Origin: Pantoea piersonii | GTDB taxonomy: Bacteria > Pseudomonadota > Gammaproteobacteria > Enterobacterales > Enterobacteriaceae | DNA: 64,000 bases | NCBI RefSeq assembly: GCF_003612015.1 | Contig: NZ_RARB01000001.1 | Location: 434,001 to 498,000, forward strand | Reading direction: 5' to 3' | Part shown: piece by piece, positions 1 through 64,000 of the stretch | Layout: the number at the start of each line of letters is the position of its first letter | Position numbering within the stretch: the first letter of the stretch is position 1 | Program-made: the position numbers and the translations under genes | Notes under the pieces: generated by a model | Told to the model about the DNA's origin: nothing | Databases searched by the model: none | What the model saw: only the letters and a program-made list of their open reading frames with translations

Positions 1-1905
1 CCGCGCTTCTGGGCACCGCTGTTTGTGAAACAGGATCTTGATAACGAGAAGATCAACGACTTCCTGCAGGATTTAAAAGATACCGCCGCGCTGTCGTGGG
101 AGCCGGGCTACCGTTTCGGCACCGTCGCCTGGCTGCTGGCGGCGATGCTGGTGATGACGCTGGGGCGTCGCTACGGCGAAGAGTTTCTTGCCTGGATCAG
201 CATTCACAAGATGCCGGAAGGGCGGCTGCGCCGCAGCTTCCTCGCGGCGACCATCGCGCTGACCACGCTGGCGGCGGTGGTGTTGACCTTTAACTTCACC
301 GCGCTGGCGTTCGCGCGCCGCGATGAAGTCTCCGGCGACGTGCAGGATTTTGTGGTCAGCCTGGTGAAGCTCAGCGTCTTCTGCGGCCTTATCGCCGGTC
401 TGGGACGCGCCTTTCTCTCCACGCGTCGGCCAAGCTGGCGTCTGCCTGCCATCTCCAGTGAAGTGGCGATGGCGCTGAAGCCGTTCCCGCCGATTACCGC
501 CGCGCTGGTCTTTATTTTCCAGACGGTAGAGAACTTTAACTACACCGTCGGCACCAGCCTGAACACCACTATTTTCGCCAATGGCCTGACGGCGCTGCTG
601 ATCGGCAGCACCGCTCTGGCGATCAGCATGCGCACCAACCGCGTGCGCCGCCGCATGGTGCACGAGGGCAACCCGCCGGAAGTGCGCTCCACGCTGGTGG
701 GGCTGATTCAGATGGCGCTGACGCTGACGGCGGTTGCCATTCTGCTGTCGCTGATTATCGGCTATGTGACGCTGGCGCGCTTCCTGAGCTATGAGGTGGT
801 GTGGTGCGGCATTCTGTTTGGCTCCTTCTACTTCCTTAGCCATCTGATTAACGACGGCTGCGAAAACCTCTTTTCCGTTAACAGCCTGACGGGAAGGCGG
901 CTGCAAACGTCGCTGAATATCGACGAGCGCCATCTGCAGCAGGCGGCGACGCTGCTGGCAGCGCTGGGTAAAACCCTGCTGATCGGCTTTGTCGCGCTGG
1001 CGCTGCTTAACGGCACCTTCGCCTCGTCGACGCCGATCGAGCTGCTGCAAAAAGCGATTGAGTTCTGGGGCGGTAAGGGGCTGGAGTCGCTGAACATCGT
1101 GCCGGCGCACATGGTCAACGCCATTATCTGTCTGGTGGTGGGCATCTATGTGCTGCGCCGGGTGCGCCGCTGGCTCGACAGCGACTTCCTGCCGAAAACC
1201 ACCATGGACGCCGGCATGCGCGTGTCGCTGGTGACGCTGTTCAGCAATATTGGCTTTGTGCTGGTGATCCTGCTGACGCTCTCGGTTATGGGCCTGCAGT
1301 GGAACAAGCTGGCATGGATCGTCAGCGCGCTGTCGGTCGGTATCGGTTTTGGTTTGCAGGAGATTGTGAAGAACTTTATTTCCGGCCTGATCCTGTTGAC
1401 CGAACGCCCGGTGAAGGTGGGCGATCTGGTGACCATTAGCGGTATCGAAGGCGATATCCGCCGCATCAACGTGCGCGCCACCGAAATCCAGCTTGGCGAC
1501 AAGTCGACGGTCATCGTGCCGAACTCGCAGTTTATCTCGCAGAACGTGCGTAACGCCACCATGGGCAACGCGCAGGGCGTAGTGACCATCATGCTCACTT
1601 TCCCGCTCAATATCGATCCGGTGCGAGTGCGCGAGCTGCTGCTGGAGGTCTATAACGAGAACGAACGCATTCTCGAGACGCCGGAACCCTCGGTCTCCTT
1701 TAAGGATCTCACGCCGCAGGGCATCGTGCTGAGCGTTACCGGCAACGTCGCCAGCCAGCGTCAGATTGCGGGCGCGAAAAGCGATCTGCTGTTCGATATC
1801 CTGACGCGACTGCGTAAAGAGGGCATCGTACTGTCGACGCCGCAGACCATGATTATTGAGCGTCGCCAGCAAATCGCGGAGCAGGAAGCGGATCCGCTGT
1901 CCTGA
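1..1905 (+). CDS. Large MscS-type mechanosensitive channel family protein (5' end cut by window)
   Basis: The reading frame is open from base 1, so the first in-frame GTG (25) is not a credible start and the gene begins outside the window. About 634 codons are visible. Around ten hydrophobic segments come first, followed by an MscS core: a glycine-rich pore helix (ALSVGIGFGLQEIVKNFISG), the beta-domain (VGDLVTISGIEGDIRRINVRAT) and the signature IVPNSQF. The architecture, with many N-terminal membrane helices before the MscS pore, fits the large MscS-like proteins with a DUF3772-type N-terminus, probably an inner-membrane channel protecting against hypo-osmotic shock. It converges on dld, with a long imperfect palindrome between them. 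The channel family is clear; the ion, gating and subfamily are inferred. Confidence 0.85.
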   Translation, partial: PRFWAPLFVKQDLDNEKINDFLQDLKDTAALSWEPGYRFGTVAWLLAAMLVMTLGRRYGEEFLAWISIHKMPEGRLRRSFLAATIALTTLAAVVLTFNFTALAFARRDEVSGDVQDFVVSLVKLSVFCGLIAGLGRAFLSTRRPSWRLPAISSEVAMALKPFPPITAALVFIFQTVENFNYTVGTSLNTTIFANGLTALLIGSTALAISMRTNRVRRRMVHEGNPPEVRSTLVGLIQMALTLTAVAILLSLIIGYVTLARFLSYEVVWCGILFGSFYFLSHLINDGCENLFSVNSLTGRRLQTSLNIDERHLQQAATLLAALGKTLLIGFVALALLNGTFASSTPIELLQKAIEFWGGKGLESLNIVPAHMVNAIICLVVGIYVLRRVRRWLDSDFLPKTTMDAGMRVSLVTLFSNIGFVLVILLTLSVMGLQWNKLAWIVSALSVGIGFGLQEIVKNFISGLILLTERPVKVGDLVTISGIEGDIRRINVRATEIQLGDKSTVIVPNSQFISQNVRNATMGNAQGVVTIMLTFPLNIDPVRVRELLLEVYNENERILETPEPSVSFKDLTPQGIVLSVTGNVASQRQIAGAKSDLLFDILTRLRKEGIVLSTPQTMIIERRQQIAEQEADPLS

Positions 1906-1921
1906 TGGTTTAAGGTTACAG

Positions 1922-2053
1922 AGCCTGCGAAAGCGCCGGTAGCATGGGCAGAAGAGCAAAGCGACTCGCACCAGAGATGGCGCGAGATGAGCGAGCAAGA
2001 ATCTCTTAAACGACTTTGCGTTCTGACCATGCTACCGGCGCGAGTAGGCCTGC
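1922..2053. repeat. Long imperfect palindrome between convergent genes
   Basis: The arms GCGCCGGTAGCATG (1933-1946) and CATGCTACCGGCGC (2028-2041) are perfect 14-bp inverted copies. Pairing continues with mismatches inward (CAGAA / TTCTG, CAAAG / CTTTG) and outward (GCCT / AGGC), giving arms of roughly 40 bases around a loop of about 50. It fills the gap between the MscS-type gene and dld, which converge. No T-run is present, so it is not a classical intrinsic terminator. It could form a long RNA hairpin on either strand or be a dispersed repeat (MITE, ERIC-like). Confidence 0.7.
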
Positions 2054-2067
2054 CATAGCCGCCTGTT

Positions 2068-3780
2068 TTAAAACTGCTTCACCGCCCAGCCTTTCTGCTT
2101 GCTGGTTTTGCCAATGCCCGGATTAAAGGTATTGGTAGGATCGAGCTGACGATAAAAGGCCGCCAGCTGCGGCTTCGCCTGATAGAGATGCCCGACGTTA
2201 TGCTCCGCCGGATACTCCGCGCCGCGCGCCTCTAAAATCGCCAGCATCTGCTCTTTCAGCGCATGCGCGTCCACCCCTTTTTTCACAATGTAATCCTGAT
2301 GGAAAACGTGGCAGAAGAAGTGGCCGTAATAGAGACGATGGATCAGCGACTGGGTAATCTCCGGCGGCAGGGTTTCAAACCAGTCGCGATCGTTGCGGCG
2401 CAGCGCAATATCGAGCGCCAGGATATCCTCTACCTCGTCGGCGTGCACCGCGTGATAGCGCACCGCCGCGCCTGCTGCGGCAAAACGATGTAAAAAGGCG
2501 TGCGCGCCCTCTTTGCCTTCACACTCGAAAAACTCGCCGCCGCCTTCGTGGAAATAATCTTTCAAATACTCGCGCGCTTCCTCGACGCCCGCACCGGACA
2601 TCTTCAGCAGCAGATGATGCGCATATTTATCCCGGTACTGCTTCATGCGCTTCGGCAGGTGCGCCGGGAACAGGGTGCTAATGCGCTGCAGCAGACGGTC
2701 GGTAAAGTGCGGCTTAACGAAGCTCAGCTTCGCCAGCCAGGCGTCGACGCGCCCCTTCAGCGTAAAGAACAGCGGCATTTTGTCGGTGCCGAGCTTGTCG
2801 ATCATCAGAAACGTATCTTTGCCGTAGACTTCGGCGATGTCATACATATCGCGATGCATATATTCGGCCGCCACCGGCAGCTGGGTAAAGTGGGCCAGAA
2901 TATGGCGGCGGATATCGCTCAGCACCGCCGGATCGTTGGTGCCGATATAGAACACCTGCTGCTGCGGTTCGCAGGGGAAAGTGTCCAGCCGCACCGCGAA
3001 TACCGCCAGCTTGCCCGCACAGCCGGATGCCTCAAACAACCGGCGCGCATCGGCATTGAAGCGCGCTGGCGTATCGGCGTCCACGTGACGTACGCGGTCG
3101 GCATAGTCGGGATCGGAGGCGTGACGCCCGTCGTGCTGCACATCCTCCGGACGCCAGCGCTCATCATCGAGCCTGCCCAGGATCTCTTCCGGCGACGTGC
3201 CGAGAGTGATGCCGAGATGGTTTACCAGCTTCAGCTTGCCTTGCTCATCGACCTGAGCAAACAGCGCCATCTCGCTATAGGCCGGACCGCGCTTGATCAG
3301 CGAGCCGCCGGAGTTATTGCAGACGCCGCCCAGCACCGAGGCGCCAATACAGGAGGAGCCGATAACCGAATGCGGCTCGCGATTAAGCGGCTTCAGCGTT
3401 TTCTCCAGCTGATAAAGGGTGCTGCCTGGGAAAGCCAGCACCTGCCTGCCGTCATCGATCAGCTGCAGCTTATCGAGACGTCGCGTGCTGATAATCACCA
3501 CCGGCCGATCGTAGTCGTTGCCGTTGGGCGTCGATCCTTCCGTCAGGCCCGTATTGGCCGCCTGCATCAGAATAATGGCGTCGGCGCTGACCAGGGTTTG
3601 CAGCACGCGCCACATCTCCAGTAGCGTACCGGGAAACACCACGGCCAGCGCGTCGCCCTCGCCGGAACGAAAGCCTTTGCGGTAGCGTGCGGTTTGCTCT
3701 TTGTCGGTCAGCAGATGAGAGGCGCCAACGTGGCGGCGCAGGTCGGTGAGTAAAGCGGAATGAGACGCTGAGTGGATCAT
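2068..3780 (-). CDS. dld: Quinone-dependent D-lactate dehydrogenase
   Basis: A 570-residue FAD enzyme oxidising D-lactate to pyruvate and passing electrons to the quinone pool at the inner face of the cytoplasmic membrane. The N-terminal half carries the FAD-binding PCMH-type fold (MQAANTGLTEGSTP, VIGSSCIGASVLGGVCNNSG), and the C-terminal half the Dld-specific membrane-binding part. Length matches E. coli Dld (571). The ATG at 3780 has AAGGAG six bases upstream; the TTG six bases further upstream overlaps this ribosome site and is less likely. It is divergent from bglX, as in E. coli, where dld and bglX are also neighbours. The start region holds a long inverted repeat that may affect both genes. 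Confidence 0.96.
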   Translation of the reverse strand: MIHSASHSALLTDLRRHVGASHLLTDKEQTARYRKGFRSGEGDALAVVFPGTLLEMWRVLQTLVSADAIILMQAANTGLTEGSTPNGNDYDRPVVIISTRRLDKLQLIDDGRQVLAFPGSTLYQLEKTLKPLNREPHSVIGSSCIGASVLGGVCNNSGGSLIKRGPAYSEMALFAQVDEQGKLKLVNHLGITLGTSPEEILGRLDDERWRPEDVQHDGRHASDPDYADRVRHVDADTPARFNADARRLFEASGCAGKLAVFAVRLDTFPCEPQQQVFYIGTNDPAVLSDIRRHILAHFTQLPVAAEYMHRDMYDIAEVYGKDTFLMIDKLGTDKMPLFFTLKGRVDAWLAKLSFVKPHFTDRLLQRISTLFPAHLPKRMKQYRDKYAHHLLLKMSGAGVEEAREYLKDYFHEGGGEFFECEGKEGAHAFLHRFAAAGAAVRYHAVHADEVEDILALDIALRRNDRDWFETLPPEITQSLIHRLYYGHFFCHVFHQDYIVKKGVDAHALKEQMLAILEARGAEYPAEHNVGHLYQAKPQLAAFYRQLDPTNTFNPGIGKTSKQKGWAVKQF

Positions 3781-3833
3781 GTGCAACTCCTTGTCATGAC
3801 ATGGCGCCCTTACTGTAGCACGTCAGTGAAAAG

Positions 3834-3895
3834 CAGGCGGCAGTGTGACGCTAACGGCTACCTGCTATCCTGAACTTGTGGCACACTGCCGCCTG
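3834..3895. promoter_or_regulatory. 14-bp perfect inverted repeat in the dld/bglX divergent control region
   Basis: CAGGCGGCAGTGTG (3834-3847) and CACACTGCCGCCTG (3882-3895) are exact inverted copies separated by 34 bases. They lie 54 bases upstream of the dld start and 42 bases upstream of the bglX start. Without a T-run and with both genes reading away, a terminator is unlikely. A two-site operator or a cruciform is possible. No binding protein can be named. Confidence 0.6.
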
Positions 3896-3936
3896 TTTAT
3901 TCGATATTGCGCAGTCACTTAAGAGAACCCAACCTG

Positions 3937-6234
3937 ATGAAATGGATTTACTCTGTTAGTCTCGCTGTCTCACTCGCTCTGCAACCCGCGCTAGCCGAAG
4001 AGCTGACTGGACCCCATCCCATGAACGCCCAGGCGCGCGACGCTTTTGTTAACCAGCTTCTGACCAAAATGACGCTGGACGAAAAAATCGGCCAGCTCAG
4101 GCTAATCAGCGTGGGGCCGGACAACCCGAAAGAGGCGATTCGCGACATGATCCAGAAAGGTCAGGTCGGCGCGATTTTCAATACCGTGACGCGCCAGGAT
4201 ATCCGCGCCATGCAGGATCAGGTGATGCAGCTTAGCCGCCTGAAAATTCCGCTCTTTTTTGCTTATGACGTGGTACACGGTCAGCGCACCATCTTTCCTA
4301 TTCCGCTAGGGCTTGCCGCCAGCTGGGATCTGGATGCGGTAAGCGAAGTCGGGCGCGTCTCTGCTTATGAAGCCGCCGACGACGGCCTGAACATGACCTG
4401 GGCACCGATGGTAGACGTCAGCCGCGAACCGCGCTGGGGCCGTATCTCCGAAGGATTCGGCGAAGACACCTGGCTCTCCTCGCAGATGGGCAGCACCATG
4501 GTGAAGGCGATGCAGGGCAAAAGCCCCGCCGATCGCTATGCGGTGATGACCAGCGTCAAACACTTCGCCGCCTATGGCGGCATCGAAGGCGGCCGCGACT
4601 ACAATACCGTCGACATGAGCTCGCAGCGCCTGTTCCAGGACTATCTGCCGCCTTATAAAGCCTCGCTGGATGCCGGCAGCGGCGGCGTAATGGTGGCGCT
4701 CAACTCCCTTAACGGCGTGCCCGCCACGGCGGACAGCTGGCTGCTGAAAACGGTGCTGCGCGACGAATGGAAATTCAAGGGCATTACCATCAGCGACCAC
4801 GGCGCGATTAAAGAGCTGCTCAAGCACGGCGTGGCGAGCGATCCCGAAGATGCGGTGCGCGTCGCCCTGAAGTCGGGCATCGACATGAGCATGAGCGACG
4901 AGTACTACAGCAAATATCTGCCGGGCCTGGTGAAGAGCGGGGCGGTCAGCATGGCGGAGATCGACGATGCGGCGCGCCATGTGCTCAATGTGAAATATGA
5001 TATGGGACTGTTCAACGATCCCTACAGCCATCTCGGTCCCAAAGAGAGCGATCCGCAGGATACCAATGCGGAAAGCCGCCTGCACCGCGCGGAAGCGCGC
5101 GACGTGGCGCGCAAAAGCATCGTTCTGCTGAAAAACCGTCTGGAGACGCTGCCGCTGAAGCGCGCCGGCACTATCGCGCTGATTGGCCCGCTGGCGGACA
5201 GCCAGCGCGACATTATGGGCAGCTGGTCGGCGGCGGGCGTGGCGAAACAGTCGATTAGCCTGCTGCAGGGCATGCGCAATGCGACCGCGGGCAAAGCGAC
5301 GCTGCTCTATGCCAAAGGTGCCAACATCAGCGACAACAAAGGTGTCCAGAACTTCCTCAACCTCTATGAGCAGGCGGTCTCGGTTGACGCGCGCACGCCG
5401 CAGGCGATGATTGATGAGGCGGTAGAGAAAGCGAAACAGGCGGACGTGGTGGTCGCGGCGGTCGGCGAGGCGCAGGGCATGGCGCACGAGGCCTCCAGCC
5501 GCAGCGAGATCTCTATTCCGGCCAGCCAGCAGAAGCTGCTGGCGGCGCTGAAGGCCACCGGCAAGCCGCTGGTGATCGTGCTGATGAATGGCCGACCGCT
5601 GACGCTGGTTAACGAAGATCGTATGGCGGATGCGCTGGTGGAAACCTGGTTCAGCGGTACGGAAGGGGGCAACGCTATCGCTGACGTCCTGTTCGGCGAC
5701 TACAACCCGTCCGGCAAGCTGCCGATCACTTTCCCGCGCTCGGTAGGGCAGATCCCGCTTTACTACAACCATCTGCCGACCGGACGGCCTTACAACTTCG
5801 CCAAACCGAACAAATACACCTCGCACTACTATGATACGGTAAACGGCCCGCTCTATCCTTTTGGCTATGGGCTGAGCTACACCCGCTTCAGCGTCTCGCC
5901 GGTGAAAATGTCAGCGCCAACGATGCCGCGCAATGGCACGGTTGAGGCGAGCGTCACGGTGACCAACACCGGCGACCGCGACGGGGCGACGGTGGTGCAG
6001 ATGTACCTGAACGATCCGGTCGCCTCCATCAGTCGTCCGGTACGCGAACTGCGCGGCTTTAAGCGGATTATGCTGAAAGCGGGCGAATCGCAGACGGTGA
6101 GCTTCAAGATCGACGTGGATGCGCTGAAGGTCTGGAACCAGCAGATGCAGCAGGTGGCAGAACCCGGTAAGTTCCGGGTGATGATCGGGCTTGACTCTGT
6201 ACGTACCCAGAACGCGCAGTTCGACTATCTGTAA
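3937..6234 (+). CDS. bglX: Periplasmic beta-glucosidase, glycoside hydrolase family 3
   Basis: A 765-residue exported GH3 enzyme, the same length as E. coli BglX, that releases glucose from beta-glucosides in the periplasm. The ATG at 3937 begins a signal peptide (hydrophobic core, cleavage after ALA near residue 20); the in-frame TTG at 3907 would add ten charged residues before it and is rejected. The GH3 N-domain, C-domain and C-terminal fibronectin-III-like domain (about 670-760, VTVTNTGDRDG) are all present. Asp287 in the motif ISDHGA is the expected nucleophile and aligns with the E. coli position. The gene is divergent from dld, and an 11-bp-stem hairpin follows the stop. Confidence 0.97.
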   Translation: MKWIYSVSLAVSLALQPALAEELTGPHPMNAQARDAFVNQLLTKMTLDEKIGQLRLISVGPDNPKEAIRDMIQKGQVGAIFNTVTRQDIRAMQDQVMQLSRLKIPLFFAYDVVHGQRTIFPIPLGLAASWDLDAVSEVGRVSAYEAADDGLNMTWAPMVDVSREPRWGRISEGFGEDTWLSSQMGSTMVKAMQGKSPADRYAVMTSVKHFAAYGGIEGGRDYNTVDMSSQRLFQDYLPPYKASLDAGSGGVMVALNSLNGVPATADSWLLKTVLRDEWKFKGITISDHGAIKELLKHGVASDPEDAVRVALKSGIDMSMSDEYYSKYLPGLVKSGAVSMAEIDDAARHVLNVKYDMGLFNDPYSHLGPKESDPQDTNAESRLHRAEARDVARKSIVLLKNRLETLPLKRAGTIALIGPLADSQRDIMGSWSAAGVAKQSISLLQGMRNATAGKATLLYAKGANISDNKGVQNFLNLYEQAVSVDARTPQAMIDEAVEKAKQADVVVAAVGEAQGMAHEASSRSEISIPASQQKLLAALKATGKPLVIVLMNGRPLTLVNEDRMADALVETWFSGTEGGNAIADVLFGDYNPSGKLPITFPRSVGQIPLYYNHLPTGRPYNFAKPNKYTSHYYDTVNGPLYPFGYGLSYTRFSVSPVKMSAPTMPRNGTVEASVTVTNTGDRDGATVVQMYLNDPVASISRPVRELRGFKRIMLKAGESQTVSFKIDVDALKVWNQQMQQVAEPGKFRVMIGLDSVRTQNAQFDYL

Positions 6235-6246
6235 TCATGCGCGATA

Positions 6247-6278
6247 CCCTTCTTCCGGCTTTGCCGTCGGAAGAAGGG
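6247..6278 (+). other. Hairpin after bglX without a T-run
   Basis: CCCTTCTTCCG (6247-6257) and CGGAAGAAGGG (6268-6278) pair perfectly over 11 bp around a 10-base loop. No poly-T follows, so this may protect the 3' end of bglX mRNA or attenuate read-through into the next gene rather than terminate fully. Confidence 0.55.
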
Positions 6279-6306
6279 GAAGCGTGCCTGAACTGGCCGC
6301 ACCCTT

Positions 6307-7179
6307 ATGAACAGCATCCGCAACCGTATCCAGAACCAGGTTTTCCGCGTTAACGGCCTGGCGCTTAATGAGTTCGATATTTCACAGCCGCCCGGCGATC
6401 CCGGCCTGTTTGGCCCGGACAGCGTCATCTGGCGCGTACACGGCGACTTTCCCTCTATGTTGTGCGGCGGCATCAGCGCTTTGCTGCTGCAGATGCTGCA
6501 TCCTTCCGCGCTGGCGGGCGTCTGGGATCACTCTAACTTTCGCCAGGATATGCTGGGCCGTCTGCGCCGCACCAGCCAGTTTATCGCCGTCACCACCTTC
6601 GGCAACCGCCATGACGCGAACCTGCTGATTGAGCGGGTCAAAAATATTCATCTGCGCGTCAGCGGCGTCGACAATTACGGACAGCCCTATGCCGCCAGCG
6701 ATCCGCATCTGCTTACCTGGGTGCACGTTGCCGAAACCAGCGCTTTTCTCGCCGCCCATCTGCGCTTTAAAAATCCGCAGCTCAGCCTGGCGGAGCAGGA
6801 TCGCTATTACCGGGAAGCGGCGCAGATCGCCGAAGCGCTGGGCGCAACAGCAGTGCCGAAAAGCGTCGAGGCGGTGGCGCGCTATCTGCAAGCCATGCGT
6901 GGCGAGCTGCGCTACGACGAGCGCACCGCAGAGGTGACCCGACTGCTGCGCGAGGCGCCCGCGCCGGGCTGGCAGGCGAAACCGGCGATGAAAGTCATGT
7001 TGAAATCGGGCATGGCGCTGCTGCCAGACTGGGCGCAGCAGATGTCGGGCTATCGTTTCAGCCCGCTGTCGCGCGCGCTGCTCGATGCCGAAATGCGGCT
7101 GCTGGCGAAAACGCTGCGCTGGTCGATTACGCGCGGCGCATACCATCGCGCCATGCTGCGTATGGGACGCCAGCCTTAA
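6307..7179 (+). CDS. MpaB-family (DUF2236) oxygenase-like protein
   Basis: A 290-residue cytoplasmic-looking protein with no signal peptide. It matches the oxygenase MpaB / latex-clearing-protein catalytic family (DUF2236) in its features: the N-terminal FGPDSVIWRVHGD block, LQMLHPSALAGVWDHSNF, and the central DPHLLTWVHVAE motif, whose histidines would be candidate haem or metal ligands. Family members are haem-dependent or uncharacterised oxygenases; substrate is unknown here. It starts 72 bases after bglX on the same strand, with a hairpin between them and no strong Shine-Dalgarno, so co-transcription is uncertain. Family assignment is fairly secure, function is not. Confidence 0.75.
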   Translation: MNSIRNRIQNQVFRVNGLALNEFDISQPPGDPGLFGPDSVIWRVHGDFPSMLCGGISALLLQMLHPSALAGVWDHSNFRQDMLGRLRRTSQFIAVTTFGNRHDANLLIERVKNIHLRVSGVDNYGQPYAASDPHLLTWVHVAETSAFLAAHLRFKNPQLSLAEQDRYYREAAQIAEALGATAVPKSVEAVARYLQAMRGELRYDERTAEVTRLLREAPAPGWQAKPAMKVMLKSGMALLPDWAQQMSGYRFSPLSRALLDAEMRLLAKTLRWSITRGAYHRAMLRMGRQP

Positions 7180-7264
7180 CGGCTTCTTAACGTTTCACCC
7201 GCGTTAGCCTGCCTGTCGCAGCGGAGCCGCTTAACTGCCCCGCGCCAGCAAAGGTAATAAAAGG

Positions 7265-7558
7265 TTAAGTATTAAATTCATCATGCGGCTGGGTGTAGCC
7301 GCGCGGCGTGCTCATCTGACGCTGTCGCGCTGCCCGACGCTGCTGGAAGTAGTGCGCCAGCAGGCCGATCCCGGCGCCGATTGCGCCCAGCGACGGCAGA
7401 CTGAAGTAAAGATCGACAGGCAACAACACCAGCGCCGCCAGGCCCACCACAATCAGCGTCGCCGCCAGCGTAAGCCAGGTATAGCGATAAAGAAGCCAGA
7501 GAAAAAGCGCGAGAACCGCTAACTCGCGCCAGGCGAAATCGGGAACGGGCAGCATCAT
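7265..7558 (-). CDS. Small inner-membrane protein of unknown function
   Basis: About 96-97 residues with two or three hydrophobic segments (about 10-50 and 55-75) and a basic, polar tail (QQRRAARQRQ) that is probably cytoplasmic. Two adjacent ATGs (7558 and 7555) follow GGAGG; the second has the better spacing of six bases. Upstream in-frame codons lack a ribosome site and add an Arg-rich stretch, so they are rejected. It converges on the MpaB-like gene. I do not recognise the family; it resembles many small enterobacterial membrane proteins of unassigned role. Confidence 0.65.
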   Translation of the reverse strand: MMLPVPDFAWRELAVLALFLWLLYRYTWLTLAATLIVVGLAALVLLPVDLYFSLPSLGAIGAGIGLLAHYFQQRRAARQRQMSTPRGYTQPHDEFNT

Positions 7559-7820
7559 GCGCCTCCGAAAAAAAGGGTAGCCTGACCATAACATGCGGCT
7601 GCGTCTCAGAAACGCGAATAGATTTTCACCTGGCAGGCGGGCAATGCTTAAGCATCGTTGAGCATTTCCGCATCGGCCTACGTGGCTCGCTTTACTTTTG
7701 CTTACCCTTGCGCAGTCGCGTTGCGCTGACTTTGAGAGTTTTACCCTTGTCTCACATGGCGGCAGTCCGGATCCTGCTCTAATCTCGGGGAAATGGATCC
7801 CTAAGCTTTGTCGAGGCGCT

Positions 7821-8930
7821 ATGACTTACCAACCTCTGATTGCTGAGGTCCACAATCAGCAACATACTCTGACGGCGATTGTCGAGCAGGATGCGCGCAC
7901 CGCTTACTTCTATATCTGGCCGACGGATCTGTTTCGCAGCCAGTACGCGGTGCGCGGCTGCTGGCTGCGCAATCTGCTGCCTGCGCCGGCGCAGGAGGAT
8001 CGCGCTGCGATGGAGCAGGGCATCGCGCCGCTGCTCAGCGCCGAGTTCTGCCGCACCCTGGAGGCGGAGCCGCCGCTCGATCCCGCAGGCCTGCAGGTGT
8101 TATGGGAGCCGAGCGACGACGGCGCGGCGCTGTGGTATTACGGTCAGCTGCTGGCGGTTATTCCTGGCTGGAGCCTCTACCAGGAGAAGCAGGTCAGCTT
8201 CTCCTCCGGCTGTATCAAAAAGAACCGGCTTACCGCCCCGCTCGGTTCCGCCTCCACCAACGACTACTACGCGCGCGCGGAACACCAGCGCCAGTTCTGG
8301 CGCGACTGGCACGACGGCAACGAGTGGGAGCGGGTGCAGCAGGCGCTGCTGCAGAGCTACCAGACGCAGTTCGGCGAGTCGGTAAAATATTACGCGATCG
8401 ATCAGGGCAGCTGGCCGCCGATGGCGATCTCCCAGCACTGGCACCGCGGCACATGGTATTTCCTCACGCTCGGCATGAGTATCCGACCCATGCCGCAGGT
8501 CGATTACCTGTTCGACGAGCTGGCGCCGCAATATCGCCGTATCGAGCTGGCGATGGCGGTGGATGGCGAGGTGATGACCGAGGGCAACGCGGTGCAGATG
8601 GCGAGCGCGCTGGCAGAGTTCGCTCATCTTCCCTGGGCGCGTCTGACCTGGCTGGGCGAGGGCCATACGCTGGCGTCGGAAGTGGCGCCGGTCGGCTTTG
8701 ACAGCTTCCTGTTGACCAACGCGCTGGCGGATGAGGCCGCGCAGTTTACGCTCTCCAGGCGCGACGGCGATCGGCCTAACCTGCTGTGGGCGACGCCGAT
8801 CACCGAAGCGGAGCGCCAGTTCGCGCAGGCGAATGAACTGGGCGGCCAGCAGCTAACGGAGCTGCTGATGGCGGCGGGCAATAATCATATTTTCCGCCCG
8901 CGCCAGCAGGTGGTAGACAGCGAAATCTGA
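7821..8930 (+). CDS. Suppressor-of-fused (SUFU) domain protein
   Basis: A 369-residue cytoplasmic protein. The ATG at 7821 follows GAGG and gives a natural start; the longer frame back to 7698 has no ribosome site. The C-terminal half shows SUFU hallmarks: ISQHWHRGTWYFLTLGMS, an acidic YRRIELAMAVDGE strand, and the closing block LLWATPITEAERQFAQ. The N-terminal 170 residues are less typical and hold a W/Y-rich segment. In bacteria SUFU domains are often found in immunity proteins of polymorphic toxin systems, but no toxin or secretion gene is adjacent here. Function is unknown; the domain call is good. Confidence 0.75.
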   Translation: MTYQPLIAEVHNQQHTLTAIVEQDARTAYFYIWPTDLFRSQYAVRGCWLRNLLPAPAQEDRAAMEQGIAPLLSAEFCRTLEAEPPLDPAGLQVLWEPSDDGAALWYYGQLLAVIPGWSLYQEKQVSFSSGCIKKNRLTAPLGSASTNDYYARAEHQRQFWRDWHDGNEWERVQQALLQSYQTQFGESVKYYAIDQGSWPPMAISQHWHRGTWYFLTLGMSIRPMPQVDYLFDELAPQYRRIELAMAVDGEVMTEGNAVQMASALAEFAHLPWARLTWLGEGHTLASEVAPVGFDSFLLTNALADEAAQFTLSRRDGDRPNLLWATPITEAERQFAQANELGGQQLTELLMAAGNNHIFRPRQQVVDSEI

Positions 8931-9094
8931 CGTCGACGCGCTGTTAGCGCAGCGCGCCGCATCCCCGTTACTCACTAAATTATCGGCTCTGTCAACGAGT
9001 TGTTAAATTTGTGATCTCGCGCGCCTCAAGTTACTCCTGCCCGCGCCGTTAACCCTGATCAGGCAATCGCGCCGTTTCTGCCAGGGGAAAGCAG

Positions 9095-10990
9095 ATGCTA
9101 AAAACAACACAATCCCGCTTCACTGCGGTTCTTGTCCTTTTTTTTCTCGTTCTGATGCTTATCACAGTCGTGGTGATTAAACAGTTTATCGCGCCGCAGT
9201 TAACCGCTAACCAGAGCCAGCTGGTGCGCGATCAGGTCGACGCGCTGGCGACTGGCATCGTGGAACAGATGAACCGCGTGCAGGCGCAGCAGCGCGCGAT
9301 TACCGAGGGCGCAGGCGTGATGGAGAGCGCCGCCATTGATCAGCTGCTGCCTGCGCTGGTGAACCAGTATCAGGACAGCAACGTCTTCGGCGGCGGTATC
9401 TGGCCACTGCCTAATCGTCGCGATCCGGCAAAAGAGAAAGACAGCAGCTTCTTTGCACGCAACGCCAGCAATCAGCTTCAGGTTAATACCTACTGGAACT
9501 CCGACGCCGCCGACAAATACTGGGAACAGCCCTGGTACAAAGATGGCATGGCCGCGCCTAAAGGGCAGTGCGCCTGGGCGAAAGCCTACCAGGACGCCGC
9601 CAGCCCGCAGCCGCGCACCAACTGCGCCATGGCGATCTACCGTGACGGCACCGTCTGGGGCGTCGCCACCATCGACGTCACCCTCGGCTTTTTCAACCAC
9701 CTGGCGAAAGAGATGGGTGACGCCATTCAGGGACGCGTGCTGATTGTCGAAGCTGACGGCAAAGTCGTGGGCAACGCCGCGCTGGTGGACGGTACGCCGA
9801 AGCTCGAAAATCTGACCGATCTGCAGCTGCCGATGGCGGCGCCGCTGAAAGGCCTGCTGAGCAGCGCCGGCACGCAGCCGACTGAAACCACCTTTGACGG
9901 CGAAGATGGCGAGCATACGCTGTTCCTGCAGTCTATTGCGGGCAGCCCGTGGTATCTGGCCAGCGATGTGCCGACCAGCCTGCTGACCGCGCAGGCGCAC
10001 AGTATGCTGACGCGTCTCGGCCTGGTGCAGATCCCGCTGGCGGTCATACTGCTGCTGGTGCTGCTGGGCTTTATCCGTTCGATGATGCAGCGCCTCAACG
10101 TACTGCATCGCAATATCGACGCGCTGGCGCAGGGCGGGGCCGATCTGACCCAGCGCTTGCCGACCAGCAACAGCCCGGAATTCAACGCCGTGGCGCAGAG
10201 CTTTAACAACTTTATCAGCTATCTGCAGGGGCTGATGCGTCAGGTCGGCGACAGCGCGCTGGCGATTACCGCCGCTTCGCGCGAGATCGCCAGCGGCAAC
10301 GCCAACCTCTCGTCACGCACGGAAGACCAGGCCAGCTCTATCGTCGAAACGGCCGCCTCTATGGAGCAGCTGACCGGTACGGTGCGCCAGAACGCCGACA
10401 ACGCGACCCATGCCAACCAGCTGGCGGGCAATGCGTCGCAGGTGGCGGCGCGCGGGACGGAAGTGGTGCGTCAGGTGGTGAGCACCATGGGCGAGATCCA
10501 TCACTCCTCGCGCAAAGTTGTGGATATCATCAGCGTCATCGACAGCATCGCTTTCCAGACCAATATCCTGGCGCTAAACGCCGCGGTGGAAGCGGCGCGA
10601 GCAGGGGAGCAGGGGCGTGGCTTCGCGGTGGTCGCCTCGGAGGTACGCAATCTGGCGCAGCGTTCAGCCAACTCGGCGCGCGAAATTAAAAAGCTGATTG
10701 AGGAATCAGTGGCTAATATCGACGCGGGCAGCCAGCTGGTCGAACAGGCGGGCGAAACCATGGACGAGCTGATGCAGGGCGTCAGCAGCGTAACGACGCT
10801 GATGAGCGAAATCATGTCTGCCAGCCGCGAGCAGAGCATGGGTATCGAGCAGGTCAACGTGGCGATCACCCAGCTTGACGGCACCACGCAGCAGAACGCC
10901 GCGCTGGTGGAACAGGTTTCCGCCGCCGCCCAGGCGATGGAGGAGCAGAGCGTCCAGCTGGAACAGGTAGTGCAAAGCTTCCGTCTGTAA
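9095..10990 (+). CDS. Methyl-accepting chemotaxis protein with a periplasmic Cache-type sensor
   Basis: A 631-residue transmembrane chemoreceptor. TM1 spans about 8-30, a Cache-like periplasmic domain about 35-300 (including FGGGIWPLP, a W/Y-rich pocket and two cysteines at C-A-W / N-C-A-M), TM2 about 307-327, HAMP about 328-380, then the cytoplasmic coiled-coil. The highly conserved CheA/CheW-binding tip (SIAFQTNILALNAAVEAARA) is intact. No C-terminal CheR-binding pentapeptide is present (it ends VVQSFRL), so it probably depends on other receptors for efficient methylation. The ligand is unknown. An AGGGGA ribosome site precedes the ATG, and a strong terminator follows. Confidence 0.93.
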   Translation: MLKTTQSRFTAVLVLFFLVLMLITVVVIKQFIAPQLTANQSQLVRDQVDALATGIVEQMNRVQAQQRAITEGAGVMESAAIDQLLPALVNQYQDSNVFGGGIWPLPNRRDPAKEKDSSFFARNASNQLQVNTYWNSDAADKYWEQPWYKDGMAAPKGQCAWAKAYQDAASPQPRTNCAMAIYRDGTVWGVATIDVTLGFFNHLAKEMGDAIQGRVLIVEADGKVVGNAALVDGTPKLENLTDLQLPMAAPLKGLLSSAGTQPTETTFDGEDGEHTLFLQSIAGSPWYLASDVPTSLLTAQAHSMLTRLGLVQIPLAVILLLVLLGFIRSMMQRLNVLHRNIDALAQGGADLTQRLPTSNSPEFNAVAQSFNNFISYLQGLMRQVGDSALAITAASREIASGNANLSSRTEDQASSIVETAASMEQLTGTVRQNADNATHANQLAGNASQVAARGTEVVRQVVSTMGEIHHSSRKVVDIISVIDSIAFQTNILALNAAVEAARAGEQGRGFAVVASEVRNLAQRSANSAREIKKLIEESVANIDAGSQLVEQAGETMDELMQGVSSVTTLMSEIMSASREQSMGIEQVNVAITQLDGTTQQNAALVEQVSAAAQAMEEQSVQLEQVVQSFRL

Positions 10991-10999
10991 CCTCTACTC

Positions 11000-11029
11000 A
11001 GGGCTCGCGCAGGCGGGCCCTCTTTTTTT
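11000..11029 (+). terminator. Intrinsic terminator of the chemoreceptor gene
   Basis: AGGGCTCGC pairs with GCGGGCCCT (one mismatch at T/G) around a short loop, followed by seven T residues. It lies ten bases after the chemoreceptor stop. Confidence 0.85.
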
Positions 11030-11109
11030 GCGGGGAACCGCACGAATTCACGCGGCATGAAACAGCAGGGATGTGCCAGAATAGCCAGGAGTTATCTTAA
11101 GGAACCCTC

Positions 11110-11643
11110 ATGTCTGCTATCGAAGTTATTCTCGTCGATCATCTCGATCGTCCCACCGGTAAAATGGAAAAGCTGGAAGTGCATGAGAAGGGGTTACTGC
11201 ATCGCGCGGTGACGGTCTACGTATTTAATTCTTCCGGCGAGCTGCTGTTACAGCGCCGCGCCAGCGGCAAATACCACTGCGGGGGACTGTGGAGCAATAC
11301 CACCTGCGGCCACCCCTGTCCGGCGGAGCCGACCCAGCAGGCGGCGGAACGCCGTTTATTCGAAGAGATGGGGCTGGAACTGTCGCTGACCCCGGTGTTT
11401 GAGCTGAGCTACAATCTGCCGCTCAGCAACGGCCTGATCGAGCATGAGTATGGGCATGTTTACTTCGCCGTCAGCGATGACAAACCCACGCCCAATCCGC
11501 AGGAGGCGGACGACTGGTGCTATCGCTCCGTCAGTGAGATCCAGCGTGCAATGCTGGAGGAGCCGCAGCAGTTCACGCCCTGGTTTCTCTACACCTTTCC
11601 CCGTATTCCCGCCTACCTGAATGCGATGAGTATGCCAGCCTGA
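11110..11643 (+). CDS. idi: Isopentenyl-diphosphate delta-isomerase, type 1
   Basis: A 177-residue Nudix-fold enzyme that interconverts isopentenyl and dimethylallyl diphosphate in isoprenoid synthesis. Catalytic Cys66 in NTTCGHPC, the Nudix-type helix RRLFEEMG (about 81-88) and the acidic EHEYGHVY motif (111-118, the catalytic and metal-binding glutamates) are all present. Length fits E. coli Idi (182). AAGGAA lies eight bases before the ATG. It stands alone, not in a carotenoid cluster, as in E. coli. It converges on the next gene, an MFS transporter. Confidence 0.96.
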   Translation: MSAIEVILVDHLDRPTGKMEKLEVHEKGLLHRAVTVYVFNSSGELLLQRRASGKYHCGGLWSNTTCGHPCPAEPTQQAAERRLFEEMGLELSLTPVFELSYNLPLSNGLIEHEYGHVYFAVSDDKPTPNPQEADDWCYRSVSEIQRAMLEEPQQFTPWFLYTFPRIPAYLNAMSMPA

Positions 11644-11701
11644 ATAGCGGCTCGGACCTCTCCCAGACGGTCCTGAGCCGGTAAGCAGAAGAAGAACCGA
11701 A

Positions 11702-11725
11702 TCCCGCCGCGGAAAAGAGGCGGGA
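11702..11725. terminator. Possible terminator hairpin between idi and the MFS gene
   Basis: TCCCGCC (11702-11708) pairs with GGCGGGA (11719-11725) over a 10-base loop in the gap between two convergent genes. On the plus strand TTTT follows only after CGCGCG, so termination would be weak. It may serve idi. Confidence 0.4.
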
Positions 11726-11733
11726 CGCGCGTT

Positions 11734-13209
11734 TTAACGCTCAGCAAAATCCTCTGCGTCCACATCATAGCCCGACGGCTCCCAGCGTATCGCCAGCAGC
11801 GCGAGCAGACCGACCAGCGGCGCAAGGAAAATTACCCAGAAGACGCCAGTACCAAGCGCGGCGACCAGCACCGGAAACAGAAACAGCGAGAGGGTGGAGC
11901 TGCCGCGCATCAGCGTCTGATTAAAACCGACGCCGACGCCGCGCAGCGAAGTGGGATAGCTGAGCGAGGCGAAGGTCATGGTATGCGAGCCGGGGCCGAA
12001 ACCCTGGCCAAACAGGAACAGCGCCAGCATCGCAATAGCGATGCCCGCTTCCAGACCGCCTTCGGGACGACCAGTCAGCGCCAGCCCCAGCAGCGCCACA
12101 CACTGGCAGGCGTAACCCGCCACCGACATCTTCCATGCGCCAAGACGCGGCACCAGCCGCACCGCCAGCACGCCGCCGACAAAGGCGAACAGCAGATTGA
12201 GTGCCAGCGATACCAGAATGGTGGTGAGCATCGACTGGGCGAAAAAGCTGGTGATAATCACCGGCAGGCCAAACGCCACTGCGTTATAGGCGAAGGAAGA
12301 GGCGACCGAGGTCAGGGTTGCCAGCAGCGTGCGGCGCAGATAAACGCCCCGCAGCAGCGCGCCGTAGTTGCGCCAGCTGGCGCGGCGCGCAGGCTGGGTC
12401 GGCGTTGCCGCCGCATCCTCGGCCACCTGCGCATTGATGTTCCAGCCGCTGCGCAGAATCGCAGCCGCGCCTTTCAGGTCGCCCTGATTCGCCGCCCAGA
12501 CCGGCGACTCGCTCATATAGCGGCTGCGGATAGCGATAATGATCAGCGCAGGCACCGCGCCGAACCCGAGGATTAAGCGCCACAGCCAGCCGGTGTGGCT
12601 CTCCGGCAGCACCCCATAGAGCAGCAGCACCAGCAGGTAAGAGATACTGATCGCCGCATACCAGGTGGGACACCACATCGCCACGCTGGCGGCCTTATTG
12701 CCCTGGCCGCGCAGGCGGGAAAACTCGGCGAGGAACGCCATCGCCACTGGCAGATCGATACCGACGCCCAGCCCCATTACGAAGCGCGCGCCGCCCAGCA
12801 CATACTCATTGGGCGCGAAGGCGCAGGCGAGCGCCGCCACCACGAAAAAGAACATATCCGCCATAAATACGCGATAGCGGCCGATTTTATCGGTGAGATA
12901 GCCGCCGATTAACGCGCCGACAATGGCGCCAAAGGTAATGGCGGAGGCGACCATGCCGGTGCCGGTCGGCGTCAGGCTGAACTCGCGCGCTACGTCCTTA
13001 ATGCCAAACGCCAGCGCGCCGAGATCGTAAGCGTCGAGAAATACGCCGCCCAGCGCGATCGCCACCACGATGCGCGCATTATTGCGCGCGCCGTCGCCGC
13101 TGTTGATCAGGCGAGAAACGTCCGCCGCGCTGCGGATCCACTGCGTTTCACCGTCGGGCCGGTTCCCTGTTAACGCCACATGGGCGGAAGATGAAGTGAG
13201 ATCGGTCAT
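11734..13209 (-). CDS. MFS metabolite:H+ symporter
   Basis: A 491-residue major facilitator with 12 predicted membrane segments. The first helix holds GGVFLDAYDLGALAFG, typical of the sugar / aromatic-acid proton-symporter branches; the loop 2-3 signature is GGYLTDKIGRYR. The N-terminus is unusually long and polar (about 40 residues before TM1). A 26-residue Ala/Pro/Arg-rich central loop separates the two halves. Substrate cannot be told from sequence. The start at 13209 has no clear Shine-Dalgarno. An 18-bp perfect palindrome containing a met box lies 41 bases upstream, suggesting operator control of this gene. Confidence 0.8.
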   Translation of the reverse strand: MTDLTSSSAHVALTGNRPDGETQWIRSAADVSRLINSGDGARNNARIVVAIALGGVFLDAYDLGALAFGIKDVAREFSLTPTGTGMVASAITFGAIVGALIGGYLTDKIGRYRVFMADMFFFVVAALACAFAPNEYVLGGARFVMGLGVGIDLPVAMAFLAEFSRLRGQGNKAASVAMWCPTWYAAISISYLLVLLLYGVLPESHTGWLWRLILGFGAVPALIIIAIRSRYMSESPVWAANQGDLKGAAAILRSGWNINAQVAEDAAATPTQPARRASWRNYGALLRGVYLRRTLLATLTSVASSFAYNAVAFGLPVIITSFFAQSMLTTILVSLALNLLFAFVGGVLAVRLVPRLGAWKMSVAGYACQCVALLGLALTGRPEGGLEAGIAIAMLALFLFGQGFGPGSHTMTFASLSYPTSLRGVGVGFNQTLMRGSSTLSLFLFPVLVAALGTGVFWVIFLAPLVGLLALLAIRWEPSGYDVDAEDFAER

Positions 13210-13249
13210 AATGTTGTCTGTGATTATTGTGAGTGAATGGACAGCTTAC

Positions 13250-13267
13250 CGTCCAGACGTCTGGACG
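13250..13267. promoter_or_regulatory. 18-bp perfect palindrome containing a met box (AGACGTCT)
   Basis: The 18 bases are self-complementary and centred on the exact MetJ met-box consensus AGACGTCT. In the minus-strand reading, the neighbouring 8-mers TTACGTCC and GGACGGTA match the consensus at five and four of eight positions, which would make a three-box MetJ array. The central CG also fits a LacI-family operator. It lies 41 bases upstream of the MFS start and 151 bases upstream of osmF, so the MFS gene is the likelier target. No candidate regulator gene is adjacent. Confidence 0.55.
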
Positions 13268-13417
13268 TAAATTACTTTGCGTTATAACCGGACCGATAAC
13301 GATATGAAAAAGTTGAGGCGTAACCGTTCACGCTTCAGGCAATGTGTTACGCGATGCATGACGAAACGACTATTCTCTATAAGCACCTCACAAATAACCG
13401 AATTAAAGGAACACCTT

Positions 13418-14332
13418 ATGGCAAGGTCTGGTTTTCTGGCATTGACGGCAGCCGCGCTGCTGCTGGCAACAGGCGCGGCGCAGGCCGCCGACCCCGTGCG
13501 CGTGGGGTCGAAAATCGATACCGAAGGTTCGCTGCTGGGCAATGTGATTTTGCAGGTGCTGGAGAAGCACGGCGTCAAGACGGTAAACAAAATCCAGCTC
13601 GGCACCACGCAGGTGGTACGCGGCGCGATTACCGCGGGCGAACTGGATATCTATCCTGAATATACCGGCAACGGCGCCTTCTTTTTCAATGACGAAAAAG
13701 ACCCGGTCTGGAAAAACGCGCGTCAGGGCTACGAGAAGGTGAAAAAGCTCGACGCCGAAAAAAATCAGCTGGTATGGCTGACCCCTGCGCCCGCGAATAA
13801 CACCTGGACCATCGCGGTGCGCCAGGATGTCGCGCAGCAGAACAAGCTCACTTCTCTTGAGGATCTCAGCCGCTACCTGAAAAAAGGTGGCACGTTCAAA
13901 CTGGCAGCCTCGGCGGAATTTATCGAGCGCGGCGACGCCCTGCCAGCCTTTGAAAAAGCCTATGACTTTAAGCTGACGCAGAGCCAGCTGCTCTCGCTGG
14001 CGGGCGGCGATACGGCGGTAACCATCAAGGCGGCGGCGCAGCAGACCTCCGGCGTCAACGCGGCGATGGCTTACGGCACCGATGGCCCGGTCGCGGCGCT
14101 GGGCCTGCAAACCCTGAGCGATCCCAAAGGCGTACAGCCCATCTATGCGCCAACGCCGGTGATCCGCGCTGCCGTGCTGAAAGCTTATCCCGATATCGAC
14201 AGCTGGCTGAAACCGGTCTTCAGTAAGCTGGATGAGAAAACGCTGCAGCAGCTTAACGCGAAGATCGCGGTAGAGGGCCAGGACGCCAGCAGCGTGGCGA
14301 AAGCGTGGCTGCAGCAGCAGAAGCTGCTGTAA
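13418..14332 (+). CDS. osmF: Glycine betaine-type ABC transporter substrate-binding protein
   Basis: A 304-residue periplasmic binding protein, homologous to E. coli OsmF/YehZ (305). The ATG at 13418 has AAAGGA seven bases upstream and begins a signal peptide cut after AQA (about residue 23); the frame back to 13277 is not needed. The family motifs VRVGSKIDTEGSLLGNVI and IYPEYTGNG (betaine/choline OpuAC-type fold) are clear. It is first gene of osmF-yehY-yehX-yehW. In E. coli this system is sigma-S-dependent and stress-induced, with low-affinity betaine transport; that role is carried over by homology. Confidence 0.93.
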   Translation: MARSGFLALTAAALLLATGAAQAADPVRVGSKIDTEGSLLGNVILQVLEKHGVKTVNKIQLGTTQVVRGAITAGELDIYPEYTGNGAFFFNDEKDPVWKNARQGYEKVKKLDAEKNQLVWLTPAPANNTWTIAVRQDVAQQNKLTSLEDLSRYLKKGGTFKLAASAEFIERGDALPAFEKAYDFKLTQSQLLSLAGGDTAVTIKAAAQQTSGVNAAMAYGTDGPVAALGLQTLSDPKGVQPIYAPTPVIRAAVLKAYPDIDSWLKPVFSKLDEKTLQQLNAKIAVEGQDASSVAKAWLQQQKLL

Positions 14333-14335
14333 GCC

Positions 14336-15517
14336 ATGGCGCTATCGCGGGAAGCGATGCTGCCAGCGCGCCGCCAGCCGGTGGCGCTGCTGCTGCTGCT
14401 GTTGTTAAGCCTGGCGCTCTACTGGCTGCCGTTTCTCAGCTACGCCCCGAATCGACTGGTCTCCGGCCAGCCGTTGATGCTGGGCCAGGTGAGCGACGCC
14501 GGATGGCTGGCGCTGCCGCTGGCGGCGCTCTGGCTGCTGCTGTGGGCGCGTCCGACGCGGGCGCCGCTGGCGCTGATGCTGCTCGCCTGCGACGCGCTGC
14601 TGACCGGCATGGTCTGGCTGAGCGGACATGAGGCGGCGCGACTGGCGGCGCAGGGCAGTGCCCTGGCGCGAACCAGCTTCGGCAGCGGCTTGTGGCTGGC
14701 GTGCGGCGTCACGCTGCTGCTGGGCGCGGAGCTGGCGCGCAACCTGACGCGCAATAACCTCTGGCGGCTATTGCTCAATCTGCAGATCTGGCTGCTGCCG
14801 CTGCTGATGCTGTTCAGCGGCGAGCTCAACGCGCTGTCGCTGCTGAAGGAGTACGCCAACCGACAGGCGGTGTTCGACGCGGCGCTGACGCGGCACCTGA
14901 CGCTGCTCTGCGGCACGCTGCTGCCCGCGCTGCTGATCGGCCTGCCGCTCGGCGTCTTGCTCTACCGGCGTCCGGCGTGGCAGAGCGGCGTCTTCAGCGT
15001 GCTGAACGTTATCCAGACCGTGCCGTCGGTGGCGCTCTTCGGCCTGCTGATCGCGCCGCTGGCCGGGCTGGCGAAATCCTTTCCCTGGCTTAAGGAGTGG
15101 GGCGTCAGCGGCATCGGCATGGCCCCGGCGCTGATCGCGCTCACGCTCTACGCGCTGCTGCCGCTGGTGCGCAGCGTGGTGGCCGGACTGCAGCAGGTGC
15201 CGCGCGACGTGCGCGAAAGCGCGCGCGGCATGGGCATGGGCCAGCTGCAGCGCTTTTTTGCCGTCGACGTGCCGCTGGCCTTGCCGGTGTGGCTCGCCGG
15301 ACTGCGCGTGGTGGTGGTGCAGACGCTGGGCATGGCGGTTATCGCCGCGCTGATCGGCGCAGGCGGTTTCGGCGCCATTATTTTTCAGGGATTGCTCAGC
15401 AGCGCGCTCGATCTGGTGCTGCTCGGCGTGATCCCGGTGATTGCGCTGGCGGTGGCGATCGATGCGCTGTTCCGCCTGCTGATTTCCCTGCTGGAGAGAA
15501 CCCATGATTCACTTTAA
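14336..15517 (+). CDS. yehY: ABC transporter inner-membrane permease YehY
   Basis: A 393-residue permease with an N-terminal extension of several hydrophobic helices (about 15-185) before the BPD-type transmembrane domain, as in E. coli YehY (385). The permease loop (EAA motif region) is seen around [26 protein letters not shown]. The start lies three bases after osmF, and its last 14 bases overlap yehX, showing translational coupling. No strong ribosome site precedes the first ATG, and a Met seven codons further in is possible. Confidence 0.92.
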
Positions 15518-16439
15518 CGGCGTCAGTAAATACTTTGGCGGCAAAGCGGCGGTCAAAGATCTGACGCTACAGATTGGTGAGGGTGAGTTCAGCGTGCTGC
15601 TCGGCACCTCTGGTTCCGGCAAATCAACCACGCTGAAGATGATCAACCGGCTGGTGGAGTATGACGAGGGCGAAATACGTTTCGCTGGCGAGTCGATCCG
15701 CCAGCTCGACGCGCGCGATTTACGTCGGCGCATGGGCTACGCCATTCAGTCGATCGGCCTGTTTCCCCACTGGACGGTAGAGAAGAATATCGCCACCGTA
15801 CCTGCGCTGCTCGGCTGGCCGAAGGCCCGCATTCGCGCGCGGGTTGAGGAGCTGCTGACGCTGCTCAGCCTGGATGCGCATCTGGCGCGTCGTCTGCCGC
15901 ATCAGCTTTCCGGCGGACAGCAGCAGCGCGTCGGCGTCGCACGCGCGCTGGCGGCCGATCCCGAAGTCTTGCTGATGGATGAGCCCTTCGGCGCACTCGA
16001 TCCGGTTACGCGCGGCGCGCTGCAGCAGGAGATGCTGCGCATTCACCGCCTGTCGGGCCGCACTATCGTGCTGGTGACGCACGATATCGACGAGGCGCTG
16101 ACGCTGGCGGATAACATTGTGCTGATGGATAACGGCGAGATCGTTCAGCAGGGCAAACCCGCCGCGCTGCTGACGCAGCCGAAAAACGCGTTTGTGCAGG
16201 ACTTCTTTGGCAGAAGCGAACTGGGCGTGCGGCTGCTGTCGCTGGGCCAGGTCGGCAACGCGGCGCGGCGCGGCGAGTGGCTGGAGGGCGAGCCGCTGAA
16301 TGCCGCCCAGTCGCTGCGCGAAGCGCTGTCGCAGTTTATCGCCCGGCGCGCCGATAAGCTGCCGGTGGTGGATGAGCGCCAGCAGCCGCTGGGCGTGCTC
16401 TACTTCAGCGATTTGCTGACCCTGCGCGAGGGACCATGA
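15504..16439 (+). CDS. yehX: ABC transporter ATP-binding protein YehX
   Basis: A 311-residue ATPase of the betaine/proline-type importer (E. coli YehX, 308). Walker A is GTSGSGKST, the signature is [15 protein letters not shown], Walker B is [11 protein letters not shown], and the H-loop is LVTHDID. The C-terminal 60 residues ([20 protein letters not shown]) look like a CBS-type element, usual in OpuA/ProV ATPases. GGAGAG sits upstream of the ATG, inside yehY. It overlaps yehW by four bases. Confidence 0.95.
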
Positions 16440-17170
16440 TGCGCTGGCTGAAAGATCCGCTGCTGTGGCTGATTATGCTGTTTATCGCTCTGCTGGTCGG
16501 CTTGCCCTACAGCGGGCCGCTTTTTGCCTGGTGGTTTCCCGAGCAGGCGCGCCCGCTCTACCAGCAGGAGAGCTTTTTACAGCTGGCGCTGGCGCATCTC
16601 TTTCTGGTGATTACCGCCAGCGTGCTGGCGTTGTTGATCGGTGCAGGCGGCGGCGTGCTGGTCACGCGCCGCGCGGGGCGCCGCTTTCGTCCGCTGGTGG
16701 AAACCATCGTGGCGGCCGGGCAAACCGTTCCGCCGGTGGCGGTGCTGGCGATTGCGGTGCCGGTCATGGGGTTCGGCGCCTGGCCAGCGGTCGTGGCGTT
16801 GCTGCTCTATGGTCTGTTGCCGATTTTACAGGGCACGCTGGCCGGACTGGACAGCGTGCCCGCCAGCAGCAGGGAGATCGCCGACGGGGTCGGCATGAGC
16901 GCATGGCAGCGTTTGTGGCAGGTGGAGCTGGCGCTGGCTGCGCCGGTGATTCTGGCTGGCGTACGCACTTCAGTGATCGTCAATATCGGCACGGCAGCTA
17001 TCGCCTCGACGGTGGGCGCGGAAAGTCTCGGCTCGCCAGTGATTATCGGTCTGAGCGGCTTCAATACCGCCTACGTCATTCAGGGGGCGCTGCTGGTGGC
17101 GCTGCTGGCGATTGTCAGCGATCGCCTGTTTGAGCGCCTGCAGCGCTGGCTTAGCGTGAGTGGAGAATAA
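16436..17170 (+). CDS. yehW: ABC transporter inner-membrane permease YehW
   Basis: A 244-residue permease (E. coli YehW, 243), the second membrane subunit of the OsmF system. It has an N-terminal helix, then five or six helices of the BPD transport fold with the conserved loop [28 protein letters not shown]. The ATG overlaps the yehX stop (ATGATG context), completing a tightly coupled four-gene operon. Its last 20 bases overlap the 3' end of the oppositely oriented small gene yohO. Confidence 0.94.
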
Positions 17171-17258
17171 GGGTGTAGCCGACCAGCATCAGCCCGCCGG
17201 TGCCGCCGACGGCCATAATGAAAAACAGCGTTGCGAAGAAGATTTTTTGCCAGTTCAT
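17151..17258 (-). CDS. yohO: Small membrane protein YohO
   Basis: A 35-codon gene. One hydrophobic segment fills most of the protein; the motif [18 protein letters not shown] lines up with E. coli YohO (35 residues, pattern MAxGGxGGxMLxGYTxIL). Its place between yehW and mlrA is the same as in E. coli. It overlaps the 3' end of yehW in antisense by 20 bases. It is predicted to be a single-pass inner-membrane protein; its function is unknown. Confidence 0.85.
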
Positions 17259-17335
17259 GCGAAAACCTGATTGAAGCCCGAAAGCCGGGGATAATAACGC
17301 GGGCAGGGCGAGGCGAAAAGGGCCCTGCGTGCGTT

Positions 17336-18076
17336 TTACTGAAAGCGCGTTTCGTGCGCGCGGATGGAAAAGCCCTGTTCCTGCCAGTGCGTCAGCTGCT
17401 CCTGCTGGCGACGAGTCAGTTTTTTGCCGGTCCAGACAAAAATGGTCTGACCGGGAAAAAGCTCAGGACGCGGCAGATCCAGCGGCTCCGCCAGCACGTC
17501 CAGCCGCCAGCCTTCCTGGGCGAGGCGCCAGGCTTCCAGCCAGATACGGGTGCGATCTTCCACCGCCCAGCCGAGGATCAGCGCGTCTTTACCCGCTTTC
17601 TTGCGGCTGGCAGCAAGACAGAAGGCGACGTAGTCAATCAGCGCGCCATCCAGCAGGCTGCTCATCACGCGCGCGGTGTTCTGATCCAGCCCAAGTTTCT
17701 GCCGCACCGGCATAATCACGTGATCGATAAGCGCGTCTACCGGGTTTTCCCGTCCAAGCGCCGCAATTTTGGCACGCAGCTTTGAAGGCTTGACGTGACG
17801 CAACACGCTCATCAGCTCTTCCTGCAGATTGACCCAGCCGTCATGCACGTTCAGGCTTTCGCCTTCGAGCAGCGCTTTAACTTTGCCCACCGGCACGCCG
17901 CTTTCGATCCAGCGTTTAATTTCTTCGATGCGCTGAACATCCTCGTCATCAAACTGACGATGTCCACCCTCCGAGCGCTGTGGCTTTAGTAAGCCATAAC
18001 GCCGTTGCCACGCGCGCAGCGTGACTGGATTTATTCCACAGCGTTCGGCAACGTCACCGATACTGTAAAAGGCCAT
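17336..18076 (-). CDS. mlrA: MerR-like regulator MlrA (curli / biofilm)
   Basis: A 246-residue regulator (E. coli MlrA, 243). The N-terminal MerR winged helix spans about 1-70 ([39 protein letters not shown]), and the C-terminal half resembles the B12-binding-like sensory module without its cobalamin histidine motif. In E. coli MlrA activates csgD and thereby curli and biofilm, downstream of c-di-GMP signalling. A 35-bp inverted repeat of the TTGTACA type, matching the known MlrA site design, lies 51 bases upstream of the start. Synteny with yohO-yehW supports the call. Confidence 0.94.
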
Positions 18077-18126
18077 AACTTCCCCAAACTTCCTGACCGC
18101 AATCAGATAACCTTAACCAACAGGAT

Positions 18127-18161
18127 CAACTTGTACAAATGTTTTTTAAATGTACAAGTTG
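18127..18161. promoter_or_regulatory. MlrA-type operator (TTGTACA inverted repeat)
   Basis: CAACTTGTACA (18127-18137) and TGTACAAGTTG (18151-18161) are perfect inverted copies with a 13-base AT-rich spacer. The reported E. coli MlrA site at csgD is TTGTACA-N12-TGTACAA, almost the same geometry. It lies between mlrA and the divergent XRE-cupin gene, so it may autoregulate mlrA, control the divergent gene, or both. Confidence 0.65.
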
Positions 18162-18186
18162 ACGGTAAAGCCAGTTTCACGCTAAA

Positions 18187-18200
18187 TCTCATATATGAGA
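18187..18200. promoter_or_regulatory. 14-bp palindrome upstream of the XRE-cupin gene
   Basis: TCTCATATATGAGA is a perfect palindrome 28 bases upstream of the GTG start; a further TGAGA half-site lies at 18215-18219. Its position overlaps a likely -10 region and fits autorepression by the XRE-cupin protein. Confidence 0.5.
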
Positions 18201-18228
18201 ATTAATTCCCTAACGTGAGAGGTTAGTC

Positions 18229-18792
18229 GTGCCAACTGAAGATACCGAACAGCGCCTCGCGGCTCGCCTTGCAGAACTTCGCGTTCAACGCGGCTGGTCG
18301 CTTGATGAACTCGCCACGGCGACCGGCATCAGCCGCGCATCATTGTCGCGTATTGAGCGCAGCGAAACCAGCCCTACGGCTGCGTTATTAAACCGTTTAT
18401 GCGTCGCCTATGGTCTTACCATGTCGCGCCTGCTAAGTGAAGTGGAAGAGGGCGTTGATCTGTTGCTGACGCCGGAGCAGCAGCCGCTATGGCGCGACGA
18501 TGCCAGCGGCTTTGTGCGCCGCAACGTCTCGCCGCCAGCGCCCCATTTCCGTGCGGAGCTGGTTGAAGGCCAGCTGCGTCCCGGCGCGCGCATCGACTAT
18601 GACGCGCCGCCCGTTCAGGGGCTGGAGCAGCACATCTGGCTGCAGCAAGGCGGGCTGACCATCACCATGGACGGGCAGAGCTGGACGCTGCAGACGGGCG
18701 ATTGCCTGCGCTTTCATCTGACTGGCCGCTCCGCGTTTGAAGCGCACCTCATCGACGGCGCACGCTATGTGCTGGTGGTATGCAAACCATGA
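18229..18792 (+). CDS. XRE-family regulator with C-terminal cupin domain
   Basis: A 187-residue transcription factor. An XRE helix-turn-helix occupies about 8-62 (WSLDELATATGISRASLSRIERSE), a linker follows, and a small cupin barrel fills about 110-185 (GLEQHIWLQQGGLTITMDGQ, GDCLRFHL). Such regulators sense a small ligand through the cupin and often control a neighbouring metabolic or transport gene. The GTG start has GAGAGG seven bases upstream. The stop overlaps the ATG of the following GNAT gene (ATGA), so the two are translated together. Ligand and targets are unknown. Confidence 0.88.
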   Translation: MPTEDTEQRLAARLAELRVQRGWSLDELATATGISRASLSRIERSETSPTAALLNRLCVAYGLTMSRLLSEVEEGVDLLLTPEQQPLWRDDASGFVRRNVSPPAPHFRAELVEGQLRPGARIDYDAPPVQGLEQHIWLQQGGLTITMDGQSWTLQTGDCLRFHLTGRSAFEAHLIDGARYVLVVCKP

Positions 18793-19307
18793 CGACATAT
18801 GAATGGATTGACGCCGCTCAGGCGCGGCAGCGGTTACTCTCTCTCAGCGATGTGCTGCTGGCGTGCGTGGCGGACGGCGCCAGTATCGGCTTCACCGATC
18901 CGCAGGACAGCGCGGTGGCCGAGCGTTTCTGGCAAAGCCGTGCAGCCAGCCTCGCTCCCGGCGAGAATGAACTCCTTGTTGCCTGCCAGCACGGCAGGGT
19001 CGTCGGTACCGTGATGATTAACGCGGCGGGGATGCCTAACGGCCGTCACCGCGCGGAGATCAGCAAGCTGCTGGTGCATCCGCATGCCCGACGTCAGGGC
19101 ATTGCGCGCCAGCTGATGCAGCAGGCCGAACAGCGGGCGCAGACGCTGGGTAAAACCTTGCTGGTGCTTGATACCCGCAGCGGCGACGTCGCCAGCCACC
19201 TCTATCTTTCTCTGGGCTGGCAGATAGCCGGATCGATTCCCTGCTACGCCGAGTCAGTCACCGGCGAGCGGGAGGCGACGACGGTGATGTTTAAGCAGTT
19301 GGCTTAA
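18789..19307 (+). CDS. GNAT-family N-acetyltransferase
   Basis: A 172-residue acetyltransferase from the ATG at 18789, which overlaps the previous stop (ATGA); an ATG nine bases earlier is also possible but has no room for a ribosome site. The acetyl-CoA-binding motif A is VHPHARRQGIARQLM (the RxxGxA loop), followed by LGKTLLVLDTRSGDVASHLYLSLGW. Substrate is unknown; free amino acids, aminoglycosides or protein N-termini are all possible. Coupling to the XRE-cupin regulator suggests shared control. Confidence 0.88.
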   Translation: MTTYEWIDAAQARQRLLSLSDVLLACVADGASIGFTDPQDSAVAERFWQSRAASLAPGENELLVACQHGRVVGTVMINAAGMPNGRHRAEISKLLVHPHARRQGIARQLMQQAEQRAQTLGKTLLVLDTRSGDVASHLYLSLGWQIAGSIPCYAESVTGEREATTVMFKQLA

Positions 19308-19315
19308 CTGGACGC

Positions 19316-20587
19316 TCAGGGGAGATCGTAGCTGACCGGCGTAACAGCTTTCCGATCAATCTCCCTGCCCAGGGCGCGTACCGCGCTACGCAGCGGGCAG
19401 AGTGTGCCGACCGGCGTCACGCGACAGTCCGCCTGTCGCCACTCTTCGCGCAGCAGCGGATGCGTCGCATCGATCGGCTGCAGGCGACGCAGATCGTCCA
19501 GACTTTGCGCCTGAAAGTAGACGCGTAAAAAACGCTCACCGCTGACCTTATCGCGCCAGCGCTCAACAACCAGACTGCTGCCGGGCGGGATATTGCCGCG
19601 TGTGTAGCCGGGCAGCGTCCAGCTAAAGTTCATCAGGGTGCGCACCATGGCGATATTGGTATCGTGAGCGACCAGCAGCAGCCAGCGCGCGTCCGGCGTG
19701 GCGTCGCGCCCTTCTGCAGCCGCCAGCATTGCGTTGAGCAGGATAGAGGCGCGCTTCTGCGCGGTGTAGAGCACGTCGTTGCTGAGGTCGTAGTTCACCG
19801 TCAGCAGCGGCAGGATGGCGCTGATTTGCTCTGCGCGGGTGATATTGCCCCAGGCGATCTGGCTGAACGGCAGGTTTTCGCTCCAGCCCAGGCGAAGCGT
19901 CTCCGCCATATTCGCCAGCACACTCAGGCCAGCAATATAGGTTTTGCCGCTCTTGCTCTGGCGGATCTGCCAGGGCTGATCGAATAGCGCGCACTGCGCG
20001 TCAGAGAGGCATACCGCCTGTTTTAACGCCTGGATGGCAGGCTTCAGCTTCTGCCGTAGCAGCGGCAGATCGCCCGCTTTCGCCGCTACTGCCGCCTGCT
20101 GCCGCGCAGGATCGGGAGTGGTCGCGGCAAAGGCGTCGGTCTGGAACAGCGGATCGTTTTCGCCCGCGACATGATGCACGGTGACGCCGCAGCCGGGAAA
20201 GGCACCGTCGACCAGCGCTTCCGCAGTGGCGCGGGTGCGCTGCAGCGGACTGGCCCGGACATAGATATCCTGCGGCTGCGGGCAGCCATCCGTCAGCAGG
20301 CCGAGCTGGCGATAGTGTTCGCCTTCCCAGCGCCCTTTATTGAGCACCGCCGCGTAACCGTGGCCGGTCAGCTCGCCGTCGCGCGTGGTCCAGACCGCCC
20401 ATGGCCGCTGCGTGGCGGCTTCGATCTCATGGCGATTGCCCGGCGTCGGTGGACGAACGCCGTGGCGGCTCAGCTCCACAACCTTTTCCAGCTGATAGTC
20501 CGGTTGCGCAGCGGCCTGCGCCGCGTTGAAACAGAGGGCGCAGGCGAGAAGCAGGCGCGCCGCCACCTGATGTCTGGCTGTCATCAT
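19316..20587 (-). CDS. Periplasmic phytase, histidine acid phosphatase family
   Basis: A 423-residue exported phosphatase with a signal peptide (hydrophobic core about 9-25, cut near AQA). The catalytic RHGVRPP (41-47) and the HDTN proton-donor motif (308-311) are intact, as are the AppA-like blocks NFSWTLPGYTRGNIPPGSS and VERWRDKVSGE. It is closest in memory to the Klebsiella-type histidine-acid phytases (PhyK) rather than to Agp, whose motifs differ. It should remove phosphates stepwise from myo-inositol hexakisphosphate in the periplasm. AAGGA lies seven bases before the ATG. It is the last gene of a cluster with a phosphate-ester transporter, an inositol-phosphatase-type enzyme and a LacI regulator. 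Confidence 0.9.
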   Translation of the reverse strand: MMTARHQVAARLLLACALCFNAAQAAAQPDYQLEKVVELSRHGVRPPTPGNRHEIEAATQRPWAVWTTRDGELTGHGYAAVLNKGRWEGEHYRQLGLLTDGCPQPQDIYVRASPLQRTRATAEALVDGAFPGCGVTVHHVAGENDPLFQTDAFAATTPDPARQQAAVAAKAGDLPLLRQKLKPAIQALKQAVCLSDAQCALFDQPWQIRQSKSGKTYIAGLSVLANMAETLRLGWSENLPFSQIAWGNITRAEQISAILPLLTVNYDLSNDVLYTAQKRASILLNAMLAAAEGRDATPDARWLLLVAHDTNIAMVRTLMNFSWTLPGYTRGNIPPGSSLVVERWRDKVSGERFLRVYFQAQSLDDLRRLQPIDATHPLLREEWRQADCRVTPVGTLCPLRSAVRALGREIDRKAVTPVSYDLP

Positions 20588-20611
20588 ATGTTTTTCCTTA
20601 AAAGGGAGAGG

Positions 20612-21970
20612 CTAAGATGAAAAGGAGGTGCGCTGTTCGATAGCGTGACGTCGCGCAACAATAGCGGCCGTGACGAAACATAACAGCGCTGAAACCAGGC
20701 CCGCGGCGACCCAGAACAGGGATAACGTATGAAAATCATAGAGGATTTTATTATTCTCCCGCAGCGAGGTCTGGTCGATAATCATGCCGGTGAGAAACTC
20801 GCCCAGCCCGGCACCCGCATAGCTGGCGATGCCGATAGTGCCCAGTGCGGCGCCGGCAGCTTTTTTCGATGAAATATCGACAGCAATCAATCCACCAAGA
20901 AAACAGGTCAGCGCGCCGATAGTCGCGCCAAAGATAACCATCGACAGAATATCGGTGTAATAGTTATGCGGTGACCAGAGCATGAGCGCGAAGCCGAGCG
21001 TGTTGAGCAAACTGATAAAACCGGCCATCACGCTGCGATTGCGCGGAAAAAAACGATCCGACAGCATACCAGCCATAATCGTGCCGATAATACCCGCGAT
21101 GGCATTGACGCCGATAATGCCAGAGGCTTCAACAGTGGTATAGGCCTTGCCCTGCTGGAGAAAGAAAATCCCCCATGAATTAACGGCATAGCGATCGATA
21201 TACATAAAGGCGGAGGCGAGCGCCAGCGTCCAGAGCGCAGGGTTACGCAGGGCGAAAAGCTGGTTTTTAAATACCGAACCCTTGTTATCATCGCCTTCGT
21301 GCGGCTCGTCGCTCAGCGTCTGAATCGACGGAAAACCGCAGCTTTGAGGCGAATCGCGCATAAACAACAGCATGATGACGATGCCTGCCGCGCCAAGCGC
21401 TGCGGTGGAGAGATAGCCCATATGCCAGCCGTAACCGGCGATTACCGCAGCGATGACCATATAGGTCAGGGCTTCGCCAATGTTGTGCGCGGTAGACCAG
21501 ATGGCGTAAAAAGTGCCGCGCTCTTTATTACCGTACCAGCGCGCCAGCGAGACAGCGCAAGGCCCGACGCCCATAGACTGCGCCCAGCCGTTTATGCCCC
21601 AGAAGATCGCCAGCAGCATGGCGTTAGTGGTCAAGCCCATCATCAAATTCATCGCTGCGCTAATCAGCAGGCCCAGACTCATAAAGCGAACAACGTTGGC
21701 ATGGTCGGCAAGGAAACCATTAACCAGCTTACCGATGGCGTAGCTAAAAAAGAGGGCGGAACCGATCATGCCCAGTTCAGAAGGGGAGAGGCCCAGTTCC
21801 ACCAGGGCGCTTTTCGCCACGGTAAAGGAGAGCCGACACACGTAGAAGGTGACATAGGCAGCCGTCATCGCCAGAAAAGTTTGCCAGCGAACGAAGCGAA
21901 AACGTTCTGCGTTCAGGGGCGCGGCGTGCTTCGCCGGGGCCGCCCGGAAAAAACCGATCAATCCGTACAT
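20612..21970 (-). CDS. Organophosphate:phosphate antiporter family MFS transporter
   Basis: A 452-residue, 12-helix MFS protein of the OPA family (GlpT, UhpT, UhpC, PgtP). Family blocks seen: YVTFYVCRLSFTVAKSAL in TM1, SYAIGKLVNGFLADH in the loop 2-3 signature and RWYGNKERGTFYAIWSTAHNIGEAL. These proteins exchange phosphate esters for inorganic phosphate. The ATG at 21970 follows GGAGACAGG; the longer frame to 22015 has no ribosome site. It lies 24 bases before the phytase and 105 bases after the inositol-phosphatase-family gene on the same strand. An inositol-phosphate substrate is inferred from context; a triose or hexose phosphate remains possible. Confidence 0.85.
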   Translation of the reverse strand: MYGLIGFFRAAPAKHAAPLNAERFRFVRWQTFLAMTAAYVTFYVCRLSFTVAKSALVELGLSPSELGMIGSALFFSYAIGKLVNGFLADHANVVRFMSLGLLISAAMNLMMGLTTNAMLLAIFWGINGWAQSMGVGPCAVSLARWYGNKERGTFYAIWSTAHNIGEALTYMVIAAVIAGYGWHMGYLSTAALGAAGIVIMLLFMRDSPQSCGFPSIQTLSDEPHEGDDNKGSVFKNQLFALRNPALWTLALASAFMYIDRYAVNSWGIFFLQQGKAYTTVEASGIIGVNAIAGIIGTIMAGMLSDRFFPRNRSVMAGFISLLNTLGFALMLWSPHNYYTDILSMVIFGATIGALTCFLGGLIAVDISSKKAAGAALGTIGIASYAGAGLGEFLTGMIIDQTSLRENNKILYDFHTLSLFWVAAGLVSALLCFVTAAIVARRHAIEQRTSFSS

Positions 21971-22075
21971 TATCCTGTCTCCGTAGGGTAGAGGCGTGTC
22001 TGATAAATCTGTCATCCCTGAAAGCGAATCCCGGTATAGCGTGCGTATATCATTTACGGAAAGATGTGCCGCAGG

Positions 22076-22885
22076 TTAGTCGAGGTTTTTCTTAACCCAT
22101 TGTTTTAACTGCGGGTAAAGCGTTTTGCTCGCCAGCAGAACAGGGTTCCCGCGCTTAATGCCGTCCTCTGCGAGATAGGGATTAGTCAGGCCGCCCGCCT
22201 CGCGCATTAACACGATGCCGGGCAAGCCATCCCAGGGATTCATATGAGGCTCGTAGTAGCCAATGAGACGACCCGCTGCTGCCCATGCGCTCATCAGCGC
22301 GCCTGAGCCGTTGCGGACAAACATGCCGTCCTGTTGCAGCAGAGCGTCGAGAAAGGGCAGAAACTCGGCGACCGTGACCCGGTGCGATGTACCCACCCCC
22401 ATCACGCCATCCGCGACTGTTTCGGCCGGATGAGGCGTTATGGGACGATCGTTTAGCCAGGCGCCACTTCCTTTGCAGGCGTGAAACAGCTCGCCGTGAT
22501 TAGGATCGTAAACGACGCCTATCACCGGCTCGCCGTCGATTATGACCGCCAGCGAGAGGCACCAGGTGTGCAGGCCGTTGAGAAAGCTGCTGGTGCCATC
22601 GATGGGATCCACCACCCAGAGCACCCGCGCCCCATCTTGAGCGAATCCGCTTTCCTCACCTAAAAAACCATCTTCAGGAAAGCTCTGCGCAATACGTGAT
22701 TTCACCAGCGCTTCTACTTCGCGATCGGCCAGGCTGACGACATCCTGCGCATCCTCGCCCTTATGATCGACAGGCAGTTCTTCGCGTTTCTGGTAGTACT
22801 CGAAAGCGAGTCTGCCGCCTGTTTCCGCCAGCTCGCAGGCAAAGCGGTAACGGTTTAACCGTTCACTGTTGTCAGAATGATGCAT
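22076..22885 (-). CDS. Inositol monophosphatase family protein
   Basis: A 269-residue Mg-dependent phosphatase of the IMPase / SuhB / CysQ fold. The metal-binding GEES (76-79) and DPIDGT (93-98) motifs and the late WDG (218-220) are present, so the enzyme should be active. The ATG at 22885 has AAAGGAG five bases upstream; the upstream in-frame Met overlaps the operator and is unlikely. It lies between a LacI-family gene and an organophosphate-type transporter. A role converting inositol monophosphate to myo-inositol fits the neighbouring phytase, but members of this family also hydrolyse other sugar phosphates. Confidence 0.88.
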   Translation of the reverse strand: MHHSDNSERLNRYRFACELAETGGRLAFEYYQKREELPVDHKGEDAQDVVSLADREVEALVKSRIAQSFPEDGFLGEESGFAQDGARVLWVVDPIDGTSSFLNGLHTWCLSLAVIIDGEPVIGVVYDPNHGELFHACKGSGAWLNDRPITPHPAETVADGVMGVGTSHRVTVAEFLPFLDALLQQDGMFVRNGSGALMSAWAAAGRLIGYYEPHMNPWDGLPGIVLMREAGGLTNPYLAEDGIKRGNPVLLASKTLYPQLKQWVKKNLD

Positions 22886-22898
22886 CAACACTCCTTTT

Positions 22899-22912
22899 TG
22901 CACACGTGTGCA
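22899..22912. promoter_or_regulatory. LacI-type operator upstream of the inositol-phosphatase gene
   Basis: TGCACACGTGTGCA is a perfect 14-bp palindrome with the central CG typical of LacI/GalR operators, flanked by A-rich sequence. It lies directly before the Shine-Dalgarno of the phosphatase gene and downstream of the LacI-family gene, an ideal place for the local repressor to block the cluster. Confidence 0.65.
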
Positions 22913-23008
22913 TTTGAAGGGAAAAAATTAACCCCGCAGGGCTGGCATGAGTGTGAAGGGGCGTAATCGATTAGTCTGTGACCGACGCCGCATAAAATGA
23001 ATCTTCCA

Positions 23009-23992
23009 TTATGCACTGCGTCGAACGATTAATTTCACGGGTACGGCGCGCTGGCGCGGCGGCAGATCGAACTGAGCGATGCGCGTGAGCAGCAGATCCA
23101 CAGCATGCCGGGCAAGGAGCGCAGTATCCTGCTGAACGGTTGTTAGCTGATACGGATCCCATGCCGCCTGAGGAATATCATCGAAGCCGGTAACGGCGGG
23201 ACGCGAAGCGTGAGCCTTTAGTCCGTCGATAGCCCCCAGCGCCAGCATATCGGTAGCGCAGACCAGAACCTCCAGATCGGGCTGCTCTTCACACAGTTCA
23301 CTAGCAGCAGCGCGTCCGGCCTCATAGCCGCCGCCAGGGAAAAATCGCGTAGCGACAAGGCGATCGCCCAGTAATTTTTTCAGCGCCTGATAGCGTTGAC
23401 TGGTACTAAAATGGTGAGCATCTTCGCCAATAAAACCTATCTTTCGCCAGCCGCGATTTGTGCAGTGCTGCGCAATCAGGTGCGCGCCCTGGCTGTTATC
23501 GCTGGCGACGCGGTCGCAGCCCGCTAAATCGGCATGTCGATTTATCAGCGTAACAGGGATTTTGCGCGCCAGATACTCTTCCGCCAGCGAGAGTGGCGGC
23601 GCGCCTGATGTGATAATGACGCCAGCGACGTGATAGCTCAGCAACTGTTTCAGCGAGGGCGCCAGCTGTTGCGGATCGTCCGCATTCATCAGCAGCGGAA
23701 TAAGGCCATGCAGCGCCAGCTGATGCACGAGCGGCGCGAGGAGTTTACTGCGAAAAGGGTTATCGAAGCCTGCAGTTACGATGCCGATAAAATTGCTGCT
23801 GCCGGTATTCATGGCGCGGGCGATGATATTGACCTGATAGCCCAGCTCTTCTGCGGCGGCAAGCACCTTCTGACGCGTTTTTTCCGCCACCGATGCGCCG
23901 GGCGTGAAGGTGCGCGACACCGCAGAACGTGAGACCCCTGCCAGGCGGGCGACATCTTCCGCTTTTACCCAGTTTTTACTCTTTTCGCTCAT
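23009..23992 (-). CDS. LacI-family transcriptional regulator
   Basis: A 327-residue repressor. The N-terminal helix-turn-helix is AEDVARLAGVSRSAVSRTF (about 11-29) with the hinge helix near 50-60 (IIARAMNTGSS), and the periplasmic-binding-protein-like effector domain follows (FIGIVTAGFDNPF, GFIGEDAHHFSTSQRY, TGFDDIPQAAWDPYQLTTVQQD). It reads into the inositol-phosphatase, transporter and phytase genes with a 123-base gap that holds a LacI-type palindrome. The effector is unknown; a sugar or inositol derivative is the natural guess. Confidence 0.92.
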   Translation of the reverse strand: MSEKSKNWVKAEDVARLAGVSRSAVSRTFTPGASVAEKTRQKVLAAAEELGYQVNIIARAMNTGSSNFIGIVTAGFDNPFRSKLLAPLVHQLALHGLIPLLMNADDPQQLAPSLKQLLSYHVAGVIITSGAPPLSLAEEYLARKIPVTLINRHADLAGCDRVASDNSQGAHLIAQHCTNRGWRKIGFIGEDAHHFSTSQRYQALKKLLGDRLVATRFFPGGGYEAGRAAASELCEEQPDLEVLVCATDMLALGAIDGLKAHASRPAVTGFDDIPQAAWDPYQLTTVQQDTALLARHAVDLLLTRIAQFDLPPRQRAVPVKLIVRRSA

Positions 23993-24129
23993 GCCGCACC
24001 TGCGTCCGAAAGAATGGGCCTTAGCTTATGCATCTGCCGCCGCAGAATCCAGCGCTTCAGCAGAAAGGCGTTATACGGAGACGTCGAGGCGGCGCGAAAA
24101 AATGCGGCCTGTAGCTGACGCTGGCGGAT

Positions 24130-24149
24130 TACTGTGTAAAAATACAGGC
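24130..24149. promoter_or_regulatory. LexA (SOS) box upstream of dinG
   Basis: TACTGTGTAAAAATACAGGC contains CTGT-N8-ACAG, the LexA core. It lies 26 bases before the dinG ATG. DinG is a classical SOS gene in E. coli, which supports the call. Confidence 0.85.
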
Positions 24150-24174
24150 CGTTTTCACCCCGCGGTAAATGATT

Positions 24175-26352
24175 ATGGCCCTGACAGCAGCAATAAAAAG
24201 CCAGATAGCGCAGTGGTATAAGGCGCTACAGCAGCAGGTGCCGGACTTTATTCCTCGTGCGCCGCAGCGCCAGATGATCGCCGAAGTCGCGAAATGTCTG
24301 GCGGGCGACGATGCGCGCCACCTGGCGATTGAAGCGCCGACCGGCGTCGGCAAAACGCTCTCCTACCTGATCCCCGGCATTGCGGCGAGTCGCGCCGAAG
24401 AGAAAAGGCTGATCGTCAGCACCGCTAACGTGGCGCTGCAGGATCAGATATTTACCAAAGATCTGCCGCTGCTGAAAAAGATCATACCCGATCTCACCTT
24501 TACCGCTGCGTTCGGACGCGGACGCTACGTCTGTCCACGCAACCTGGCGGCGCTGGCGGCCAGTGACGATCACCAGGGCGATCTGCTGCTCTATCTCGAC
24601 GACGAGGCGGTCAGCAGCACGCAGGAGGAGCAGACGCAGTGCGCCCGCCTGGAGAAGTCGCTCGGCAGCTACGCCTGGGATGGGCTGCGCGATCACAGCG
24701 AAGAGAACATCAGCGACAGCCTGTGGCAGCGCCTCTCTACCGACAAAGCGAGCTGCCTCGGCGCGCACTGTCGCTGGTACCGTGAATGTCCGTTCTTCCT
24801 TGCCCGCCGCGAAATCGAACAGGTGGATGTGGTGGTGGCTAATCATGCGCTGGTCATGGCGGCCATGGAAAACGAGTCGGTGCTGCCGCCGCCGAAGCAT
24901 CTGATGCTGGTGCTGGACGAAGGGCACCATCTGCCCGAAGTGGCGCGCGACGCGCTGGAAATGAGCGCGGATATCACGCCGGGCTGGAGCAGCCTGCAGC
25001 TTGACCTCTTTGTGCGGCTGGTGGAGGGCATTATGACGCAGATGCGCCCGAAATCGCCGCCGCCGCTCAGCAACCCGGAGCGCCTTAAAGCGCACTGCGA
25101 CGAACTGCGCGAGCTGCTGACCACCCTGAGCCAGGCGCTCAATCCGCTGCTGCCCGCCGATAATCAGCCGGGCGAGTTTCGCTTTGTGCTGGGCGAGCTG
25201 CCCGAAGAGCTGCTGGCGCTCTGCGCGCGCCTCTTTAAGCTGAGCGACGCGCTGCGCGGGCTGGCGGAAGGGCTGATCAACGCCCTCAGCGAGCAGACCG
25301 GCAGCGTCGATCTGATGCGTCTGCACCGTAATTTGCTGCAGCTTAACCGCCAGTTCGGCTGGTTTGAGTCGGTCAGCAAACTGTGGCGGCTGGCGGCGAT
25401 GCCGAAAGCGTCGGGCGCGCCAGTTTCCAAGTGGATTACGCGCGAGCTGCGCGAGGGGCAGGCGCATCTGCTGTTTCACTGCGCCGGCATCCGCGTCAGC
25501 GATCAGCTGGAGAAACTGTTATGGCGCAAAATCCCCCATGTTGTGGTGACCTCCGCCACGCTGCGCTCGCTTAACAGCTTTAGTCGCCTGCAGGAGATGT
25601 CGGGCCTGAACGAAAAAGCAGGCGATCGTTTCGTGGCGCTCGACTCGCCGTTCAACCACGTCGAACAGGGCAAGCTGGTAATCCCGCAGATGCGCTATGA
25701 GCCGCTGCTGGCTAACGAAGCGGAGCATATCGCCGAGATGGCGGCCTTTTTCCGTCAGCAGATGGAAAAGGCGCAGCATAAAGGCGTGCTGGTGCTGTTC
25801 GCCAGCGGCCGCGCGATGCAGCAGTTCGTCGCTCAGCTGCCGGAGTTGCGTCTGACCATGCTGGTGCAGGGCGACCAGCCGCGCTCGCGCATGGTCGAGC
25901 TACACCGTAAACGGGTGGCGAAGGGCGAAACCAGCATTTTAGTCGGCCTGCAGTCGTTCGCCGAAGGGCTGGATCTGAAGGGCGAACTGCTGAGTCAGGT
26001 GCATATTCATAAAATCGCTTTTCCGCCGGTGGACAGTCCGGTAATTTTGACCGAGGGCGAATGGCTCAAGAGCCTGAACCGTTACCCTTTTGAAGTGCAG
26101 AGCCTGCCGAGCGCCTCCTTTACGCTGATACAGCAGGTAGGGCGTCTGATCCGCAGCCATCAGTGCTACGGCGAAATCGTGATATACGATCGCCGCCTGT
26201 TGAGTAAAGCCTACGGCAGTCGCCTGCTGGCCGCGCTGCCGGTGTTTCCAATCGAACAGCCGGAAGCGCCCGCCCCGCTGAAGGTGAAAAGCGCGCCGAC
26301 CCAGGCCGGTCGCAAGCGGCATCCCACCCGGCGGCCGGCGGCGAAGCGTTAA
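24175..26352 (+). CDS. dinG: ATP-dependent DNA helicase DinG
   Basis: A 725-residue SF2 (XPD-like) 5'-3' helicase that resolves R-loops and replication-transcription conflicts. Walker A is APTGVGKT (54-61) and the DEAH-type box is DEGHH. The four cysteines of the iron-sulphur cluster fall at 120, 194, 199 and 205, exactly as in E. coli. The ATG at 24175 matches the E. coli start (MALTAA); the ATG six bases earlier has no support. A LexA box precedes it. ybiB follows after 55 bases, the E. coli order. Confidence 0.97.
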   Translation: MALTAAIKSQIAQWYKALQQQVPDFIPRAPQRQMIAEVAKCLAGDDARHLAIEAPTGVGKTLSYLIPGIAASRAEEKRLIVSTANVALQDQIFTKDLPLLKKIIPDLTFTAAFGRGRYVCPRNLAALAASDDHQGDLLLYLDDEAVSSTQEEQTQCARLEKSLGSYAWDGLRDHSEENISDSLWQRLSTDKASCLGAHCRWYRECPFFLARREIEQVDVVVANHALVMAAMENESVLPPPKHLMLVLDEGHHLPEVARDALEMSADITPGWSSLQLDLFVRLVEGIMTQMRPKSPPPLSNPERLKAHCDELRELLTTLSQALNPLLPADNQPGEFRFVLGELPEELLALCARLFKLSDALRGLAEGLINALSEQTGSVDLMRLHRNLLQLNRQFGWFESVSKLWRLAAMPKASGAPVSKWITRELREGQAHLLFHCAGIRVSDQLEKLLWRKIPHVVVTSATLRSLNSFSRLQEMSGLNEKAGDRFVALDSPFNHVEQGKLVIPQMRYEPLLANEAEHIAEMAAFFRQQMEKAQHKGVLVLFASGRAMQQFVAQLPELRLTMLVQGDQPRSRMVELHRKRVAKGETSILVGLQSFAEGLDLKGELLSQVHIHKIAFPPVDSPVILTEGEWLKSLNRYPFEVQSLPSASFTLIQQVGRLIRSHQCYGEIVIYDRRLLSKAYGSRLLAALPVFPIEQPEAPAPLKVKSAPTQAGRKRHPTRRPAAKR

Positions 26353-26407
26353 CGAATTACTCTGTTTCGGCCGCCGACAGGTAGCGGCCCCTGACCGGAA
26401 GCGATGA

Positions 26408-27376
26408 ATGGAACTGAACAACGTGATTAAAGAGATCGGGCGCGGCAAAAACCACGCGCGCGATCTTGATCTTGCCACCGCGCAAGCGCTTTATACGGCG
26501 ACTCTGGCGGGCGAAGTGCCGGATCTGGAGCTGGGCGGCATTCTGATCGCGCTGCGCATCAAAGGCGAAGGCGAAGAGGAGATGCGCGGTTTCTATCAGG
26601 CGATGCAGGCGCGCATGATGTCGCTGCAGGCGCCCGCGCATCGTCCGCAGCCTATTGTTATCCCGAGCTACAACGGCGCGCGCCGTCAGGGCAACCTGAC
26701 CCCGCTGCTGGCGCTGTTGCTTAACCGCCTGGGCTTTCCGGTGCTGGTGCACGGGGTTAGCGACGATCCAACGCGCGTCACCAGCGAGGCGGTGTTCGCC
26801 GCGCTCGGTATCGCGGCGCTGACGACGCAAGCGCAGACGCAGGCGGCGCTGGATAAGGGCGAACTCGCCTTTATCACCATTGACCATCTCTGCCCGCCGA
26901 TGGCGAAGCAGCTTTCGCTGCGCTGGCGCATGGGAGTCCGCAGCAGCGCGCATACGCTGGTGAAGCTGGCGACGCCGTTCGGCGAACGCGAAGCGCTGCG
27001 CCTCTCCAGCGTATCGCATCCGGAATATGTGCCGCGCGTCGGTAAGTTCTTTAGCGAGATCGATGCGCCCGCGATTCTCCTGAACGGCACCGAAGGGGAA
27101 GTTTATGCAAATCCGCAGCGCTGTCCGGCGATCAGCTTTATTCCCGGCGCGGGACGCGAAGCGGAAGTGTGGGTAGAACGTCAGCCGGAGGCGTCGCTTG
27201 AGCTGCCGACTGAAAAATCAGCTGAGGTGACCGCGCGCTGGACAGAAACGGTGCTTAACGGCGAGCGCCCGGTGCCGCAGGCGCTGCGTTTGCAAATCGC
27301 CTGCTGCCTGCGCGCCAGTGGAGAGTGCGAGTCGCTGGAAGCGGGCCTGGCGCGCCTGAGCGACGCGGGGTGGTAA
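26408..27376 (+). CDS. ybiB: YbiB, nucleic-acid-binding TrpD2-like protein
   Basis: A 322-residue protein (E. coli YbiB, 320) with the anthranilate phosphoribosyltransferase fold but not its activity. The N-terminal helical domain (KEIGRGKNHARDLDLATAQ) and the glycosyltransferase-3-like core (PSYNGARRQGNLTPLLA, FPVLVHGVSDDPTRV) are clear. The E. coli protein binds DNA and RNA without sequence specificity and is dinG-linked. It lies directly downstream of dinG here, so SOS co-induction is likely. Confidence 0.95.
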   Translation: MELNNVIKEIGRGKNHARDLDLATAQALYTATLAGEVPDLELGGILIALRIKGEGEEEMRGFYQAMQARMMSLQAPAHRPQPIVIPSYNGARRQGNLTPLLALLLNRLGFPVLVHGVSDDPTRVTSEAVFAALGIAALTTQAQTQAALDKGELAFITIDHLCPPMAKQLSLRWRMGVRSSAHTLVKLATPFGEREALRLSSVSHPEYVPRVGKFFSEIDAPAILLNGTEGEVYANPQRCPAISFIPGAGREAEVWVERQPEASLELPTEKSAEVTARWTETVLNGERPVPQALRLQIACCLRASGECESLEAGLARLSDAGW

Positions 27377-27377
27377 T

Positions 27378-28529
27378 TTACGGCAGCGCCTCCTCGACCA
27401 GACGTTGCCAGAACGCCACGCCCAGCGGGATCAGCGCGTCATTAAAATCATATTCGGCATTGTGCAGCGGCGCGGAAGGGATAGCGCCATCCGCGCCCAG
27501 CCAGAAGTAAGCGCCGGGACAGACATCGAGCATGCAGGCGAAATCTTCCGACGCCATTGAGGGGTTCACCTGCCAGCGGACCTGCTCCTCGCCCAGCATC
27601 CGCTGCGCCGTCGCGCGCACCTGTTCAGCCGGTCCGACGTGGTTAGCGGTGACCGGATAGCCAGGGAACCAGTAGATCTCGCCGCTGACGCCGAACGGGC
27701 GCGGCAGCGTCGCGACAAACTCTTCAATCAGACCGCGTACTTTATTGCGTACGTCGGTCTGCAAACATCGCACCGTACCGCGCAGCACCAGCGTTTCCGG
27801 AATAACATTAATCGCTTCGCCGCCATGGATCTGCGTGACGCTGACCACCGCCGAGGCGAGCGGCGAAAGGCGACGCGACGGTATGGTCTGCAGCGCCAGG
27901 ATCAGTTCAGCGGCCACGACCATAGGATCGGCGCCGCTCTCCGGCATCGCCGCATGGCAGCTTCTGCCGTTAAGGGTAATTTCAAAGGAGTCGAGCGAGG
28001 CCATCATGGCGCCGGGATTGACCGCCAGCGACCCGACCGGCATTCCCGGCCAGTTATGCAGCGCATAGATGGCATCCATAGGGAAACGTTGAAACAGGCC
28101 ATCTTCGACCATTTTGCGCGCGCCGCCCAGATTCTCTTCGGCGGGCTGAAAGATAAAGTGCACCGTGCCGCGGAAGCGACGCGTGGCCGCCAGCTGCAGC
28201 GCCGCCGCCAGCAGGATCGCGGTATGCCCGTCATGACCGCAGGCGTGCATCACGCCCTGACGCTTTGAGCGCCATTGCGGCGCGCCTTTCTCGGTGATGG
28301 GCAGGGCGTCCATATCGGCGCGTAGCCCGATAACCGGGCCTTCGCCATTGCGCAGCGTACCGACAACGCCCGTGCCTGCCAGACCGCGATGCACCTGTAG
28401 CCCCGCCAGCTCCAGCTCCTGAGCGACCAGATCGCTGGTTTTATGCTCCTGATAACCGAGTTCCGGTTCAAGGTGAATCTGATGACGCCAGTGTTGGGCT
28501 TTGTCGAGCAGGGCAGGGGATAAGGTCAT
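27378..28529 (-). CDS. M20-family amidohydrolase (hippurate hydrolase-like)
   Basis: A 383-residue metallo-amidohydrolase of the M20D group. The metal-binding blocks are RADMDALPI, HACGHDGHTA and FQPAEENLGGARKM, with a dimerisation domain in the middle (SFEITLNGRSCHAAMPESG). No signal peptide, so it is cytoplasmic. Members hydrolyse N-acyl amino acids such as hippurate or indole-3-acetyl amino acids. It ends one base from the convergent ybiB and lies 177 bases downstream of hutU on the same strand. A link to histidine use, for example N-acetyl-histidine, is only speculation. Confidence 0.85.
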   Translation of the reverse strand: MTLSPALLDKAQHWRHQIHLEPELGYQEHKTSDLVAQELELAGLQVHRGLAGTGVVGTLRNGEGPVIGLRADMDALPITEKGAPQWRSKRQGVMHACGHDGHTAILLAAALQLAATRRFRGTVHFIFQPAEENLGGARKMVEDGLFQRFPMDAIYALHNWPGMPVGSLAVNPGAMMASLDSFEITLNGRSCHAAMPESGADPMVVAAELILALQTIPSRRLSPLASAVVSVTQIHGGEAINVIPETLVLRGTVRCLQTDVRNKVRGLIEEFVATLPRPFGVSGEIYWFPGYPVTANHVGPAEQVRATAQRMLGEEQVRWQVNPSMASEDFACMLDVCPGAYFWLGADGAIPSAPLHNAEYDFNDALIPLGVAFWQRLVEEALP

Positions 28530-28636
28530 GCGGAATCGCGCTCCTGGTAATGATGAATCTCCACTGTAGTGGCAAGCCGCAGGCGCGTCTATCTTGCGGG
28601 CCAGGAATTTGGCTATAGGTCAGAACCAAAGAGCAT

Positions 28637-28654
28637 AAGGGGCGGAGGCCCCTT
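28637..28654. terminator. Possible terminator hairpin after hutU
   Basis: AAGGGGC (28637-28643) and GCCCCTT (28648-28654) pair around GGAG, between hutU and the amidohydrolase gene, both on the minus strand. No strong T-run follows, so read-through is possible. A second GC-rich inverted repeat (GGCGGG / CCCGCC) lies nearer hutU. Confidence 0.4.
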
Positions 28655-28706
28655 GCTATACAGGCAGGCAGAGCAGGCGGGTCAGCGCCCGCCGCCCTGA
28701 CGCCTT

Positions 28707-30392
28707 TTACTTCATCATCGGCAACTTCAGCCCGTGTTCAGCCGCACAGGCCTGTGCACGCTCATACCCAGCGTCCGCGTGACGCATTACGCCCGTCGCG
28801 GGATCGTTCCACAGCACGCGGCCCAGACGCTGATCGGCCTGCTCGCTGCCGTCACAGACAATCACCACGCCTGCATGCTGCGAAAAGCCCATGCCGACGC
28901 CGCCGCCGTGGTGCAGGCTTACCCAGGTCGCGCCGCCAGCAGTATTCAGCAGGGCGTTAAGCAGCGGCCAGTCAGATACCGCATCGGAGCCATCTTTCAT
29001 CGACTCGGTTTCGCGGTTTGGCGAGGCGACAGAACCGCAGTCGAGATGATCGCGGCCAATCACCACAGGCGCCTTCAGCTCGCCGTTGCGCACCATCTCG
29101 TTGAACGCCAGCCCGGCGAGATGGCGCTCGCCCAGCCCCAGCCAGCAGATACGCGCCGGCAGGCCCTGAAAGGCGATGCGCTCCTGCGCCATATCGAGCC
29201 AGCGATGCAGACTTTTATGATGCGGAAACAGCGCCTTGAGTTTGGCGTCGGTTTTATAAATATCTTCCGGATCGCCCGACAGCGCCACCCAGCGGAACGG
29301 CCCTTTGCCTTCGCAGAACAGCGGACGAATATAGGCCGGCACGAAACCCGGGAAATCAAAGGCGTTCTCTACGCCCTCATCAAGCGCCACCTGACGGATA
29401 TTGTTGCCGTAGTCCACCGTCGGGATGCCCATATGGCAGAAGTCGAGCATCGCCTGCACGTGCACCGCCATGGAGGCGCGCGCCGCTTTTTCCACCGCCT
29501 TCGGCGAACTGGCGCGTTCGGACTGCCAGCGCGCCACGTCCCAGCCGATGGGCAAATAGCCGTTCACCGGATCGTGCGCTGAGGTCTGATCGGTCACGAT
29601 ATCCGGTCTGAGTCCGCCTGCGCGGGCGCGTTTTACCATCTCTGGCAGAATTTCAGCGGCGTTGCCCAGCAGGCCGACGGAGATCGCTCGCTTCGCCTGC
29701 GTCGCCTCTTCAATCAGCTTCAGCGCCTCATCCAGCGTGTAGGCTTTATGATCAACGTAGCGGGTGCGCAGACGAAAATCGATGCGCGACTCCTGACACT
29801 CGATAGCCAGCACGCAGGCGCCCGCCAGCACGCCCGCCAGCGGCTGCGCGCCGCCCATGCCGCCCAGACCGGCGGTCAGGATCCAGCGTCCAGCGAGGTC
29901 ACCGTTATAGTGCTGACGGCCCGCTTCGACGAAGGTTTCGTAGGTGCCCTGTACGATGCCCTGCGCGCCGATATAGATCCAGGAGCCCGCGGTCATCTGG
30001 CCATACATCATCAGCCCGGCTTTATCCAGCTCGTGAAAATGATCCCAGTTGGCCCAGTGCGGCACCAGGTTGGAGTTCGCCAGCAGCACGCGCGGCGCGT
30101 CGGCGTGGGTACGGAATACGCCGACGGGCTTGCCCGACTGGATCAGCAGCGTTTCGTCGGGTTTCAGCAGTTCGAGGGAGCGCAGGATCTGTTCAAAGCA
30201 TTCCCAGTTGCGCGCCGCCTTGCCGATGCCGCCATAGACCACCAGATCTTCAGGCCGCTCGGCCACATCGGGATCGAGGTTATTCTGGATCATGCGCCAG
30301 GCGGCTTCGATCAGCCAGTTGGCGCAGTGCAGCGTGGTGCCGTGCGGCGCACGCACTTCGCGCGCCACGGCCCGGGAGAGAGTTTCGCTCAT
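28707..30392 (-). CDS. hutU: Urocanate hydratase
   Basis: A 561-residue NAD-dependent enzyme, second step of histidine breakdown (urocanate to imidazolonepropionate). Conserved blocks: [68 protein letters not shown]. The ATG at 30392 has AAGGA seven bases upstream; the longer open frame to 30803 only reads through hutH in another phase and is not real. It follows hutH by ten bases, forming hutH-hutU on the minus strand. Confidence 0.97.
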
Positions 30393-30402
30393 AGCAGATT
30401 CC

Positions 30403-31962
30403 TTATTCACCAGAAGAGACGGTCTGCTGGCTGGGCAGCAGCGCCGTGAGAAAATCGGGCCAGTCGGAACGGCTGGCCCAGAGACGCATGGCGTCGATAT
30501 CGGGCGCCAGCAGACGATCTTCCTCAAGGAAGGCGACCTGCTGACGAATGCGACCAATCTCCTGCTCAAGCAGCGCGGAGCTTTGCAGCGGGCGATGGAA
30601 TTCGATGCCCTGAGCCGCCGCCATCGCTTCGATGCCGACGACCGCGGCGGTGTTAAAGCACATGCTGCCGAGACGGCGCGCCGCATAGGTCGCCATCGAG
30701 ACGTGATCTTCCTGGTTGGCTGAGGTCGGCAGGCTGTCGACGCTGCCGGGATGAGCCAGCGATTTATTCTCTGAGGCGAGCGCGGCGGCGGTGACCTGCG
30801 CAATCATAAAGCCGGAGTTAACGCCGCCGTCGCGCACCAGAAAGGGCGGCAGACCCGAAAGACCGGTATCAAGCAGCAGCGCCATGCGGCGCTCGGAGAT
30901 CGCGCCAATCTCAGCGACGGCCAGCGCGATAATGTCGGCGGCGAAGGCTACCGGCTCGGCGTGGAAATTGCCGCCGGAGATGACGTCGCCGCTGTCGCTG
31001 AACACCAGCGGGTTATCAGAGGCGGCATTGGATTCAATCTGCAGCACGCGCGCGGCGTGGGTGAGGTTATCAAGGCAGGCGCCCATCACCTGCGGCACGC
31101 AGCGCACCGAGTAGGGGTCCTGCACCCGGCCGCAGTTAACGTGCGAGCCGAGAATTTCGCTGCCTTTGACCAGTCTCTCCACCGCAGCGGCAACGGCGAT
31201 TTGGCCGCGCTGGCCGCGCGCCTGGTGGATACGCGCGTCGAAGGGTTTCAGCGAACCTTTAATCGCCTCCAGCGACAGCGCCCCGGCTACCAGTCCGGCG
31301 GCCAGCAGGTTTTCCGTCTCAAACAGGCCGCGCAGCGCCAGCGCGGTCGAGACCTGGGTGCCGTTAAGCAGCGCCAGACCCTCTTTCGGACCGAGCACAA
31401 ACGGCGTCAGCCCGACGGAGGCCAGACCTTCACGTGCCGGGATCAGCGCGCCGTCGACGCGCACGTCGCCCTCTCCCAGCAGCATCAGCGAGAGATGGGC
31501 AAGCGGCGCGAGATCGCCGGACGCGCCTACCGAGCCTTTTTCAGGAATGCAGGGCATTACGCCTGCGTTAAACAGCTTCAGCAACGCCTCGATCAGCGCG
31601 ATACGCACGCCGGAATGGCCGCGCGCCAGGCTGATGATTTTGGTCGCCATCACCAGGCGCGTCACGTTGTCGGGCAGCAGATCGCCCAGGCCGACGCTGT
31701 GCGACAGCACCAGGTTACGCTGCAAATCGGCAAGGCGACTGGCGGGAATTTGCGTTTGCGCCAGCTTGCCGAAACCGGTGTTGATGCCGTACACCACCTT
31801 GCCGGAGGCGACGATATCGTCCACGGTTTGCTGGGCGCGTAAAATGGCTTCCTGCGCTCGCTCATCAAGCGTCAGCGTGACGCCGCCCTGATATATCCTG
31901 CGCAGCGTGGCAAGCTCTACTTCACCGGGAACCAGGCGGATAGCCTGAGCCGAACCTGACAT
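30403..31962 (-). CDS. hutH: Histidine ammonia-lyase
   Basis: A 519-residue enzyme, first step of histidine degradation (L-histidine to trans-urocanate plus ammonia). The Ala-Ser-Gly triad that self-cyclises to the MIO cofactor is at 147-149 in [22 protein letters not shown] (58-65) and NQEDHVSM are also present. CAGGAG precedes the ATG. First gene of hutHU, divergent from hutC, with HutC-type boxes in between. Confidence 0.98.
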
Positions 31963-31970
31963 AGTCTACT

Positions 31971-31986
31971 CCTGTCTATACAAGTA
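31971..31986. promoter_or_regulatory. HutC-type operator next to hutH
   Basis: CTGTCTATACAAG (31972-31984) is one mismatch from the inverted repeat CTTGTCTATACAAG found 90 bases further on. It overlaps the untranslated leader just before hutH, where a repressor would block transcription. Confidence 0.6.
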
Positions 31987-32061
31987 AGCGCGGAAAGCAA
32001 AAACCTGAACCGGTTTCACTCTGCGCAGCGAATAAAATCGAGTGAAACACAAGTGTCTATT

Positions 32062-32075
32062 CTTGTCTATACAAG
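32062..32075. promoter_or_regulatory. HutC-type operator in the hutH/hutC region
   Basis: CTTGTCTATACAAG matches the CTTGTATATACAAG-like sites known for HutC/GntR regulators. A TGTCTAT direct repeat starts eleven bases earlier (32053-32060). Confidence 0.65.
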
Positions 32076-32164
32076 TGGCAAGCTATAAGCATTTGCTATG
32101 CCAGCGCGATCACAAATTAGATCGCGCGGCGGCGGTCAGAGGGCGGGGCAGAGGCGGCTGCAGA

Positions 32165-32174
32165 TGTATATACA
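32165..32174. promoter_or_regulatory. HutC-type operator next to hutC
   Basis: TGTATATACA is a perfect palindrome 53 bases upstream of hutC and the known core of HutC boxes; it suggests autoregulation. The rest of the 264-base hutH/hutC gap shows no other clear signal. Confidence 0.55.
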
Positions 32175-32226
32175 TTTACGTGATGAGACAGTAAACTTCA
32201 GGTATTAGCGTAATAAGGAAATCAAT

Positions 32227-32982
32227 ATGGTCGAGCATTCGGCAATAGCACAGCTGGCGGCCGCGATGAGCGATGAGCCAGCCCCAATCTACCAGCGCGT
32301 GAAGCAGGCGATTATCAGCCAGATCCGCGCGGGCAGCTGGAAGGCGAACCAGCGCGTGCCGTCCGAAAGCGAACTGGTCAACGAGTTGGGCGTCAGCCGT
32401 ATGACGATTAACCGCGCGCTACGCGAGCTGACCAGCGAGGGGTTTCTGGTGCGCATGCAGGGCGTCGGCACCTTCGTCGCGGAGATGAAAGGCTACACGG
32501 CGATGCTTGAAGTGCATAATATCGCGGATGAAATCACCCAGCGCGGACACCAGCATCGCTGCCAGATCCTGGCGATCGGCCAGAATAAAGCCGATCCCGA
32601 GCAGGCGGCGGTGCTTGGTTTAAGCACCGGCCAGACCATTTTTCATTCGCTGATCGTGCATTACGAAGACGACCTGCCGGTGCAGCTGGAGGATCGCCTG
32701 GTTAACCCGCTGGTGGCACCCGATTACCTGAGCCAGGATTACCACCAGCTCACGCCCTATACCTATCTGATGCAGGTTGCGCCCCTGACGGCGGGTGAGC
32801 ATATCGTTGAAGCGGTGCTGCCCGATGCGCGCCAGCGTAAATATCTGTCGCTGGATGACCATGAGCCCTGTCTCCTGATCCGTCGCCAGACCTGGAGCGA
32901 CACCAAAATCGTGACCTACGCCCGACTGCTCTATCCCGGCTCGCGTTATAAGCTGCTTGGCCGCTTTAAGGGACACGGCTAA
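32227..32982 (+). CDS. hutC: Histidine-utilisation repressor HutC
   Basis: A 251-residue GntR-family repressor. The winged helix spans about 18-85 (VPSESELVNELGVSRMTINRAL) and the UTRA effector domain about 105-245 (GHQHRCQILAIGQN, RLVNPLVAPDYLSQDY), which binds urocanate in known HutC proteins. AAGGA precedes the ATG. Its last 17 bases overlap the convergent hutD 3' end. Boxes of its consensus lie upstream of hutH, of hutC itself and between hutF and hutI. Confidence 0.96.
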   Translation: MVEHSAIAQLAAAMSDEPAPIYQRVKQAIISQIRAGSWKANQRVPSESELVNELGVSRMTINRALRELTSEGFLVRMQGVGTFVAEMKGYTAMLEVHNIADEITQRGHQHRCQILAIGQNKADPEQAAVLGLSTGQTIFHSLIVHYEDDLPVQLEDRLVNPLVAPDYLSQDYHQLTPYTYLMQVAPLTAGEHIVEAVLPDARQRKYLSLDDHEPCLLIRRQTWSDTKIVTYARLLYPGSRYKLLGRFKGHG

Positions 32983-33505
32983 GGCGCGTCAGCAGCAGCT
33001 GCGCGTCCGGCGTCGCGGGCGTCAGCTGCGTCTCCTCATCCAGCCACCATACACCTTCAGCGGCGCATAGTGGTTCGCCGTTCTCCAGCCGCCACTCACC
33101 CGCGGTAACCCAGGCGACGCCGTGCAGGCTGGCGGCCGTCTGAGCAATGACATCCACCTGCGCTTCCCAGCTGTCGCGCCGCGTCATAATGTTAAAGTCT
33201 TCGCTTTCACCGCGCAGCGCGGCGTGGATCGCCCATTCGCCGGGAAAGCGCCAGGGCTGAAGCGGTTTCAGCGTATGCGTGAGGGCGGGCGCGCTAAGCG
33301 CGACCGCGTCGCCGCGCAGCAGGGTAATCACCCGATCGATACCGGGAAAGCGCGAGAATGCGCCATCCTGGGAGAGGGTGGCGATGCTGGCGCGCCAGGC
33401 GAAATCTGCTTCGCCCGGCGGATAGCTGATGATTTCACGCGTCTCGCCGCCGCCGTTGCGCCAGCGACTGACCTGAAGGTCGGCATAACAGAAGCGCGTT
33501 CTCAT
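32966..33505 (-). CDS. hutD: HutD family protein
   Basis: A 179-residue cupin-like protein. The family pattern RWRNGGGETREI, YPPGEADFAWRASIATLSQDGAFSRFPGIDR is clear. In Pseudomonas HutD is needed for full growth on histidine and has been proposed to act as a governor of hut expression; no catalytic activity is known. Its ATG overlaps the hutF stop (ATGA), so the two are translationally coupled. Its 3' end overlaps convergent hutC. Confidence 0.93.
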   Translation of the reverse strand: MRTRFCYADLQVSRWRNGGGETREIISYPPGEADFAWRASIATLSQDGAFSRFPGIDRVITLLRGDAVALSAPALTHTLKPLQPWRFPGEWAIHAALRGESEDFNIMTRRDSWEAQVDVIAQTAASLHGVAWVTAGEWRLENGEPLCAAEGVWWLDEETQLTPATPDAQLLLTRLSRVP

Positions 33506-34857
33506 CGCAGCGCCGCCATTGCCTGGCGAAACGCGGCCGCGCAGGAGTCCTCCTCCGCGTGGCGTCCCGCTTCAACCACCGCGCGACCCGCAACCCACAC
33601 GTCGCGGATCTGTTCGCGGCGTCCGGCAAAGAGCCAGCGGTTAAGCAGCGCGTCATCCCCGACGCTCCCGAGCCAGGCATCCTCCGCCAGCACCAGCCAG
33701 TCCGCGCGCTTGCCCGGCGACAGCTCGCCGAGAGCGACGCCGCACGCCTGCGCGCCGCCTTGCGCCGCGCCGCGCCACAGCAGATCGCCCACAGACGGCT
33801 GCTCCGCCGTGATAATCCGGTTGCGACGACGATCGCGCAGCCGCTGACCATATTCGAGCCAGCGCAGCTCCTCCAGCGCGCTGAGCGAGACGTGGCTGTC
33901 GGAGCCTATGCCCCAGCGTCCGCCCTGGGCGATAAAACGGGTCGCCGGGAAAATGCCGTCGCCGAGGTTGGCCTCGGTGGTGGGGCAGAGCCCGGCCACC
34001 GCGCGACTGGCAGCGAGCCGCTCGATTTCGCGCGGGTCCAGATGCGTGGCGTGGATGAGACACCAGCGTGCATCCACCTCAAAGCGGTTGAGCAGCCACT
34101 CTACCGGCCGCTCGCCGCTCCAGGCCAGGGAGTCGTTGACCTCTTTTTCCTGCTCGGCGATATGAATATGCACCGGCAGGCTCTTATCGCTCGCCTCAAG
34201 CGCCTCGCGCATCTGCGCTTCGCTGACCGCGCGCAGCGAGTGAAAGCAGAGGCCGCGATTGAGCAGCGGCTTATCCCGCACTGCCTCCGCCAGCCGCTCC
34301 TGCTGCCGCAGCCAGGCGTCGGTTTGCTGAATAAAGCGTTTCTGGCCCGGCAGCGGCGGCTGCGCGCCGAAGCCACTGTGGCTGTAGAGCACCGGCAGCA
34401 GCGTCTGGCCGATACCGGCCCTGTCGGCGGCGAGCATCAGCTGCTGCAGCATATCGTCCTGCGCGTAGGGCGCGCCGCTGGCGTCATGATGCAGATAGTG
34501 AAACTCCGCCACCTGGGTATAGCCGCCTTTCAGCATGTCGATATAGAGATACGCGGCGATAGCGCCGACCTGCTCCGGCGTCAGACGCTGCACCATGCGA
34601 TACATCAGGTCGCGCCAGGTCCAGAAGCTGTCCTGCGGGTCGCCCGCCACTTCTGCCAGCCCGGCCATTGCGCGCTGGAACGCGTGCGAATGCAGATTGG
34701 CGACAGAGGGGATCACCGCGCCAGGCAGCGGGATGGCGCCTTGCGGGTCGCTGTCGGGCGTGATGCTTTCAATGATGCCTGCGTCATTAACGCTAATGCG
34801 CACCTGATGTCGCCAGCCATCGGCCAGCAGCGCGCGTGGAGCAAAACAGGTTGCCAT
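33502..34857 (-). CDS. hutF: Formimidoylglutamate deiminase
   Basis: A 451-residue amidohydrolase-superfamily enzyme converting N-formimino-L-glutamate to N-formyl-L-glutamate plus ammonia. The metal-binding NLHSHAFQRAMAG motif (HxH) and later HIAEQEKEV, IHATHL and IGSDSHVSLSALEELRWLEYGQR are present. Its presence defines the five-step route (with HutG as formylglutamate deformylase) instead of the one-step formiminoglutamase of Klebsiella or Salmonella. GAGG lies upstream of the ATG. It is divergent from hutI and starts hutF-hutD. Confidence 0.95.
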   Translation of the reverse strand: MATCFAPRALLADGWRHQVRISVNDAGIIESITPDSDPQGAIPLPGAVIPSVANLHSHAFQRAMAGLAEVAGDPQDSFWTWRDLMYRMVQRLTPEQVGAIAAYLYIDMLKGGYTQVAEFHYLHHDASGAPYAQDDMLQQLMLAADRAGIGQTLLPVLYSHSGFGAQPPLPGQKRFIQQTDAWLRQQERLAEAVRDKPLLNRGLCFHSLRAVSEAQMREALEASDKSLPVHIHIAEQEKEVNDSLAWSGERPVEWLLNRFEVDARWCLIHATHLDPREIERLAASRAVAGLCPTTEANLGDGIFPATRFIAQGGRWGIGSDSHVSLSALEELRWLEYGQRLRDRRRNRIITAEQPSVGDLLWRGAAQGGAQACGVALGELSPGKRADWLVLAEDAWLGSVGDDALLNRWLFAGRREQIRDVWVAGRAVVEAGRHAEEDSCAAAFRQAMAALR

Positions 34858-34880
34858 AGTTGATCCTCAACGGCTGTAGT

Positions 34881-34897
34881 TGTATATACATATACAT
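34881..34897. promoter_or_regulatory. HutC-type box between hutF and hutI
   Basis: TGTATATACA (34881-34890) overlaps further TATACA repeats in the 84-base divergent gap, so one HutC site could control both hutFD and hutIG. Confidence 0.6.
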
Positions 34898-34941
34898 ACT
34901 TTAAAGGACGGAGTAAATCGTCCGTAGCGGAGAGAGGCGTG

Positions 34942-36159
34942 ATGGCGGAAAGCAAAGCGATCGACAGCCTGTGGCTGGGGGCCGATCTGGTCACCATGCG
35001 CGAAGGCAGATATCACATCATTGAGGATGGCGCGCTGGCGGTGGATGGCGGCGAGCTGGTATGGGTAGGGCCGCGCGCGGAGATGCCCGCCTTTACGCCG
35101 CGCCAGCAGCACCGGTTTGACGGCGGTATCCTGACGCCAGGGCTGATCGACTGCCATACCCATCTGGTGTTCGGCGGCGACCGCAGCGCAGAGTTCGAGC
35201 AGCGTCTCAACGGCGTCAGCTACGCCGAGATCGCGGCGCAGGGCGGCGGCATTCTCTCGACGGTGCGCGCCACGCGCGAAGCCAGCGAGGAGTCACTGGT
35301 GGCCTCGGCGCGCTGGCGGCTCAACCGTCTGCTGGCGGAAGGGGTGACCACGGTAGAGATCAAATCGGGTTACGGGCTGGATGAGGCGAGCGAGCTGCGT
35401 ATGCTGAGCGCGATACGGCGACTTGGCGAGAGCGCGCCCGTCGACGTGCTGGCGACCTGTCTGGCGGCACACGCCTTTCCGCCGGAATTTAAGCAGGATC
35501 CCGACGGCTGGGTCGATCTGATTTGTGAGCGCATCCTGCCGCAGGTGAAAGCCAACGGGCTGGCGGACGCGGTAGACGCCTTTTGCGAACATCTGGCCTT
35601 TTCCCCGGCGCAGGTGGCGCGCGTGTTTGACAAGGCCGCCGAGCTGGGTCTGCCGGTCAAGCTGCACGCCGAGCAGCTCTCTTCGCTGGGCGGGGCGCGA
35701 CTGGCGGCGAGCTACGGCGCGCTCTCCGCCGATCATCTGGAATATGCAACTGAAGAAGATGCACGGGCAATGGGTGAACGGGGCACGGTGGCGGTGCTGC
35801 TGCCCGGCGCCTTCTATCTGCTGCGGGAAACCCAGCGGCCGCCGGTGGCGCTGTTTCGTCAGCATAAGGTGCCAATGGCGCTGGCCAGCGACGCGAATCC
35901 CGGCACCTCGCCCGCGCTGTCGCTGCGCCTGATGCTTAATATGGGCTGCACGCTGTTCGGCATGACGCCGGAAGAGGCGCTGGCAGGCGTCACGCTGTGG
36001 GGCGCGAAAGCGCTGGGGCTGCAGCAAACCCACGGCTCGCTGGAGGCGGGCAAAGTGGCAAACTTCGTCCACTGGCCGCTGGCGCGCCCGGCGGAACTGG
36101 TTTACTGGCTGGGCGGCGAGCTGCCCTGTACCGTTATCTATCGCGGAGAAGCGCAATGA
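34942..36159 (+). CDS. hutI: Imidazolonepropionase
   Basis: A 405-residue zinc amidohydrolase, third step: imidazolone-5-propionate to N-formimino-L-glutamate. The metal motif is [10 protein letters not shown], with further ligands in [20 protein letters not shown] and [14 protein letters not shown] and an ATG are adjacent; the ATG at 34942 is better spaced from AGAGG. The last bases (TGA) overlap the hutG start (ATGA). Confidence 0.97.
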
Positions 36160-36947
36160 CACCTTTTCTCTTTACGCCGGGCAGCCTGCCGCTGCTGGTC
36201 AGTATTCCTCACGCCGGTACGCAGCTTACGCCGGAGGTAGAAGCCGGACTGAGCGAGGCGGCGCGCGGCCTGCCGGATACCGACTGGCATATTCCGCAGC
36301 TGTTCGATTTTGTACGCGACCTCGGCGCCAGCGTGCTGATCGGCCACTATTCGCGTTTTGTGATCGACCTGAATCGTCCGCCAGATAATCAACCGCTCTA
36401 CGCTACGGCCACCACCGGACTCTATCCGGACACCCTGTTTGACGGCTCGCCGACCTTTGCGCCAGGCAAAACGCCCTCAGCGGCGCAGCGCGAAGGTTAT
36501 CTCAGAGATATCTGGCAGCCTTATCATCAGCAGATCCAGCAGGAGCTGGCGCGCCTGAAAGCGCTACATGGCTATGCGCTGCTGTTTGACGCCCACTCTA
36601 TCGCCAGCGTAATCCCGCGCCTGTTCGAAGGACGTCTGCCCGATCTGAATATCGGCACCAACGACGGCAAAAGCTGTCGCGCCGAGGTTACGCAAGGGCT
36701 GGAGGCGGTCTGCGCGGCGCAGAGCGACTATAGCTGGGTGGTGAACGGACGCTTTAAGGGCGGCTACATTACGCGCGCCTACGGTCAGCCGGAAGAGCAG
36801 GTTCAGGCGGTGCAGCTGGAGCTGGCGCAGCTGAATTATATGGATGAGGCGCCGCCGTTCGCCTGGCGGCAGGAGCGGGCTTCAGCGCTGCAGAAAGTGC
36901 TGAAGCCGCTCGTGCAAAGCTTTATCGAACGCGGCAGGCCGTCATAG
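36156..36947 (+). CDS. hutG: N-formylglutamate deformylase
   Basis: A 263-residue enzyme of the N-formylglutamate amidohydrolase family, releasing formate and L-glutamate in the last step. Blocks: [31 protein letters not shown] and INDG-like IGTNDGKS. The ATG at 36156 overlaps the hutI stop by four bases and has GGAG seven bases upstream; the upstream open frame is hutI in another phase. Together with HutF it completes the five-step route. Confidence 0.95.
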
Positions 36948-36966
36948 CGGCTGGCGCGCCGTCTCT

Positions 36967-37599
36967 TTAGCGGCGGCGCGCGTCCGGACGCATCAGATCG
37001 AAACGTTCGTTTTCACTGATGCCGTAATAGGCGCTTGGCCCGCCGGCGCGCAAAATAGGTTGGGCGCGCGCCGTCTGATAAATGCCTTCATCCAGCAGCG
37101 ATTCGTCGATATGAATTGCAATCGCCTCGCCCAGCACCAGCCAGCTGTCGATCGGGTTGCCCTGCGCATCCTGCAGCTGAATCAGCTGGGTCAGGCGGCA
37201 CTCGAAGTTTACCGGGCTCTCCGCCACCAGGCTCGCCTTCACCTGCGAGGCGGCCAGCGGCGTTACGCCCGCCAGCGCAAACTCATCCTGATCCGGCGGC
37301 ACCGACGCCGAACTCTCATTCATCGCCTCCGCCAGCGAGCGCGTCGCCAGGTTCCAGACGAACTCTTTGCTTTCGCTGATATTGCGCACGCTGTCTTTCC
37401 AGCCGGTGCTGGAGAAGCCAATGATCGGCGGATGGTAGTTAAAGCAGTTGAAGAAGCTGTAGGGCGCCAGGTTGCGCTGACCCGCGGCGGAAATCGAACT
37501 GATCCAGCCAATCGGACGCGGCCCGATAATGGCATTGAGCGGGTCATGCGGCAGACCGTGACCGGCGCGCGGCTGGTAGGAGTAGCGTTTATGCGTCAT
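36967..37599 (-). CDS. Flavin reductase-like FMN-binding protein
   Basis: A 210-residue protein of the flavin reductase-like domain family: IIGPRPIGWISSISAAGQRNLAPYSFFNCF at the N-terminus is the FMN-binding split-barrel block, and NESSASVPPDQDEF follows. It probably binds FMN; the partner or substrate is unknown. It is convergent with hutG (20 bases apart) and divergent from rlmF. Not an expected hut gene. Confidence 0.85.
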   Translation of the reverse strand: MTHKRYSYQPRAGHGLPHDPLNAIIGPRPIGWISSISAAGQRNLAPYSFFNCFNYHPPIIGFSSTGWKDSVRNISESKEFVWNLATRSLAEAMNESSASVPPDQDEFALAGVTPLAASQVKASLVAESPVNFECRLTQLIQLQDAQGNPIDSWLVLGEAIAIHIDESLLDEGIYQTARAQPILRAGGPSAYYGISENERFDLMRPDARRR

Positions 37600-37740
37600 C
37601 TTTTATCCCGTAGCGAAGTGTTAACAATATCTTAGCGCTACAGCATCAGCTGCATCGGGAAGAAATATGTAAGCGGATTGTGCGGCTTTATTTTCCCGAC
37701 GCTGCGGCGTATTGTACGCGCCTGCAAAACGGGAGACGCC

Positions 37741-38661
37741 ATGAACAAGCCAGCCAGTAAATTATTCCACGCCCGCAACCGCCATCAGGGCGAGTACGAC
37801 TTCGCCGCGCTGACCGCCGCGCACCCGCCGCTGGCGGCAAAAGTGCGGCCCAACGGCTACGGCGCGCAGTCGATCGATTTTGCCGATGCGGAAGCGGTGA
37901 TGCTGCTGAACCAGGCGCTGCTGAAACTTTTTTACGGCATCGAATGGCAGCTGGCCCCTGGTGCGCTCTGTCCGCCGGTACCGGGCCGCGCCGATTACCT
38001 GCACTACCTGGCCGATCTGCTGGCGCAGGACAATCGCGGCGCGATCCCACAAGCGGATATTCTGGATATCGGCTGCGGCGCAAACTGCATCTATCCGCTG
38101 ATTGGTCATGCGGAGTATGGCTGGCGTTTTACTGGCACTGATATCGACGAGGCGGCCCTGAAGGCGGCTAACCGCATCGTGGTGGCCAACGCCGGGCTAC
38201 CGCGCGCCATTCGTCTGCGCCGTCAGAAGGATCCCCAGGCGGTACTGGCGGGCGTGGTGAATAAAAACGAGTTCTTTCACGCCGTAATATGTAATCCGCC
38301 GTTCCACGCCTCGGCGGCAGAGGCGGCGGCCGGTTCGCAGCGGAAAGTGCGCAATCTGAAGCTGGAGAGCGCGACGCCGCTCAACTTCGGCGGCCAGCAC
38401 AACGAGCTATGGTGCGAAGGGGGCGAAAAAGCCTTTGTTGGCAAGATGATCGCCGAAAGCGCGGCGCTGGCGCGCCAGTGCATCTGGTTTACCTCGCTGG
38501 TGTCGCGCCGCGAGAATCTGCCCGCGCTGGAAAAACAGCTGCAGGCGCTTGATGCGGCAGAGGTGCGGGTCGTGAATATGGCGCAGGGTCAGAAGCAGAG
38601 CCGCTTTCTCGCCTGGAGCTTTATGCCAGCCGCGACGCGCGCGCAGCGGCTGGCGAAATAG
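37741..38661 (+). CDS. rlmF: 23S rRNA (adenine1618-N6)-methyltransferase RlmF
   Basis: A 306-residue SAM-dependent methyltransferase (E. coli RlmF/YbiN, 308). The SAM-binding [16 protein letters not shown] motif and the catalytic NPPF of N6-adenine methylases ([11 protein letters not shown]) are clear. It methylates A1618 of 23S rRNA. GGAGAC precedes the ATG at 37741; the longer frame is not needed. Next to ybiO as in E. coli. Confidence 0.96.
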
Positions 38662-38663
38662 CC

Positions 38664-40937
38664 TTACTCCGGTGCCGGCAGCGCGGGCAGGGCAGTCACG
38701 TTCGCCACGCTGTTGCCGGTCTGCATCACCTCTACCGTCTGGTGCGGCGCCTTAATCCCGGCCGCATCGAAATGTTTCTTCACCATGGTGTCCAGCGCAA
38801 AGCGCACCGTCCACTGCTTCAGCGGCTGGGTGGTAAAGGAGACGCGTACGGTAAAGGCCTGATTGGTTAACCCCACCAGTCCGGCGAAGTTCGGTTCACC
38901 AATCACCATGCCGCGGATATCCGCATTCTCCAGCAGTTCATTAACCGCCTCCTGCAGGACGCGGTTAACACGTTCGTTGTCTTCGCCGCGCTCGACGTCA
39001 TAGTTGGCGACAAACGAGCCGATGCCGCGCACAAAGTTGGCGAAGGTGGTAATCGAAGACCAGGGAATGATGTGATAGGCGCCGGTATCCTGACGAACGC
39101 CCACCGAGCGAATCGACATCCGTTCTACCGTGCCGGTAATGGCGCCGATGGTCACCAGATCGCCGGTATTCATACCGTTCTCAAACTGAATGAAGATGCC
39201 GGTAATAATATCCTTGACCAGCGTTTGCGAGCCGAAGGAGACCGCCAGGCCGAGCGCACCCGCGCCTGCCAGCAGCGGCGCGATATTAACGCCGATTTCA
39301 GACAGCAAAATCATAATGGTAATAGTGCTGATCACCACCGCCAGCGCGTTGCGGAACAGCGTCAGCAGGGTGCGGGTGCGGGCGCTCGGCATCGGACGGC
39401 CGTGAGAATCAGAAGCCAGTCGGCTCTCAATCAGGCTTGCCAGCACCGTCCAGCCGACAGCGGAGAGCAGCAGGATCATCACGATGCGGATCAGCACGTC
39501 CACCATTTTTTCTCCCGCGCCGACCGTGAGCCAGTGCCAGAGATCGAACAGGTTCCAGGCGTTGAGCAGCAGCAGCAGCGTGGCGAACACGGTAATAATG
39601 CGCGCCAGCTTCAGCAGCGCCTTCACCCAGTCGTTGACGCGCTTTTGCAGCGCCGGATAGTTACGGCGCAGATCGGGCGAAAGCGTAATAGTTTTGCCTA
39701 TCCAGCGCGTCAGAATGCCGGAAACAAAGGCGGCGATGCCGATAATCGCCAGCGTGCGCACCGATGCCGACATCATAAATTTCAGGCTGTCGCCGGGATT
39801 GAAAATAGAGAGCAGAAACAGTGCAATAAAGTAGGCGCTCGCCAGCCAGTGCCACACCAGCGCGAAGGCGCGAATAAAAAAGGCGAAAAACGCCATGCTG
39901 CGATCCGACAGCGCCTGAAGGGCAAAATGAATAGAGCGGCGGTTGGAAAAGATGAGGAAGAGCGCCCAGCCGGTCATGATGCCCATAATGAGCACGTTAA
40001 CCACGGCCGCGACCTGCATGTTAACTTGATTAGAGACAATCGGCACGATCACCAGCAGTCCGTAGCCAATCAGGCCGGAGAGCCAGCTCAGACGCGTGTT
40101 CCAGTAGCGGGCGCGCCCGTCGCTGAGGTGAAAGAAGCGCAGGTCGCTGAAGGCGGGGCAAAATATCAGACGCAGCACCGCCTTGAAAAATTCAATCAGC
40201 GCGAAAGCGTTCAGGAACAGCCCTTGCTGGTAGGCGATAGTACGGCTGTCGCCGTGGTAATTGTCGCTGATGATTTGTCCGATAAACAGCGTCAGCGCCA
40301 GCATCAGCAAATCAATGATAAATGCGCCGATAATCGCCACCGGCAGCTGTATCCAGTTACGCTGCTCGCGGTTCTTCGCCCGTCCCCAGTGCCCCATACG
40401 GCGATAAAGCGGCGCAATAAGACGGCGCAGCAGCCAGTAAAGCGCAAACAGCACCGCAGCCAGCACCACGAAATGTCGCAGTGCATTGAAGAAGGTGTCG
40501 GGGTTGAACGCCTTGTGCGGCGCATAGGCGATATTGTCATGCAGGCGGGCGAACTTTTGCGCCACGTCGCCGCCAAATTCGCGGGTGACATCCGTTACGC
40601 CCTGCAGGACGGTTTTCTCCTCCTCCTTTTCGGTCGGCGGCGTCAGCGCAGGCGCATTATCCTTTGCCGTCGCGGTGGAGGCGCCGCGCAGCTGATCAAT
40701 CAGTTCCTTACGCGCCTGGTCATCTTCCAGAATATTCGCCAGCGCGGCGTAAGCGGCTTTTTTCTCGTCAAGCGTCGGCTCTTTTTGCGCGCCGCTGGCG
40801 GAGCCAGTCGACTGCTGCGCCGCGACGGCCGCCTGAGGCAGCGTCACCGCCTGCGCGGTGGGCAGCACAAAACAGCAGAGCAGTAACAGCGCGATCCCTT
40901 GTCGCAACAGGCGACAACATATGTGGGCTGACGACAT
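38664..40937 (-). CDS. ybiO: Moderate-conductance mechanosensitive channel YbiO
   Basis: A 757-residue MscS-family channel (E. coli YbiO, 741). A signal peptide (about 1-30), a polar periplasmic stretch, then about ten membrane segments and the MscS pore (IAPLLAGAGALGLAVSFGSQTLVKDIITG) and beta-domain (FENGMNTGDLVTIGAITG). It gates under membrane tension to release solutes. AAGGAG lies six bases before the ATG. It starts 266 bases after glnQ on the same strand, and that gap contains a cluster of hairpins. Confidence 0.95.
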   Translation of the reverse strand: MSSAHICCRLLRQGIALLLLCCFVLPTAQAVTLPQAAVAAQQSTGSASGAQKEPTLDEKKAAYAALANILEDDQARKELIDQLRGASTATAKDNAPALTPPTEKEEEKTVLQGVTDVTREFGGDVAQKFARLHDNIAYAPHKAFNPDTFFNALRHFVVLAAVLFALYWLLRRLIAPLYRRMGHWGRAKNREQRNWIQLPVAIIGAFIIDLLMLALTLFIGQIISDNYHGDSRTIAYQQGLFLNAFALIEFFKAVLRLIFCPAFSDLRFFHLSDGRARYWNTRLSWLSGLIGYGLLVIVPIVSNQVNMQVAAVVNVLIMGIMTGWALFLIFSNRRSIHFALQALSDRSMAFFAFFIRAFALVWHWLASAYFIALFLLSIFNPGDSLKFMMSASVRTLAIIGIAAFVSGILTRWIGKTITLSPDLRRNYPALQKRVNDWVKALLKLARIITVFATLLLLLNAWNLFDLWHWLTVGAGEKMVDVLIRIVMILLLSAVGWTVLASLIESRLASDSHGRPMPSARTRTLLTLFRNALAVVISTITIMILLSEIGVNIAPLLAGAGALGLAVSFGSQTLVKDIITGIFIQFENGMNTGDLVTIGAITGTVERMSIRSVGVRQDTGAYHIIPWSSITTFANFVRGIGSFVANYDVERGEDNERVNRVLQEAVNELLENADIRGMVIGEPNFAGLVGLTNQAFTVRVSFTTQPLKQWTVRFALDTMVKKHFDAAGIKAPHQTVEVMQTGNSVANVTALPALPAPE

Positions 40938-41110
40938 GGCTTTCTCCTTAGCAACCTCTGGCTCACAGGTGGAAAAGTATAGTCAGGCGCAGGGAGTGAA
41001 AGTTCTGAAAGGCACTTATCGTCCGGTTAGTGAAACGCAGGCGGTAAAAAGGGGGCTGGCAGAGGAAAAGAGCGAAGCGTCTTGCGAAATGCTGAAAGCG
41101 TTTTTGTACC

Positions 41111-41197
41111 GCCCGGCGCGTTGGCCTCGAGGCGGGCGCACCTCAGGGAAGAGGTGCGTATCCGCGCTGCACGCGGTGGGCCGACACGTGTCGGCCC
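41111..41197. repeat. Cluster of GC-rich hairpins downstream of glnQ
   Basis: At least three clear inverted repeats lie within 90 bases: CGCACCTC / GAGGTGCG (41137-41144, 41151-41158), CCGCG / CGCGG (41162-41176), and a perfect 20-bp palindrome with half GGGCCGACAC (41178-41197). A weaker GC repeat surrounds 41111-41137. No T-run follows on the minus strand. It occupies the glnQ/ybiO gap. The other part of the gap, 40938-41110, shows nothing I recognise. Confidence 0.6.
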
Positions 41198-41203
41198 GGC
41201 AAA

Positions 41204-41926
41204 TCAGGAAACGTGCTGCAGGAACTCGCGCAGGCGATCGCTTGGCGGCTGGGTGATCAGCGTATCGGGATCGCCATCTTCCGCTATGGTGCCTTTGTCG
41301 ATAAAGATCAGGCGCGACGCGACTTTTTGCGCGAAACCGACTTCATGCGTCACGATTACCATCGTCATGCCTTCTTCCGCCAGATCCTGCATCACCTTCA
41401 ACACCTCGTGGCGCAGCTCGGGGTCCAGCGCAGAGGTTGGCTCATCGAACAGCATCAGCTTGGGCTTCACCGCCAGCGCGCGGGCGATGGCGACGCGCTG
41501 CTGCTGGCCGCCGGAGAGTTCGGAAGGAAAGTGGTGCGCGCGCTCGGCCAGGCCAACCTTCGCCAGCAGCTCGCGCGCGAGCTTATGCGCATCCTGTTTC
41601 TTTGCGCCGCGTACGCGGATCGGACCGAACGCGACGTTATCCAGCGCGCTCATCTGTGGGAAGAGATGGAACTGCTGGAATACCATGCCCGCTTCCTGGC
41701 GGATCAGACGCTCATCCACTTTGGGATCGTTCACCTTCAGGCCGTCGACGATCAGATCGCCGCTGGTGATCTCTTCCAGCTTGTTAATGCAGCGTAGCAG
41801 CGTCGATTTGCCTGAGCCGGAGGGGCCGATAATCACCACAACTTCGCCCTGGTTAATCTTCAGGTTGATATCGTGCAGCACCTGGGTTTGGCCGAAATGC
41901 TTCGAGACGTTTTTAAATTCAATCAC
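41204..41926 (-). CDS. glnQ: Glutamine ABC transporter ATP-binding protein
   Basis: A 240-residue ATPase, same length as E. coli GlnQ. Walker A is GPSGSGKST, the signature is [15 protein letters not shown], Walker B is [12 protein letters not shown], and the H-loop is VIVTHE. It powers glutamine import with GlnP and the binding protein GlnH. The start overlaps the glnP stop by four bases. Confidence 0.97.
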
Positions 41927-42582
41927 AGGATTTTCACCCTTTTCTCAATACGGCGCAGCACAAAGCTCAACACCAGGGTAATCACGAGGTAGATAATCGC
42001 TACGGCGCTCCAGATCTCCAGCGCGCGGAAGTTGCCGGCAATGATTTCCTGGCCCTGACGCGTCAGTTCCGCCACACCGATAACGATAAACAGCGAGGTA
42101 TCTTTAATGCTGACGATCCACTGGTTGCCGAGCGGCGGCAGCATACGACGCAGCGCCAGCGGCATAATGACATAGCGCAGGGTTTCACGACGCGACAGAC
42201 CCAGCGCCAGGCCCGCTTCGCGAAAGCCTTTGTTAATTGACAGCACCGCGCCGCGCGTGATCTCAGCGATATAGGCGCCGGAGTTGATCATGATGGTCAC
42301 CACCGCAGCGGTGAACGGATCGATGCGCAGATCGGGGAAGGCCATCGGCAGGGCGAAGTAGATAAACATCACCTGCACCACGATAGGGGTGCCGCGAATG
42401 ATCTCAATAAAGACCAGCGCGAGGTTATTGGCGATCCAGCCGCCGTAGGCGCGGGCGAAGCCGGCGACCAGACCGATAATCAGTCCGCCGACCAGGCCGA
42501 GAACCGAGATCAGCAGGGTCATTTTCGCGCCTTCAATCAGCACCGGCATAGCGGGCCAGATGACGCTCCAGTCAAACTCCAT
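41923..42582 (-). CDS. glnP: Glutamine ABC transporter permease
   Basis: A 219-residue inner-membrane permease (E. coli GlnP, 219) with five or six membrane helices and the conserved loop [31 protein letters not shown]. It forms the channel of the glutamine importer. It follows glnH by 74 bases, which contain an attenuating terminator. Confidence 0.97.
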
Positions 42583-42608
42583 GGTGTGACTCCAGTTTTG
42601 TTGCGATG

Positions 42609-42635
42609 GAAAAAAGCAGGGAACGCGTCCCTGCT
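42609..42635 (-). terminator. Attenuating terminator between glnH and glnP
   Basis: On the minus strand AGCAGGGA pairs with TCCCTGCT (loop of five) and runs into a stretch of T residues. Placed after the binding-protein gene, it would give more GlnH than GlnP/GlnQ, the usual ratio for such importers. Confidence 0.8.
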
Positions 42636-42656
42636 CAAAATAAAATCAAAAAATTA

Positions 42657-43403
42657 TTATTTAGGTTCGCTGCCGAACCATTTTTTGTAGATCTGGTTAT
42701 AGGTGCCGTTCTCTTTCAGGGTCTTCAGCGCGCCGTTTACTTTCTCACGCAATTCGTCGCTGCCTTTCGGGAACGCGATGCCATACTGCTGCGCTTCGAT
42801 AGATTCGCCTACCGCTTTGAAGCGGCCTTTGCCAGCGGTGTGGATAAAGTAAAGGATGTTCGGCGTGTCGTGCAGCACTGCATCGGCACGGTTGGTGCCC
42901 AGTTCCATATAAGCGTTGTCGATATTCGGGAACTGACGCAGGTCTTTAGATTTGATATGTGCCTTAGCGTAATCCACAGAACCGGTGCCGCTCTTCACCG
43001 CGACCACTTTGCCGTTCAGATCGTCGATACCTTTAATATCGTTCTCATTGTTGCGCACCATCACCAACAGGCCGCTTTTGTAGTAGCCGTCAGAAAACTC
43101 GATGGCTTTTTTACGCTCGTCGGTGATGGTAATGCCCGCCAGCGCCAGGTCGATATTGCGCGTCTGCAGCGCCGGGATAATGCCGCTGAAGTCCATCGGC
43201 TTCAGGGTATAGTCCAGCTTCAGCTCTTTAGCGATGGCGTCCCACAGATCGACGTCGAAGCCGACATACTTATCGCCCTGTTTGAACTCAAAGGGAACGA
43301 AAGCGGTATCGGTGGCGACGATCAGTTTTTTTTCTGCTGCGGTGGAAGAGAGTGAGAAGGCCAGCGCCAGCGCGGCCACAGAGACTTTAAACAGTGACTT
43401 CAT
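42657..43403 (-). CDS. glnH: Glutamine-binding periplasmic protein
   Basis: A 248-residue periplasmic receptor, same length as E. coli GlnH, with a signal peptide (about 1-22, cut near STA-AE). Ligand-binding blocks [31 protein letters not shown] and [14 protein letters not shown] are nearly identical to E. coli. Two ATGs are adjacent (43406 and 43403); the second is better spaced from AAGGA and matches E. coli. Expression is nitrogen-controlled: a sigma-54-type promoter and two NtrC boxes lie upstream. Confidence 0.97.
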
Positions 43404-43450
43404 CATTTTTCCTTATTACTTCCCGGCCCGAAAGCGGCGTTTACGGCTTA

Positions 43451-43472
43451 CCATATGAAAAAAGTATGCCAA
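43451..43472 (-). promoter_or_regulatory. Sigma-54 promoter of glnHPQ
   Basis: On the minus strand TTGGCATACTTTTTTC resembles the -24/-12 element TGGCAC-N5-TTGCA (GG present, GC of -12 changed to TC). It lies about 50 bases before glnH, and with the upstream NtrC sites it mirrors E. coli glnHp2. Confidence 0.7.
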
Positions 43473-43542
43473 CTTTTCATTTTTACCACAATCAATAGGT
43501 TAAACCTGAAAGCTGACACGATTTTGCAACGGTAAAAACTTT

Positions 43543-43572
43543 TGCACCAAAATGAAGCACCAAAAAGGTGCA
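43543..43572. promoter_or_regulatory. Two NtrC boxes upstream of glnH
   Basis: The sites TGCACC-N5-GAAGCA (43543-43559) and AGCACC-N5-GGTGCA (43556-43572) match TGCACC-N5-GGTGCA at 10/12 and 11/12. Their centres are 13 bp apart, the spacing reported for E. coli glnH (-109 and -122). GGTGCA-N3-GCACC at 43585 may be a further weak element. The rest of the 323-base glnH/dps gap holds only the sigma-54 promoter and the dps terminator. Confidence 0.75.
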
Positions 43573-43686
43573 CAGGGAGATTTTGGTGCAATCGCACCTT
43601 TGCATGCGGTATTAAGCGTGGGAAGAAGAGGCGTTCAGAAATGTTATGAAGGTCAAAAAATAGTAATTTTCCTGTTAAGCAGGCAC

Positions 43687-43709
43687 AAAAAAGGCGGGTC
43701 TCCCCGCCT
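43687..43709 (-). terminator. Intrinsic terminator of dps
   Basis: AGGCGGG and CCCGCCT pair around a 4-base loop; on the minus strand a run of T residues follows. It lies just after the dps stop. Confidence 0.9.
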
Positions 43710-43726
43710 GATAATGCTTTACGTTG

Positions 43727-44230
43727 TTATTCGATGTTGGATTCGATAAACCACAGGAATTTATCCAGATCGCGGGATGCCGCGGTAAAGATATCTGCGG
43801 TGTCTTCATCTTTAACTTCTGAAATCGCTTTACGCGTATCGTTCGCGACGATGGCGTAACGGTCAGCCAGCGCTTTCAGGTGATCCTGTACGCTGTGAAT
43901 ATTGAGCGGATAGCTCTGCAGCGGCGTTCTGTCGTTAACGACCTGCGTGGTGCCCAGCGCCACGCCGCCTAACTGCACGACACGTTCAGCAATGGTGTCC
44001 TGGTGATCGGTAATAGTGGTACGGAAACCGTCCAGCATCTCATGCACGCCGATAAAGTTTGAGCCGCGCATATTCCAGTGCGCCTGCTTGGTAATCAGCG
44101 ACAGATCGATAAATTCCACCACCAGACGGTTGAGCACCTCAATGGTGGCTTTTTTCTCGTCGTCAGCCACATCGTTACGGGTGTAAAGCAGATCGGAAGC
44201 GTTCGTTTTAACCAGTTTTGCGGTACTCAT
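43727..44230 (-). CDS. dps: DNA-binding ferritin-like protein Dps
   Basis: A 167-residue ferritin-fold dodecamer subunit, same length as E. coli Dps. It binds DNA and oxidises iron to protect against peroxide and starvation. The lysine-rich N-terminus ([10 protein letters not shown]) used for DNA binding and the ferroxidase block [24 protein letters not shown] are intact. A TATACT hexamer in a CTATACTT context on the minus strand, about 50 bases upstream, looks like a sigma-S/sigma-70 -10. A strong terminator follows. Confidence 0.98.
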
Positions 44231-44277
44231 CGTATGAATCCTCTCTTTGATGGGTTGTCCTAATCAAGCACGGGAAT

Positions 44278-44285
44278 AAGTATAG
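44278..44285 (-). promoter_or_regulatory. Probable -10 element of dps
   Basis: Minus-strand CTATACTT fits the sigma-S-preferred -10 (CTATACT). It lies 48 bases upstream of dps. No good -35 is seen, as is common for sigma-S promoters. The rest of the 327-base dps/rhtA gap is AT-rich with a hairpin near rhtA; I see no gene. Confidence 0.5.
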
Positions 44286-44529
44286 CAGCGCTTTGCGTGT
44301 TTGCAGGATTGAGTTTAGCGATGGCTGAAATAGATGGCATTTACGGATAAAGTTTACGCGGTAATTATCTGCAAAAAGAGTAACAGCGACAGATGATTTA
44401 TTTTTACTGCTGTAATATCAGACAATTGGGGAGATGAGGCGCCCGGCTTTATACAGTATGTTTCAGAATGATAATAAGAGTGTGTATCGTTGGTTAAAAT
44501 AAAGCCATCTTCAACTTCCGAATATTATT

Positions 44530-44550
44530 CGCCTGCGTTATACGCAGGCG
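44530..44550. terminator. Hairpin after rhtA
   Basis: CGCCTGCGT and ACGCAGGCG pair perfectly (9 bp, loop TAT). On the minus strand it follows rhtA by seven bases; what follows is AT-rich but not a T-run, so it is a probable, not ideal, terminator. Confidence 0.6.
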
Positions 44551-44557
44551 TAATAAG

Positions 44558-45469
44558 TTATGGCTGCGGCGGTGTGGTTATTTTAACCTTTTTTAGCTGG
44601 GAATTTCTGGGCTTAAGCGTCAGCGTCGCGCCAGCTGACGCCAGAATTATCGCCAGCAGACCAAGGCTCTGCTTCAGGGAGAGCGTTTCGCCCAGGAATA
44701 AAATTCCCGACAGGGCCGCGACGGCAGGTTCAAGGCTCATCAGCGTACCGAAAATACGCGCCGGCAGACGCGTCAGGGCGACCATTTCCAGCGAGTAAGG
44801 AATGGCGCTGGAGAGCAGGGCGACTAAAAGCGCGACAGGAATAACGCTCCAGTGCCAGATGCCGGGTTCAGCGAACGTTAATCCCAGCGGCACAAAGATA
44901 ACTGAAGCGATTAAGGAGCCCATCGCAACGGTAGCCGGGCCATGTTCCGCCCCGGCGCGCGGTCCCGCCAGAATATATAATGCCCAGCAGGCGCCTGCGC
45001 CTACCGCCAGCACAGCACCCAGCGGATCGATGGTTTTCATACTGTCGCCGAACGGCAGCAGAAACCAGAGACCGGCGACCGCCAGCGCGACCCAGACAAA
45101 ATCGAGCAGACGGCGCGTGCCAAGCAGCGCCAGCGTGAGCGGACCGGTAAATTCCAGCGCCACCGCGACGCCGAGCGGCACGGTACGCAGCGACAGATAA
45201 AACAGGAAGTTCATACAGCCCAGTGCCAGCCCGTAGAGCAGCAACGGCAGGCGCTGTTCACGCGTGAAGCGCAGCCGCCAGGGTTTGAAGATAACGCAGA
45301 GCATCAGGGTGCCAAGCCCAAGACGCAGCGCGGTGATGCCAGTGGCGCCAACCGCGGGGAAAAGAGATTTCGCTAACGACGCGCCGCCCTGCAGCGACAG
45401 CATCGCAATCAGCAGCACAGCAACCGAAACAGCTGGCGCAGAGCTTTTACCTGACAAAGAGAGAGACAT
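44558..45469 (-). CDS. rhtA: Threonine/homoserine exporter RhtA
   Basis: A 303-residue DMT-superfamily exporter (E. coli RhtA, 295) with ten predicted helices in two EamA repeats. TM blocks LSLQGGASLAKSLFPAVG and VALEFTGPLTLALLG are typical. It exports threonine, homoserine and some analogues. It lies between dps and ompX as in E. coli and is divergent from ompX. Confidence 0.94.
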   Translation of the reverse strand: MSLSLSGKSSAPAVSVAVLLIAMLSLQGGASLAKSLFPAVGATGITALRLGLGTLMLCVIFKPWRLRFTREQRLPLLLYGLALGCMNFLFYLSLRTVPLGVAVALEFTGPLTLALLGTRRLLDFVWVALAVAGLWFLLPFGDSMKTIDPLGAVLAVGAGACWALYILAGPRAGAEHGPATVAMGSLIASVIFVPLGLTFAEPGIWHWSVIPVALLVALLSSAIPYSLEMVALTRLPARIFGTLMSLEPAVAALSGILFLGETLSLKQSLGLLAIILASAGATLTLKPRNSQLKKVKITTPPQP

Positions 45470-45845
45470 CCTGTAAACGCGTCCTTGATGATTAACACAG
45501 AGGTAACAAGACGTTCAGTTTAATCGAAACAGGGGTAAATGCAGAGGAGACAATCAGGAAAATGCTGAGGCGACTGCGCGAAATTTAACCCATTCCAGGG
45601 CCAGTTCCGTAAAGAAATGTCAGGTTTTTTTAGGAATTAACTTAAAGGACAATTTTTCTTCCAGGAAATTCATTGCAGTTTAATGACGATTTTTTCAAGT
45701 AAAATGAATAGCATAGGAAGCTTCATTAACTTTCTGTTACACCAAACATTCTGTTAGACAATAATTTGCGGGCAGAGTTTCTTGCTGAGTTTTGTTATAT
45801 TTTCAGCGTTGTCAGGAGAGAAGTATTATCACATTTGAGGTGGTT
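45470..45845. other. 376-base rhtA/ompX divergent intergenic region
   Basis: AT-rich control region for two divergent genes. GAGG precedes ompX. I could not place convincing -35/-10 pairs or a known operator, and see no ORF with a ribosome site apart from an in-frame upstream extension of ompX that is not needed. In E. coli the ompX leader is a target of small RNAs; nothing here proves this. Confidence 0.5.
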
Positions 45846-46358
45846 ATGAAAAAAATTGCATGTCTTTCAGCACTGGCTTGTGTTCTGGCAGTTTCTGCGG
45901 GTTCCGCAATGGCGCAGAGCACAGTCACCGGCGGTTACGCTCAGTCCGACTATCAGGGCGTGGCTAACAAAGCGAACGGTTTCAACCTGAAATACCGTTA
46001 TGAAGACGGCTCTAACCCGCTGGGTTGGATCGGTTCTTTCACTTACACCGAAAAAGATCGTACTGATGCTGGCGTGTACAGCAAAGGTCAGTACTACGGT
46101 TTCACCGCTGGTCCTGCTTACCGTCTGAACGACTGGGCGAGCATCTATGGCGTGGTTGGTATCGGCTACGGCAAATTCCAGCAGAACGACACTGTTGTCC
46201 GTGATAAAGGCGACTCCAGCGACGTGGGCTTCTCTTACGGTGCCGGCCTGCAGTTCAACCCGTACCAGGACTTCGCTATTGATGTAGGTTACGAGCAGAG
46301 CCGTATCCGTAGCGTCGATGTTGGCACCTGGATTGCTGGCGTAGGTTACAGCTTCTAA
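45846..46358 (+). CDS. ompX: Outer-membrane protein OmpX
   Basis: A 170-residue eight-stranded beta-barrel (E. coli OmpX, 171). Signal peptide 1-23 (cut after AMA-QS), then alternating aromatic strands ending in Phe (WIAGVGYSF), the outer-membrane insertion signature. The ATG at 45846 has GAGG upstream; the in-frame extension back to 45792 is rejected because it precedes the signal peptide. A terminator follows directly. Confidence 0.97.
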   Translation: MKKIACLSALACVLAVSAGSAMAQSTVTGGYAQSDYQGVANKANGFNLKYRYEDGSNPLGWIGSFTYTEKDRTDAGVYSKGQYYGFTAGPAYRLNDWASIYGVVGIGYGKFQQNDTVVRDKGDSSDVGFSYGAGLQFNPYQDFAIDVGYEQSRIRSVDVGTWIAGVGYSF

Positions 46359-46380
46359 GTCTTGCTTAGACCAGTTGCAG

Positions 46381-46410
46381 AAAAAACGGCCCTTCGCGGC
46401 CGTTTTTTTT
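46381..46410 (+). terminator. Intrinsic terminator of ompX
   Basis: AAAACGGCC pairs with GGCCGTTTT around CTTCGC, with a long A-run before and eight T residues after the stem, so it could act in both directions. Confidence 0.92.
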
Positions 46411-46517
46411 ATCTCTTTTTTAGCTGAACGACTACGGGGTGGCGGAGCGTTAAAGCGGAGAAAAAGATGAGCGAGCAGCCCTGGCAAAAGCAGAGGCTGC
46501 CTGAGAGAAGATGCGCG

Positions 46518-46712
46518 TTAGCCGCGCCAGATTAAATTCGGGCAGTCGCGATCGTTGCGTTTCGTGCCCAGCAGCTTTTCAACCAGCATCAGGCGAAGTG
46601 AAAACGGGGAGCGGCTCAGCAGGCAAAGCCAGGCCTTCAGCGATGAAGATGAAGCCGGTTGCGCTGTCTGGAAGCATTTGCCGCAGTCAAGGCAGCATTT
46701 CATGGTGCTCAT
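46518..46712 (-). CDS. mntS: Manganese-regulated small protein MntS (long form)
   Basis: A 64-residue small protein. The C-terminal part (LSRSPFSLRLMLVEKLL) matches the core of E. coli MntS (FSHSPFKVRLMLLSMLC). The N-terminus is about 20 residues longer than in E. coli (42 residues) and is cysteine-rich (KCCLDCGKC). The ATG at 46712 has GGGAGG six bases upstream, which fixes the start. MntS helps raise usable manganese, in part by inhibiting the exporter MntP. It lies between ompX and mntR, as in E. coli, and two MntR boxes precede it. Confidence 0.75.
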   Translation of the reverse strand: MSTMKCCLDCGKCFQTAQPASSSSLKAWLCLLSRSPFSLRLMLVEKLLGTKRNDRDCPNLIWRG

Positions 46713-46725
46713 ATCGACCTCCCAA

Positions 46726-46803
46726 TCAGTAACGTCGTAACAGCAGGCAAAGTCCGGCGACAAACAAGAGAAACAGCAGTAATAACAGATAAGGATCCTG
46801 CAC
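46726..46803 (-). CDS. Candidate 25-codon hydrophobic small ORF upstream of mntS
   Basis: GTG-start frame of 25 codons encoding an acidic start (QDP), about 17 hydrophobic residues (LLLLLFLLFVAGLC) and a basic end (LRRY): one predicted membrane helix. A GGAGA sequence lies about eight bases upstream. It ends 14 bases before the mntS ATG, within the MntR-controlled leader. It is not known to me; the alternative is that this is simply the mntS leader, with a longer ATG frame in another phase also open. Needs comparative support. Confidence 0.4.
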   Translation of the reverse strand: MQDPYLLLLLFLLFVAGLCLLLRRY

Positions 46804-46849
46804 GATCGTCTCTCCATTGTCAGCGCGTTTGCCTACAATATCGACAAAT

Positions 46850-46882
46850 ATAGCACTGGCTATACCCTGTAGCCAATGCTAT
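46850..46882. promoter_or_regulatory. Two MntR boxes between mntS and mntR
   Basis: ATAGCACTGGCTAT (46850-46863) and, on the other strand, ATAGCATTGGCTAC (46869-46882) match the MntR core ATAGC-N3-GGCTAT. They lie in the mntS/mntR gap, so manganese-bound MntR should repress mntS and could autoregulate mntR. Confidence 0.8.
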
Positions 46883-46978
46883 TTACGAAAAATTTGAGCT
46901 TCTTTGTGCCTGGTTTACAATGAGCGCAGCAAATCCGTCTCGCTACGCGAGCGCGGAGCATAATAAAGAGGAAGCTGA

Positions 46979-47440
46979 ATGAGTCGTCGTGCCAAAACTG
47001 GGGTGTCCGCTCCGCAAGGACCCCTGAAAGATATCGAAGAGCATGTCGAAGGATTTCGACAGGTACGCGAAGCCCATCGTCGCGAACTGATCGATGACTA
47101 CGTTGAGTTGATCTCAGATTTGATTGGTGAATTCGGCGAGGCGCGCCAGGTTGATATGGCGGCGCGACTGGGCGTCTCGCAGCCCACCGTGGCCAAAATG
47201 TTGAAACGACTCAGCAGCGCCGGGCTGGTCGAACAGGTTCCTTACCGCGGCGTCTTCCTGACCGGGGAAGGGGAAAAGCTGGCGGCAGAGAGCCGCGCAC
47301 GCCATCATATCGTCGAAACTTTCCTGCTCGCGCTGGGTATCAGCCCGGAAACCGCGCGTCGTGACTCCGAAGGCATCGAACATCACGTTAGCGATGAAAC
47401 ACTGGCCGTCTTCCAGAAATTTTACGAAAGCCGTCATTAA
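46979..47440 (+). CDS. mntR: Manganese-responsive regulator MntR
   Basis: A 153-residue DtxR-family regulator (E. coli MntR, 155). The winged helix includes [21 protein letters not shown], and the metal-binding and dimerisation part includes VEEHVEGF-like [29 protein letters not shown] and [12 protein letters not shown]. Mn-bound MntR represses uptake (mntH) and mntS and activates the exporter mntP. MntR boxes lie upstream. ybiR follows after 17 bases. Confidence 0.96.
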
Positions 47441-47457
47441 TCACCGGGCCCGCTAAC

Positions 47458-48567
47458 ATGTTAACCGTGCTGCGCACTTTTTTGCATGATCGTATTCTGC
47501 ATCTGTTGTTAGCGTTTGGCGCAATACTGCTTCTGCTGGCGAATTTCTGCTGGGCGGATCTGCCTGGCGCGGTTGACTGGCATACTATCGTTACGCTGAC
47601 CGGCCTGCTGTTGTTAACCAAAGGACTGGAAGTCAGCGGCTATTTTGATGTCCTGGGCGCGCGGCTGATCGGCCGCTTCCGACATGAACGCGCGCTGGCG
47701 CTGTTTATGGTGCTGGCCGCTGCGCTGCTCTCAACCTTCCTGACTAACGATGTGGCGCTGTTTATTCTGGTGCCGCTCACCCTGACGCTGCGCAAATATT
47801 CACGTCTGCCTTTGTCCAGGCTGATCATCTTTGAAGCGCTGGCCGTTAATGCGGGCTCGTTGTTGACGCCGGTAGGTAATCCGCAAAATATCCTGCTGTG
47901 GAGCCACGGCCAGCTCAGCGTGGCGGGATTTATCGCGCAAATGACGCCGCTGGCGGTCTGGCTGCTGGTGACGCTGCTGGCGCTGACGTGGTTCAGCTTT
48001 AAGCCGCGCGCCATTGAGAAGCATGGCGATGACGAGAGCCGCGAGTGGCAGAAGCCGCTGTTTGCCGTCAGCGTCCTGCTCTATCTTCTGTTTGTCGCCG
48101 CGCTTGAGTGGCAGATGACCGGCTGGGCGCTACTGCTCATCATCGGCTGTTATTTGCTGATGGCGCGCAGAGTGCTGATCGCCATCGACTGGAGCCTGCT
48201 GGCGGTCTTTATCGCGATGTTTATCGACGTCTACCTGCTGACGCACCTGCCGATTGTGCAGCAGCATTTCGATGCCGTATCACGCTTCAGCGATGGCGCC
48301 ATATATCTGCTGGCCATCGGTCTGTCGCAGATAATCAGCAACGTGCCCGCTACTATTTTGCTGCTGCAGAAAATCCCGCCTTCCGACGTTTTCGCCTGGG
48401 CAGTGAATATCGGCGGATTTGGTTTGCTGCCAGGGTCGCTGGCTAATCTGATTGCGCTGCGCATGGCGAAAGATCGTCGCGTCTGGTGGCAGTTTCACCT
48501 CTTCTCTCTGCCGATGCTGGCCTGGTCGATGCTCAGCGGCTGGCTGCTGCTGCGCCTGTTGCATTAG
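47458..48567 (+). CDS. ybiR: Membrane anion/arsenite-permease-like transporter YbiR
   Basis: A 369-residue inner-membrane protein (E. coli YbiR, 372) with ten or more helices of the ion-transporter (ArsB/NhaD) fold. Repeated re-entrant motifs FLTNDVALFILVPL, NAGSLLTPVGNPQNILLW and ISNVPATILLL are typical. It sits 17 bases after mntR on the same strand, as in E. coli. Substrate unknown; a metal or organic-anion role is only suggested by context. Confidence 0.93.
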   Translation: MLTVLRTFLHDRILHLLLAFGAILLLLANFCWADLPGAVDWHTIVTLTGLLLLTKGLEVSGYFDVLGARLIGRFRHERALALFMVLAAALLSTFLTNDVALFILVPLTLTLRKYSRLPLSRLIIFEALAVNAGSLLTPVGNPQNILLWSHGQLSVAGFIAQMTPLAVWLLVTLLALTWFSFKPRAIEKHGDDESREWQKPLFAVSVLLYLLFVAALEWQMTGWALLLIIGCYLLMARRVLIAIDWSLLAVFIAMFIDVYLLTHLPIVQQHFDAVSRFSDGAIYLLAIGLSQIISNVPATILLLQKIPPSDVFAWAVNIGGFGLLPGSLANLIALRMAKDRRVWWQFHLFSLPMLAWSMLSGWLLLRLLH

Positions 48568-48713
48568 CTTCCGCTGCGCTTAAAAAAATGTTGCAGGTTG
48601 TGCCTCTTTTGTCTGGAAAAGTCAAGAAACGCTGGAAAATGTCAGTTTACCATCTACTGTTTATCTGACCTTTTATGCCCTGGAATTAGGGCGTTAGCTA
48701 TGCGGAACTGACT

Positions 48714-49853
48714 ATGAGCAACAATGATAAAGGCGAATCCCATCAGGACGATGTAAAGAAAGAGCAGGATCCTTCCAGCGAGCAGTCTGAACAGGATAAC
48801 GAGCAGCCTGAGCGCAAAAGACCCGGCAAAAAACCGCTGATCATCCTCGCTATCGTGGTTGTGATCATGCTGATAGTCGGTTTCTGGTTCTGGTTCACGA
48901 CGCGTAATGAAGAGAGCACCGACGACGCCTTTACCGAAGGTGACGCGGTCACTATCGCGCCTAAAGCCTCGGGCTACGTGGTGAAGCTGCTGGTCAAAGA
49001 TAACCAGCGGGTGAAAAAGGGCGATCTGCTGGTTGAGATCGATCCGCGTGATACTCTCGCTCAACGCGATCAGGCCAAAGCGCAGCTTGGACTGGCGCAG
49101 GCGCAGCTGCATCAGGCGCAGGCGCAGCTGGCGCTCTCTAAAGTGCAGTATCCGGCGCAGCGCGATCAGGCGCTGGCCGATCAGGCGAAAGCGCAGGCGA
49201 ACCTGTTAAACGCTGAAGCGGACTACCGTCGTCAGCGCGGCGTCGATCCACGCGCCACCAGCCAGCGCAATATTGACACCGCCGCCGCGCAGCTGCGTTC
49301 GGCCCAGGCGCAGCTGCAGAGCGCCAAAGCGCAGGTGGAAGTCGCCTCGCAGGTCGCGCTGCAGATCCGTCAGCAGGAAACCAACGTGGAAGCGCGCCAG
49401 CAACAGGTCGCGCAGGCGCAGGCGCAGCTGAATACCGCTGAGCTGAACCTTTCCTATACGCAGGTGCGCGCGCCGTACGACGGCTTCGTCACCAAACGCA
49501 ACGTGCAGCTCGGCACGCTGGTGCAGGCGGGCAGTTCGCTGTTTTCGCTGGTGTCGCCCGATATCTGGATCACCGCTAACTTTAAAGAGTCGCAGCTGGA
49601 GCGGATGAACCCAGGCGACAAAGTGGCGATTAGCATCGATGCCTGGCCCGATATGCAGCTGGAAGGGCACGTAGACAGTATTCAGATGGGCTCCGGTTCG
49701 CGCTTCTCTACTTTCCCGGCGGAGAACGCCACCGGCAACTACGTGAAGATCGTGCAGCGCGTACCGGTGAAAATCGTTATCGACAAAGGGCTGGATCCGA
49801 ACCATCCGCTGCCGCTCGGCCTGTCGGTTGAACCTAAGGTTACCGTGGAATGA
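48714..49853 (+). CDS. EmrA-like membrane fusion protein of a multidrug efflux pump
   Basis: A 379-residue HlyD-family adaptor. A polar, charged cytoplasmic N-terminus (about 1-40), one TM (41-62), a lipoyl domain (TIAPKASGYVVKLLVKDNQRVKKGD), a long QAQAQL-rich coiled-coil hairpin (about 110-230), and a beta-barrel domain. It bridges the pump to the outer-membrane factor across the periplasm. The stop overlaps the ATG of the pump gene (ATGA). First gene of a three-gene operon. Confidence 0.93.
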   Translation: MSNNDKGESHQDDVKKEQDPSSEQSEQDNEQPERKRPGKKPLIILAIVVVIMLIVGFWFWFTTRNEESTDDAFTEGDAVTIAPKASGYVVKLLVKDNQRVKKGDLLVEIDPRDTLAQRDQAKAQLGLAQAQLHQAQAQLALSKVQYPAQRDQALADQAKAQANLLNAEADYRRQRGVDPRATSQRNIDTAAAQLRSAQAQLQSAKAQVEVASQVALQIRQQETNVEARQQQVAQAQAQLNTAELNLSYTQVRAPYDGFVTKRNVQLGTLVQAGSSLFSLVSPDIWITANFKESQLERMNPGDKVAISIDAWPDMQLEGHVDSIQMGSGSRFSTFPAENATGNYVKIVQRVPVKIVIDKGLDPNHPLPLGLSVEPKVTVE

Positions 49854-51418
49854 GCCAGGCGCAGAGCTGGCAGCCCTCCAGCAATCCGTGGCTGGTGGCG
49901 GTGACCGTCACGCTGGCGGTGTTCATGGAGATCCTGGACACCACCATCGTTAACGTGGCGCTGCCCCATATTGCCGGTTCGCTCTCTTCCAGCTACGACG
50001 AATCGACCTGGGTGCTGACCTCTTACCTGGTGGCGAACGGCATCGTACTGCCGATCTCCGCCTTTTTCAGTCGACTGTTCGGCCGCAAGCAGTTCTTCCT
50101 GATCTGCATCGTTATGTTCACTATCTGCTCGTTCCTGTGCGGCATCGCTACCGAGCTGTGGCAGATCATCCTGTTCCGCGTGCTGCAGGGCTTCTTCGGC
50201 GGCGGTTTGCAGCCGGTACAGCAGTCGGTGCTGCTTGATTACTTTAAGGCGGAAGATCGCGGCAAGGCGTTCGGTCTCTCCTCGATCGCCATTATCGTCG
50301 CGCCCGTTATCGGGCCGACGCTCGGCGGCTGGATCACTGATAACTACAGCTGGCGCTGGGTCTTCTTTATTAACATTCCGGTCGGCGTTTTGACGGTGCT
50401 GGCGATCTATCAGCTGCTGGAAGATCCGCCGTGGGAGCGCAAGTGGGCGAAAGGGCGGCTGAAGATCGACTATATCGGCATCGGGTTGATTACGCTGGGT
50501 CTCGGCTGCCTGCAGGTATTTCTCGATCGCGGTGAAGATGAAGACTGGTTCGCCTCGCACTTTATCGTGCTGTTCGCCACGCTGGCGCTGGTGGGCATCG
50601 TCGGCGCGGTTTACTGGCTGATGTATGCCCGGAAGCCGGTGGTGGATATTCTGGTGATGAAAGACCGCAACTTCTGGGTATCAGGACTGCTGATGGCGGG
50701 CATGGCGATGATCCTCTACGGCAGCTCGGTCGTTCTGCCGCAGCTGGCGCAGCAGGATCTCGGCTATACCGCCACCTGGTCGGGACTGGTGCTGTCGCCG
50801 GGCGCTATCCTGATTGTGCTGACCATCCCGCTGGTCATCAGCCTGATGCCGCGCGTGCAGACGCGCTATATCATCGCCTTCGGCTTTACCTGTCTGACGC
50901 TGGCGTTTTTGTACTCGTCGACCCTGACGCCGGATGTTGATTTTAAAACGCTGGTGCTGATGCGCAGCGCGCAGTCGATTGGGCTGGGTTTTCTGTTCGT
51001 GCCGCTGACCACCATCGCCTTTATTACCATCCCGCAGCAGCTCAACGCCGATGCGTCGGCGCTGTTTACCATGTTCCGCAACGTAGCGGGCTCGATCGGT
51101 ATTTCGCTCTCAACGGCGGCGATCACCGAGCGCGAACAGGTACGCTCGGCACATATGGTGCACAACATGACGCCGCTTAACGAGCAGTTCAACATTACCG
51201 TGCAGCACTGGGGGCAGGCGATCCGCGACTTCACGTCGGCGGTTGGCGATCCTACCACGCTGGCGGCTGGTCAGCTCTATCAGGAGATGGTGGCGCAGGC
51301 GCGCATTCTGGCGTACATCGACGTCTTTACGGGCTTAAGCATCATCGCCCTGATCTTGATTCCATTTTGTTGGCTGCTGTCGCCGATTAAGAGCGAAGGC
51401 AGTGCAGGAGCACACTGA
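49850..51418 (+). CDS. EmrB/QacA-type MFS drug:H+ antiporter
   Basis: A 522-residue, 14-helix DHA2 transporter. Motifs MEILDTTIVNVALPHI (TM1) and RFLQG-type FRVLQGFFGGGLQPVQQ (TM4), plus GPTLGGWITDNYSWRWVFFIN (antiporter motif C), define the family. It pumps hydrophobic compounds from the cytoplasm or membrane. It overlaps the EmrA-like gene by four bases and is one base before the outer-membrane factor gene, so the three form one transcription unit. Confidence 0.94.
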   Translation: MSQAQSWQPSSNPWLVAVTVTLAVFMEILDTTIVNVALPHIAGSLSSSYDESTWVLTSYLVANGIVLPISAFFSRLFGRKQFFLICIVMFTICSFLCGIATELWQIILFRVLQGFFGGGLQPVQQSVLLDYFKAEDRGKAFGLSSIAIIVAPVIGPTLGGWITDNYSWRWVFFINIPVGVLTVLAIYQLLEDPPWERKWAKGRLKIDYIGIGLITLGLGCLQVFLDRGEDEDWFASHFIVLFATLALVGIVGAVYWLMYARKPVVDILVMKDRNFWVSGLLMAGMAMILYGSSVVLPQLAQQDLGYTATWSGLVLSPGAILIVLTIPLVISLMPRVQTRYIIAFGFTCLTLAFLYSSTLTPDVDFKTLVLMRSAQSIGLGFLFVPLTTIAFITIPQQLNADASALFTMFRNVAGSIGISLSTAAITEREQVRSAHMVHNMTPLNEQFNITVQHWGQAIRDFTSAVGDPTTLAAGQLYQEMVAQARILAYIDVFTGLSIIALILIPFCWLLSPIKSEGSAGAH

Positions 51419-51419
51419 C

Positions 51420-52955
51420 ATGAAGGTTACCTTTACACGCCAGGTGGCGAGACCGCTCAGCCTGCTGACGCTGGCACTCTGTCTGGCGGGCTGCGCCGTC
51501 GGACCCGATTACGAAGCGCCGAAGCCGCAGCTGCCAGGGGGCTATCATCTGCTGGACGCGCAGCAGGCGTCGAAAACCGAGCCCGGCGCCGTCAGCACGC
51601 GCTGGTGGCAAACCTTTAACGATCCGCAGCTCAACAGCCTGATCGATCGCGCTATTGAAGGTAACCTGACGCTGCAGCAGGCGGTGCTGCGCATCGCAGG
51701 CGCGCGTCAGGAGCTGGCGCAGGCGCGCGGCGGCCTCTTTCCCAGCCTGAACGGCAGCGCGAAAGTCACGCGTCAGCAGCTGGGGCTGGAGGGGCTGTTG
51801 AAAGCAAACGGCGTCACCGACCAGCTCGACAGCGATACCGCCAGTCAGCTAAGCAGCCTGGAGCAGCCGGTAACGCTTTATCAGGGCAGCTTCGACGCCA
51901 GCTGGGAGCTGGATTTGTGGGGCAAAGTCCGTCGCCAGGTCGAACTGGCCGACGCGCAAACCCAGGCGGCAATAGAGCAGCGCAACGACGCACTGGTCTC
52001 GCTGGAAGCTGAGGTGGCGCGCGCCTACCTGCAACTGCGCGGCGCGCAGGCGACAATCGCCACGCTGGAGCAGCAAATCGCCGTGGCGCAGCAGAGCTGG
52101 GAGCTGACGCAGAGCCAGCAGCGCAACGGACTCGCGCCGCTCACCGATGTAGAAAACGCGCGCGCGCAGCTCAGTTCGCTGCAGGCGCAGCTGCCGCAGT
52201 ATCAGTCGCAGGCGCGCCAGGCGATGAACGGGCTGGCGGTGCTGCTGGGCAAAACGCCGGGGGCGCTGGATAACGAGCTTTTCGCGCCGAAAGCGATGCC
52301 CGCGCTGCCGCAAATGGTGCCGGTCGGCATTCCCGCCACGCTGGCGCGTCGACGCCCCGATATTCGGCAGGCCGAGGCGACGCTGCATGCGCAGACGGCG
52401 AATATCGGCGTGTCGGTGGCGCAGCTTTTCCCCAGCCTGTCGCTCACCGGCCAGCTTGGGGTGCGCAATACCGATGTCAGCTACCTCGACAACTGGAGTA
52501 GTCACTTCTATTCCGTCGGCCCCTCGCTGTCGATTCCCATTTTCCAGGGCGGTCGGCTGGTTTCCAGCGTCAGGCTGGCGCGCGCCCAGCAGGCCAGCGC
52601 AGCCCTTGACTACCGGCAGACGGTGCTGACCGCGTTGCAGGATGTGGAAAACGCGCTGGTGAGCTATCGCGCCGATCAGGCGAGGGTAACGGCGCTGGAC
52701 GAAACCACCGGTTCGCTGCAGCGCGCCTTCGATCTGGCCAGCGACAGCTATCGGCAGGGCATCTCAACCTTTATCGACGTGCTGGACGCTCAGCGTCAGC
52801 TGGCGCAGGCGCAGGAGCAGGCGACGCAGGCGCGCATGCAGAGCGCGCTCGATTTAGTTGCGCTCTATAAGGCGCTGGGTGGCGGCTGGGAGACTTACCA
52901 AAACGTCACGCTGCCGCAGTTCGACGTTTTCGGCCCGGCGACCCCCGCCAGCTAA
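51420..52955 (+). CDS. Outer-membrane efflux lipoprotein, NodT/OprM-type
   Basis: A 511-residue TolC-family channel. The lipobox LAGC (about 27-30) marks a lipoprotein anchored in the outer membrane; two OEP repeats follow with typical blocks WWQTFNDPQLNSLIDRAI and RRPDIRQAEATLHAQTANIGV. The ATG at 51420 has AGGAG eight bases upstream and starts the signal peptide; an earlier in-frame Met is less likely. It completes a self-contained tripartite efflux system that does not depend on a separate TolC. Confidence 0.95.
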   Translation: MKVTFTRQVARPLSLLTLALCLAGCAVGPDYEAPKPQLPGGYHLLDAQQASKTEPGAVSTRWWQTFNDPQLNSLIDRAIEGNLTLQQAVLRIAGARQELAQARGGLFPSLNGSAKVTRQQLGLEGLLKANGVTDQLDSDTASQLSSLEQPVTLYQGSFDASWELDLWGKVRRQVELADAQTQAAIEQRNDALVSLEAEVARAYLQLRGAQATIATLEQQIAVAQQSWELTQSQQRNGLAPLTDVENARAQLSSLQAQLPQYQSQARQAMNGLAVLLGKTPGALDNELFAPKAMPALPQMVPVGIPATLARRRPDIRQAEATLHAQTANIGVSVAQLFPSLSLTGQLGVRNTDVSYLDNWSSHFYSVGPSLSIPIFQGGRLVSSVRLARAQQASAALDYRQTVLTALQDVENALVSYRADQARVTALDETTGSLQRAFDLASDSYRQGISTFIDVLDAQRQLAQAQEQATQARMQSALDLVALYKALGGGWETYQNVTLPQFDVFGPATPAS

Positions 52956-52967
52956 TATTTCTCCTTT

Positions 52968-52993
52968 TCGGCTGCGGCGCCTGTCGCAGCCGA
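52968..52993. terminator. Possible terminator hairpin after the efflux operon
   Basis: TCGGCTGCG and CGCAGCCGA pair over an 8-base loop 13 bases after the stop. No T-run follows on the plus strand. The rest of the 283-base gap to the sugar porter is AT-rich and has one CRP-like half site (TGTGA, 53113-53117). Confidence 0.45.
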
Positions 52994-53238
52994 CGCGCCA
53001 CAGCGCTATATCCGCTGCAATATTATTGAAATAAATATTTCCTTTTTATCCCTGCGTGGATTTTTTGCACGGTACGAAGTATGGCAGCGGGTAAAGCGTT
53101 ACTCCCCATAAGTGTGATCTGTGGTGCAAAAATAAGCGGAGCCTATGACTCAGCGCGCAAAACTAATATTTCATATTTCATCTTTGCGATAAAAATAATC
53201 TAGTTTCACTGGATACCTGCACAACACCAGGAGATAAC

Positions 53239-54723
53239 ATGTCCAGAGAATCCTACCTTACGCTAAATAAAGCCTCAGGGCCGAACAGCAACACCCGCAC
53301 CGAACCTTTCGTTAAAGTTATCGCCGTGGTCGCCACGCTTGGCGGCCTGTTATTTGGTTACGATACCGGCGTGATCTCGGGTGCATTGCTGTTTATGGGC
53401 CCCGAACTCAATCTCACGCCCTTTACCACCGGTCTGGTCACCAGCAGCCTGCTGTTTGGCGCTGCCTTCGGCGCGCTTCTGTCAGGTCATTTCGCGGCAG
53501 CGGCCGGGCGGAAAAAAATTATCCTCGTTTTGGCCATTATCTTTGCTATTGGCGCGCTCGGTACCTCGATGGCGCCGGATGTGGAATGGATGATTTTCTT
53601 CCGTCTGGTGCTGGGCGTCGCGGTCGGCGGCGCAGCAGCCACCGTGCCGGTCTATATTGCGGAAATCGCGCCAGCTAACCGACGCGGTCAGCTGGTCACG
53701 CTACAGGAACTGATGATTGTCTCCGGCCAGATGCTCGCCTATATCTCTAACGCGGGTTTCAATGCCGCCTGGGGCGGCGAAACGACCTGGCGCTGGATGC
53801 TGGCGGTCGCGACGCTGCCAGCGGTACTGCTCTTCTTCGGCATGATGTTTATGCCGGATACGCCCCGCTGGTACGCCATGAAAGGGCGTCTGGCCGAGGC
53901 GCGCAAAGTGCTGGAACGGACCCGCGCGCCCCAGGATGTCGACTGGGAGCTGACCGAGATTGAAGAGACGCTGACGGAAGAGGCGCAGCAGCGGCCACGC
54001 TTGCGTGAACTGCGCAAGCCCTGGCTGTTTAAGCTGTTTCTTATCGGTATGGGGATTGCGGTGATTCAGCAGCTGACCGGCGTAAATACCATTATGTATT
54101 ACGCGCCGACCATGCTGAAGGCGGTTGGCATGGATGACAGCGCGGCGCTGTTCGCCACTATCGCCAACGGTGCGATCTCGGTGGTAATGACTTTAGTCGG
54201 TATCTGGCTGCTGGGGAAAATGGGCCGGCGCGCCATGACTATGCTCGGCCAGTTCGGCTGTACCGCCTGTCTGGTATTTATCGGTGCGGTCACGTTCTTT
54301 ATGCCTGAAACGGTTAATGGCCAGCCCGATATGTGGCGCAGTTATATGGTGCTGCTCGGCATGTTAATGTTTTTAAGCTTTCAGCAGGGCGCATTATCGC
54401 CGGTCACCTGGCTGCTGCTGTCAGAAATATTCCCGACGCGCCTGCGCGGTATTTTTATGGGCGGCGCGGTATTCGCTATGTGGATCGCCAATTTCCTTAT
54501 TTCGCTGATGTTCCCGGTTCTGCTGGCAAGCGTGGGTCTGGCGGGCGCATTCTTTATCTTTGCGCTGGTGGGCATCGCAGGCGCGATATTTGTCATTAAG
54601 TGCGTACCGGAAACGCGTAACCGCAGTCTGGAGCAGATCGAACACTATCTGCATGAAACGCTCTCGCATGATGAAGAGCCTGCTCCTAAGCCGCTGGGTC
54701 GCCCGGTAAATAAAACATCATAA
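53239..54723 (+). CDS. Sugar-porter family MFS transporter (IolT/XylE-like)
   Basis: A 494-residue, 12-helix proton symporter of the sugar porter family. Signatures: GGLLFGYDTGVISGAL in TM1, RLVLGVAVGGAAATVPVYIAEIAP after TM4, VIQQLTGVNTIMYYAPTML in TM7 and VPETRNRSLEQIE at the end. The pattern fits hexose or myo-inositol carriers. A myo-inositol role is tempting given the phytase cluster 30 kb away, but sequence alone does not decide it. GGAGA lies upstream of the ATG; a strong terminator follows. Confidence 0.88.
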   Translation: MSRESYLTLNKASGPNSNTRTEPFVKVIAVVATLGGLLFGYDTGVISGALLFMGPELNLTPFTTGLVTSSLLFGAAFGALLSGHFAAAAGRKKIILVLAIIFAIGALGTSMAPDVEWMIFFRLVLGVAVGGAAATVPVYIAEIAPANRRGQLVTLQELMIVSGQMLAYISNAGFNAAWGGETTWRWMLAVATLPAVLLFFGMMFMPDTPRWYAMKGRLAEARKVLERTRAPQDVDWELTEIEETLTEEAQQRPRLRELRKPWLFKLFLIGMGIAVIQQLTGVNTIMYYAPTMLKAVGMDDSAALFATIANGAISVVMTLVGIWLLGKMGRRAMTMLGQFGCTACLVFIGAVTFFMPETVNGQPDMWRSYMVLLGMLMFLSFQQGALSPVTWLLLSEIFPTRLRGIFMGGAVFAMWIANFLISLMFPVLLASVGLAGAFFIFALVGIAGAIFVIKCVPETRNRSLEQIEHYLHETLSHDEEPAPKPLGRPVNKTS

Positions 54724-54747
54724 TTAAAGGTTATCAATTGTGATCTG

Positions 54748-54774
54748 AGCCGGCGCCTGCGCCGGCTTTTTTTT
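54748..54774 (+). terminator. Intrinsic terminator of the sugar porter gene
   Basis: AGCCGGCGC pairs with GCGCCGGCT, closely followed by eight T residues. Confidence 0.92.
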
Positions 54775-55151
54775 ATCCATTCGTGCCGAGGGTTAGCTTT
54801 TTTCGTCCTCTCTTCTGGTTAACCTCGACGCAACAAACGCAGGCGGCACCGCGGGATACTATTCGTAAAATACGCCTGCAGGGCGCTTTATATCGATGCT
54901 CTGGACTTAGGCGATTCGCTATTAAAGCCGTTACCAGGCAATGAAAACGATTTCAGCCTTCTGCTTTTATCTGCAAGGTCATTGCTAATTCATCGTTAAT
55001 AACACATTGAGAATACACTTAAGTTTTCGCGTGGAAATTTTACGATCCGACTTCGGAATTTTCTGTAGTAGAAAATTAATTTATTTTTTTATTTGAATTG
55101 GGTAATCTTGTCGCTACAGTTTTATTAACCCCCTTAGTCAAGGACATTGTA
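54775..55151. other. 377-base intergenic region before the H-NS-family gene
   Basis: Clearly AT-richer than its surroundings, especially from about 54960. A possible promoter is TTGAAT (55093-55098) and TACAGT (55115-55120), 16 bases apart. AAGGA lies seven bases before the ATG. No ORF with good support is seen. Bent, AT-rich DNA here would suit autoregulation by an H-NS-type protein. Confidence 0.45.
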
Positions 55152-55553
55152 ATGAGTGACGCATTTAAAGTTCTGAACAACATTCGCACATTACGTGCAC
55201 AGGCACGCGAGCTGCCATTAAGCGATCTGGAAGAAATTCTGGAAAAATTAACCGTCGTCGTTACCGAACGTCGTGAAGAAGTAGAAGCTGAAGAAGCGCA
55301 GAACCGCGAAAAAGAAGAAAAGCTGTCTAAATATCGTGAAATGCTGCTGGCTGACGGCATCGATCCAAATGAATTACTGGGCGCGCTGGAAACCGGTAAA
55401 AAACGCGCCAAGCGCGCGCCGCGTCCGGCCAAGTATTCTTATACCGATGAAAACGGCGAAGTAAAATCCTGGACCGGCCAGGGCCGTACCCCAGCGGCAA
55501 TTAAAAAGGCGCTGGACGCTGGCAAAAGCCTTGACGATTTCCTGATCGGCTAA
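55152..55553 (+). CDS. H-NS-family nucleoid protein
   Basis: A 133-residue nucleoid-associated protein. The N-terminal dimerisation and coiled-coil part (about 1-65, [26 protein letters not shown]) and the C-terminal DNA-binding domain with the WTGQGRTP hook (about 108-115) are intact. It is close to H-NS, but its ending [11 protein letters not shown] and charged linker ([15 protein letters not shown]) are also StpA-like, and the locus is not the usual hns site near tdk/galU. It may be the main H-NS or a second paralogue. A terminator follows. Confidence 0.9.
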
Positions 55554-55577
55554 ATTTACCCAATCCTTGCAAGTGGG

Positions 55578-55608
55578 AGCCGGTGGCTTAAACAGCCATC
55601 GGCTTTTT
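55578..55608 (+). terminator. Intrinsic terminator of the H-NS-family gene
   Basis: AGCCGGTGGCT and AGCCATCGGCT pair over 11 bases (one GU) around TAAAC and run into a T-rich tail. Confidence 0.9.
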
Positions 55609-55728
55609 ATTTTTCCCCCGCTGCCAGCGGCTTGCCTCAGGCCGCACGCCTGGCGCTGGCATGCGCAAGGCGATGTCTGGCATAATGGCCGCCGTTTTTT
55701 CCTTCACTCAGCCATAAAGGTTAATGCC

Positions 55729-57321
55729 GTGTTAGTAAGCAGCAATATCACCATGCAGTTTGGCAGCAAGCCACTGTTCGAAAATATCTCCGTAAAATTT
55801 GGCGGAGGTAATCGTTACGGTTTAATCGGTGCAAACGGCAGCGGTAAATCCACCTTTATGAAAATCCTCGGCGGCGACCTGGCGCCAACCGGCGGTAATG
55901 TCTCTTACGATCCCAACGAGCGTATCGGCAAGTTAAGGCAGGACCAGTTTGCGTTTGAACAATATAGCGTGCTCGATACCGTCATCATGGGCCACCATGA
56001 ATTGTGGGAAGTGAAGCAGGAGCGCGACCGCATATATGCCTTGCCGGAAATGAGCGAAGAGGAGGGCTATAAAGTTGCGGACCTCGAAGCGCTTTATGGC
56101 GAAATGGATGGCTACAGCGCCGAGTCGCGCGCGGGCGAGTTATTACTCGGCGTCGGTATTCCGGTAGAGCAGCATTATGGCCCGATGAGCGAAATTGCGC
56201 CGGGCTGGAAATTACGCGTGCTGCTGGCGCAGGCGTTATTTTCAAATCCTGATATTTTGTTACTGGATGAACCAACCAACAACTTGGATATTGATACTAT
56301 CCGCTGGCTTGAGCAGGTGCTGAACGAGCGCGAAAGCACCATGATCATCATTTCGCACGACCGTCATTTTTTGAATATGGTCTGTACGCATATGGCGGAT
56401 CTCGATTACGGCGAATTACGTGTTTATCCAGGTAATTATGACGAGTATATGACGGCGGCCACCCAGTCGCGCGAACGTTTATTAGCGGACAACGCCAAGA
56501 AAAAAGCGCAGATTGCCGAGCTGCAGTCTTTTGTCAGCCGCTTTAGCGCCAACGCTTCTAAATCGCGTCAGGCGACTTCGCGCGCGAAACAAATTGATAA
56601 GATCAAGCTGGATGAAGTTAAAGCGTCCAGCCGTCAAAACCCTTTTATTCGTTTTGAACAAGATAAAAAATTGTTCCGTAATGCGCTGGAAGTGGAAGCG
56701 CTGAGTAAAGGTTTTGATAACGGCCCGCTGTTTAAAAATCTTAACCTGCTGCTTGAGGTCGGTGAAAAGCTGGCGGTCATCGGCGCCAACGGTATTGGTA
56801 AATCCACCCTGCTGAAAACGCTGGTGGGCGAACTTGCGCCGGACAGCGGCAGCGTTAAATGGTCAGAGAACGCGCGCATTGGTTATTATGCGCAGGATCA
56901 CGCCGCCGACTTCGCTGACGATCTTAGCGTCTTTGACTGGATGAGCCAGTGGAAGCAAGAGGGCGATGACGAGCAGGCGGTACGTAGCATTCTCGGCCGT
57001 CTGCTGTTCAGCCATGACGATATCAAAAAGCCAGCGAAGGTGCTCTCCGGTGGTGAAAAAGGGCGCATGCTGTTCGGCAAGCTGATGATGCAGAAACCCA
57101 ACATTCTTATTATGGACGAACCGACAAACCACCTGGATATGGAGTCGATCGAGTCGCTGAATATGGCGCTGGAGATGTATGAAGGCACGCTGATTTTCGT
57201 TTCGCACGACCGTGAGTTCGTCAGCTCGCTGGCGACGCGCGTGCTGGAGATCAAAGAGGACCGCGTGATCGACTTTACCGGCAACTACGAAGACTATCTG
57301 CGCAGCCAGGGTATTTACTAA
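55729..57321 (+). CDS. ybiT: ABC-F family ATPase YbiT
   Basis: A 530-residue ABC-F protein, same length as E. coli YbiT, probably acting on ribosomes. Two ABC domains are separated by a linker rich in charged residues; Walker A motifs are GANGSGKST and GANGIGKST, and Walker B motifs are [11 protein letters not shown] and [11 protein letters not shown]. The GTG at 55729 has AAAGG eight bases upstream and matches the E. coli N-terminus (LVSSN); the longer frame is not real. It converges on moeB. Confidence 0.96.
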
Positions 57322-57346
57322 AGATCACCCTCTCTTTCTGACAGAT

Positions 57347-57372
57347 TAAGGGGTAGCGTACGCTACCCCTTA
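57347..57372. terminator. Bidirectional terminator-like palindrome between ybiT and moeB
   Basis: A perfect 26-bp palindrome (half TAAGGGGTAGCGT) lies 25 bases after the ybiT stop and directly abuts the moeB stop codon. It is symmetric and would serve both convergent genes, although T-runs are short. Confidence 0.7.
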
Positions 57373-58128
57373 TCATTTATGGCCGCACACTTCGCAGTGC
57401 GCATCCTGCGCGACCTTCACGCTGCGAAATTCCGCGCTCATCGCGTCATACATCAGCAGCCGCGACGCGGCGGGCGCGCCAAAGGCGGTCAGGACTTTAA
57501 TCGCCTCCATCGCCTGCATGGCGCCTATGACGCCAACCAGCGGCGCCATTACCCCCGCCTCGACGCAGCTTAACGTCTGCTCGCCGAACAGACGGCTGAT
57601 ACAGCGATAGCAGGGCGTGCCGGGCTGCCAGTTGAACACGCTAATCTGGCCTTCCATACGAATCGCCGCGCCGGAAACCAGCGGCACGCGCTGCGCCCGA
57701 CAGAGCCGATTAAGCTGTTCGCGTATCTGCACGTTGTCGGTACAGTCGAGCACAACCTGATGTCCGGCGATTAACGCCTCAAGCGCATCCTCTTCCAGCA
57801 GGCCGTTAACGGTATCGATATGCACATGCGGATTGATAGCGGCCAGGCTCTCAGCCGCCGAGGCGACCTTGGCGCGGCCGATATCTGCGTCGTGATGCAG
57901 GATCTGACGCTGCAGATTGGACAGCGCGACAGTATCAAAATCGAGCAGCGTCAGCGCGCCTACGCCCGCCGCAGCCAGGTAGGGCGATGCCGCGCAGCCG
58001 AGGCCGCCGAGGCCGACAACCAGCGCGCGGCTCGCCTTGAGTTTTTCCTGACCGTCGAAGTCGAAGCCGCGCAGCACAATCTGGCGGTTATAGCGCAGCA
58101 TCTCTTCATCGCTGAGTTCGGGCAGCAT
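57373..58128 (-). CDS. moeB: Molybdopterin-synthase adenylyltransferase MoeB
   Basis: A 251-residue E1-like enzyme (E. coli MoeB, 249) that adenylates the C-terminus of MoaD for molybdopterin synthesis. The nucleotide-binding VVGLGGLGC, catalytic arginines in NLQRQILH, DCTDNVQIR, and the zinc cysteines CYRC and CEVC are intact. The ATG overlaps the moeA stop (TAATG), so moeA-moeB is one coupled unit, as in E. coli. Confidence 0.97.
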   Translation of the reverse strand: MLPELSDEEMLRYNRQIVLRGFDFDGQEKLKASRALVVGLGGLGCAASPYLAAAGVGALTLLDFDTVALSNLQRQILHHDADIGRAKVASAAESLAAINPHVHIDTVNGLLEEDALEALIAGHQVVLDCTDNVQIREQLNRLCRAQRVPLVSGAAIRMEGQISVFNWQPGTPCYRCISRLFGEQTLSCVEAGVMAPLVGVIGAMQAMEAIKVLTAFGAPAASRLLMYDAMSAEFRSVKVAQDAHCEVCGHK

Positions 58129-59363
58129 TACCCCTCCAGCAGCGCGTTAAAGGGCTCAACCTCAACCCATTCGCCCGGCTCAACCGCGCCGCGCTCGCGC
58201 TCCAGCACGATAAAGCAGTTAGCGGCGGCGAAAGAGCTAAAGACGTGCGAGCCCTGATGACCGGTGCTGCGCACCTCCAGTTCGCCGTCCGCGCCGCGGC
58301 TCATGACGCCGCGCTGAAAGTCGAGGCGGCCCGGAGATTTCTTCAGGCGCGAGGCGGCGCGCGCGCGCAGGCGCGGCGGCAGCGGGGACTCGCTCTGGCC
58401 GGTCAGGGCGGCGAGCAGCGGCTGCACCAGCTGATAGAAGGTGACGGCGGCCGAGACCGGATTGCCTGGCAGCCCGCAGAACCAGCTGCTGGCGAGGCGG
58501 CCAAAAGCGAAAGGTTTACCTGGCTTGATGGCCAGCTTCCAGAAGGTGATGACACCCAGCTCGTCGAGCATGGTTTTGGTGAAGTCCGCTTCGCCCACCG
58601 AGACGCCGCCGGTGCTGATAACCACGTCGGCCTGACGATCCGCCTCTTCAAAGGCGCGGCGCAGCGCCTGCGGGTCATCCTTAATAATGCCCATATCAAT
58701 CACTTCGCAGCCGAGCTTGCGCAGCATCAGCGAGACGGTAAAACGGTTGGTGTCGTAGATCTGGCCTGGCGCCAGCGGCTGGCCCACTGGCTGCAGCTCA
58801 TCGCCGGTGGAGAAGACCGCGACGCGCAGCTTGCGCAGCACGCTTACCTCAGCGAGGCCGAGCGAAGCGAGCAGCGGTAGTTCCGCCGCGCCAAGGCGCA
58901 CGCCCGCCGCCAGCACCGGCTGGCCGCGCCGAATATCTTCGCCGATCAGGCGGATATTTTGTCCGGCTTTCACCGGCGCGTTAATCACAATGCCGCCCTC
59001 GACTTCGCGCGTCTCTTCCTGCATCACCACCGCGTCGCAGCCGGATGGCACCGGCGCGCCGGTCATGATGCGCACCACGCTGCCCGCTGGCCAGTCGCCG
59101 TTAAAAGGCGCACCGGCAAAGGCTTTGCCCGCCACCTGAAGCGGCCGATCGGCCTGAATATCGGCCAGCCGCACGGCATAACCATCCATCGCCGAGTTAT
59201 CAAAGGGCGGCACGTCGATGGGTGAGGTAACCGGTAATGCGGTAATGCGGCCAACTGCATCGACCAGCGGCACGCTGACGCGATCGCGGAGAGGCTGAAG
59301 CTGCGCCAGCATTTTCACCTGCGCCTCTTCAAGAGAAATTAACCCTGAGGTAAAGCTTTCCAT
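58128..59363 (-). CDS. moeA: Molybdopterin molybdenumtransferase MoeA
   Basis: A 411-residue enzyme (E. coli MoeA, 411) that inserts molybdenum into adenylylated molybdopterin. Blocks: [50 protein letters not shown] and GLPGNPVSA are clear. It leads moeA-moeB and is divergent from iaaA. No Moco riboswitch is recognisable in the 225-base gap upstream. Confidence 0.97.
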
Positions 59364-59588
59364 TGTGTTTGCAACCTGTGTTAAGACAGTTGCTGCCTAT
59401 TATGGTGCTAATTGTCAGCAGAGTCACATTTCCGCTGCGGCATAAGCCACAACAAAAGGTTATGGCCGCCGCGCCAGTTTCCTCTTTACAAGTTTTAACA
59501 GGCTTTCTATAGTCAAAAATCATTTAATTTGGCTGAAAACCATTTTAAATCAGTGTTTTCACTCCGGTAAAAGGACAGGGCAAGCGTT

Positions 59589-60548
59589 ATGGTTAAAGCA
59601 GTCATCGCCATTCACGGTGGGGCAGGCGCCATTACGCGCTCGGCAATGAGCGCAGAAAAAGAGCAGGCGTATCGTCAGGCGCTTACCGATATCATCACCG
59701 CAGGACAACGCATGCTGGCGCAGGGCGCCAGCGCGCTGGACGCCGTGACCGAGGCGGTACGGCTGCTTGAAGAGTGCCCGCTGTTCAACGCTGGCAAGGG
59801 CGCGGTCTTTACCCATCAGGGCACCCACGAGCTGGATGCCTGCGTAATGGATGGCCGCACGCTGGAAGTCGGAGCGGTGGCGGGCGTGTCGCGCCTGCGC
59901 AATCCGGTGCTGGCGGCGCGCAAGGTGCTGGAGGTCAGCCCGCACGTGCTTTTTATCGGTGCGGGCGCAGAGCAGTTCGCGCGGGATAACGGCCTGGAAC
60001 AGGTCGAGCCCGATTATTTTTCGACGCCGGAACGCTGGGAGCAGCTGCAGCGCGCGCTGGCCAGCGACGAAATGGTGCTGGATCACGACGGCGCGGCAAA
60101 AGCGGGCGACCCGCTGGATCCCGACCGTAAATTCGGCACCGTCGGCGCGGTGGCGATCGATGCGGAAGGCAACCTGGCCGCCGCGACCTCGACCGGCGGC
60201 ATGACCAATAAACAGGCGGGCCGCGTTGGCGACTCGCCGCTGCCGGGCGCGGGCTGCTACGCCAGCAACGACACGGTAGCGGTCTCCTGTACCGGCACGG
60301 GCGAGGTCTTTATCCGCACGCTGGCGGCCTATGATATTGCCGCGCAGATGCGCTACGGCGGCCACTCGCTGCAGCAGGCCTGTGTAAACGTTATCCACGA
60401 CGCCATCCCTGAGCTGGGCGGCAGCGGCGGCCTGATCGCTGTCGACCGCTTCGGCAACGTAGCGCTGCCGTTTAACAGCGAAGGCATGTATCGCGCTTTT
60501 GCGCGCGTGGGCGAAGAGGCTGAGGTCGGCATCTACCGCGAAGGCTAA
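59589..60548 (+). CDS. iaaA: Isoaspartyl peptidase / L-asparaginase IaaA
   Basis: A 319-residue Ntn hydrolase (E. coli IaaA, 321) made as a precursor that cleaves itself before Thr184 (motif FGTVGAVAID). HGGAGAI at the N-terminus and TSTGGMTNKQAGRVGDSP are typical. It removes beta-aspartyl residues from dipeptides and hydrolyses asparagine. Start of the iaaA-gsiAB operon; gsiA follows after nine bases. Confidence 0.96.
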   Translation: MVKAVIAIHGGAGAITRSAMSAEKEQAYRQALTDIITAGQRMLAQGASALDAVTEAVRLLEECPLFNAGKGAVFTHQGTHELDACVMDGRTLEVGAVAGVSRLRNPVLAARKVLEVSPHVLFIGAGAEQFARDNGLEQVEPDYFSTPERWEQLQRALASDEMVLDHDGAAKAGDPLDPDRKFGTVGAVAIDAEGNLAAATSTGGMTNKQAGRVGDSPLPGAGCYASNDTVAVSCTGTGEVFIRTLAAYDIAAQMRYGGHSLQQACVNVIHDAIPELGGSGGLIAVDRFGNVALPFNSEGMYRAFARVGEEAEVGIYREG

Positions 60549-60557
60549 GGAGCAGGC

Positions 60558-62405
60558 ATGACGCAGCAAATGGCGCCGGAGCAGGTTCTGGCGGTACGCA
60601 ATCTTAACGTGCGCTTCAGCCATGAAGGGCGCGTGACGCAGGCAGTGCGCGACCTCTCGCTGGAGGTGCAGCGCGGCGAGACCCTGGCGATCGTCGGCGA
60701 GTCCGGCTCCGGCAAATCCGTCACCTCGCTGGCGCTGATGCGGCTGATCGAACAGGCGGGCGGCGAAGTCAGCGGCGATATTCTGCTGCGCCGACGCAAC
60801 GGCGATCTGCTGGACGTGGCGCGCGCCACCCCGGGTGTGATGCGACGCGTGCGCGGCGCCGACATGGCGATGATCTTTCAGGAGCCGATGACCTCGCTCA
60901 ATCCGGTATTCACCGTCGGCGAGCAGATCGCAGAATCTATCCGTTTGCATCAGGGGAAAAGCCATCAGCAGGCGCTGGCGGAAGCGCGCCGTATGCTTGA
61001 TCTGGTGCGCATTCCCGAAGCGCAGGGCGTGCTGTCGCGCTATCCGCATCAGCTTTCCGGCGGCATGCGTCAGCGCGTTATGATTGCGATGGCGCTGTCG
61101 TGCCGTCCTGCGCTGCTGATCGCCGATGAGCCGACAACGGCGCTCGACGTGACGATTCAGGCGCAAATTCTGCAGCTGATCCGCGTGCTGCAAAAAGAGA
61201 TGCATATGGGCGTGATTTTTATCACGCACGATATGGGCGTAGTGGCCGAAATGGCGGACCGCGTACAGGTGATGTACCGCGGCGACGTGGTGGAGAGCGC
61301 GCCGGTGCAGCAGCTGTTCGACGCGCCGCAGCAGCCTTATACCCAGGCGTTGCTGGCCGCGGTGCCCAAACTCGGCGCGATGAGCGGCCAGCCGTTGCCC
61401 GCCCGCTTTCCGCTGCTGCATGCCGGAGCGGAGAGCGAGCCGGAAACGCCGCAGGACACGGCGCGCCTCGATATTCCCCCCATTTTGCAGGTGCGCGATC
61501 TGGTGACGCGCTTTGATATTCGCGGCGGACTGCTTAACCGCGTCAAACGTCGCGTGCACGCGGTAGAGAAGGTGAGCTTCGATCTCTACGCCGGCGAGAC
61601 GCTGGCGCTGGTCGGTGAATCAGGCTGCGGCAAATCCACTACCGGACGCTCGCTGCTGCGGCTGGTGGCGAGCCAGGGCGGCACTATTACCTTTAACGGC
61701 CAGCGTATTGACACGCTCTCCGGTTCGGCGCTGGCGCATCTGCGACGCGATATTCAGTTTATTTTTCAGGACCCTTACGCCTCGCTCGATCCGCGGCTGA
61801 CGGTGGGCTTCTCCATCATGGAGCCGCTGCTGGTGCATAAAGTCATGTCACGCCGCGAGGCGGAACAGCGCGTCGCCTGGCTGCTGGAAAAGGTCGGGCT
61901 GCTGCCGGAGCATGCACAGCGTTATCCCCATGAGTTCTCTGGCGGCCAGCGCCAGCGTATCTGTATCGCGCGCGCGCTGGCACTCAATCCCAAAGTGGTG
62001 ATCGCCGATGAGTCGGTGTCGGCGCTCGACGTGTCGATACAGGCGCAGATCGTCAACCTGATGCTCGATCTACAGCGTGAATTCGGCATCGCTTTCTTGT
62101 TTATTTCCCACGATATGGCGGTTGTGGAACGCATTAGCCATCGCGTGGCGGTTATGTATCTGGGCCAGATCGTTGAAATGGGGCCGCGGCAGGCGGTATT
62201 TGAGGAGCCGCGTCACCCTTACACGCGCAAGCTGATGGCCGCCGTTCCGGTGGCGGATCCGGCGCATCGTCGGCGCGAACGCGCGCTGATGGTCGACGAG
62301 ATCCCCAGCGCCGTGCGCGCGCTGGGCGACGAACCTGAGGTCGCGCCGCTGATTGAGGTTGCGCCAGGCCACTTCGTCGCGCGCCATGCTATCAGCAGCA
62401 CCTGA
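60558..62405 (+). CDS. gsiA: Glutathione ABC transporter ATP-binding protein GsiA
   Basis: A 615-residue fused ATPase with two ABC domains of the dipeptide (Dpp/Opp) family (E. coli GsiA, 623). Walker A motifs GESGSGKSV and GESGCGKST, signatures LSGGMRQR and FSGGQRQR, Walker [10 protein letters not shown] and ADESVSALD. It drives import of glutathione with GsiB and GsiC/D. GGAG precedes the ATG. Confidence 0.96.
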
Positions 62406-62444
62406 CATCACAATCACACTAGGCAGGGATTACAGGAGAACACG

Positions 62445-63980
62445 ATGCACAACACAATGCGTAAAGGGTTACTGGCTGCGGGCGTGATCGGCGCCATCAC
62501 GGCGCTGCCCGCCTGGGCGGCAAAAGATGCGGTTATCGCCGTCGGCTCGAACTTCACCACGCTCGATCCCTATGACGCCAACGATACGCTGTCGCAGGCG
62601 GTGGCGAAATCGTTCTACCAGGGGCTGTTCGGCTTCGACAAAGATATGAAGCTGACCAACGTGCTGGCAGAAAGCTATCAGGCAAGCCCGGACGGCCTGA
62701 CCTATACCATCAAGCTGCGTCCGGGGATTAAGTTCCAGGACGGCAGCGATTTCAACGCTGAAGCGGTCAAGGTCAACCTTGAGCGCGCCAGCAACCCCGA
62801 TAACCATCTCAAGCGCTACAACCTGTTTAAATATATCGCCACCACCGAGGCGGTGGATCCCACCACGGTGAAAATTACCCTGAAGCAGCCTTTTTCCGCC
62901 TTTATCAATAACCTGGCGCACCCGGCCGCCGCGATGATTTCGCCGACCGCGCTGAAAAAATATGGCAAAGAGATCGGCTTTCACCCGGTTGGCACCGGTC
63001 CCTATGAGTTTGTGACCTGGAACCAGACTGACTACGTGAAGGTGAAAAAATGGGACGGCTACTGGAAAAAAGGCTATCCGAAACTCGACAGCATCACCTG
63101 GCGTCCGGTGGTAGACAACAATACCCGCGCAGCGATGCTGCAGACCGGTGAAGCGAACTTCGCTTTCCCAATCCCTTTCGAACAGGCCAAACTGCTGGAG
63201 AAGAATCCCAGGCTGAAGGTAGTGACGTCGCCATCGATCATGCAGCGCTATATCAGCCTGAACGTCACTCAGAAGCCGTTCGACAACCCGAAAGTGCGTG
63301 AGGCGCTGGAGTATGCAATCAATCGCGAAGCGCTGACCAAAGTCGCTTTTGCCGGTTATGCGACGCCTGCGACCGGCATCGTGCCGCCGACTATCGACTT
63401 TGCGCAAAAATACCCGGCGATTCAGTACAACCCGGCCAAAGCGCGCGAGCTGCTGAAGGAAGCGGGCTACCCCAACGGCTTTGAAACCACGCTCTGGTCG
63501 TCGCATAACCACAGCACCGCGCAGAAAGTGCTGCAGTTTACCCAGCAGCAGCTGGCGCAGGTGGGCGTGAAGGTAAAAGTCACGGCGATGGACGCCGGTC
63601 AGCGCGCCGCCGAGGTTGAGAGCAAAGGACAGAAAGAGAGCGGCGTACGCATGTTCTATACCGGCTGGTCCGCCTCTACTGGCGAAGCTGACTGGGCGCT
63701 GACGCCGCTGTTCGCCACCACGTCCTGGCCGCCAGCTATCTTTAACACCGCGTTTTACAGCAATCCGCAGGTGGATAAAGATCTGGCCGATGCGCTGAAA
63801 ACCACGGACCGCGAGCGCAAAGCCAGCCTCTATAAAGACGCACAGGATAAGATCTGGAACGACCATCCGTGGATCCCGCTGGTGGTGGAGCAGCTGGTTT
63901 CCGCCAACAGCGCGTCGCTGACCGGGTTCTATGTGATGCCCGACACCTCATTCAGCTTTGACGAGGCCGATCTGAAGTAA
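62445..63980 (+). CDS. gsiB: Glutathione-binding periplasmic protein GsiB
   Basis: A 511-residue periplasmic receptor (E. coli GsiB, 512). Signal peptide 1-25 (cut after AWA), then the SBP family 5 fold with [24 protein letters not shown] and [13 protein letters not shown]. It captures glutathione for GsiCD. AGGAG lies upstream of the ATG. Downstream gsiC would be outside the window; the last 20 bases carry no feature. Confidence 0.96.
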
Positions 63981-64000
63981 TCCGACCGGCCAGCCCGCAT

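Follow-up and report, generated by a model that had tools for sequence, protein, structure and literature searches.

A predicted MetJ operator before an MFS transporter gene of Pantoea piersonii and some of its relatives

Transporter gene, palindrome and met boxes

The window (the whole stretch of Pantoea piersonii DNA that was analysed, 64,000 nucleotides) holds a gene for an MFS transporter, which matches the MFS Pfam families at 111.8 bits (cut-off 22.3) and 99.9 bits (cut-off 33.4). Its neighbors are osmF, for a glycine betaine binding protein, and a gene that we take from its sequence to be of the idi type. A perfect palindrome and a series of 8-bp met boxes lie just upstream of the transporter gene (Table 1).

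Table 1. Positions of genes and promoter features around the transporter start in the window
Feature	Positions	Strand	Remarks
idi-type gene (isopentenyl-diphosphate isomerase; presumed name)	11110..11643	plus	Convergent; conserved neighbor
MFS transporter gene, 491 aa	11734..13209	minus	PF00083/PF07690; gene governed by the predicted operator
Putative -10 hexamer TAAGCT	13243..13248	minus	TATTCT/TATGCT in orthologues; placed by alignment
Weak third box GGACGGTA	13247..13254	minus	1.9 bits, under the published cut
18-bp perfect palindrome CGTCCAGACGTCTGGACG	13250..13267	.	9/9 dyad pairs in the window's subclade
Met box 2, AGACGTCT	13255..13262	minus	12.6 bits; exact consensus; centre of the palindrome
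Met box 1, TTACGTCC	13263..13270	minus	4.2 bits, over the cut; gene-distal flank
Putative -35 hexamer TTTACG	13266..13271	minus	Placed by alignment
Conserved element TTATAACnnnnnnnAATTT / TTATAACCannnnGAATTT	13269..13287	minus	Immediately upstream of the boxes; also in box-less orthologues
osmF	13418..14332	plus	Divergent; first gene of a transport run; NF049931 over cut-off

Sites were scored with the met-box matrix and thresholds of a MetJ regulon survey (Table 3 of PMC3228920), under which an operator is a run of two or more 8-bp boxes side by side, with no box under 3.145 bits and a sum of at least 12.58 bits. The initial annotation had placed the exact MetJ consensus at the centre of a perfect palindrome, as is indeed the case, and had seen partial boxes on both sides of it in the 8-bp register; of these TTACGTCC passes, whereas GGACGGTA falls short, although in many orthologues the same position is occupied by a good box (AAACGGCT, 7.6 bits). 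The matrix scoring that it had proposed as a check gives 16.8 bits on the transporter strand from the two passing boxes, over the published threshold and the top score in the window. Eight E. coli operator regions (MG1655) scored in the same way yield 15.0–31.2 bits; the window site falls within this range, low among known operators, with two boxes only over the cut. The array ends 45 bp from the transporter start codon (13207-13209, minus strand), the average gap between operator and gene being given in the survey text as about 75 bases (PMC3228920).

The genome (4.85 Mb) encodes one MetJ (PF01340, 195.9 bits), 93.3% identical to that of E. coli over 105 residues. Its own metJ locus bears a four-box array of 33.7 bits, and an 18.6-bit site accompanies its ybdL-like gene, whose product shares 81% identity with E. 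coli YbdL, a protein annotated as a methionine transaminase in MG1655.

A second passing site in the window (AGATGTAT ATACATTT, 32162-32177, 15.3 bits) sits in the leader of a gene (32227-32982) whose sequence we take to be that of a GntR-type regulator, beside a presumed histidine ammonia-lyase-type gene and among genes of histidine-utilisation type. A perfect palindrome, CTTGTCTATACAAG, is found at 32062-32075 with a near copy at 31970-31985, fitting the idea of a HutC-like operator. The site was set aside as a MetJ candidate, and is more likely an operator of the GntR-type (HutC-like) regulator.

Distribution of the boxes in the genus and beyond

Of 61 genomes of the genus searched, 46 gave close orthologues whose upstream DNA we examined; in the other 15 the close orthologue was absent or present as fragments only. 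Pantoea septica and P. latae, with transporters 97% identical to that of the window, are the nearest named relatives at the locus. Passing arrays were found for 24 of the 46 orthologues, all at the same promoter position, with two or three tandem boxes (14.4–22.7 bits). Their distance to the start, whether known or inferred, is 32–47 bp, or 38–47 bp once a pseudogene row is left aside. The remaining 22 orthologues, about 86–89% identical, have no run of two boxes. The conservation among orthologues that the initial annotation had asked after thus holds throughout the window's clade (24/24) and in none of the other genus orthologues examined (0/22). The two groups were defined by box presence; in a protein tree the 23 intact boxed genes do form one branch, with support of 98. 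Since the clade shares its history, its 24 orthologues are not 24 independent tests; its operators vary, taking 14 forms over 27 bases. The pseudogene (in G044, a 3.9-Mb genome) has in-frame stops and retains three met boxes.

More distant homologues in the genus were also scored. All four that are 66–70% identical (in G012, G013, G027 and G048) pass, with four-box arrays of 23.5–25.7 bits, and two of these genomes, G012 and G013, each hold a box-less orthologue as well as the boxed homologue. Nine homologues of about 50% identity have no boxes upstream.

Among 80 named loci from a species collection, 13 pass at the transporter promoter (11 from Pantoea/Mixta and two from Pluralibacter) and 67 have no passing array there. 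The Pluralibacter orthologue is 78% identical to the window's transporter and has the array AGACGTCT ATATGTCT (21.1 bits). None of 17 further rows, which in part repeat genomes counted before, passes, and a search of a plasmid collection with the intergenic region gave no DNA match. Because all 22 of the other genus orthologues and 67 of the 80 named relatives lack boxes, MetJ control is dispensable for the transporter's basic job.

Some records in these sets call for comment. Two loci labelled Enterobacter ludwigii (CEFQ01000010.1) and Enterobacter cancerogenus (JRUP01000002.1) encode Pantoea-type transporters, 88–89% identical, and are probably mislabelled Pantoea. LR134124.1, titled plasmid 4 of Klebsiella aerogenes, carries rpoD, dnaG and rpsU and is for that reason probably chromosomal DNA mislabelled as plasmid. 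At 16 of the 80 named loci, from Enterobacter, Superficieibacter, Ewingella and Rahnella (L113, L116-L118, L120, L121, L131, L133, L135, L141, L147, L158, L159, L161, L162 and L164), TGTGA-N6-TCAC, which we take to be a CRP-like motif, occurs near the position of the Pantoea met boxes; the global regulator in charge of the transporter may differ from genus to genus.

Mapped on a protein tree of 70 rows, made by a quick method, the box trait requires at least three changes, at least two of them forced by well-supported branches. Three separate gains, in the clade, in Pluralibacter and among the 66–70% homologues, fit best, and are preferred because neither the sequence nor the number of boxes is the same in the three operators; losses could be among the three changes.

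Could the match be a chance or neutral one of no regulatory role? The consensus octamer occurs once in the window against a chance expectation of 0.43, and at least once in 37 of 100 shuffles, so that by itself it is weak evidence, and its count was dropped as sole evidence; the window's other passing site, moreover, probably has a different meaning. Against chance stand the occurrences at one promoter position in 24/24 clade orthologues, 2/2 Pluralibacter rows and 4/4 homologues, and the backgrounds. Order-1 random sequence (2 Mb) contained eight passing sites, one of them at 17 bits or more. Of 2000 matrices scrambled without change of make-up, none passed all 24 clade rows and five passed at least 20; 22 passed both Pluralibacter rows, 10 all four homologues, and none joined the full clade with either of these sets. 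As real-DNA background, the 80 named loci (1,034,785 bases in all) gave 15 passing sites, 13 at the transporter promoter and two elsewhere, at 12.7 and 13.4 bits, both below 14.4. We regard a chance match as scarcely credible.

The initial annotation offered a LacI or TetR operator as its alternative, and a perfect dyad of 18 bp in front of a transporter gene does resemble the operator of such a repressor, sensing the transporter's substrate. A LacI or TetR site is expected to retain its dyad. Here all nine pairs are present in only five of the 24 boxed genomes, those of the window's subclade, and the other 19 keep four to seven of the nine. What the operator forms of the clade do keep is the 8-bp period, with identity at lag 8 of 0.55 as against 0.10–0.30 at lags 3–7 and 9–13; tandem 8-bp boxes are the recognised form of a MetJ operator, as stated in PMC4239095. 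The genes next to the transporter, osmF and the idi-type gene, are not LacI or TetR regulators, and the arrays of Pluralibacter and of the 66–70% homologues are quite different in sequence and yet obey the met-box rule. We therefore rejected the LacI/TetR operator, which on this evidence is very improbable. The palindrome itself is, judging from these alignments, incidental, and the tandem period is the feature kept; the lesson for method is that the 8-bp period across orthologues, not the striking palindrome, identifies the regulator.

The placing of the transporter under MetJ/SAM control by the initial annotation is thus supported at sequence level by the tandem boxes throughout the clade, the separate arrays of Pluralibacter and the homologues, the intact MetJ and the unconserved dyad. 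We predict, with considerable confidence, that the site is a MetJ operator. An unassigned transporter family, with members from Pantoea and Enterobacter to Burkholderia relatives, would then have joined the methionine regulon of one lineage.

Promoter layout and proposed repression

Comparison of orthologues by eye suggests a promoter with a -35-like TTTACG/TTTAAC and a -10-like TATTCT/TATGCT, spaced by 17–18 bp (17 in the window), and the met boxes fill the spacer between the two putative hexamers. A consensus promoter scanner run over 13150-13450 reported no promoter by its criteria. We had considered a TATAAC element as the -10, and TATA[AG]C does occur within 180 bp upstream of the transporter in 67 of the 80 named loci; it was dropped in that role for lack of a conserved -35 upstream, TTTACG/TATTCT being better by eye and the scanner backing neither. 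A CysB/Cbl-type activator was another idea for the TATAAC element, for which a literature search yielded no usable consensus. The conserved element immediately upstream of the boxes is a candidate activator site or promoter part; a pattern search of the whole genome found it at its own site and at one other with three mismatches, the reversed control also giving one.

In the mechanism that we propose, MetJ dimers charged with S-adenosylmethionine would bind side by side on the two 8-bp boxes (three in relatives), and when methionine and SAM are plentiful their presence in the promoter spacer would exclude RNA polymerase. A drop in SAM would allow the transporter to be made, and its imported cargo would relieve the shortage of methionine. 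A gene that is on when methionine or SAM is short would suit uptake better than export. Binding, repression, promoter hexamers, direction of transport and cargo are all proposed here on comparative grounds.

The boxes might instead, or in addition, serve the divergent osmF run, glycine betaine being a methyl donor; in the window the start of osmF lies just 150 bp from them, and osmF is the divergent neighbor in many relatives. The distance that is kept, however, is that from the boxes to the transporter start, varying only as given above, while the matched part of osmF begins anywhere from 209 to 405 bp from the matched transporter start in the boxed named loci. The same divergent pair is common without boxes, osmF adjoining the transporter in genomes with and without them. 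In Pluralibacter the gene beside the transporter is plsY-like and the locus yields no match to osmF; the 66–70% homologues have neighbors other than osmF. Thus osmF is probably not a target of the boxes, and a service to its run, alone or shared, seems improbable; we take the transporter as the gene governed.

Cargo and comparison with known systems

Searches of NCBIfam and PDB with the transporter returned distant relatives only. The best NCBIfam match is to the aromatic acid/H+ symporter family TIGR00895, at 100.2 bits against a curated cut-off of 418.55, so far under it that the cargo is not set by family. MetJ control would narrow the cargo to something useful under methionine shortage. 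Genes neighboring the transporter in two betaproteobacterial loci (L149 and L155) and one of Pluralibacter (L134) gave no clue to it.

A clue came from the 66–70% homologues. Behind each of the four, on the same strand, comes a gene for a dehydrogenase of the iron-containing type (PF00465), in one case (L165) after a gap of 26 bp. The four dehydrogenases match E. coli HcxA (YbdH) at 53–54% identity (tblastn, L171-L174), and the two tested (those behind L165 and L168) pass NF007880 with 503.4 and 500.5 bits over a cut-off of 429. In E. coli the hcxA-ybdL intergenic region has a 21.9-bit site, and the regulon survey describes tight repression of ybdH and mtnE by MetJ and reports that ybdH co-occurs with genes of methionine salvage (PMC3228920). 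Of 15 HcxA homologues from other genera, 10 showed a passing site within the DNA that was fetched. Another HcxA homologue (L175-L179), 68–69% identical to that of E. coli, is encoded in five genus genomes that lack the transporter-HcxA pair; no met-box site passes within the DNA fetched for these.

The initial annotation had suggested a sulphur amino acid or related substrate. The HcxA/YbdH-type neighbors of the four homologues sharpen this toward an organic acid of methionine metabolism, which they lead us to favor, though at distinctly less than even weight. The most likely such cargo would be an organic-acid relative of methionine, for example 4-methylthio-2-oxobutyrate or its hydroxy acid; a review (PMC3274233) notes that E. 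coli strains auxotrophic for methionine are able to use its hydroxy and keto analogues. Against it, most orthologues have no boxes, and a search of the window's genome at E<=1e-40 brought up no HcxA homologue, for which reason the partner argument rests on the homologues. A literature search for bacterial carriers of the methionine hydroxy analogue found none. We put forward tentatively, as possible rather than probable, that this MFS family has come under MetJ at least twice, probably three times, as a dedicated importer of 4-methylthio-2-oxobutyrate or 2-hydroxy-4-methylthiobutyrate. If so, in some genus genomes the importer would have as partner an HcxA/YbdH-type dehydrogenase acting on the hydroxy acid; its partner in the window's genome would be the met-boxed YbdL-type transaminase, making methionine from the keto acid. 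An orphan transporter would gain a cargo and HcxA a role in methionine scavenging. Repeated gain of the same control at this one promoter, together with the HcxA/YbdH pairing, makes the cargo directly testable.

Literature searches on MetJ regulons and on MetJ in Pantoea, with methylthio compounds or with MFS transporters, found no description of the gene. The term MFS does not occur in the main texts of two MetJ regulon surveys (PMC3228920, PMC4239095), whose supplements may list the gene unnamed.

The window site resembles the E. coli MetJ operators of metN, metC and hcxA(ybdH)-ybdL(mtnE) in having at least two adjacent boxes that resemble AGACGTCT near the start of a methionine-related gene, and metN in particular has the exact AGACGTCT plus weaker boxes; it differs in that the gene governed encodes an MFS transporter. 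HcxA/YbdH is represented by the dehydrogenase directly behind the 66–70% homologues, whereas none lies beside the window's transporter. The transporter aligns over nearly its whole length with TIGR00895 (PcaK/MhpT-like) and, scoring far below the cut-off, is not a member; the two may share the use of organic anions. Transport genes under MetJ are named in the survey as metNIQ, metT, mmuP, mtrACB and btuB (PMC3228920). These too are on at low SAM; they belong to other classes (ABC, NhaC-type, outer-membrane and so on), whereas the transporter of the window is of PF00083/PF07690.
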